NCBI GenBank assembly: GCA_012718945.1
Contig: JAAYBL010000289.1
Span: 1-36,793, forward strand
From: Bacteroidales bacterium
Lineage (GTDB): Bacteria > Bacteroidota > Bacteroidia > Bacteroidales > UBA1402
Direction of reading: 5' to 3'
Length of the DNA: 36,793 nucleotides
This document shows, piece by piece, positions 1-36,793 of this stretch (position 1 is the stretch's first letter; each line of letters opens with the position of its first letter). The notes below the pieces were generated by a model. That model had not been told where the DNA came from, did no database searches, and saw only the letters and a list, made by a program, of their open reading frames with translations. The translations under genes and the position numbers were made by a program.

Positions 1-878
1 GTACGGCCGAAATCCTGAGGACCAGGAAGACCTTCGCTGTTGGCCTTGACAAGAAAACCACCAAAATCGGGTATGGTAGCATAGATTTCTTTGATCTTGG
101 CTTGCCACCAGGCAGCCACTGTCTTATCCAGAGGATCGGCCGTTTTCAAACCACCTAGCTCAGACGGCGCAGAGAAATTGATACTTAAAAAGGTCGTGAT
201 GCCGTAAGGTCTAAGCACATCGGCAATAGCGGCCACCCGCTTCAAAACAGGTGCGCTCAACATGTCAGGAGAGGCATTGACATTGTTCAACACTGTGCCA
301 TTGATTCCAAGAGAGGCATTGGCAGCGGCATAGGCTTTCCAACGGATCACATCGGCCTCGGTCACTGTAAGGTCGTGCCGACCCCTCCAGAAAATGGAAC
401 GACCAGCATATCCCCGCTCGATAGAACCATCAAGGTTGTCCCAATGATTGAGCACACGCCACTGATAAGAAGGATTGCTCACCGAAGGATGCACTGTTCC
501 ATCTACTTGCTGACTGCGCAGGTAAGCATAAGCTCCATATAACAATCCAGCATCGGTCGAAGCGCTGATACCCTCGGCAGTGAAGCGAAAGCCACCAGAC
601 TTCAGGGCTTTGTCGGCCTTTCGTACAAGCCTGAGCGTCACACCGGCTTGTCCCCCCCAACCTTCTTCCAGCACCTTTTTGGCCATCAACTGGGTCGCGC
701 TCGGTTTTTTGTCGGTCAACAGGATGGTCACCGGCTGATTGGATTTGGTCGACAACCACAGTGAGTGGCCATCAACGGCACTGGCCGAAAACAAAACAGT
801 GGTCAGTACAAAGCAAACTAGCATAAGAACTCTTGGCCAAAAGGCAGTTGTAAACGTTTTTGTTAGGTAGGTAGACAT
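1..878 (-). CDS. GH67 alpha-glucuronidase, C-terminus truncated by window edge
   Basis: Manual translation from ATG at 878: [37 protein letters not shown]... (signal peptide), then ...[29 protein letters not shown]... and ...[25 protein letters not shown], typical of GH67. Absent from the ORF track because it runs off the edge. Confidence 0.88.
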   Translation of the reverse strand, partial: [292 protein letters not shown]

Positions 879-889
879 TGTTAGGCGTA

Positions 890-1654
890 TCAGATGGTAT
901 TAATAACGTTGGTAGCTAATGCCAAATCTGCCTCAAATATATGGATTCCTCCGTCAACCAACAGTATGCTGCCGGTGATGGAGCTAGAAGCCTCACTGAG
1001 GAGAAATTGCAAGGGTCCCTGTACATTCTCGGGATTAAATTGATCAGGGAGTTTGCTGGCGGCAACGAGGGCATTGACCCTGTATGACGCCCCGAAGGTC
1101 GACATCAACTCCCTTGCCAAGGATGTCATCAACGCCGACAGGATGTCCATCGACCGCTGACAGGTACAACCAGTGTCTCTTTTATGAACAAGGGGATAAT
1201 CCAGCAAACCAACAATGGCACCCTCCTGCTGCTTGAGCATGGCTTTTAGAAACAGCCGGGTAGTCATCAGAAACACAGCCAAGCTACAATCACCAGCACT
1301 ATCCGACAAGGCTAGTTCCCGGTCGAACAAACTTTTTCCGTCAAGTTGTTTCAGATCACCCGGCAAGGCTTCAAATTCGTAGACCAATGCATCGATGTGT
1401 CCAAATTCCAGCATGATATCTTCTTGTACCTGTGTCAAACGAATGGTGTCCTTGGGATCGACCTCAAAAAAAGTGGCGTCGCCACCATTCTGCACCATGG
1501 CCTCGACCAACGCCCAGCCTTCCTGGGGGCATGGCCCAAGCAACACAAGAATAGCACCTTCTTGTATCAAACAGTCGGCCAGATTGACACCCAATCTTCC
1601 CTGGTTCCCTGCCAGCACTACGACTTTATCTTTGACATCAAACAATGCATTCAT
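890..1654 (-). CDS. SDR-fold protein (hexuronate/mannonate oxidoreductase-like context), probably catalytically degenerate
   Basis: ORF 890..1783; likely start is the internal ATG at 1654 (MNALFDVKDKVVVLAGNQGRLGVNLADCL). SDR-like N-terminal Rossmann motif and C-terminal ...SITGSILLVDGG. Ends 11 bp before the GH67 start, likely same operon. Confidence 0.75.
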   Translation of the reverse strand: MNALFDVKDKVVVLAGNQGRLGVNLADCLIQEGAILVLLGPCPQEGWALVEAMVQNGGDATFFEVDPKDTIRLTQVQEDIMLEFGHIDALVYEFEALPGDLKQLDGKSLFDRELALSDSAGDCSLAVFLMTTRLFLKAMLKQQEGAIVGLLDYPLVHKRDTGCTCQRSMDILSALMTSLARELMSTFGASYRVNALVAASKLPDQFNPENVQGPLQFLLSEASSSITGSILLVDGGIHIFEADLALATNVINTI

Positions 1655-1947
1655 GAGGCAAAATTCCCGCAACTTATTGACTGCAATGTTACTAAGAATA
1701 GATATTGTTTTATATCCCAAACATGCAGACATCCTGTCAACCCTGTAACAACACCCTATCAAAGGCTGTAGGGTTTGAAACATCCTTGGGGACTTATTGT
1801 AAAAAAGTCATGTATCATGTTTCAAAATTGACACGATTTGAGCCAAACAGCACCCCTAACGGGCTTATTTTTAAGCAAAATCATACCATCCATATTCATA
1901 AAAAGATGCATCTTTGCTGCCGACCTTAACCGTTATTTTTGCATTCC

Positions 1948-4900
1948 ATGAAACACAACACCGTCATCTTTTTGGGGCTTTTACTGGCATTATCAGGATT
2001 GGCAGCAGGACTGACAGCCCAAAATCCCCGCTTTTACAATTCAGAACAAGGCCTGTCAAGCAGCCGCATCAACGGTCTGTACCAAGACCGTGAAGGATTC
2101 ATATGGGTCTTTGGTGAAAACGGATTAGACCGCCTGGTGGGCGATCACTTCAAACGTTTTGAACACAAAGAAGGTGAGCCTTCATCTGTCAGCAACAACA
2201 GCATCAACGACTTGTACATGGACGATCACAATCGTCTTTGGGTAGGTACAGGCAAGGGGCTGGATGTCCTTGATACAAAAACCAACCGGTTCGAACACAT
2301 CAAGCTTTCCAACCTCGAAGAAGCCCCCCATCGTTTCTCCATCTCCAACATCATTGCCGGCAACAAACCCAACTCACTACTGGTAAGCACCAGTGGGCAT
2401 GGCATCTATGTATTGGAAAGCACCACAAGGCAGGTCGACACTACCCATTCAGCAGCCCTTCAACAGTTAATGGGCACCTCCTTCCTTGGATCGATGCTGA
2501 TAGACAAGCGAGGTTGGTTGTGGATCACTACGGGTGACAAAGGCTTTAAAGTGATCAACCTGAAAAACAATACACTGGTCAACATTCAACAAACGCAAGA
2601 TGTAGGCAACCTGCAAAACGGACAGTTAGTCGCCTGCTTTTGTGACGACCCACTGACGGGCGATGTGTTGATCGGCTCCTCCTCTGACGGTTTATTTATT
2701 TACGACGCCAACCGTCGGTTGTTGCGAAAGCCATCCGACCCGTCGTTGAATTCAAAAAACATTCAATCAATATTGGTCAAAAAAGACGGAACAATCCTGA
2801 TCGGTACTGAAAATAGGGGTATTTTGCTATTCGAGAGAGAATCAGAAAGCAACGTCCCCTATAGCGTAACCAACAATCTACAAGTCGACCTGAAACACAG
2901 TAAGGTTCATGCCTTGATGGAAGACAACACCGGCAACATATGGGCCGGGTTGTACCAAAAAGGGGTCTTCATTGTTCCACAATCCAATTCAGGTTTCGGT
3001 TATTACGCCATCAACGATGATAACTCTGGCAAGAACAGAGCGTGCATCAGCGCATTTGCCAAAGATAAACGAGGCAACCTGTGGTTGGCAACCGATGGTG
3101 GTGGTTTATTCAGCGCTGTTGGAAACGACCTGAACAACGTGCAAGAAAGAAATGATGGGGTAGCATGCAACTCCATGATATCCATGGCCGTTGATGGCAA
3201 TGGCACCATTTGGGCAGGCAGTTACGGACACGGTTTGTTCTGTTCGAATGATGGCCTTCACTTTTCCCAACCTGAATACCTCAAGGCCATACCCAACGAT
3301 AAAATTATGTGCCTGACGTATGATGAACGCAGAGATTTTCTGTACATAGGCACCAACGGTGGTCGATTCGTCATCCTTGATCTTAAAACCAACAAAATCA
3401 AACGGGTAGATGCGCCCACCAACCGTTGGATCCGTTCCCTTTACCTGGACAAAACAGGTAGGCTATGGATAGCCACCTCGGAGGGAGCCTATTACTATGA
3501 TGTCGATCACAATGTCTTGCTAAACGCTGATATCGGCATGTCAGCCTACCACCAAACCAATACATTTGTGGAGCATGAAAACACCCTATACATTGGCACA
3601 ATGGTGGGACTGGTGGCCTACGACATGAAACAAAACAGACACAAAGTCATCCCTTTGAGCAAAGACAATGAGTCGCAAAACATCCTGTCCATGGCCATGG
3701 GTGATGACGAATCCCTTTGGTTCACAACGACCAAAGCCCTATCAAGGCTTAATGTCAAAACCGGCCATCTACGCAATTACCCGGAATTTGAAGGTTTCAG
3801 CATCGGTGAGTTCAAATTTGCCTCCGTCTTTAAGGACAACGACGGCAGCCTGTTGTTCGGTGGCGATAACGGCGTCGTCCGTATAGACCCCCTTCAGGTC
3901 AACCAACAACAGCAAGTCATGAGGCCCATCTACTTCACCGGTTTGAATGTGAATAATTCATTCCTGGAATACGGAGAAGAGGCAACATGCAAACCATTGG
4001 ATGCCGCCTTGTTGTACGCAGAGAAACTACGCCTTAAATACAAGGACAACTCCATTACCTTGTACTTTTCAGCCCAGGAATACGCCAACCCACAAAAGGT
4101 GAACTACTCATACCGGCTCGACGGGTACGACAATAATTGGCACCATACCGACGCCTCCAACGCAAAAGCCACCTATGCCAGCCTCCCCCCAGGTCATTAC
4201 ACCTTTGAAGTGAAAGGCTATTTTGATGAAGAAAGCAGCAACGTAACCAGCCGCAAATTACAAATTGTGGTGGCCCAACCATGGTACAGTAGCGTCCTGG
4301 CCCGTATTATCTACTTCCTTTTGGCCATTGCCGCTATTTATTCTGCCATCGTATACTACCGCCACAAACAACTCCAGCGCCGCAAGTTGGAAATGGCTCA
4401 ATACAACGAACAGGTCAAGGAAGATAAACTACGCCTCTTCACCAGCATTGCCCATGAGATCAGAACCCCTTTGACGCTTATCATCTCCCCCCTCAAGAAA
4501 CTGATGGGCAATCAGAGCGACAAGGAAACGACAGAAATGCACAACCTCATGTATCGCAACTCGTTGCGCATATTACAAACGGTCAATCAACTGCTCGATG
4601 TCCGCAAACTGGACAACGGGCAGCTCGCCCTGCATTTTGTTGAGCAAGACCTCAACGAGCTCATCAAAAACAGCATGCTGTCCTTTAAAAACATGGCCAC
4701 AGCCAAGCAAATCAGTTTTTCCCTGGAATCCAGCGACAACGAACACCTTGATGTCTGGGTTGACATCAGGCATTTCGACAAGATAATCTATAACATCTTG
4801 TCCAACGCCTTCAAACACACGCCCATACGGGGTAAAATCCTGATCAGGTTGACCTGCAAGGACAACCATGGGATCTTTGGTCATCCCGCCATCACCGACT

Positions 4901-6072
4901 ATGTGGAAATCCGTTTTTTCAACACAGGTGACCCCATTGAAACCAACGATTTGCAGCGCATCTTTGAACGTTTTTATCAAGGATCCCACAAAACGGAAAT
5001 TGCCGGTTCGGGCATCGGCTTGCACCTGACCAAGGAGTTGGTCGTCATGCACCACGGTCAGATTGAAGCCCACAATGTCGGCTCCGAGGGCGTCGAGTTT
5101 ATCGTCAGGCTGCCCTTAGGCAATGCCCACCTGAACGACACCGAACTCGCTCCCATTCCTGCAGACACCGACAAAGACCCAGCCTACGACATCACTGGCG
5201 AATGGCCAGCCGAACAAGACTACGTGGAATCTGTTGAAACAGACGGAGAGCCAGAAGAAAGCACCGGACCCAAAAACAAACACACCATCCTCGTGGTGGA
5301 TGATGATGAAGAGTTCTGTCGGTATGTGAAAAAGGAACTGGCCGACTACACCATCGTGACCTGCAACAGTGGCAACAAGGCTTGGAAACAGCTTCTCAGC
5401 CTCCACCCTGACGTCGTAATCACCGATTACCTGATGCCCGACGGTGACGGTCTGGAACTCTGCCAACGAATCAAAAGCAACCCGGAAACCGATGCCATCC
5501 CTGTCATCATCCTGACGTCCGAAGACTCGGAAAGCGTGGAAATGAAAAGTATCCAGTTACACGCAGACCGTTTCCTGACCAAGCCATTCAACATTCTGCT
5601 CCTCAAAGGCGCCATCGGCCAGGCCATCAGGGTAAGGGAAAAGATCCGTAAGAAAGTACACCGTACGGAAATGGGCTTCAATTATGACACCCTGGTCATT
5701 GATTCGGCCAACGACAAATTGATCAAACGGGTGGTCGACTACATCAAGGAGCACCTGGAAGACAGCGAGATGAGTGTGGAAGACTTGAGCCGCGAGGTGG
5801 GCATCAGCCGCGTGCACCTAAACCGTAAGCTCAAGGAAATCCTGGGCATGTCACCCAGCGCCTTGATCAAGTCCATCCGACTCAAACAAGCCGCCTACCT
5901 GTTGGTCAACAACAAAGTGAACATCTCCGAAGTAGCCTATAAAGTTGGATTCTCCAGTCACTCTTACTTCTCCTACAATTTCCATGAATTCTTCGGCATG
6001 TCACCCAAGGAATTCATCATTTACTACACGGAAAATCAGGACGAAGAAAGTATTCAAAAGCTACTGGAATAA
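1948..6072 (+). CDS. Hybrid two-component system regulator (Reg_prop propeller, Y_Y_Y, TM, HisKA, HATPase, REC, AraC HTH)
   Basis: Signal peptide, repeated Reg_prop-like blades (GFIWVFGENGLDRL, NRLWVGTGKGLDVL), TM segment, HEIRTPLTLI H-box, GSGIGLHLTKELV, REC ILVVDDDEEF...DYLMPDGDG, C-terminal AraC HTH. ORF track start 1939 is a TTG; ATG is at 1948. Confidence 0.95.
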   Translation: MKHNTVIFLGLLLALSGLAAGLTAQNPRFYNSEQGLSSSRINGLYQDREGFIWVFGENGLDRLVGDHFKRFEHKEGEPSSVSNNSINDLYMDDHNRLWVGTGKGLDVLDTKTNRFEHIKLSNLEEAPHRFSISNIIAGNKPNSLLVSTSGHGIYVLESTTRQVDTTHSAALQQLMGTSFLGSMLIDKRGWLWITTGDKGFKVINLKNNTLVNIQQTQDVGNLQNGQLVACFCDDPLTGDVLIGSSSDGLFIYDANRRLLRKPSDPSLNSKNIQSILVKKDGTILIGTENRGILLFERESESNVPYSVTNNLQVDLKHSKVHALMEDNTGNIWAGLYQKGVFIVPQSNSGFGYYAINDDNSGKNRACISAFAKDKRGNLWLATDGGGLFSAVGNDLNNVQERNDGVACNSMISMAVDGNGTIWAGSYGHGLFCSNDGLHFSQPEYLKAIPNDKIMCLTYDERRDFLYIGTNGGRFVILDLKTNKIKRVDAPTNRWIRSLYLDKTGRLWIATSEGAYYYDVDHNVLLNADIGMSAYHQTNTFVEHENTLYIGTMVGLVAYDMKQNRHKVIPLSKDNESQNILSMAMGDDESLWFTTTKALSRLNVKTGHLRNYPEFEGFSIGEFKFASVFKDNDGSLLFGGDNGVVRIDPLQVNQQQQVMRPIYFTGLNVNNSFLEYGEEATCKPLDAALLYAEKLRLKYKDNSITLYFSAQEYANPQKVNYSYRLDGYDNNWHHTDASNAKATYASLPPGHYTFEVKGYFDEESSNVTSRKLQIVVAQPWYSSVLARIIYFLLAIAAIYSAIVYYRHKQLQRRKLEMAQYNEQVKEDKLRLFTSIAHEIRTPLTLIISPLKKLMGNQSDKETTEMHNLMYRNSLRILQTVNQLLDVRKLDNGQLALHFVEQDLNELIKNSMLSFKNMATAKQISFSLESSDNEHLDVWVDIRHFDKIIYNILSNAFKHTPIRGKILIRLTCKDNHGIFGHPAITDYVEIRFFNTGDPIETNDLQRIFERFYQGSHKTEIAGSGIGLHLTKELVVMHHGQIEAHNVGSEGVEFIVRLPLGNAHLNDTELAPIPADTDKDPAYDITGEWPAEQDYVESVETDGEPEESTGPKNKHTILVVDDDEEFCRYVKKELADYTIVTCNSGNKAWKQLLSLHPDVVITDYLMPDGDGLELCQRIKSNPETDAIPVIILTSEDSESVEMKSIQLHADRFLTKPFNILLLKGAIGQAIRVREKIRKKVHRTEMGFNYDTLVIDSANDKLIKRVVDYIKEHLEDSEMSVEDLSREVGISRVHLNRKLKEILGMSPSALIKSIRLKQAAYLLVNNKVNISEVAYKVGFSSHSYFSYNFHEFFGMSPKEFIIYYTENQDEESIQKLLE

Positions 6073-6082
6073 AGGCCACTAT

Positions 6083-7444
6083 CTACATGCGCTTCATGGA
6101 GGTGAAAACCCCGGCCGCACAAAAACCGGCAAACAAGAAGAACACCAGGCGTGAGGCGTGCAAGTAGGAAGTCAAGGTTTCTGCGCCGATAACCTTGTCA
6201 CCGATGAACACATGCACAGCCAGAGTCGCTACGGCCATACTGAAGACCATGCCAAGATTGCGCATGGTGGCCAGTGTGGCCGAAGCCACGCCGTAGTTGC
6301 TGTGATCGACTGAGCTCATAACCACATTGGTGTTGGGGGAGGAAAACAGGCCGAAACCAACGCCCAGCACAGCCAAAGCCGTTAAAATGTAAGCTTGAGG
6401 CGACGTTTCGTTTAAAAAGGCCATCAACAACAGTCCTACCACACTGATCATCATTCCAACGGAGGACAGACCGGCAGGAGAAAATTTAGTCGACAAGCGA
6501 CCTGCAATAACAGACACCAGCGCCATCATGACAGGTTGGGCCATCATTAGCAAACCCGCTTCCCTCGGAGTCAACAACTTGACATATTGCAGGTATAGAC
6601 TTAGGAGGAAACCCACCGCAAAGGTGGCCGCATAATTGATAAAGGCCGAGAGGTTGGACAAGCCGAAAACCTTGTTGTGTCTGAACATGCGCACGTTCAA
6701 TACAGGAGCGGTCGTCTTTAGTTCAAGCCTGATAAAACCAATCAAGCCAAACAGACCAATCAACGCAGCCACCACAGCCAACGGTTGTGGCAGGCGTGAC
6801 AATCCATACATCAGGAGCAAGAGGGAGATAACGTACCAGGAAGCCCCTTTCCAATCGAAGGGAGTCGTCGCAGGTTGTCGCTTTTCGGGGCGGATGGTAA
6901 AAAACAAAGCTATTGTCACAAAAATGGACACCGTACCATTGATGTAGAACAAACTGCGCCACCCCCAATAGTCTGTCAAAAGACCACCCAATACGGGCGC
7001 CGCGGACAGTCCCAGGTACACAGACGCAACGTTCAAACCAATCATCAGCCCCCTCTCTCCAGGCTCAAACGCCGCCATAAGGATGGCCATACTTACACTG
7101 ACCATCATGGCACCCCCCAAGCCTTGCAACAACCGGAATGAGATCAACCCGGCAGCGTTGACCGTCAGGGCGCACGCAAAGGAGGCCAGCATAAACACGA
7201 CACTCCCCCACAGGAAGATACTCCTGCGCCCCCAATGATCTCCGATCTTACCCATGGGCACCAAAAAAGCAGCAGAAGCCAGCAAGTAGGCCATGGTGAC
7301 CCAGCTCATGGCTCCGACGTGCAGGTTCAATTCAGCCGCCAGTTGAGGCAGGGCGATGTTTACGGCAGAGCCGGTAAATGGATTAAAAAAATTGGCCACC
7401 ATGGTAATGGCCAACAGCAAGTATTTGTTGGTAGAAGTTTGCAT
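6083..7444 (-). CDS. MFS transporter (multidrug/DHA-type)
   Basis: 453 aa, multiple hydrophobic helices, MFS motif GKIGDHWGRRSIFLWG. Confidence 0.88.
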   Translation of the reverse strand: MQTSTNKYLLLAITMVANFFNPFTGSAVNIALPQLAAELNLHVGAMSWVTMAYLLASAAFLVPMGKIGDHWGRRSIFLWGSVVFMLASFACALTVNAAGLISFRLLQGLGGAMMVSVSMAILMAAFEPGERGLMIGLNVASVYLGLSAAPVLGGLLTDYWGWRSLFYINGTVSIFVTIALFFTIRPEKRQPATTPFDWKGASWYVISLLLLMYGLSRLPQPLAVVAALIGLFGLIGFIRLELKTTAPVLNVRMFRHNKVFGLSNLSAFINYAATFAVGFLLSLYLQYVKLLTPREAGLLMMAQPVMMALVSVIAGRLSTKFSPAGLSSVGMMISVVGLLLMAFLNETSPQAYILTALAVLGVGFGLFSSPNTNVVMSSVDHSNYGVASATLATMRNLGMVFSMAVATLAVHVFIGDKVIGAETLTSYLHASRLVFFLFAGFCAAGVFTSMKRM

Positions 7445-7471
7445 GAACAGGGGTACAGCAGTCTGTCGGTT

Positions 7472-7948
7472 TTAGTAGCGGGCAGCAATCCTGGTATTTT
7501 TCTCAATGTCGATGAATAGCTTGATCACTTCCGAAATGGCCAACATGGCTAACGCCAATAGTCCACCACCCAGGAGGATACCCAGCGCCAACCACAGCGA
7601 TTGACTGCTCGTAACAACGATACTTATAAACACGATCACAGCCAGCAACATAATGATGTAGGCCAACGCCTGATAGATGCCTGCAATGACACGTAACGCC
7701 GGATAGCGTCGTTCAACCGGCTGGTTCTCTTCAGGCTTCTCAAAAATTGGCTGTTCAAGCGGCATATCTGCGATAGGAGGTTCTTCCATTGGGGGTGTCG
7801 GAGTGGTCTTGCTTTGATGGCGTTTTTCCCATTCCAGTTTGGCCGCCTCCAAGGCATCAGCCTGATACGTTCCTTCAGGTGCATCAATAATCGTCCGGAG
7901 CGCTTCCGTGGTTTTTTTGCTCATCACTTCTTCAAACCTGTTGTTCAT
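7472..7948 (-). CDS. Hypothetical membrane protein
   Basis: Likely start at MNNRFEEVMSKKTTEALRTII; two C-terminal TM segments (AYIIMLLAVIVFISIVV; LWLALGILLGGGLLALAMLAI). Confidence 0.65.
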   Translation of the reverse strand: MNNRFEEVMSKKTTEALRTIIDAPEGTYQADALEAAKLEWEKRHQSKTTPTPPMEEPPIADMPLEQPIFEKPEENQPVERRYPALRVIAGIYQALAYIIMLLAVIVFISIVVTSSQSLWLALGILLGGGLLALAMLAISEVIKLFIDIEKNTRIAARY

Positions 7949-8042
7949 GATCGTATCCTTTAGTGGGGTAGGTTTCAATCTAGGCATAAACAGCCCGAAA
8001 ATACGAAAAAACCAATCGCCTACCTAAAAAACAAACAGTCCA

Positions 8043-10373
8043 TCAACGTTTTAGCATTCGAACAACATGAACACCGCTTGGCGTATACACACGCAGTAGG
8101 TAAAAACCAGGCCGTAACACACTCACATTCAACACTTTATTTTCCGATAGATCAAGCAGTTGCACCGTGCCGTCCAGGGACAGGCACTCCACCCGAAAAA
8201 TAGTGGTTGTGCCCATGACCTCAACCAACTCATCGACTGGATTATGCGACAAAAAGACTGTTTCCTTCCTCACGGTGAACAGATCGGTGGGATAAGCCAA
8301 CTGGATGTAGTAAAGGTTAGCTGTATCGCTCTTTTTTACCTGATGCTTGCCAGCAGGCAGCGTGATTGTCAACACGCCGTTGGTCACCGTCCTCACCGTA
8401 TCATCCACCAGGACTTTACCGGCAAACCCGGTATTGAAAACCAACGTTAAGATGGCCTCCCTGTCGGTAGTAAAGGAGACTACCGTCGATGATTCCAGCT
8501 TCAAACAAGTGGTAAGGGTCAGTGATTGATACGTCACCGTGCCTTTGGAAGTAGACAGGTTGCCGGTTATGGAGAAGAAACTGTTTTGCTTGCCACTTGT
8601 GGTGAAATTGTGTACAAGGGTCGTATCGTTACCAGGCTGGATGGGATCGTCCGGATCATCAGGATCTACCGGGCTGTTCCCTTCTCCCTGGACGGCAACC
8701 AACGTGGTCGTATAGCTGCTCAGAGCAGTCTTCAACGCCTGAATCACTTCAGCGTCGGCATCGTCCACTTCGTTGTTGAACACCCATTTGAAATCCCCGC
8801 CCTTGATGCGACCGGCATAGCTAACCACCTTGTTCCTGGCCACTTCCGGGCTGTCGGCCACATAAGCGTACATCAGGCTCGATTGGGTGTCAAAATTATT
8901 GTATCTGTTACCGCCGTAGGCCGAAACAACAGTTGCCGGTACAGTATCATTTCTGTCAGCCACCACGTAGGCGTCAAAGTCAACCATGGGGTTGGGAAAG
9001 CCCGAAGTCCCATAGGGTACAAAACGCCGCTGCCCAGTCATGTAATTATTGTAGGCCTTGATGATACCGCCGTTTTCCTTCGAGAACGTGGGCATATCGC
9101 TGTAATCGTTGGCTTGTTTGGCCGGACTGTACACATCGGAACCCTGCATGGAGATGAGCATGGGATACGCACAGTGACGGAAATAGTTGCCTTCCACAAA
9201 AACGGAAGACCCCAACGTGGAGCCCACCCCATACTTGGCCACCCCATCGTAGTAGTTATTGTACACATGAGCCGAATAGTAACGTACCCTGGGATGCCTG
9301 GAATCGGAGTGGTCATACCAGTTATGGTGATACGTCACGAACAAATCAGGCAAACCGGCTTCGCTCAAGCCCAGCAAATGCGTCTTGCCTGTATCCCAGA
9401 AATGATTGTAGTCAAAGGTCACATACACCGATTTTTTGCAATCCATGGCCCCGTCTCCCTTCACCTGATCGGCGTCACTGCCGGCATCACCGTAAAAAAG
9501 GTCGTTGTGGTGGATCCATATATGATCGTTGTTCTGCTGCAAGCCGATGTTGTCGCCCTCACCACTGTTGACATTCATGGTTGCTAGGTTGCGGATTTCC
9601 ACATTGGAGGCGTTCTTCACCCGGATACCCCAACCATCCACCACCGCATCATCACCGATACCTTCCAACGTCATGTATCCAGCCTGATTGTTGCCGTTTT
9701 CAATCACCAAATCACCGTTGAGCAAATAGGAAGGGTCGGTTATCTGCCCTATCAATCGGATGACCAGGGGACGGGTTTCCTTGCCTTTTTTATACCCATC
9801 CAGGATGGTTTGCAGGCCAACGCAGGGATTGGTCGTCGCGCCGGTCACGTTGAGCGACACCGTGTTCTTCGTCTTTTCGGTTACGTAAATAACGGCAGCG
9901 TTCGTTTTAAGGGTGCCATCTGCCTGGTAACCACCAGGTATACGATTGTTCCAGAAGCCATACCCACTGCGATCGTAGGGCAAGACGTTCAAACTGTCCG
10001 TTACCGAGGACGGTCCCTCCACTGTGTCAACAACAGCCGTTACTGAAAGACAGTACCACCCAGGCTTCAAACCAGGCAAATCAGCGCGCCAATAAGTGCC
10101 GTAGGAACGGATCAATGGATCGTCCAACACCTTGTTTACCAACCCTTCGCCTGTACAGACCACCTTGTAACGCGTCGCTTCTTCCACCGGTTGCCAGCAC
10201 ACATAGGCCGATTCCAACCAGCCGGCCGCCTCAAGCAGCGTGATAGAATCTGAAGACGGTTGTTCCACGTTCAGTGTCCTGCCTGGCTGAATGTTGGCCA
10301 TTATCAAAAAGGGGCTTAACGTTAAACAGAAAACAATCAACGGCACGATGGATGGTCTCGGATTCATGGTCAT
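8043..10373 (-). CDS. Secreted PL1 pectate lyase with T9SS C-terminal sorting domain
   Basis: 776 aa; PL1 motifs NVEIRNL, DHIWIHHNDLF, VTYHHNWYDHSDSRHPRVRY; C-terminal LSLDGTVQLL...LRPGFYLLRVYTPSGVHVVRMLKR resembles a type A T9SS sorting domain. Confidence 0.9.
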   Translation of the reverse strand: MTMNPRPSIVPLIVFCLTLSPFLIMANIQPGRTLNVEQPSSDSITLLEAAGWLESAYVCWQPVEEATRYKVVCTGEGLVNKVLDDPLIRSYGTYWRADLPGLKPGWYCLSVTAVVDTVEGPSSVTDSLNVLPYDRSGYGFWNNRIPGGYQADGTLKTNAAVIYVTEKTKNTVSLNVTGATTNPCVGLQTILDGYKKGKETRPLVIRLIGQITDPSYLLNGDLVIENGNNQAGYMTLEGIGDDAVVDGWGIRVKNASNVEIRNLATMNVNSGEGDNIGLQQNNDHIWIHHNDLFYGDAGSDADQVKGDGAMDCKKSVYVTFDYNHFWDTGKTHLLGLSEAGLPDLFVTYHHNWYDHSDSRHPRVRYYSAHVYNNYYDGVAKYGVGSTLGSSVFVEGNYFRHCAYPMLISMQGSDVYSPAKQANDYSDMPTFSKENGGIIKAYNNYMTGQRRFVPYGTSGFPNPMVDFDAYVVADRNDTVPATVVSAYGGNRYNNFDTQSSLMYAYVADSPEVARNKVVSYAGRIKGGDFKWVFNNEVDDADAEVIQALKTALSSYTTTLVAVQGEGNSPVDPDDPDDPIQPGNDTTLVHNFTTSGKQNSFFSITGNLSTSKGTVTYQSLTLTTCLKLESSTVVSFTTDREAILTLVFNTGFAGKVLVDDTVRTVTNGVLTITLPAGKHQVKKSDTANLYYIQLAYPTDLFTVRKETVFLSHNPVDELVEVMGTTTIFRVECLSLDGTVQLLDLSENKVLNVSVLRPGFYLLRVYTPSGVHVVRMLKR

Positions 10374-10493
10374 AGATTAATTGTACAAAAATGACAGCTG
10401 GTTGTGAAGGTATTATATGCAAATTAAACAGTTTGAATCGCATCATAGGTGCAATAATTGACAAATTATGTGTTCGTAAACGGATTTTAAACC

Positions 10494-10524
10494 TTGTCGG
10501 TATGGATGCGAGTGTTTATCTTTG
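10494..10524 (+). promoter_or_regulatory. Bacteroidetes-type promoter upstream of GH3
   Basis: TTG (10494-10496), N20, TATCTTTG (10517-10524). Confidence 0.6.
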
Positions 10525-10546
10525 ATTATCAAAACACCTTGCCACT

Positions 10547-12718
10547 ATGTCAATCCGTTTTCGCACCCTTTTCACCCTGCTTATAGCCACCATCCTGCCG
10601 ACACAGGCATCGATCACAATGGAAACCCGTATGGCCGAAAAAGCGTTAGCCATCATCGACCAGCTGACAGTAGATGAAAAAATCGGTCAGTTGATGAACG
10701 ATGCGCCCGCTATCGAACGCCTGGGCATTCCATCCTACAATTGGTGGAGTGAGGCACTGCATGGAGTAGCCCGCAACGGACGAGCCACCGTGTTTCCACA
10801 ACCCATAGGGATGGCGGCCACGTTTGACACAGCCCTGGTACGCCGGGTGGCCGAAGCCATCGCCCTCGAAGGCAGGGCCAAATTTGAAGTCGCTCAACGC
10901 CTGAACAACCGTAGCATCTACGCCGGTTTGACCTATTGGTCTCCCAACGTCAACATTTTCAGAGACCCACGCTGGGGACGCGGACAGGAAACCTATGGAG
11001 AAGACCCTTTCCTGTCAGCCCGCATGGGCGTGGCCTTTGTGAAAGGATTGCAAGGTGAAGATCCTTTCTTTCTGAAAGCTGCCGCCTGCGCCAAGCACTT
11101 TGCCGTTCACTCCGGTCCTGAAGCCCTGCGTCATTCGTTTAACGCCAACCCCTCCAAAAAAGACCTGTTTGAAACTTACCTGCCAGCCTTTGAGGCGTTG
11201 GTCAAAGAAGCCAACGTGGAATCAGTGATGGGTGCCTACAACAGGGTGTACGGCGCCAGTGCTTCAGGGAGTCCATTCCTTTTGACCGACATCCTTCGCA
11301 AGCAATGGGGATTCAGCGGTCACGTCGTCTCCGATTGTGGTGCCATTGAGGATATTTACAGAGGTCATAAGCTTGTCCCCAACGCCGCTCAAGCCTCAGC
11401 CATCGCCATCAAGAGCGGGCTCAACCTGGAATGCGGCAACACCTTCTGGGGCCTGAAACAAGCTTTCAAGGAAGGCCTCATCACGGAAAACGATTTGGAC
11501 AACGCCCTGTATCCCTTGATGATGACCCGATTAAAACTTGGCATCCTCACGCCTGATGACCGCTCGCCCTATGCCGGTGTTCCGGCCTCTGTCATTGCCA
11601 GCGAAGCTCATGCAGAGATGGCCCGTGAAGCGGCCCGCAACAGCATGGTGCTACTCAAGAACGCGAACGGAACCCTCCCCCTGAGCAAGGAAGTCCGCAC
11701 CATGTACGTCACCGGTCCTTTTGCAGCCGACGCCTCCGTGTTGCTGGGCAATTACTTTGGCCTGTCACCACGCATGAGCACCTTCCTGGAAGGCATCGTG
11801 GGCAAGGTCAGCAGTGGCACCAGCATCAACTACAAGGTAGGCACCCTCCCCACCACCCCCAACCTGAATCCGTTGGATTGGACAGGTGGAGAAGCCAGGA
11901 ACGCTGAGGTCTGTGTAATCGTCATGGGACTATCCGGATCCATCGAAGGTGAAGAAGGTGACGCCATCGCCTCCCCCACGTTGGGCGACAAAACGAATCT
12001 TTCCATTCCCAGCCATCAACTAGACTTTTTACGGACCATCGCAAAAAACCACCGCAACAAGGTAGTCACCGTGATTACCGGTGGTAGCCCGATGGATCTC
12101 AAAGAAGTAGCCGAACTCTCAGACGCCGTCATTCTAGCTTGGTACCCAGGCCAGGAAGGAGGCAATGCCTTGGGTGACCTTCTTTTTGGTGATGCCGCTC
12201 CTTCAGGCCGCCTGCCCATCACCTTTCCTCTCACCTCCGATTCATTGCCGCCATTTGACGATTATTCCATGAAAGGCCGCACCTACAAATACATGACGGG
12301 CAATATTCTATACCCCTTCGGATACGGATTGACATACAGCAACGTTGCCTATTCCGACCTGGCCGTTTCCAAACCAACAAAAAAAGGACAAGCCACTTAC
12401 AAAGTGTCACTCACCCTGAAAAACACAGGCGCTCACGCAGCGGTGGAGGTTCCACAGTTGTACCTCATCACACCAGGAGCCGGTGTCAGCACACCTCTTC
12501 AATCTCTGGTTGGCTTCCAGCGGGTCGCCCTGGAGCCGGGAGAACAAAAAGAAGTGACGTTTGATGTCAACCCCGAACAGCTGAAAATGGTCATGGAAGA
12601 CGGTTCAAAGCGCCTTCTCAAAGGCACCCACACCTTTACAGTCTCCGCTGCTGCCCCTTCGCCCCGCAGCAACGCATTGGGCATTGAAACGGTGAGTCTT
12701 TCGCTAACAGGGTTATAA
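10547..12718 (+). CDS. GH3 beta-xylosidase/beta-glucosidase-like glycoside hydrolase
   Basis: 723 aa; YNWWSEALHGVARNG, SPNVNIFRDPRWGRGQETYGEDPFLSARMG, GHVVSDCGAI (nucleophile region), C-terminal fibronectin-III-like domain. Confidence 0.93.
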   Translation: MSIRFRTLFTLLIATILPTQASITMETRMAEKALAIIDQLTVDEKIGQLMNDAPAIERLGIPSYNWWSEALHGVARNGRATVFPQPIGMAATFDTALVRRVAEAIALEGRAKFEVAQRLNNRSIYAGLTYWSPNVNIFRDPRWGRGQETYGEDPFLSARMGVAFVKGLQGEDPFFLKAAACAKHFAVHSGPEALRHSFNANPSKKDLFETYLPAFEALVKEANVESVMGAYNRVYGASASGSPFLLTDILRKQWGFSGHVVSDCGAIEDIYRGHKLVPNAAQASAIAIKSGLNLECGNTFWGLKQAFKEGLITENDLDNALYPLMMTRLKLGILTPDDRSPYAGVPASVIASEAHAEMAREAARNSMVLLKNANGTLPLSKEVRTMYVTGPFAADASVLLGNYFGLSPRMSTFLEGIVGKVSSGTSINYKVGTLPTTPNLNPLDWTGGEARNAEVCVIVMGLSGSIEGEEGDAIASPTLGDKTNLSIPSHQLDFLRTIAKNHRNKVVTVITGGSPMDLKEVAELSDAVILAWYPGQEGGNALGDLLFGDAAPSGRLPITFPLTSDSLPPFDDYSMKGRTYKYMTGNILYPFGYGLTYSNVAYSDLAVSKPTKKGQATYKVSLTLKNTGAHAAVEVPQLYLITPGAGVSTPLQSLVGFQRVALEPGEQKEVTFDVNPEQLKMVMEDGSKRLLKGTHTFTVSAAAPSPRSNALGIETVSLSLTGL

Positions 12719-12746
12719 CAAGACGTTCATTTTTTTTATCGCCTAG

Positions 12747-12777
12747 TTGACGAGACCGTAAAAACTCATTACATTCG
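12747..12777 (+). promoter_or_regulatory. Bacteroidetes-type promoter upstream of first DUF6057-like gene
   Basis: TTG (12747-12749), N20, TACATTCG (12770-12777; TAnnTTTG with one mismatch). Confidence 0.5.
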
Positions 12778-12842
12778 CAGGGCCAAGGCACAACGTCCAA
12801 AACCACCCAAAGAGTCGGCACTGTAAGTCTACGTAAACGGCC

Positions 12843-14774
12843 ATGAAACAACCACAAAAACCAACCAAACCGACAGGGAAGCATCCCCAGCCAGCGAAGA
12901 AAAGCAGCAGCATTTCCATGGCATGGATCAACCGCACCCTGCTGACCTTGTTCATCCTGTTCGCCTTGATAGAGACATTGGGGCTGCGCCGCACATTCCT
13001 TTGGAAAGTACAGGACCTGGATCTTTTCGTGTTCAACCGTCAATTTTTCCTGGAAACGATGGAGGCTCCAGGTGGCCTCACGCGTTACCTGGCTTCCTTC
13101 TTCACGCAGTTCTTTTACATCCCCTGGCTGGGCACCCTCATTTACCTGGGCTTTATGCTGTTGATTGTTTGGTTGAGCAGCCGGGCCTTCCAACTTAAAG
13201 GTTACCTCAATCCGTTCACTCATATCCCTGCATTGGCCATCCTACTGATGCTCACCCAGCTTGGCTACGAAGTTCACCTACTCAAGTTACAGGGCTACCC
13301 CTTTATTCCACTGATTGGCCTGACAGCCCTATTACTTGCTTTTTGGGGCTATCGAAAGGTCAGCCAGCCAAACAAACAGTTGCATTACCTGGGTACCTGG
13401 ACATTGCTGGGCTTCCCGTTATTCGGCACCTACGCCCTTGCCGGCACAATACTGATGCTGCTGTTTACCCTCAGACAGCTGGTAAGCAACGGCAAAAAGA
13501 GCTATTGGCTGTCCATGGTCGGAGGCCTGTTGGTTGCCGTCATCATTCCCCTGCTATACTACCGCTTCGTATTCTACCTTCCCTGCCTCAGCCGTTTTTA
13601 CCTCAGTCTTTTACCCGACTTCATGGCCAAAGAAACCTTGGTCTTGTGGTTGCCCTATGTTTTGTTGGCTGGTTTCCTGTTGGCTGCCACCCTCTCGTTC
13701 CCCTTGGACAAAAAGGCATGGCGACAAAACCAACCACCACTACCAACCATCAAGGTACAACGCCTGGCCCCCGGCATTTTTTGGCTGGCCACCCTGTTAA
13801 CGGTGCATTTTATCGGTTACAGGGATAACGCTTTTGACACTGAGTTAGCCATGCAGGCTGCTTCTGAAAAAGAGGATTGGCAAGAGGTACTGAGTTTATC
13901 CAGGCAGGTTGAAACGGAGCCAACCCGACTGATGGTCATGCATACCAACCTGGCCTTGTTCAAATTGGGCCTGGCCGGTGACCAACAATTCAAATACCCG
14001 GCCGGCAACAGCCCGCAGCAAACCAGAGGAGGGGTATTACCGATACAGATGGTCGGTCCCCTGTTCTACTATCAATACGGGCACCTGAATTACGCCTATC
14101 GATGGAGTATGGAAGAGATGGTAGAATACGGCATGAGCAACCACACCTTGAAATACGCCGTATTGACCAGCTCGCTCAATGGCGAATCGGCGTTGGCAAA
14201 AAAATACAACGACGTGCTGAAGCGCACCATCTTCCACCGCAAATGGGCTGAAGAGAGGGATGGCATCATCAAGGATCCAGGTCGTGCCATGCACAACCCG
14301 GTTTTACTCAACATCCTTCGCCTGAACGCCTTCAACGACGTGCTTGACGGGGATCACAGCCTGTTGGAAACGTTCCTGCTCAATCACGCCGCACATTCCA
14401 GAGGCGGCAACCCTGAGCTCATCGAGTTGTCCATTCTAGCCAACCTTCAACTCAAGCAGCCAGCTCGCTTCTGGCCCCGTTTCTTTGTGTACGCCAGCAC
14501 ACAACCCAGGATACCTGTTCATTACCAGGAAGCCGCCTTGCTGTTTAACCTGCAACAACCCCAACCCGGGATAGAGAACCTGACATTCGACCCATTGGTA
14601 TTAAAACGCTTCCAGCAGTTTGTTGAGCGCACCAAAACCTACAACAACCAACCCAGAGAGCGGGTAAAAGCCCTGATGGCTCAAGAGTTCAAGGGCACAT
14701 ATTGGTATTACTACTTTTTCACCGACTTGCAGCTCAGACAGCCGGTCAGCAACCAACCTCATATCAAGTTATAA
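12843..14774 (+). CDS. DUF6057-like polytopic membrane protein, copy 1
   Basis: 643 aa; multiple N-terminal TM helices and a C-terminal soluble helical domain (EPTRLMVMHTNLALFKLG; SMEEMVEYGMSNHTLKYAVLTSSLNGE). Clear paralogue of 23064..24977. Confidence 0.75.
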   Translation: MKQPQKPTKPTGKHPQPAKKSSSISMAWINRTLLTLFILFALIETLGLRRTFLWKVQDLDLFVFNRQFFLETMEAPGGLTRYLASFFTQFFYIPWLGTLIYLGFMLLIVWLSSRAFQLKGYLNPFTHIPALAILLMLTQLGYEVHLLKLQGYPFIPLIGLTALLLAFWGYRKVSQPNKQLHYLGTWTLLGFPLFGTYALAGTILMLLFTLRQLVSNGKKSYWLSMVGGLLVAVIIPLLYYRFVFYLPCLSRFYLSLLPDFMAKETLVLWLPYVLLAGFLLAATLSFPLDKKAWRQNQPPLPTIKVQRLAPGIFWLATLLTVHFIGYRDNAFDTELAMQAASEKEDWQEVLSLSRQVETEPTRLMVMHTNLALFKLGLAGDQQFKYPAGNSPQQTRGGVLPIQMVGPLFYYQYGHLNYAYRWSMEEMVEYGMSNHTLKYAVLTSSLNGESALAKKYNDVLKRTIFHRKWAEERDGIIKDPGRAMHNPVLLNILRLNAFNDVLDGDHSLLETFLLNHAAHSRGGNPELIELSILANLQLKQPARFWPRFFVYASTQPRIPVHYQEAALLFNLQQPQPGIENLTFDPLVLKRFQQFVERTKTYNNQPRERVKALMAQEFKGTYWYYYFFTDLQLRQPVSNQPHIKL

Positions 14775-14809
14775 ACGCCAGCCCTTAACGCCAAACTCAT
14801 TCAACGCGT

Positions 14810-16324
14810 ATGAATCGAAAAAAACGACACGCCCCAAGCCTGGTCTATCTGTTGATGGGTGTCTTCTTCCTGATCCTGGCCGGTCTTTCCCTTTTGTCCA
14901 ACAGCACGAGGGTGCCCACCAATCCTCTCGCGACACCCGATGATCTTGATGTATATCCCCTATACGCCGACGCTGTCATTCCCTACAATATTGCCCCACT
15001 GAACTTTCACATTCAAAATGAGGCCTACGAATACATCACCAGGGTATCATCCATTAATGGCAAACCCATCGTCGTCAAGGGCAAAGTCGTACAATGGGAC
15101 GAAAAAAAATGGAAACGCCTCCTGGATGCCAACAAGGGACAACCCCTTTTATTTGACGTTTATGTCAAACGTGATGGCGTCTGGTTTCAGTTTCCAACGC
15201 TGAAAAACCTCGTAGCCCCTGAACCCATCGATCCCTACATCGTATACAGGCTTATCCAACCCCTTTATACGGCGTACGAAGACATGTCCATCAATCAACG
15301 AAGCCTGGAGTCGTTCAAGGTAAAACGCCTGTACGATAACCGTAAAATCAGCCCCGAACGGTCAGGTCAGTGCGTCAACTGTCACGCTTTTCAACAATAC
15401 AATCAACGTGGTGTAATGCAATTGCATTTCAGGGGAGACTACGGAGGAACCGTTTTTGTAGATGGCAAGAAGTTAACCAAGGTCAACACCAAGGCCGAAG
15501 GCTTGCCCGCTGGAGCTGTTTACCCGGCCTGGCACCCCACCCTACCCTTGGTCGCCTATTCCATCAACAAGATCGGACAGGATTTCCACACCAAGGACCT
15601 TCAGAAGACCGAAGTCATGGACAGCGAATCAGACCTCATCCTCTACAGGGTCGACAACAACGTGGTGGTGCCCCTGGGTACAACACCCAATTGGTTGGAA
15701 ACGTTTCCGACCTGGAGTCCTGACGGCCAATACCTGTATTACGCCATCGCCGCTTTCGATACCGCTGGATTTTACGTCGACCAGTTCAAAGACATCCGTT
15801 ACAACCTGGTGCGCAGAGCCTTCAACCAGACCGACTACAGCCTGGGCGAAGCCGACACGGTCCTAAACGCGGCTCAATTCGGGAAAAGCGCGGCCTTTCC
15901 CCGCTTATCACCCGATGGTCGGTACCTTCTCTTCTCCATGGCCGACTACGGCAACTTCCATATCTGGCACAAAACCAGCGACCTCTACCTGATGAACCTG
16001 ACTACCTGGCAATGGCGCAAATTGGAAGCCGTGAACAGCCAGGACGTGGAAAGTTATCACAGTTGGTCCTCAAACGGACGCTGGATTTTGTTCAGCTCCC
16101 GCAGGGACGATGGTAGTTACACCAGGCTATACATCGCTTATTTCGATCAGGATGGCATCGCCCATAAACCCTTTGTTTTGCCGCAACGCTACCCCCTGAA
16201 CGACAAGCAGCTCTTCAAATCGTACAACGTGCCTGAGTTTATCACCCACCCGGCAACAGCCAGGCAACACCGATTCATGAAGGCCTTGAAGGAAGATCCC
16301 ATTCAGGCTGATTTGGCGAATTAA
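14810..16324 (+). CDS. PD40/TolB-like beta-propeller protein with CxxCH motif, copy 1 (N-terminal TM anchor)
   Basis: 504 aa; N-terminal TM; GQCVNCHAFQQYNQRG; propeller repeats WLETFPTWSPDGQYLYYA, FPRLSPDGRYLLFS, SWSSNGRWILFSSRRDDG. Paralogue of 24980..26473. Confidence 0.8.
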   Translation: MNRKKRHAPSLVYLLMGVFFLILAGLSLLSNSTRVPTNPLATPDDLDVYPLYADAVIPYNIAPLNFHIQNEAYEYITRVSSINGKPIVVKGKVVQWDEKKWKRLLDANKGQPLLFDVYVKRDGVWFQFPTLKNLVAPEPIDPYIVYRLIQPLYTAYEDMSINQRSLESFKVKRLYDNRKISPERSGQCVNCHAFQQYNQRGVMQLHFRGDYGGTVFVDGKKLTKVNTKAEGLPAGAVYPAWHPTLPLVAYSINKIGQDFHTKDLQKTEVMDSESDLILYRVDNNVVVPLGTTPNWLETFPTWSPDGQYLYYAIAAFDTAGFYVDQFKDIRYNLVRRAFNQTDYSLGEADTVLNAAQFGKSAAFPRLSPDGRYLLFSMADYGNFHIWHKTSDLYLMNLTTWQWRKLEAVNSQDVESYHSWSSNGRWILFSSRRDDGSYTRLYIAYFDQDGIAHKPFVLPQRYPLNDKQLFKSYNVPEFITHPATARQHRFMKALKEDPIQADLAN

Positions 16325-16337
16325 GTCGCTGAAAATC

Positions 16338-16368
16338 TTGATTTTCTGAGGCAGAACCATTACCTTCG
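16338..16368 (+). promoter_or_regulatory. Bacteroidetes-type promoter upstream of FemAB-like gene
   Basis: TTG (16338-16340), N20, TACCTTCG (16361-16368). The track ORF start at 16368 lies inside it, supporting the ATG at 16392. Confidence 0.5.
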
Positions 16369-16391
16369 TGGTTTTTTTGCCAGCGACAATT

Positions 16392-17492
16392 ATGCTTACC
16401 AACATTGAAAGCAAGCAATTCCAGGAGTTGTTTGCTACTTCCATCGTGCAACAAACCGCCTTCTGGTCAGAGGTCAAGAAGCGCTTGGGGAGTACCCCCC
16501 TGGCTGTCAATTTCAACCTACGGCAACCAGACGCACAGTTGGAATCCGATATTCTGGTTCTTCTGCAACCACTTGACCGCCATCATTGCATGGCCTACGT
16601 ACCCTACGGACCTGAACTCGAACCGGAGGAATCAGTCCAGGGAGTGTTTCTTGAAGAGTTGTCTGAATGCCTTCGTTCATACCTGCCCAAAAACTGTGTA
16701 TTGATTCGGTACGACCTCTGTTGGGAATCCTGGTGGGCTAGAGACATCGATCACTACGACGAAAAAGGCCATTGGATGGGCGAACCCAACCTGGCAGCAC
16801 AGGAAACCCGCTTCAACTTCAGCACCCAAAACTGGAACCTTCGCAAGGCAACCTTCAACACCTTGCCATCAAGTACCATCTACATCAACCTGAAACCCGA
16901 CAAGGCGACCATATTGGCCAACATGAAGCCCAAAACCCGCTACAACATCAACCTGGCTTTTCGCAAGGGTGTCAATGTGAAAACGTTGGGCTTGGAGAAC
17001 CTGGAAATCTGGTATAAACTATACGTAGAAACGGCCCAGCGAAACCGACTCTTTTTAAATGACATGAGTTACTTTGAAGCCGTGTTGGCAGCCAAGGCTA
17101 CGGACTCCACATCGCCGGCCGAAGTCTTGCTGCTTGTAGCCGAACTGGATGGTCAGCCCCTGTCGGCCATGTTCCTTATCATAACTGGTGAACGAGGGTC
17201 CTACCTGTATGGAGCCTCCTCGTCCGAACACCGCAACAGCATGAGCACCTATGCCCTGCAATGGGAAGCCATCCAACTGGCTAAAGCCAGAGGCTGCACC
17301 CAATACGACATGTTCGGAGTCTCCCCTGGTCCCGATCCCGCTCACCCGCTGTATGGCCTGTACACGTTTAAAGTGGGCTTTGGCGGTCAACTCTACCACA
17401 GCATGGGTTCGTGGGACTATCCGCTGATGACCGATGAATACAGGATCTTCAGGTCAGCCGAATTGAGTCGGCCAGGCTATCATTTAGCCTGA
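16392..17492 (+). CDS. GNAT/FemAB-like acyl- or aminoacyltransferase
   Basis: Conserved FemAB-like blocks: QQTAFWSEVKKRLG, KATFNTLPSSTIYINLKPDKATILANMKPKTRYNINLAFRKGV, YLYGASSSEHRNSMSTYALQWEAIQLAKARGCTQYDMFGVSP, LYGLYTFKVGFGG. Confidence 0.82.
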   Translation: MLTNIESKQFQELFATSIVQQTAFWSEVKKRLGSTPLAVNFNLRQPDAQLESDILVLLQPLDRHHCMAYVPYGPELEPEESVQGVFLEELSECLRSYLPKNCVLIRYDLCWESWWARDIDHYDEKGHWMGEPNLAAQETRFNFSTQNWNLRKATFNTLPSSTIYINLKPDKATILANMKPKTRYNINLAFRKGVNVKTLGLENLEIWYKLYVETAQRNRLFLNDMSYFEAVLAAKATDSTSPAEVLLLVAELDGQPLSAMFLIITGERGSYLYGASSSEHRNSMSTYALQWEAIQLAKARGCTQYDMFGVSPGPDPAHPLYGLYTFKVGFGGQLYHSMGSWDYPLMTDEYRIFRSAELSRPGYHLA

Positions 17493-17562
17493 GTCGGCCT
17501 ACCTGGTGTCGGGTAAGAAAAAAAAGGTATTTTTGAGCCATCAAGCCTTATCTACCACGACC

Positions 17563-19389
17563 ATGAAAAAAAGCCGTTCCCTACGCCATCAACTACGCAG
17601 TAGTTCTACGTTGCTGTTTTCAGGCACCTTGCTGGCCATCAGTTTGTTCGCCCATTGCCCCCAGGCTACTAGCCTCCCCCCCGTATTCGGCGCAGACTAC
17701 ACCAACAAGACCACGAAAGATCCATTGACACGCACCTTCATCAGTCCCTTACGCATCGTCTGGAAACAAGCCGGGAAAGATGGCAAGCTGGTGCAGGATG
17801 AGCAATGGCTCTTGCAACCCGGTAACAGTCAAGCTGTCATGGGGCGCAAAAACATGTGCAAAATGATCAGTACAGCCACCGACACAGCCTCCATCCTGCT
17901 CGATTACGGTAAGGAGTTGCATGGCGGCCTGCAATTGGTGTTAGGCTCTTCCTCCAGACGGCAACCCTCCTTGGTTCGCATCCGTTTTGGTGAATCAGTG
18001 GGCGAAGCCAACAGTCAAACCCTGAACACTGAATGGAAAGTAGGCTATTCCACTGACGACCATGCCAAGCGGGACATCATTGTCGAAATACCCAGGGATG
18101 GGTTGTTTGAAATCGGTCAGACAGGCTTCCGCTTCGTCAGAATTGACCTGTTGCAACCCAACACAACCATCCATATAAAAGAAGCCAGAGCCATTCTTCG
18201 TTACAGGGACATTCCCTACCTGGGCTCCTTTACCTGCAACGACCAACGTATCAACCAAATATGGCAAACAGCCGCCTATACCGTGCACCTGAACATGCAG
18301 GAATACCTGTGGGACGGCATCAAGCGCGACCGATTGATTTGGTTGGGAGATATGCATCCCGAGGTGGCAACCATCAGCCGGGTCTTCGGAGCCAACGATG
18401 TCGTACCTGCCAGCCTGGATCTGGCTTGTACACAATTTCCCCTGCCAGCCTGGATGAACAACATGAGTGCCTACTCCCTTTGGTACCTCATCATCCACCA
18501 CGAATGGTACCAGCACCACGGTGACCTGGCGTTCCTCCAACGACACAAGGCCTACATTCTGGGATTGGTGGCACAAATCGACGCCCTCATTGATGAGAAT
18601 GGCAACGAAACCCTTTCTCCCAACCGCTTCCTGGATTGGCCCTCTACCCCCAATCCGGCCGGCGTAGAAGCTGGGTACAGAGCGTTGCTCAGTTGGGCCT
18701 TGCAGGATGCAAGCATTCTATGCCAGGTGCTAGAGGAGCCTGCCATGGCCCAACACTGCCTACAAGCCAACACCAGACTCAACCGGAAACAACTGGGGCA
18801 CAACAACCTGAAGCAGGCTGCAGCCCTGATGGCCATTAGTGGACAGATGACACCCGACAACGCAGCTAAAAACGTGGTGGGCGTCAATGGGGCTGCTGGC
18901 TTTTCCACCTTCTACGGTTACTACATGTTGGAAGCATTGGCCCTGGCCGGTCAATACCAGCAGGCACTCGACATCATCCGACAATTCTGGGGCGGCATGC
19001 TCGACCTTGGGGCTACGACGTTCTGGGAAGACTTCAACCTGGATTGGATGGAAGGATCAGCTCGATTGGATGAGCTCACTCCTGCCGGCAAAAAAGACAT
19101 CCACGGCGATTTTGGCGCCTACTGTTACCCGGGTTACCGACACAGCTTGTGTCACGGCTGGTCTTCTGGACCGGCAGCCTGGTTGATCGACCATGTCCTG
19201 GGTATTCAAGTGCTTGAACCAGGCGCGCAACGATTGCTAATCGAGCCTCACCTGGGCGACCTGGACTGGGCGGAAGGCAGTTACCCCACTCCGAAAGGTA
19301 TGGTTCATGTCAGGCACGAAAAACTGACGAACGGAACAATTAAAACAACTGTCAAGGCCCCTGAAGGCATCTTTTACGACGAAAAATAA
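17563..19389 (+). CDS. GH78-like alpha-L-rhamnosidase
   Basis: Signal peptide, MQEYLWDGIKRDRLIWLGDMHPE, FLDWPSTPNP, GYRHSLCHGWSSGPAAWL. ORF track start 17506 is upstream of a TATTTTTG -7 box (17528-17535), so ATG 17563 is preferred. Confidence 0.8.
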   Translation: MKKSRSLRHQLRSSSTLLFSGTLLAISLFAHCPQATSLPPVFGADYTNKTTKDPLTRTFISPLRIVWKQAGKDGKLVQDEQWLLQPGNSQAVMGRKNMCKMISTATDTASILLDYGKELHGGLQLVLGSSSRRQPSLVRIRFGESVGEANSQTLNTEWKVGYSTDDHAKRDIIVEIPRDGLFEIGQTGFRFVRIDLLQPNTTIHIKEARAILRYRDIPYLGSFTCNDQRINQIWQTAAYTVHLNMQEYLWDGIKRDRLIWLGDMHPEVATISRVFGANDVVPASLDLACTQFPLPAWMNNMSAYSLWYLIIHHEWYQHHGDLAFLQRHKAYILGLVAQIDALIDENGNETLSPNRFLDWPSTPNPAGVEAGYRALLSWALQDASILCQVLEEPAMAQHCLQANTRLNRKQLGHNNLKQAAALMAISGQMTPDNAAKNVVGVNGAAGFSTFYGYYMLEALALAGQYQQALDIIRQFWGGMLDLGATTFWEDFNLDWMEGSARLDELTPAGKKDIHGDFGAYCYPGYRHSLCHGWSSGPAAWLIDHVLGIQVLEPGAQRLLIEPHLGDLDWAEGSYPTPKGMVHVRHEKLTNGTIKTTVKAPEGIFYDEK

Positions 19390-19390
19390 C

Positions 19391-20566
19391 TCACGCCATG
19401 GGGACGGTAAAACAGAACGTGCTACCTTCACCTTGTCTACTGTCCACCCAAATACGACCGCCCTGTTTTTCCACAAACTCCTTACAAATCAACAAGCCCA
19501 ACCCCGTACCCTCCTCGTTATTGGTACCCTTGGTGGAGAGTAGTTCAGATAGGCTCCAAAGTTTGGTCATGGCCTCCTCTGTCATTCCCACCCCTTTATC
19601 GGCCAAACCGACCGTCAACATGGCATCGCTCGGACCCTGTTCAGAAAAAATGGTTACCACGCTGTCACTCCAAGAAAACTTAATCGCATTACTCACTAAA
19701 TTTCGCAGCACTGTCTTGATCATAGCCTCATCGGCAAACACCAGGGTATCTTCTGCAACCTTGACATCAAAAGTTATACGCTTGGTAGCCGCCGTCTGAT
19801 TCAAGACCTCGATGACTTCGTGACATAGTTGATCGAGTTTCATACTGCCAGGATTAAAAGGCATCTTACCCATTTGCGACCTGGACCATACCAATAAGTC
19901 ATCCAGCAGACGATACGTTTTTACGGCAGCCTCATTGATCAAACGGATGAAGGTATTCATTTCCTCCCTTGAATACTGGTCTGAATTTTCCATCAGGACC
20001 TCACTCAACCCCATTAAGGCTGTTAATGGGCTTCTAAGGTCGTGAGCCATGATCGACAAAAATTTATCCTTGGTTGCATTGGACTCCTTGAGGCTGGCGT
20101 TGACCTGATTTAATTGTTGATAAGTGGCTTCCAGGGTCACTTTTTCTCTGATAAGTTGTCGCTGCAGGTTACTTATCTCAGCATTTAAATGACTCAAACG
20201 TGTGTTATGATCAGCCAATTGTTTGGCGTCCATTCCACCCACTATCAACAACCGCTCATCCTTTCGAAAAACAAGGGCCTGGAGGGATATAAAGGTTCCT
20301 TGCGCATCGCCTATGGTGAGAAATCCGTTGTACACAGGATTTGATAGCGGGGCAGTCATGTCCAGCAATTGCTCGAATGTAGGGTTTAAAAGGGATTTCA
20401 ATGGTGAAGCACCCAGCCATTCGTACATGGAAGCATTGGTATGCAACAGGCGACCGTCGGTAGAAAATTCCGCCAGGTATATCGAAGGACTGATATGCAG
20501 CATCAACTGCATTTCCATTTGCCAGAAGATGCAGAAGTCAGTATTTTGATTAGTGGACATTGGCAT
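19391..20566 (-). CDS. Soluble PAS-like sensor histidine kinase
   Basis: 391 aa; N-terminal PAS-like region, coiled coil, H-box DKFLSIMAHDLRSPLTALMGL, N-box LRNLVSNAIKFS, G-boxes ADKGVGM and GTGLGLLICKEF; no predicted TM segment. Confidence 0.9.
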   Translation of the reverse strand: MPMSTNQNTDFCIFWQMEMQLMLHISPSIYLAEFSTDGRLLHTNASMYEWLGASPLKSLLNPTFEQLLDMTAPLSNPVYNGFLTIGDAQGTFISLQALVFRKDERLLIVGGMDAKQLADHNTRLSHLNAEISNLQRQLIREKVTLEATYQQLNQVNASLKESNATKDKFLSIMAHDLRSPLTALMGLSEVLMENSDQYSREEMNTFIRLINEAAVKTYRLLDDLLVWSRSQMGKMPFNPGSMKLDQLCHEVIEVLNQTAATKRITFDVKVAEDTLVFADEAMIKTVLRNLVSNAIKFSWSDSVVTIFSEQGPSDAMLTVGLADKGVGMTEEAMTKLWSLSELLSTKGTNNEEGTGLGLLICKEFVEKQGGRIWVDSRQGEGSTFCFTVPMA

Positions 20567-21215
20567 TGATAAATGACGCCGGGTTGGTCAACAAGGCTTT
20601 AAGAGTATATAAATCTGACAGATACGTCACATTGGAGAAAGCAAGCAACCGCTCCTGTCCACCTTTGCCAAATGCCTGACCTCCTACTAGAATGGGCAGC
20701 GAAGGAAAGATTCGACGTATGGTCTGCAGCATCTTTTCCAGGGTGGGCCAATTGAATGACAAAGCCATGGACAAGGCCAAAACCTGAGGCCGAACGCTGT
20801 TCATAAAGCGCACCAGGTCATCGGTTGGCAAGCCAGCTCCCAGAAAATGAGTAGTCCAACCCGCCAGTTCAAACACATCGGATACCATCTTGATGCCTAC
20901 TTGGTGTTGTTCATTTTCAACGCAGGCCAGCACCACCGTTTTAGGCTGTTTCCTTGTTGCAGCAATGGTTGGGTACAGGTCGTTCATGATGGCTTGCACA
21001 ATGGCCGAGGCCAGGTGCTCGGTGGCCACTCCGATGCGACCGGTTTCCCACAACACACCGATCTTGTACAAACTGCTTTTCAATAGTTGCTCATAGATAT
21101 CATCCACCGAAACGCCCTCTCTGATAAAATCGGCTACCATATTGGAAGCAAGGCTCCGTTCTCCCGCCAGGAGGGTGTTCAGAAAACCAGATTGTCTGTC
21201 AGTATCAATATCCAT
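20550..21215 (-). CDS. Stand-alone cobalamin-binding regulatory protein with CarH-like W-x9-EH motif
   Basis: Likely ATG 21215 (MDIDTDRQSG). WETGRIGVATEH = W-x9-EH; ENEQHQVG = E-x-H-x-x-G; C-terminal LPILVGGQAFG. Overlaps the kinase start by 17 bp. Confidence 0.88.
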   Translation of the reverse strand: MDIDTDRQSGFLNTLLAGERSLASNMVADFIREGVSVDDIYEQLLKSSLYKIGVLWETGRIGVATEHLASAIVQAIMNDLYPTIAATRKQPKTVVLACVENEQHQVGIKMVSDVFELAGWTTHFLGAGLPTDDLVRFMNSVRPQVLALSMALSFNWPTLEKMLQTIRRIFPSLPILVGGQAFGKGGQERLLAFSNVTYLSDLYTLKALLTNPASFINANVH

Positions 21216-21260
21216 CAGTGAAAACCGTTGAGTGTTCTGAGGTATGAACAAGTATAATGG

Positions 21261-21268
21261 TATTTTTG
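21261..21268 (+). promoter_or_regulatory. -7 element of the glutathione peroxidase promoter
   Basis: TATTTTTG (TAnnTTTG) about 49 nt before ATG 21317; the ORF-track start at 21257 overlaps it. Confidence 0.45.
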
Positions 21269-21316
21269 TTTTATCAACTGATCGTTTTACATGCCACAAC
21301 CACTCAAAAAAAACAG

Positions 21317-21862
21317 ATGAAAAAACAGTACCCCCTTCTGCTTACCCTCCTGCTTTGGTTTATGTCACTATCAGCCCAGGAATCAAGCACCACCACTCCC
21401 CGTATTTACACCTTCACAGTCATGGACGCACAAGGCAACCCTGTCAACATGGCTGACTTCCAGGGCAAGACCCTCCTGATTGTCAATGTAGCCAGCAAAT
21501 GCGGTTACACAAAGCAATATGCACCGCTTGAAGCACTGTATAAGAAATACAGGGATAAGGGCCTCCTAATACTGGGGTTCCCATGCAATCAATTTGCCAA
21601 CCAGGAACCAGGCACTAATGAGGAAATCCAGGCTTTCTGTACGTTGAACTATGGCGTTACCTTCCCCATTTTTGCCAAAATTGATGTCAACGGAGCGGAC
21701 GCTCACCCATTGTACATATATTTGAAAGAAGCCACAGGTGGTGATCCCATCAAATGGAATTTCAACAAGTTTCTCGTTGACAAGTCGGGGAAAGTCATCA
21801 AGCGTTATCAGTCGGGCGACTCCCTTGAAGCCTTGGAAGAAGACATCAAAGCCATACGCTGA
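21317..21862 (+). CDS. Glutathione peroxidase family protein, exported
   Basis: Signal peptide MKKQYPLLLTLLLWFMSLSAQ; NVASKCGYTKQYAPLEALYKKY; LGFPCNQFANQEPGTNEEI; KWNFNKFLVDKSG. Confidence 0.93.
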   Translation: MKKQYPLLLTLLLWFMSLSAQESSTTTPRIYTFTVMDAQGNPVNMADFQGKTLLIVNVASKCGYTKQYAPLEALYKKYRDKGLLILGFPCNQFANQEPGTNEEIQAFCTLNYGVTFPIFAKIDVNGADAHPLYIYLKEATGGDPIKWNFNKFLVDKSGKVIKRYQSGDSLEALEEDIKAIR

Positions 21863-21902
21863 TTTTTCGGCCATTTTAAGACCGGGCTAGCAGAAAAAAA
21901 CA

Positions 21903-21910
21903 TACCTTTG
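21903..21910 (+). promoter_or_regulatory. -7 element upstream of chorismatase/Rid-like gene
   Basis: TACCTTTG matching TAnnTTTG, 26 nt before ATG 21937; no good -33 seen. Confidence 0.4.
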
Positions 21911-21936
21911 CTTGCCTTAGTCTAACGAATGTCCTG

Positions 21937-23067
21937 ATGATACACCGCCTTGCCTATTCCCCCTCAGCGTCACTCTCTTTCCACGAAGCCTTTGCTGATT
22001 GCCTCCAACAAATTGACAGACTGACAGCTGTCAAGCCCATTCTTGGGATTGTCTTTTTTGTCAACGCCAACACCATGGCCGATTACCACACCGAAGCGGC
22101 AAGCATCTTATCAACGATGGACCAATCTGAAAGGAGAATGCCTGCCAATATCCTGGCTCAGCCCAACACAGCTGCCGTTTCGATGGAAATGTGGATAGAT
22201 GAGGAGGCCAAGGATCTGAAGTATCTTGAGACCGATGGTCAGCGTTACACACGCTACACGACCAGAGGCAGCCAGGCACTGCTGGCACTGGGTCTGCATG
22301 CCTCGCCCGAACTGCCTTTGCAGTCGCAAGCGGAAGCCACTTTTCAACACCTGTACAACGTGCTTGAACAAGAAGGGCTCACATTGACCGACATTGTTCG
22401 TCAATGGAATTATGTACCAGAAATCCTGGCCCTGCAAATCCATGAGGGCAAAACACTTCAACACTATCAAGTATTCAATGAAGTCAGAAAGGCTTGTTAC
22501 GCCAAACACACCTTCAGACACGGTTACCCCGCAGCCACAGGCATTGGTGTGAAAACGGGTCCTTTTTCCATTGATGTCTTGGCACTGGCCTCACATGCAG
22601 CGGTCGACAAAAAAGGACTATCCAATCCCAACCAACAAAATGCGTACCAATATGATCAACAACAGTTGATTGGCGATGCACTCTGTGGTCAACAAAAGAA
22701 TCCCCCTTTGTTCGAAAGGGCCAAACTTCTGGCCTGGGAAGACACGGCTCAGGTCATAGTCTCAGGCACAGCCTCCATCCTGGGTCAGGAAACGGTTGGG
22801 CAGGGCGATGTAAGCCATCAAACAGAAGTCGCCATTCAAAACATGCTAGACCTGCTCGCACCGGCAGTGACAGGCAGACAGAAACATTTTGAGTTCAACG
22901 GATTGAGGGTCTATATTAAACAAAAGAAAGACTACAAGGCCGTAAAAGATGTCTGCCAGCGCTTTTTCCCAGGCATACCCACCGTTTATGTCCAGGCCGA
23001 TGTCTGCCGTGACAACCTTTTGATGGAAATTGAAGGAGAAGCTGTCGAATTAAACGAAGCCCCATGA
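21937..23067 (+). CDS. Chorismatase (FkbO/Hyg5)-like, Rid-fold protein
   Basis: 376 aa; RQWNYVPEIL, HYQVFNEVRKACY, YPAATGIGVKTGPFSIDVLALAS, VIVSGTASILGQETVGQGDVSHQTEVAIQNMLDLL resemble FkbO/Hyg5 chorismatases. Confidence 0.6.
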   Translation: MIHRLAYSPSASLSFHEAFADCLQQIDRLTAVKPILGIVFFVNANTMADYHTEAASILSTMDQSERRMPANILAQPNTAAVSMEMWIDEEAKDLKYLETDGQRYTRYTTRGSQALLALGLHASPELPLQSQAEATFQHLYNVLEQEGLTLTDIVRQWNYVPEILALQIHEGKTLQHYQVFNEVRKACYAKHTFRHGYPAATGIGVKTGPFSIDVLALASHAAVDKKGLSNPNQQNAYQYDQQQLIGDALCGQQKNPPLFERAKLLAWEDTAQVIVSGTASILGQETVGQGDVSHQTEVAIQNMLDLLAPAVTGRQKHFEFNGLRVYIKQKKDYKAVKDVCQRFFPGIPTVYVQADVCRDNLLMEIEGEAVELNEAP

Positions 23068-24977
23068 AAACGACCACACCCCCAAAAGGCAAAGCCCCAA
23101 TAGAAAGGACTCAACGTCTTGCAGCCCCCCAGCCTCCCAGATGGCTGAACGCTGTCTGGATGCTGCTCTTTATCGGTTTTGCCCTCTACATGACGTTGTT
23201 CAGCAACCGTTATTTACTATGGGAACTGCACGACCAAAACCTGTTTGTCGCCGATAAAGCCTATCTGGCAGACTGCCTCAATGGCATTGGTGGTTTCACG
23301 GTCTACCTGGCAACCTTTCTCAACCAATTTTTCATTAACCCGACCTTGGGTAGTCTGATATACCTGGCTCTCCTCGTTTTAGTGGTTCTAACCACAGCCA
23401 AGGCTTTCAAATTGAAAGGCTGGGCATTCCCGCTCGCCTTGATACCCGCACTATTGTTGGTGCTGAGCTTGGTACAAAACGGTTACATGATTTATTTGCT
23501 CAAACTGGAAGGTTTCACCTATGTCAGCATCCTGGGAACCCTGATTGCCCTCCTGGCGCCTCTGCTGGCTGACCGTTTTAAAAGCCTTACAGGAAAAAGT
23601 GTGTTCACACTGGTTTACCTATTGGTAGCCTACCCCCTGGCCGGCGCCTACGGATTGGCCGGCGGTCTCTTGCTAATGCTTATCTATCTAACGGACGCAC
23701 TGGTTAACAAACAATGGAACAACTTGCTGCCTGCCGCATTGGCACTGGCCGGCACACTGGTATTCCCTCAGCTCTACTACCTATGGGTGTACGAAACCAC
23801 GATGCGCGAACTTCTTTATGTTAGCAACCTGCCTGACTACCTTTGGGATGGCGCCGAACGGGTATTGTGGTTGCCTTACCTACTGCTGCTGGGGTTCGGT
23901 ATCGTTGTTACCCTATGCACCCGATTACACCTGACATTCAGCAAAGCCCTCCGTTTCTGGCACCTGGCCCCCCTGTTGATGGTGTTGCTGTGTGTCACCC
24001 TGGTCGTCAGGAAACAATACAAGGATGCTAATTTCACCACCCAGATTGCCATGATGGAGGCCACCGAACGGCAGGATTGGAACAAGGTGTTGCGCCTGCT
24101 CAAAGAGACCACCGACGAACCGACCCGCCTCATGGTGATGCACAAAAACCTGGCTTTAATGAAATTGGGCAGACAAGGTGACACCCAGTACAGCTACCCC
24201 GATGGCAACAAACCGATGAACTACCAACGGCGTCTGGTAGAAGTACAGTTGGCCGGTCCCTCTTTTTACTTCCATTATGGAAAAAGCAATTACTGCTACA
24301 AATGGTGTATGGAAGGCATGGTGGAATACGGCATGAGTCCCACCTATCTTAAGTATTTTGTACTGAGCAGCCTGGTCAATGGAGAGCCCAAACTAGCCGA
24401 CAAGTACAACAAAATCCTGGCCAAATCGCCCGTGCACAAGGGCTGGGCCAAAGCCCATCAACCACTCATCGATGATACCGCTCTGGTAGCCACCGACCCG
24501 TTCTTTGCCAAAGTATTGCCTTTGACCAAATACGACAGCTATCTGGATGGTGATTTTGGATTATTGGAACAATACATCCGCAGGGATTTCGCCCACATGA
24601 TCGGGGGACCTCCGGAAATGGTGGAGTTGTGCATATTATTCAACATGGAACTCAAGGACATCGACCGTTTTTGGCCTGCCTTCATGTTTTGGATGCAAAA
24701 AGGTCAACCCTTGCGTAAGCACATGCAGGAAGCTGCCCTTTTGTTTCAACACCTTGAGCGGAAATTCCCCTTAGACACCTCCAGGTTCGACCAGGCCGTA
24801 CTGAACCGGTTTCAAGACTTCGTGTCCATGGTCAACCAATACGCCAACTACCCGGAAAGTGCTGTTGTCGAACTGTATAAACAACGTTTCGGCGACACCT
24901 ATTGGTTTTACTATTTCTTCGTCAAAGACCACAGCAACCGCGACGCCAAAGGCGAACAAAAACCCTATTCTTCCTGA
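23064..24977 (+). CDS. DUF6057-like polytopic membrane protein, copy 2
   Basis: 637 aa; DEPTRLMVMHKNLALMKLG, CYKWCMEGMVEYGMSPTYLKYFVLSSLVNGEPKLADKYNKIL, YWFYYFFV; paralogue of 12843..14774. Start overlaps the upstream stop (ATGA). Confidence 0.78.
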   Translation: MKTTTPPKGKAPIERTQRLAAPQPPRWLNAVWMLLFIGFALYMTLFSNRYLLWELHDQNLFVADKAYLADCLNGIGGFTVYLATFLNQFFINPTLGSLIYLALLVLVVLTTAKAFKLKGWAFPLALIPALLLVLSLVQNGYMIYLLKLEGFTYVSILGTLIALLAPLLADRFKSLTGKSVFTLVYLLVAYPLAGAYGLAGGLLLMLIYLTDALVNKQWNNLLPAALALAGTLVFPQLYYLWVYETTMRELLYVSNLPDYLWDGAERVLWLPYLLLLGFGIVVTLCTRLHLTFSKALRFWHLAPLLMVLLCVTLVVRKQYKDANFTTQIAMMEATERQDWNKVLRLLKETTDEPTRLMVMHKNLALMKLGRQGDTQYSYPDGNKPMNYQRRLVEVQLAGPSFYFHYGKSNYCYKWCMEGMVEYGMSPTYLKYFVLSSLVNGEPKLADKYNKILAKSPVHKGWAKAHQPLIDDTALVATDPFFAKVLPLTKYDSYLDGDFGLLEQYIRRDFAHMIGGPPEMVELCILFNMELKDIDRFWPAFMFWMQKGQPLRKHMQEAALLFQHLERKFPLDTSRFDQAVLNRFQDFVSMVNQYANYPESAVVELYKQRFGDTYWFYYFFVKDHSNRDAKGEQKPYSS

Positions 24978-24979
24978 TT

Positions 24980-26473
24980 ATGAAGACAAGGCTGACCCCA
25001 TTACTCTCACTGCTCCTGCTGGCTGTATTCACGGCCTGCAACGGTTTGCCCAGCAACTATACCGAATCAACAGAGCCGGTCTCTTTAGTGCCTGATTATC
25101 AATCTGTCACCATCCCCATCAATGTAGCACCAATGAATGTGCTGATCGACGAGGAGGCCGACGCCTACAAAGTCTGCCTGCGGTCAAAAAACGGCAAACC
25201 GCTGATTACCAAAGGCAAGAAAGCCTGCTTCTCCCTCAAAAAATGGCGTCGACTGATCGAAGCGAATCCAGGAGAAGCGCTAACCATGGATATCTACGTA
25301 AAAAAGAACGGCCAATGGGTCCATTTTCCGACGGTGACCAACCATATAGCCCCGGAACCCGTTGATCCCTACGTCGTCTATCGTTACCTTCCCCCACTCT
25401 ACACCACCTACGAGGTCATGTCCATCAACCAGCGCGACCTGACTTCCTTTGACGTCACGTCGCTGTACGACAGCCGCCTCATGTCAAACAACAAGCAATT
25501 CCAGTGCGTCAACTGCCATTCCTTCCAGGATTACAACAAGACAGGTGCCATGCAACTGCACGTCAGGGGTGACAATGGGGGTACCATCATTGTCCATGAC
25601 GGACAACACGAAAAGGTCAACCTCAAAGCCGAAGACCTGATAGCCGGTGCTGTATACCCCAGCTGGCATCCCAGCCTCAACATGATAGCCTATTCCATCA
25701 ACACGATAGGCCAGAACTTTTACACCAAAGATCCGGATAAGGTTGAAGTGATGGACGACAAATCAGACATCATCCTGTATGATATCGACGCCAACCGCAT
25801 CCTACCCGTTTCCATGTCACCCGATTGGTTGGAAACCTTTCCGTATTGGAGTCCTGATGGTCGTTACCTCTATTTCGTGGCCGCGCCCTTCAAACCGGCC
25901 ATGATGAACACCCAGGCCGAAATCATCATCAAACACAACACCATCCGTTACAACTTGGTTAGGAAGCCCTTTGATCCGGTAACAAAGACGTTTGGTCCAG
26001 CCGACACGCTGATCAGCGCCAGGGAAACGGGCATGAGTTGTACCTTCCCAAGGGTCTCTCCCGACGGCCAACACCTGCTGTTCACCATGGGTAATTACGG
26101 CAACTTCCATATTTGGCACAAAAGCAGTGACCTCTACTTGATGGATCTTAACACAGGGGCCTATGAACCAGCCACTGTCATCAACAGTCCCGATGTAGAA
26201 AGTTACCATTCCTGGTCCTCAAACGGACGCTGGGTGGTCTTCAGTTCACGCAGGCAGGACGGTGGCTACACCCGTCTTTTCCTGGCCTATTTCGATGCAA
26301 ATGGACAGTTCCATAAACCGTTCGTGATACCTCAAAAAGACCCGGACTTCTATCAGCGCACCCTCAAGTCGTTCAACATCCCCGAATTTACGGTCCAGCC
26401 GGCCCCAACAGACAGACACCATTTAGTCAAAGCCATCAGCCAGGACGCCAAAAAAGCTGAAATGGCTCAATAA
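24980..26473 (+). CDS. PD40/TolB-like beta-propeller lipoprotein with CxxCH motif, copy 2
   Basis: ATG 24980; lipobox-like LLLLAVFTAC; FQCVNCHSFQDYNKTGAMQLHVRGD; propeller repeats WLETFPYWSPDGRYLYFV, FPRVSPDGQHLLFT. Paralogue of 14810..16324. Confidence 0.82.
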   Translation: MKTRLTPLLSLLLLAVFTACNGLPSNYTESTEPVSLVPDYQSVTIPINVAPMNVLIDEEADAYKVCLRSKNGKPLITKGKKACFSLKKWRRLIEANPGEALTMDIYVKKNGQWVHFPTVTNHIAPEPVDPYVVYRYLPPLYTTYEVMSINQRDLTSFDVTSLYDSRLMSNNKQFQCVNCHSFQDYNKTGAMQLHVRGDNGGTIIVHDGQHEKVNLKAEDLIAGAVYPSWHPSLNMIAYSINTIGQNFYTKDPDKVEVMDDKSDIILYDIDANRILPVSMSPDWLETFPYWSPDGRYLYFVAAPFKPAMMNTQAEIIIKHNTIRYNLVRKPFDPVTKTFGPADTLISARETGMSCTFPRVSPDGQHLLFTMGNYGNFHIWHKSSDLYLMDLNTGAYEPATVINSPDVESYHSWSSNGRWVVFSSRRQDGGYTRLFLAYFDANGQFHKPFVIPQKDPDFYQRTLKSFNIPEFTVQPAPTDRHHLVKAISQDAKKAEMAQ

Positions 26474-26538
26474 TGATCCAGGGGCCTGTCAACAATACAG
26501 GCGTCATCACCCTACCCTTCTTATTCAATCAAACACTG

Positions 26539-26570
26539 CAAACGCCTTTTTTACAAGGCGTTTGCTTGTT
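26539..26570 (+). terminator. Rho-independent-like terminator after copy-2 operon
   Basis: Perfect 10-bp stem CAAACGCCTT / AAGGCGTTTG, 6-nt loop, followed by CTTGTTTT. Confidence 0.75.
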
Positions 26571-26595
26571 TTACCAAAAAAACAGTGTATACTTG
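26566..26595 (+). promoter_or_regulatory. Putative promoter of the 1276-aa modular protein
   Basis: TTG (26566-26568), N19, TATACTTG (26588-26595; one mismatch to TAnnTTTG). Confidence 0.45.
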
Positions 26596-26723
26596 CAGGG
26601 TATACCGACCATGTTTTACACCTGCTCCTGAACAACAACGAATCCTACGTTGTTACTACCAGAGGCCGACACATCATCACCGGCCATTACGTATCCAATC
26701 GCCCCACCTAAATCCACATTCTC

Positions 26724-29700
26724 ATGAGAACGCTAACGCTTTTTCTGGCTGGATTGTTAAGCCTTACGGCCTCTGCGGCCAGCCAGGTACCCAATGGTGA
26801 TTTTGAAATCTGGCAGACAGGAAGTTACATGTTACCCTCCGGCTTCCTGTATTCCTCCAACCAAGATCGTTTTTACCAACAGGCTTTTCCCTTCAATGTG
26901 GCACAAACGACAGACGCCTATCAAGGGCAATACGCTGTAAAACTGACCACCGGGCTTTCGTTTGGTGATGCACCCAACTTCGGGTATTTGCTGAACTACC
27001 CGCCCGATGGAGAATCCACAGAAGCCTATCCGTTGACTGAAACGCCAACAGGGCTGCGTGGGTATTACAAATACATTCCTATTGAGGGGGATTCTGGTGT
27101 GATCCTGGTCAACTTACTGAAAGAAGGCAGTATTTTGGCCAACTACACCTTTGTCATCAAAGGTGTTCAACCCACCTATACACGGTTTGAGATTCCCTTC
27201 AACCAACCCTTGGACCAAGCACCCGATGGCATCCAGATTGGATTTGCCTCCAGTTTCAACGAGTCTATGGCCGGCGTTCCGGGGACAGAACTCTACCTGG
27301 ACAGCATCGGCCTGATAGGTGTGACAACCCAGCCACAGGAGATGGCCGGCGACTTTGAATCATGGACCTATTTGCAACACAACTTACCCTTTGGCTGGAC
27401 CATCGACGGCCAAGTCAGTACGAGCCAACCCAAAACGGATATTCGCGTTAATGGTAATTTTGCCCTGGAACTGAAATCCTTCCTGGATGAAGAAGAAGGT
27501 ATTCAACGAACAGAACACAGGAGAGCCACTTCAGGGTACAGAAACGAGGACACAGGCGAGATCGATGGCCGTATTTACCTGAGCGGCACTGAAGACACCC
27601 TTTCCTTCTATTACAGTTACCAACCCAGTGTGCCCGGTGACTCCTGCCAGTTGACCTTAGGCCTATACAAAGGCAACGACATGGTCAATTTCATCTTCAA
27701 GCCCCTGTTAGCCACTCAAGGCTACCACCACATGCAGGTTCCCCTGGGATTGCACGAACTCTATTCATCTGAAGCAGACAGCCTCGTCATCGAGTTCACG
27801 TCAGGTATGTGGAGCAACACCGCGCCTGCCGCGGCCAACTCCGTCCTCAGAGTAGACGCTGTAACGTTACTGGACTATAAGGGTGATAATCCGGATGATC
27901 CGGATGATCCACACAACCCCATAAATCCCATCACAGAAACCACCCTGTTTCCCAACGGAGGCTTTGAAGCGTGGGAAGAAGTGTCCTATGATTACCCGAC
28001 CAACTATGGATTCAATTCCAACCTGCTTGAAGTGCGGCAGGGAGGACATAGTATGAATGTGCAGAAAACCACGAACGCCCAACATGGCTCATACGCATTG
28101 AAGTTGATCAGCCAAAACTCAACGTCTGATTTCAATTTTGGCTTTGTGATGAACGTGAACGGTAACGACGGGGATCCTTCCACCTGGTTTGGTGGTTTTC
28201 CCATCCAGGGACGCCCAACCGGTATCAGCGGCTATTACCAATACAACGAAAGCACGAGTGATTCAGGCCTGATCATTGTTGGTTTCAACAAAAACGGCCA
28301 GGTCCTACACACCTATATGCTTCCCCTGAAGGGCCAGGTGGCCAGCTACACAGCCTTTGACATCACCTTTGACCCACCCTTGACGGAAGACCCCGACTCC
28401 ATGGTGCTTGGATTCGCCTCCACTGTCCATTTGGATGGCGGTGCCTGGCCGGGAACTGAACTGCTCATCGATAATGTCAGCATCAAAGGCCTAACCAATC
28501 AACCGGCAGGCTTGAATGGAGACTTTGAAAACTGGCAGACCGAAACACTAGCCACCCCTGTCGGTTGGTATAATGAAAATTGGCAGGAAGGCAGTTTCTC
28601 CCGTACCACCGATGCCGCCGAAGGTCTCTATGCTGTTTATTTGACAACCACCCTGGAAGAAAACAGAGAGGAAGGGGGGCACATTGCCGTTGGACGTTCC
28701 CTTTCCAATGGATACTGGGATGATGCACTACAGAGAGATAGAGGCGGTGTGGCCTTCAGCAACACCAAAGACACCCTGACTTTCATGTATAAGTATATCC
28801 CGGCCAACATCGATGACCGCGGCCTGGTAGAGTTAAATTTCATGCGAGACGGCGAGTCCATTTGGAACCAGACCATGGGCCTCAGGGCCAGCGACACCTA
28901 TAAAAAGGCCAGCATACCCATCAACCTGTACCAATTCAGCTGGACACCCAGACCGGATTCCCTCCTGGTCAAGTTCCGCTCTTCTCATTGGGAAAACACG
29001 GACTCTACCTATGCAGGCGCACGCCTGTGGATAGACGACATTCACTTCGCGTCCGAGTTTTACCTGCCACCGGCCTACAACCCCAATGCTCCCAATCCAC
29101 CTGTTCCCAACGGCAGCTTCGAGGAATGGAAAACGACGAACTACGATGCGCCGGTCTACTATCCCTATACAACTGACAACCAAATGCAACCCTGGTTGGG
29201 CTTGGAGCCCTTTGTTATGAAAACAACCGATGCCCAGCACGGCCAGTACGCCCTCAAACTTGTGAGCCGTACCTTCAGTAATGAGGCTATCCCCGGATAC
29301 ATTGCCAACTACAACGTAAACAGTGACGAAGATGTCTTTGACTGGCATGGTGGCAGCCCGATAACAGAAAAACCTTCCGGATTGAAAGGCTATTACAAGT
29401 ACAACATGGGGGTGGAAGATACGGCCATGATCATCGTTGCATTCAGTAAGGCCGGCGTCAACACCGGTACCTATTTCTTCACATTGGAAGGTCCAAAATC
29501 GACCTACACCCCGTTTGAATTCACCCTCGACCCACCGTTGGCCGAGACACCCGACTCCATGATCCTCGCCATCGCTTCCAGCTACGTGGCCTATGAACAC
29601 GCCTACGGAGGCTCCGAACTCTACTTGGACAACCTTGAGCTGACAGGCGTGACCCAACAACCGGCACAGTTGAGCGGTGACTTTGAAGACTGGCTGACAA

Positions 29701-30554
29701 ACAGTACGGAAAGCCCACTTCATTGGGCATCGATGGGCGTTGTCGGCACAATGGTCAAATCCGACGTGGCTGCTCACGGCCAATATGCCCTCTCGCTGCG
29801 CACGCTGTGGAGCGAGGCTGATTCTACGCTGGTTCCAGGTAGGGTCATCTCTTCCGACCAGTCTATTTTATTCACCTACAGCGAAGCGGGCTTTCCCATC
29901 ACAAACCTAAAAGACACCCTGGCTTTCCACTACCGGTATACCCCGACACAACAAGACGACAACGGTACCATGGCCCTCTATATGGCCACGACCTCGATGG
30001 ACTACTGGGATTATCAGCCACTTTACACACCCCTCCGATCGGGTGTTTCCAATACGTTGCTTAAGGCTCCCAACCGCATGATCCAAATCGTTTGGAACGA
30101 AGAGCTTAAACTAGCACCTTGCAGTACCTACCAGTACATGGAAATACCCTTCGACCTGACGCAGCATCCCATCATCCCTGACCGCATGATAATCATACTA
30201 ACTAGTACCGATAGCGAACATGATGATGCGTCCTATGCTGGCAGTGAACTACTTATTGACAACATTCATTTCAGGTCCTCCACCTGGCCAGTATCGGTAG
30301 AGGGGATCAAGGCACCCAACGACCTGAGCCTGTACCCCAATCCATCCATGGGTCCAACAAGGTTGGTCGATCCACAAGGACTGTATGAGCGCATCGAAGT
30401 CTTCAACTTGATGGGACAACGTGTAACCACGCTCACTAAGGACAAAGGGGCGACCGAGGTAGATATGGATCTGAGCGGCCAACCAGCCGGATTATACCTG
30501 ATTCGCCTGAGCCATGGTGGTGAACACGCCTCCCTCAAGCTGGTGCTGAAGTAA
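26724..30554 (+). CDS. Large modular secreted protein: three A+B module pairs and T9SS C-terminal sorting domain
   Basis: Signal peptide; six (N)G(D/G/S)FExW module starts (VPNGDFEIW, MAGDFESW, FPNGGFEAW, LNGDFENW, VPNGSFEEW, LSGDFEDW); C-terminus LSLYPNPSMGPTRL...IEVFNLMGQRV...GLYLIRLSHGGEHASLKLVLK. Confidence 0.88.
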   Translation: MRTLTLFLAGLLSLTASAASQVPNGDFEIWQTGSYMLPSGFLYSSNQDRFYQQAFPFNVAQTTDAYQGQYAVKLTTGLSFGDAPNFGYLLNYPPDGESTEAYPLTETPTGLRGYYKYIPIEGDSGVILVNLLKEGSILANYTFVIKGVQPTYTRFEIPFNQPLDQAPDGIQIGFASSFNESMAGVPGTELYLDSIGLIGVTTQPQEMAGDFESWTYLQHNLPFGWTIDGQVSTSQPKTDIRVNGNFALELKSFLDEEEGIQRTEHRRATSGYRNEDTGEIDGRIYLSGTEDTLSFYYSYQPSVPGDSCQLTLGLYKGNDMVNFIFKPLLATQGYHHMQVPLGLHELYSSEADSLVIEFTSGMWSNTAPAAANSVLRVDAVTLLDYKGDNPDDPDDPHNPINPITETTLFPNGGFEAWEEVSYDYPTNYGFNSNLLEVRQGGHSMNVQKTTNAQHGSYALKLISQNSTSDFNFGFVMNVNGNDGDPSTWFGGFPIQGRPTGISGYYQYNESTSDSGLIIVGFNKNGQVLHTYMLPLKGQVASYTAFDITFDPPLTEDPDSMVLGFASTVHLDGGAWPGTELLIDNVSIKGLTNQPAGLNGDFENWQTETLATPVGWYNENWQEGSFSRTTDAAEGLYAVYLTTTLEENREEGGHIAVGRSLSNGYWDDALQRDRGGVAFSNTKDTLTFMYKYIPANIDDRGLVELNFMRDGESIWNQTMGLRASDTYKKASIPINLYQFSWTPRPDSLLVKFRSSHWENTDSTYAGARLWIDDIHFASEFYLPPAYNPNAPNPPVPNGSFEEWKTTNYDAPVYYPYTTDNQMQPWLGLEPFVMKTTDAQHGQYALKLVSRTFSNEAIPGYIANYNVNSDEDVFDWHGGSPITEKPSGLKGYYKYNMGVEDTAMIIVAFSKAGVNTGTYFFTLEGPKSTYTPFEFTLDPPLAETPDSMILAIASSYVAYEHAYGGSELYLDNLELTGVTQQPAQLSGDFEDWLTNSTESPLHWASMGVVGTMVKSDVAAHGQYALSLRTLWSEADSTLVPGRVISSDQSILFTYSEAGFPITNLKDTLAFHYRYTPTQQDDNGTMALYMATTSMDYWDYQPLYTPLRSGVSNTLLKAPNRMIQIVWNEELKLAPCSTYQYMEIPFDLTQHPIIPDRMIIILTSTDSEHDDASYAGSELLIDNIHFRSSTWPVSVEGIKAPNDLSLYPNPSMGPTRLVDPQGLYERIEVFNLMGQRVTTLTKDKGATEVDMDLSGQPAGLYLIRLSHGGEHASLKLVLK

Positions 30555-30570
30555 CCACTTGACTATAAGC

Positions 30571-30609
30571 GAAGCGGGTGTCTCAACGATACGTTGGGAC
30601 ACCCGCTTC
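30571..30609. terminator. Long hairpin between convergent genes, probable bidirectional terminator
   Basis: 18-bp stem GAAGCGGGTGTCTCAACG / CGTTGGGACACCCGCTTC (one G-T wobble), loop ATA; no long T-tract on either strand. Confidence 0.6.
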
Positions 30610-30629
30610 ACTATGTGTAAGTAACGGTC

Positions 30630-30941
30630 TTATTTCAATGAAATCTTTCGAACGGTGCTTCCCACCTTGACAATGTAATAACCAGGTGAAAGGTTGAGTT
30701 GGATGTCAACAATGGTTGAATCGGATTTCTTTTCAAGTACCTTGACGCCAAGCACATTCAGCACCTGAATCTTGTCACCCACCTTGATATTCTGCAACTG
30801 CAACGTCTTGTTTTTCAGCAACACAACCACACCTGTTTCAGTCTGCGTTGTGACCACAGGCTCGGTTTTGTCCTGCTTCTGAGCCGTCAACGGCTGCAAA
30901 AGTCCCAGGAGACAAATCAAAGCGATGGTGTGACGTTTCAT
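30630..30941 (-). CDS. Small secreted protein: signal peptide plus sorting-domain-like segment
   Basis: MKRHTIALICLLGLLQPLTAQ signal peptide; IQVLNVLGVKVLEKKSDSTIVDIQLNLSPGYYIVKVGSTVRKISLK matches the shape of a T9SS type A C-terminal domain. Confidence 0.75.
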   Translation of the reverse strand: MKRHTIALICLLGLLQPLTAQKQDKTEPVVTTQTETGVVVLLKNKTLQLQNIKVGDKIQVLNVLGVKVLEKKSDSTIVDIQLNLSPGYYIVKVGSTVRKISLK

Positions 30942-30985
30942 GAGTTGGTTAGGCGATGGTTCGTTGAACAACGTTAATTTCTAGG

Positions 30986-31016
30986 CAAAAGTAGGTATTC
31001 GACGGTACACCTGCAA
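30986..31016 (-). promoter_or_regulatory. Promoter of the small sorting-domain-like protein gene
   Basis: On minus strand: TTG (31016-31014), N20, TACTTTTG (30993-30986). Confidence 0.6.
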
Positions 31017-31024
31017 CAAATTCG

Positions 31025-31939
31025 TTAAATTTCGAACGTTAGCCCCTCATCGGCCAACTCGACAGCTCCAAAATGAGCCTTCGCCTCATCCAGCAAAGTA
31101 GACTCATTGTGATACCTGGCTGAGAAATGGCCCAAAATCAAACGTTTCACACCGGCAGCAGCGGCCATACGCCCAGCATCGGCAGCTGTACTATGAAAAG
31201 TTGCCTTGGCGCGCTTCCGCTCAGCTTCAGCGAAAGTCGCTTCGTGGTAAAGTAGATCGACGTCTTTCAACAAGGGTATGAGGGGAGCGTGATAGGTCGT
31301 ATCACTGACATACGCATACGATCGGTTTGGCGTAGCCGGCTTCGTCAACTTGGCATTGGGTACTGTTTCACCCTCTGGCGTGATGTAATCAGCGCCTGCT
31401 TTAATGGCAGGGTATTCGCGCAAAGGTATGTCGTAAAAAGTCAGCCATTCCTTAATCAGATGCCTGTCGCGAGGTTTTTCTTTAAACAAGAATCCGGCTG
31501 ACTGTATCCTGTGATTAAGGGGTAGTGTGAAAACCTCAAGCGAACGGTCTTCGTAGATGCAACTGGACGTGGCTGGATTAAAGGACTTGAAGATGACCTC
31601 GTAAGGCAATCCGTTACAGAAAAAGTCCAGGTGAGGCCGCATCAAGGTTTCCAGCTCCGACGGGGCATGAATGGTTAAAGGCGCGTGACGCCCCAACATG
31701 CCCATGGTCGATATCAAGCCTATCAGACCAAAGCAATGATCCCCATGCAGGTGGGAAATAAAAACGTCAAGAATCTTGTTGTAATTAAGGTGGGTATGTC
31801 TGAACTGCAGCTGGGTACCTTCCCCACAATCGATGAGGAAAAGCTTGCCACGTACCGACAGCACTTGAGCCGAGGGTAAATGGCGACGGGTCGGCAAAGC
31901 CGACCCGCAACCCAGTATGTATACAGACATGGGTTCCAT
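31025..31939 (-). CDS. rnz: Ribonuclease Z
   Basis: 304 aa; LGCGSALPTRRHLPSAQVL, SHLHGDHCFGLIGLISTMGMLGR, YVSDT, LYHEATFAE, LILGHFSARY. Confidence 0.95.
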   Translation of the reverse strand: MEPMSVYILGCGSALPTRRHLPSAQVLSVRGKLFLIDCGEGTQLQFRHTHLNYNKILDVFISHLHGDHCFGLIGLISTMGMLGRHAPLTIHAPSELETLMRPHLDFFCNGLPYEVIFKSFNPATSSCIYEDRSLEVFTLPLNHRIQSAGFLFKEKPRDRHLIKEWLTFYDIPLREYPAIKAGADYITPEGETVPNAKLTKPATPNRSYAYVSDTTYHAPLIPLLKDVDLLYHEATFAEAERKRAKATFHSTAADAGRMAAAAGVKRLILGHFSARYHNESTLLDEAKAHFGAVELADEGLTFEI

Positions 31940-31945
31940 CTTACC

Positions 31946-33352
31946 TTAAAAATCAGCGTTTCTAGGTGTTCTGGGGAAAGGTATCACATCACGGATGTTC
32001 GCCATACCCGTCACAAACAAGATGAGTCGTTCAAAGCCGAGACCAAAGCCTGAGTGCGGTGCCGTACCAAACTTACGGGTTTCAAGGTACCACCAGATGT
32101 CCTTGGTAGGAACACCCATTTCTTCAGCCCTGCGGGTGAGTTTTTCCAGGTCTTCTTCACGTTGTGAACCACCGATGATCTCTCCGATTTTGGGGAACAG
32201 CACATCCATGCCCCTGACCGTTTTACCATCATCGTTTTGCTTCATGTAGAACGATTTGATTTCCTTGGGGTAATCGGTCAGAATAACGGGACGTTTGAAG
32301 TGTTTTTCTACGAGGTAGCGTTCGTGCTCGGCAGCCAGATCGGCACCCCAGAATACGGGGTATTCAAACGACTGACCGTTCTTGACGGCCTCCTCAAGAA
32401 TGCTGACTCCTTCTGTATAGGTCAATCGAACAAAGTCGTTGGCCAATACAAAGTTGAGTCGTTCGATCAATTCTTTGTCATACATGGAAGCCAGGAAATC
32501 CAGGTCATCCTTGCAATGATCCAACGCCCATTGAACACAATACTTGATGAAATCTTCGGCCAACTGCATGTTTTCCTCAATCTCATTGAAGGCCACTTCA
32601 GGTTCGATCATCCAAAACTCAGACAAGTGCCTGGGTGTGTTGGAATTTTCAGCCCTGAAAGTGGGACCGAATGTGTAGATAGAACCAAGTGCCATGGCTC
32701 CCAGTTCACCTTCCAACTGTCCAGACACCGTCAAGCTGGCCTGACGACCATAAAAGTCGTTGGAGTAATCGATGGAACCCTGATCATCCTTCTTCAAATC
32801 GTACAGGTTGAGGGTGGTCACCTGGAACATCTGACCAGCTCCTTCACAGTCGGAAGCCGTAATGATGGGCGTATGGAAATAAAAGAAGCCCCTTTCGTGA
32901 AAGAAGGTGTGAATGGCCATTGACATGTGGTGGCGTATTCTGAATACGGCACCAAACGTATTTGTCCTGGGACGCAAATGCGCAATTTCCCTCAGGTATT
33001 CCAAGGTGTGGCCTTTCTTCTGCAAAGGATAAGTGGCAGGATCGGCGGCGCCTAGGATCTCAATCTCCTTGGCGTGGATCTCAGCCTGTTGGCCCTGGCC
33101 CGGCGATTCCACCAACAAACCATTGACACTCAGGCAGGCACCCGTCGTCACAAGTTTGAGGACGTCCTCAGAAAACTGAGCCAGGTCGACCACTACTTGC
33201 ACACTTTTGATGGTCGAGCCATCGTTCAAGGCGATGAAATTGACCTGTTTGTTACCACGACGGGTTCTCACCCAGCCTTTTACGTTGACCGAAGCGCCAA
33301 AATCGGTGCGCTTCAAAAGGTCAACCACACTGCTTCGTTTTATTTTTTCCAT
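31946..33352 (-). CDS. asnS: Asparaginyl-tRNA synthetase
   Basis: 468 aa class IIb aa[90 protein letters not shown]. Confidence 0.96.
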
Positions 33353-33358
33353 AATAAA

Positions 33359-35041
33359 TTACACAAAAGCCCCCATTTTCAGCAAACTCACCTCTTTTTC
33401 AGACAGGTGACGCCATTTGCCACGGGGCAGATTTTTCTTGGTCAGACCGGCAAAATACACGCGGTCCAGTTTAAACACTTTGTAGTTCAGGGATTCGAAG
33501 ATGCGGCGTACCACACGGTTCTGTCCTGAGTGAATTTCGATGCCAATGACATTGGCTTTATCAGGATCCACATAACTGAGGTTGTCCACAGTGATGGGTT
33601 CCTCATCAAGGGTGACACCAGCCTGAATGGTCTTGAAATCAGCTTCAGCCAGGTTTCTATCGAGGGTCACCTGGTAAATCTTGCGTTTCTCAAACTTAGG
33701 ATGTGTCAATTTGGAAGCCAGATCGCCGTCGTTGGTCAACAGAAGCACACCGGTGGTGTTGCGGTCGAGTCGACCAACAGGGTAAATACGTTCGTAACAA
33801 GCGCCTTTGACCAAATCCATGACAGTGAGACGTTCTTCCGGATCGTCCGAAGTGGTCACACAATCTTTGGGCTTGTTGAGCAGGATGTATACTTTACGTT
33901 CAATGCTGACAGTCTGATCGTGGAACATGATGGTGTCTGTCGGTTTGACCTTAACACCCAATTCGCTCACAACTTCACCATTAACCTTGACAACACCAGC
34001 CTGAATGAACTCATCGGCTTCCCTGCGGGAACAAATGCCGGCATTGGCCAGGTACTTGTTCAGACGGATGGGCACATCAGGGTCCAAATTGGGTTGGTAG
34101 CTGGTAGGACGGCCATAGGGGGTTCCATGATCGAACGAACCTTCTTTTTTGATGCGGGGACGACGGGGACGGCCATCGGCTCTGTCAGGCCTTGGAAGGG
34201 TTGGGCCACCGAAAGAGGGGCGGCTACCTTCGCCAAAGGAACGACGGGGACGGTCGGAGCCAGCGTCTCTGGAACCACCGAAGCGGTTGCCATCACCGCC
34301 AAAACGGTTGCCACGGTCACCGAAGCGGTTACCTTCACCACCGAAACGGTTGCCTTCGCCACCAAAGCGGTTGCCTTCGACACCGAAACGATTGCCTTCA
34401 CCACCGAAGCGGTTACCATCGCCACCAAAGCGGTTACCTTCACCGTCAAAGCTGCGACGGGGACGATCAAAACCGCCTTCACCCATGGGGCGACGGGGAC
34501 GGTTGAAACCACTTTCACCTTGTGGGCGGAAAGGACGGTCTGAGTTTCCTTCACCAAACTGACGGCGGGGGCGATCGAAACCACCTTCACCTTGTGGGCG
34601 GCGGGGACGGCTGAAGCCACCTTCCTGAGAACCGCCGAAACGGGATCCACCTTCACTGAAACGGTTGCCGTTGTCTTCAAAAGAACGGCGGGGACGGTCA
34701 AAACGGTTGTGGTCGCCAGAGGCGTCAAAACGGTTGCCATCGCCGTCAAAAGAACGGCGGGGGCGGTCATAACCACCTTCGTTGAACGAACGACGGGGGC
34801 GGTCAGTATCGTTGGAATAGGGACGACGGGGACGGTCTCCCCCAAAGTCCTTACGGGCATAATCGCCCTTGTTGTCTGAAAAGGAGCGGCGGGGACGGTC
34901 AAAAGAACCTTGGCTGCGATTTTCTGTTGGTTTGCGCCAAGGATTGGAAAAGTTCCCTTCGTTGTTGGAGCGGTCGCCATCACGGCGGACAGCGTTGTCA
35001 CCTTCCTCAGGCTGGCGCTGCCGATTTTCATTGTCTGTCAT
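33359..35041 (-). CDS. RsuA/RluB-family pseudouridine synthase with long R/G/F-rich N-terminal extension
   Basis: S4 domain IRLNKYLANAGICSRREADEFI; catalytic region YPVGRLDRNTTGVLLLTNDGDL; about 320-aa N-terminus of DRPRRSF and GNRFGGEG repeats. Confidence 0.93.
   Translation of the reverse strand: MTDNENRQRQPEEGDNAVRRDGDRSNNEGNFSNPWRKPTENRSQGSFDRPRRSFSDNKGDYARKDFGGDRPRRPYSNDTDRPRRSFNEGGYDRPRRSFDGDGNRFDASGDHNRFDRPRRSFEDNGNRFSEGGSRFGGSQEGGFSRPRRPQGEGGFDRPRRQFGEGNSDRPFRPQGESGFNRPRRPMGEGGFDRPRRSFDGEGNRFGGDGNRFGGEGNRFGVEGNRFGGEGNRFGGEGNRFGDRGNRFGGDGNRFGGSRDAGSDRPRRSFGEGSRPSFGGPTLPRPDRADGRPRRPRIKKEGSFDHGTPYGRPTSYQPNLDPDVPIRLNKYLANAGICSRREADEFIQAGVVKVNGEVVSELGVKVKPTDTIMFHDQTVSIERKVYILLNKPKDCVTTSDDPEERLTVMDLVKGACYERIYPVGRLDRNTTGVLLLTNDGDLASKLTHPKFEKRKIYQVTLDRNLAEADFKTIQAGVTLDEEPITVDNLSYVDPDKANVIGIEIHSGQNRVVRRIFESLNYKVFKLDRVYFAGLTKKNLPRGKWRHLSEKEVSLLKMGAFV
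34271..34438 (-). repeat. In-frame 21-bp tandem repeat, 8 units, encoding GNRFGGE/D-type heptads
   Basis: Plus-strand unit approximately (cc/ca)accgaaacggttgcctt; translation GNRFGGDGNRFGGEGNRFGVEGNRFGGEGNRFGGEGNRFGDRGNRFGGDGNRFGGS. Confidence 0.9.
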
Positions 35042-35136
35042 CATGTCTGTTACGTGTTTGTTGTCGTTTGTTGTTGACGTTGTTTTAGTGTCGAAAATAC
35101 TCGTATGAAAGTGGATAGTAAAAATAAAAATCAGGA

Positions 35137-36480
35137 TTATAGGCCGGTATACGTAGCCGGCGTCAGCGCATACAATTCTGCCTTGACGGCATCGCTAACA
35201 GTCAGTTGTTCAATAAAGGCCTTGATAGAGGCGGCTGTGATGGCCTCATTGGTGCGGGTCAGTGCTTTGAGCGCTTCATAGGGTTTCGGATAGCCCTCAC
35301 GACGCAAGATGGTCTGGATACCCTCGGCCACGACGGCCCAGTTATGTTCCAGGTCCCTTTCCAGCGCCTGGCGATTGAGTAACAGTTTGTTCAACCCTTT
35401 CAATCCGCTCTTGATAGCGATCAAGGTGTGCGCCAAAGGGACGCCCACATTCCGGAGCACAGTGGAGTCGGTGAGGTCTCTCTGCAACCTGGACACGGGC
35501 AATTTGGCCGACAGGTGTTCCAACAACGCGTTGGCCACCCCGATGTTGCCTTCAGCATTTTCGAAGTCGATGGGATTTACCTTGTGAGGCATGGCCGATG
35601 AACCGATCTCACCCGGTTTGATCTGCTGTTTGAAATACTCCATCGAAATATACATCCAGAAATCACGGCAAAGGTCGAGCATGATGGTGTTGATGCGCTT
35701 GATGCCGTCAAAAAGGGCGGATAGATTGTCGTAATTGGCTATCTGTGTGGTAAGCGGTTCCCTGACCAGTCCCAGCTTGTCAGCCAGGAAACAGTTGGCA
35801 AAAGCAGACCAGTCCGTTTCCGGATAGGCCACGTGATGAGCGTTGAAGTTACCGGTAGCACCGCCAAACTTACCCGAATAGGGTACTTGCTTCAGCAAAC
35901 GCACCTGGGCTTCCAGACGGCTAACATAGACCCCGATTTCCTTACCCAATCTGGTAGGCGAAGCCGGTTGTCCGTGCGTTTTGGCCAACATGGGTATGGT
36001 AACCCATTCGTCAGCGTAGACACGCAACTTGTCGATGAGTTCCTGCAAGGCCGGGTAGTAGACCTGCTCCATGGCATCCTTGATGGAAAGGGGCACGGCC
36101 GTATTGTTGATATCCTGCGAGGTCAGACCGAAATGGATAAACTCCTTGTATGCAGCCAATCCAAGTTTATCGAAGGCTTCCTTGAGGTAGTACTCAACGG
36201 CTTTCACATCGTGGTTGGTCACTTTCTCAACATCCTTGATACGCTGGGCGTCTTCAGGGGTAAAGTCGGTATAAAGGGCTATAAGTTGAGGAAAGACGGA
36301 GGGATCAACGTTCTTGAGTTGAGGAAGGGGCTTTTCGCAAAGAGCGATAAAGTAGGCCACTTCCACGTGTAAACGGTACCGAATCAAGGCGTATTCCGAA
36401 AAGAAACCAGCCAAAACGGCTGTTTGCGACCGATAACGCCCATCAACGGGAGAAACAGCCGTCAGTGCTTGTAAATCCAT
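35137..36480 (-). CDS. purB: Adenylosuccinate lyase
   Basis: MDLQALTAVSPVDGRYRSQ; TSQDINNTA; KTHGQPASPTRLGKE; signature GEIGSSAMPHKVNPIDFENAEGN. Track start 36567 is an over-extension. Confidence 0.95.
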   Translation of the reverse strand: MDLQALTAVSPVDGRYRSQTAVLAGFFSEYALIRYRLHVEVAYFIALCEKPLPQLKNVDPSVFPQLIALYTDFTPEDAQRIKDVEKVTNHDVKAVEYYLKEAFDKLGLAAYKEFIHFGLTSQDINNTAVPLSIKDAMEQVYYPALQELIDKLRVYADEWVTIPMLAKTHGQPASPTRLGKEIGVYVSRLEAQVRLLKQVPYSGKFGGATGNFNAHHVAYPETDWSAFANCFLADKLGLVREPLTTQIANYDNLSALFDGIKRINTIMLDLCRDFWMYISMEYFKQQIKPGEIGSSAMPHKVNPIDFENAEGNIGVANALLEHLSAKLPVSRLQRDLTDSTVLRNVGVPLAHTLIAIKSGLKGLNKLLLNRQALERDLEHNWAVVAEGIQTILRREGYPKPYEALKALTRTNEAITAASIKAFIEQLTVSDAVKAELYALTPATYTGL

Positions 36481-36564
36481 TAGAAATCTAGTTTGTATCT
36501 TCGACGTGTGTTTGTTAACCCAGTCTGACTTCGGCCTCATCACTGAGGATGTGTCAAGAGCCCA

Positions 36565-36572
36565 CAAAGATA
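36565..36572 (-). promoter_or_regulatory. -7 element upstream of purB
   Basis: Minus-strand TATCTTTG; inside the over-extended purB ORF start, supporting ATG 36480. Confidence 0.4.
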
Positions 36573-36669
36573 CGCTTTTTCAATGAAATAACCGTTGATT
36601 AGGATAAAAAAAGAGTCCCCTCTCCCATCAACAAAAACTGGTTTTTCATAAAAATGACAGCCGAATAGC

Positions 36670-36699
36670 TTGCACGTATAAAAAATCGATGTATCTTTG
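36670..36699 (+). promoter_or_regulatory. Promoter of tRNA-Val
   Basis: TTG (36670-36672), N19, TATCTTTG (36692-36699). Confidence 0.65.
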
Positions 36700-36717
36700 T
36701 CGCGCTTTTGGAAATCG

Positions 36718-36793
36718 GGGCGTTTAGCTCAGCTGGTTCAGAGCATCTGCCTTACAAGCAGAGGGTCGGGGGTTCGAATCCCTCAACGCCCAC
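36718..36793 (+). tRNA. tRNA-Val(TAC), 3' end at window edge
   Basis: Acceptor GGGCGTT/AACGCCC, D-arm GCTC...GAGC, anticodon arm TCTGC-CTTACAA-GCAGA, T-arm with TTCGAAT. Confidence 0.95.

Follow-up and report, generated by a model that had tools for sequence, protein, structure and literature searches.

Photoreception by means of B12 has been established in transcription factors and in a diguanylate cyclase. Among the transcription factors, CarH/LitR (TtCarH, 5C8A and 5C8D) and CtMerR (8JBS) combine a MerR domain with a cobalamin-binding domain (CBD) that carries the motifs W-x9-EH and E-x-H, whereas in AerR of Rhodobacter (7TE2) the CBD stands alone and modulates another protein, the transcription factor CrtJ. 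In the photocobilins SasPcob and AbPcob (8J2W, 8J2X, 8J2Y), the roles of the Trp, the EH pair and the lower His at the adenosyl group and the cobalt have been described, and a stand-alone photocobilin/CBD protein in its light state makes contact with a separate enzyme and thereby activates it (PMC10979010). The published signature of light-responsive CBDs (SignatureFinder) comprises GxxW, EH, GxxH and GxxxP. The residue that follows the Trp is Arg in CtMerR, Gln in SasPcob and Tyr in AbDPcob, all of them proven photoreceptors (PMC11796333); in TtCarH, the H132A substitution at this position leaves the protein mostly tetrameric after light, and the final light state requires O2. Globins are also known to be linked with B12 domains and with signalling proteins (PMC10151467; PMC10979010), and in the BBAG-2/photoglobin cassettes, which are described with heme oxygenase or bilin reductase, a stand-alone globin gene adjoins the gene of a B12-binding protein, some of these globins binding biliverdin (PMC10151467). 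In the accessible literature, no account was found of a CBD working with a histidine kinase in trans, or of the PAS-like partner module described below. The photoglobin study of Schneider (2022) reportedly associates globins with B12 domains and signalling proteins, and may already list kinase neighbours.

The locus compared here with these systems lies in a stretch of 36,793 nucleotides from a Bacteroidales bacterium (contig JAAYBL010000289.1), which was analysed as a whole and is referred to as the window. The evidence suggests, with a probability of about 0.6, that this locus encodes a two-gene B12 sensory system working in trans, in which a CBD protein would act on its own histidine kinase (HK), the input probably being green light sensed through photolysis of adenosylcobalamin (AdoCbl).

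The cobalamin-binding protein and its nearest relatives

The CBD protein (221 aa) is encoded on the reverse strand at 20550..21215 by an ORF that starts with the ATG at 21215 and whose stop codon ends at 20550. Pfam recognizes B12-binding_2 at residues 11-78 (E 2e-11) and B12-binding at residues 93-182 (E 3e-16), and the homology seen in family alignment A1 and with the PDB relatives assigns to the protein a four-helix bundle joined to a Rossmann-type domain. Since these are its only Pfam domains, no DNA-binding domain, including one of the N-terminal MerR type, is present, as an earlier sequence-only reading of this DNA had maintained. The W-x9-EH and E-x-H-x-x-G motifs on which that reading was founded were located at the codons it had named, all on the reverse strand: W56 (21048..21050), which corresponds to W131 of TtCarH and W61 of SasPcob and is predicted to stack on the adenosyl group; E66-H67 (21015..21020); and H104 (20904..20906), the predicted lower axial ligand, which lies within E102-x-H104-x2-G107 and 48 residues C-terminal of W56. 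In a profile alignment, the Trp, the Glu-His pair and the lower His of the window protein coincide with those of the photocobilin crystal structure (SasPcob), and W56, E66, H67 and H104 are invariant in 70 of 70 distinct CBD relatives, in every family group. This invariance of all the predicted ligand-binding residues speaks against the idea that the CBD has ceased to bind cobalamin and is purely a structural regulator of the kinase. That idea, which we hold to be improbable, draws on the fact that binding is here predicted from sequence, and on the CarH paralogue CarA of Myxococcus, which functions independently of B12 (PMC9304148).

With regard to the published light signature, GxxW is represented by G53-W56 and the EH ten residues past the Trp by E66-H67, both invariant in 70/70 relatives, and GxxxP is represented by G126-P130. 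The window protein departs from GxxH, reading N101-E-Q-H104 (NxxH), in which the invariant His is retained and the Gly is replaced by Asn. The Gly is found in only 3 of 30 HK-linked stand-alone CBDs and in 8 of 14 CBDs fused to a globin; because the other 27 of the 30 deviate at this residue, a search with the strict GxxH signature would miss them, and thus nearly all of the HK-linked stand-alone clade.

A profile search of the PDB ranked SasPcob first (E 3.5e-29), followed by AbPcob (3e-23), CtMerR (5e-23), methionine synthases (from 2.6e-16) and TtCarH (1.9e-11), and the similarity to AerR was weak (E 3e-4); the top NCBIfam model was CarH, with 58.7 bits against a cut-off of 400. The motif had initially been taken as the signature of CarH/LitR; the motif itself was read correctly, but the nearest characterised CBDs are those of the photocobilins and CtMerR rather than that of CarH. 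Membership in CarH was rejected because the protein lacks a MerR domain and an equivalent of His132 and falls below the NCBIfam cut-off, and its putative output, unlike that of CarH/LitR and CtMerR, would run through a kinase in trans. Membership in AerR was rejected on the weak similarity and because the neighbouring gene encodes a kinase and not CrtJ/PpsR, the transcription factor being what AerR modulates. The photocobilins are the closest solved CBDs, and the window protein shares with them a CBD with W, EH and E/DxH; however, its 221 aa include no fused bilin-binding globin, no stand-alone globin gene of the A2 family (see below) is present in its genome, and its partner is a histidine kinase instead of a diguanylate cyclase. 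On sequence grounds, it is classified as a member of the CBD superfamily that is neither a CarH, nor an AerR, nor, lacking the globin, a photocobilin in the strict sense, and its predicted working resembles that of B12 photoreceptors of the photocobilin/CarH type.

The same comparisons make it very unlikely that the CBD carries a corrinoid for a methyltransferase, in the manner of MtaC, MtbC or MetH, and adjoins a kinase by coincidence. Models of corrinoid proteins do score weakly (MtgC, 1.2e-12; pyl_corrinoid, 1.6e-8), but neither the MetH nor the corrinoid-carrier sequences in these genomes contain W-x9-EH, no methyltransferase was found among the neighbours examined, both the top NCBIfam model and the top PDB matches are photoreceptors (CarH and photocobilins, respectively), and the linkage with a kinase is recurrent. 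The differences in motif, gene neighbourhood and profile ranks led to the rejection of the carrier.

Directly after the Trp, the window protein has Glu (E57), as do 52 of 56 stand-alone relatives; most fused globin-CBD members have Gln at this position. Because the residue is Glu and not His, bis-His ligation of the CarH type is impossible in the window CBD. The sequence-only reading had gone further, suggesting that photochemistry may be altered or absent; this second step does not hold as an argument, since Arg, Gln or Tyr occupies the same position in proteins that respond to light (PMC11796333). The Glu nevertheless lends some weight to an alternative in which the same partners work by the same in-trans mechanism and the input is chemical, namely the availability of AdoCbl or the state of the bound cobalt with respect to redox and O2: the bis-His light state of CarH is excluded, and TtCarH with H132A mostly fails to dissociate. 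This alternative is also helped by the need of TtCarH for O2 to reach its final light state. Against this alternative, which we consider possible and rather less than likely, stand the light responses just mentioned and the invariance (70/70) of the adenosyl-contacting Trp and EH, a hallmark of proven photoreceptors.

The overlapping kinase gene

The second gene, on the same strand at 19391..20566 (ATG at 20566, stop ending at 19391), encodes a soluble sensor HK of 391 aa. The two ORFs share 17 bp (20550..20566, reverse strand), as the sequence-only reading had stated, or 11 bp if the HK starts at its second ATG (20560), and translational coupling through this overlap is likely. Pfam identified a HisKA dimerisation/phosphoacceptor domain (19874..20071, reverse strand; codon of H175 at 20044-20042) and a HATPase_c catalytic domain (19397..19732, reverse strand), and the signature boxes of histidine kinases are conserved (AHDL in the H-box, N289/N293, DxGxG and GTGLGL in the HATPase; alignment A4, Pfam). 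The first ~150 residues are modelled by AlphaFold (pLDDT 85.5) as a PAS-like domain at about residues 28-112 (20231..20485, reverse strand) and a coiled coil with the conserved sequence LNxEIxNLQRxL (alignment A5). No Pfam PAS match was obtained for the HK; the model topology and full-length Foldseek matches to PAS/LOV kinases nonetheless support a PAS-like N-terminus, in line with the earlier description of the kinase. Matches of the A5 profile to designed TIM barrels in the PDB were set aside as apparent local composition matches. The layout PAS-coiled coil-HisKA-HATPase is shared with the PAS/LOV histidine kinases ThkA and YF1, from which the window HK differs in lacking a Pfam PAS match and in having a PAS-like domain almost confined to genomes that contain the CBD partner.

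On one side of the pair lies a glutathione peroxidase gene in divergent orientation, on the other a rhamnosidase-like gene in convergent orientation, indicating a self-contained two-gene unit. As had been noted from the sequence, no response regulator occurs beside the kinase or among the other window neighbour genes examined. An Rfam scan of the window identified no cobalamin riboswitch, its single match being a tRNA (36718-36792), and a scan for promoters and terminators gave no excess over shuffled sequence. Elsewhere in the window, at 21937-24977, a chorismatase gene (FkbO/Hyg5-like) is followed by a DUF6057 gene, the two with overlapping ends.

Conservation of the pair and its dedicated module

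The DNA around each of the 70 distinct related CBD sequences was read. At 44 of these loci, the CBD is linked to an HK whose gene lies directly downstream of it or is separated from it by a single globin gene; the genes often overlap or nearly touch. Of these 44, 23 have a stand-alone CBD, a kinase and a gene for a ~153-aa globin in the order CBD-globin-HK or CBD-HK-globin; 7, including the window, have a stand-alone CBD and a kinase without the globin; and 14 have the globin fused N-terminally to the CBD with the kinase directly downstream. The remaining 26 loci, which lack a kinase, form one clade in the tree, apart from the single exception L015. Members of this kinase-less clade (L109-L134) retain the full W/EH/H motif and lie beside PAP2-type and alpha-amylase genes or beside Mla transport genes. 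Two kinases in tandem follow the CBD and globin at L007, L008, L016 and L145. Relatives outside Bacteroidota were found in Ignavibacteriota (L004) and Desulfobacteraceae (L016); the CBD-HK pair is conserved in Bacteroidota and sporadic beyond. Together, the invariance of the motif (70/70) and the recurrence of the pairing in dozens of genomes show that their association exceeds chance, and the adjacency proposed for examination in related genomes proved strongly conserved.

The N-terminal domain of the HK follows the CBD closely. A search of 788 Bacteroidota genomes with profile A5 identified this domain in 23, of which 22 carry it at the CBD locus, including two contig-end cases settled by reading the DNA. 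The profile had been trained on many of the loci later found, but G146, G486, G502, G503, G606 and G643 lay outside the training set and were found as well. A set of 38 genomes gave one copy of the domain in every one of the 21 that have a stand-alone CBD linked to an HK, and no copy in the 17 controls. The sole genome with the domain and no CBD match at the threshold used, G705, contains a pseudogene (L173:2806-3515), in which a frameshift splits the kinase and the frame is truncated into a transporter-like one; this decay, a single case, would be expected if the kinase were useless without the CBD. Across 28 loci, CBD distances correlate with those of the HK N-terminus at r 0.68 and with those of the HK core at r 0.49, the N-terminus and its own core correlating at r 0.48; all three values are significant by permutation, and part of each reflects shared descent. 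The domain is attached to both HDLR-type and NtrB-like HELNNP kinase cores, the kinases that accompany fused globin-CBD proteins carry a homologous domain (hhalign E 2e-8), and unlinked kinases of the same loci do not match it.

These observations make it very unlikely that CBD and HK are neighbours merely through shared ancestry, with no functional contact. The 26 related CBDs without an HK, almost all in one clade, fit such a view and indicate that the CBD can act without the kinase; however, the HK N-terminal domain is nearly one-to-one with the CBD, kinase cores have been swapped behind a constant N-terminus, the kinase decays where the CBD is missing, and gene order varies (CBD-HK, CBD-globin-HK, CBD-HK-globin, fused). 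The co-occurrence of their sequences argues that CBD and HK very probably form one sensor.

The ~153-aa protein of the relatives gives no Pfam match over the cut-off, and an initial suspicion that its gene encoded a response regulator was ruled out by profile and fold matches to globins. Profile comparison relates it to the N-terminal domain of the fused globin-CBD proteins (hhalign probability 92, E 5.5e-7); that domain in turn hits allophycocyanins (2e-10) and the globin portion of photocobilins, and the AlphaFold model of the ~153-aa protein (pLDDT 94) retrieves globins and allophycocyanins as top Foldseek hits (probability 1.0, TM about 0.6-0.68, E > 0.01). By these profile and model comparisons, the protein is a phycobiliprotein-like globin. 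Alignment A2 contains L005:5614-6075, L006:5611-6054, L143:2550-2996 and 18 others. L006 represents the culturable Geofilum rubicundum, which has CBD, globin and HK as three genes. In 18 of 21 genomes searched, the globin occurs once and only at the CBD-HK locus; it is absent genome-wide from the other three, which are the window's own genome (G000), its congener G002 and G035. The window and three other globin-less loci are nested inside a clade of globin bearers (85/94; 96/92 for the enclosing clade), and G035 groups with the globin-bearing G541 (100/100); these positions indicate that the globin has probably been lost at least twice. The pair that the sequence-only reading had singled out is therefore real and conserved, but represents a reduced form of a larger system that includes a separate or fused globin, a feature most relatives share with the photocobilins.

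Of 45 genomes searched for heme oxygenase (PF01126), 44 have no match, and alignment A2 shows no evident counterpart to the covalent bilin Cys of phycobiliproteins, so that biliverdin binding by the globin in these bacteria appears doubtful. In these respects, in the loss of the globin from the window and in having a kinase as third partner, the present loci differ from BBAG-2/photoglobin cassettes. The sole PF01126 match, a 472-aa protein (E 1.5e-18; L166:2649-4067, reverse strand), lies on contig C118 of the window's own globin-less genome, possibly as a binning error. A sensor of chemical input gains some plausibility from the lack of an obvious bilin source even in globin-bearing relatives, from the retention of CBD and HK in the window lineage after the loss of the globin, and from the record names of several relatives, which suggest that they come from sediment, digester or groundwater bins.

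Proposed mechanism and its meaning

In the proposed light-sensing system, the CBD would bind AdoCbl base-off/His-on through H104, with W56 and E66-H67 placed around the adenosyl group on the upper face, in the way known from CarH and the photocobilins; the genome of the window encodes an AdoCbl-forming PduO-type adenosyltransferase. A change in ligand state would alter the conformation or oligomer state of the CBD, and the PAS-like domain at the N-terminus of the overlapping HK may read this change by touching the CBD directly, a mode of action for which the activation of a separate enzyme by a stand-alone light-state protein offers a precedent (PMC10979010). The coiled coil would relay the change to the HisKA/HATPase core, and the kinase would presumably address a response regulator encoded elsewhere. 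One CBD-linked kinase (L107:4115-5689) carries a C-terminal receiver domain, a hint to a phosphorelay output. Green light, with loss of the adenosyl group by photolysis, is the most probable input; what speaks for it over cobalamin or redox status is that the residues contacting the adenosyl group never vary among the relatives and are those diagnostic of proven photoreceptors. Points against light are the NxxH in place of GxxH, the lack of a His after the Trp, the mostly tetrameric H132A variant of TtCarH, and the need for O2 set against a probably anaerobic life of many of these bacteria. Dark groundwater is a possible source of the nearest relatives that lack the globin. Two of them, L011 and L013, carry "HGW" names, which we take to denote deep groundwater.

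At about even odds, the locus represents a family of B12 photoreceptors that drive two-component signalling in trans, in which an AdoCbl-binding CBD would dock on a partner-specific PAS-like module common to otherwise different kinases, and in which a detachable phycobiliprotein-like globin would work without heme oxygenase and have been discarded in the window lineage. If this is true, B12, as a reporter of light, cobalamin or redox status, would be tied to phosphorelay across Bacteroidota; the pair would provide optogenetics with a compact kinase module responsive to green light, and its relatives, with the globin fused, separate or lost, would form a natural series for probing the role of the globin.
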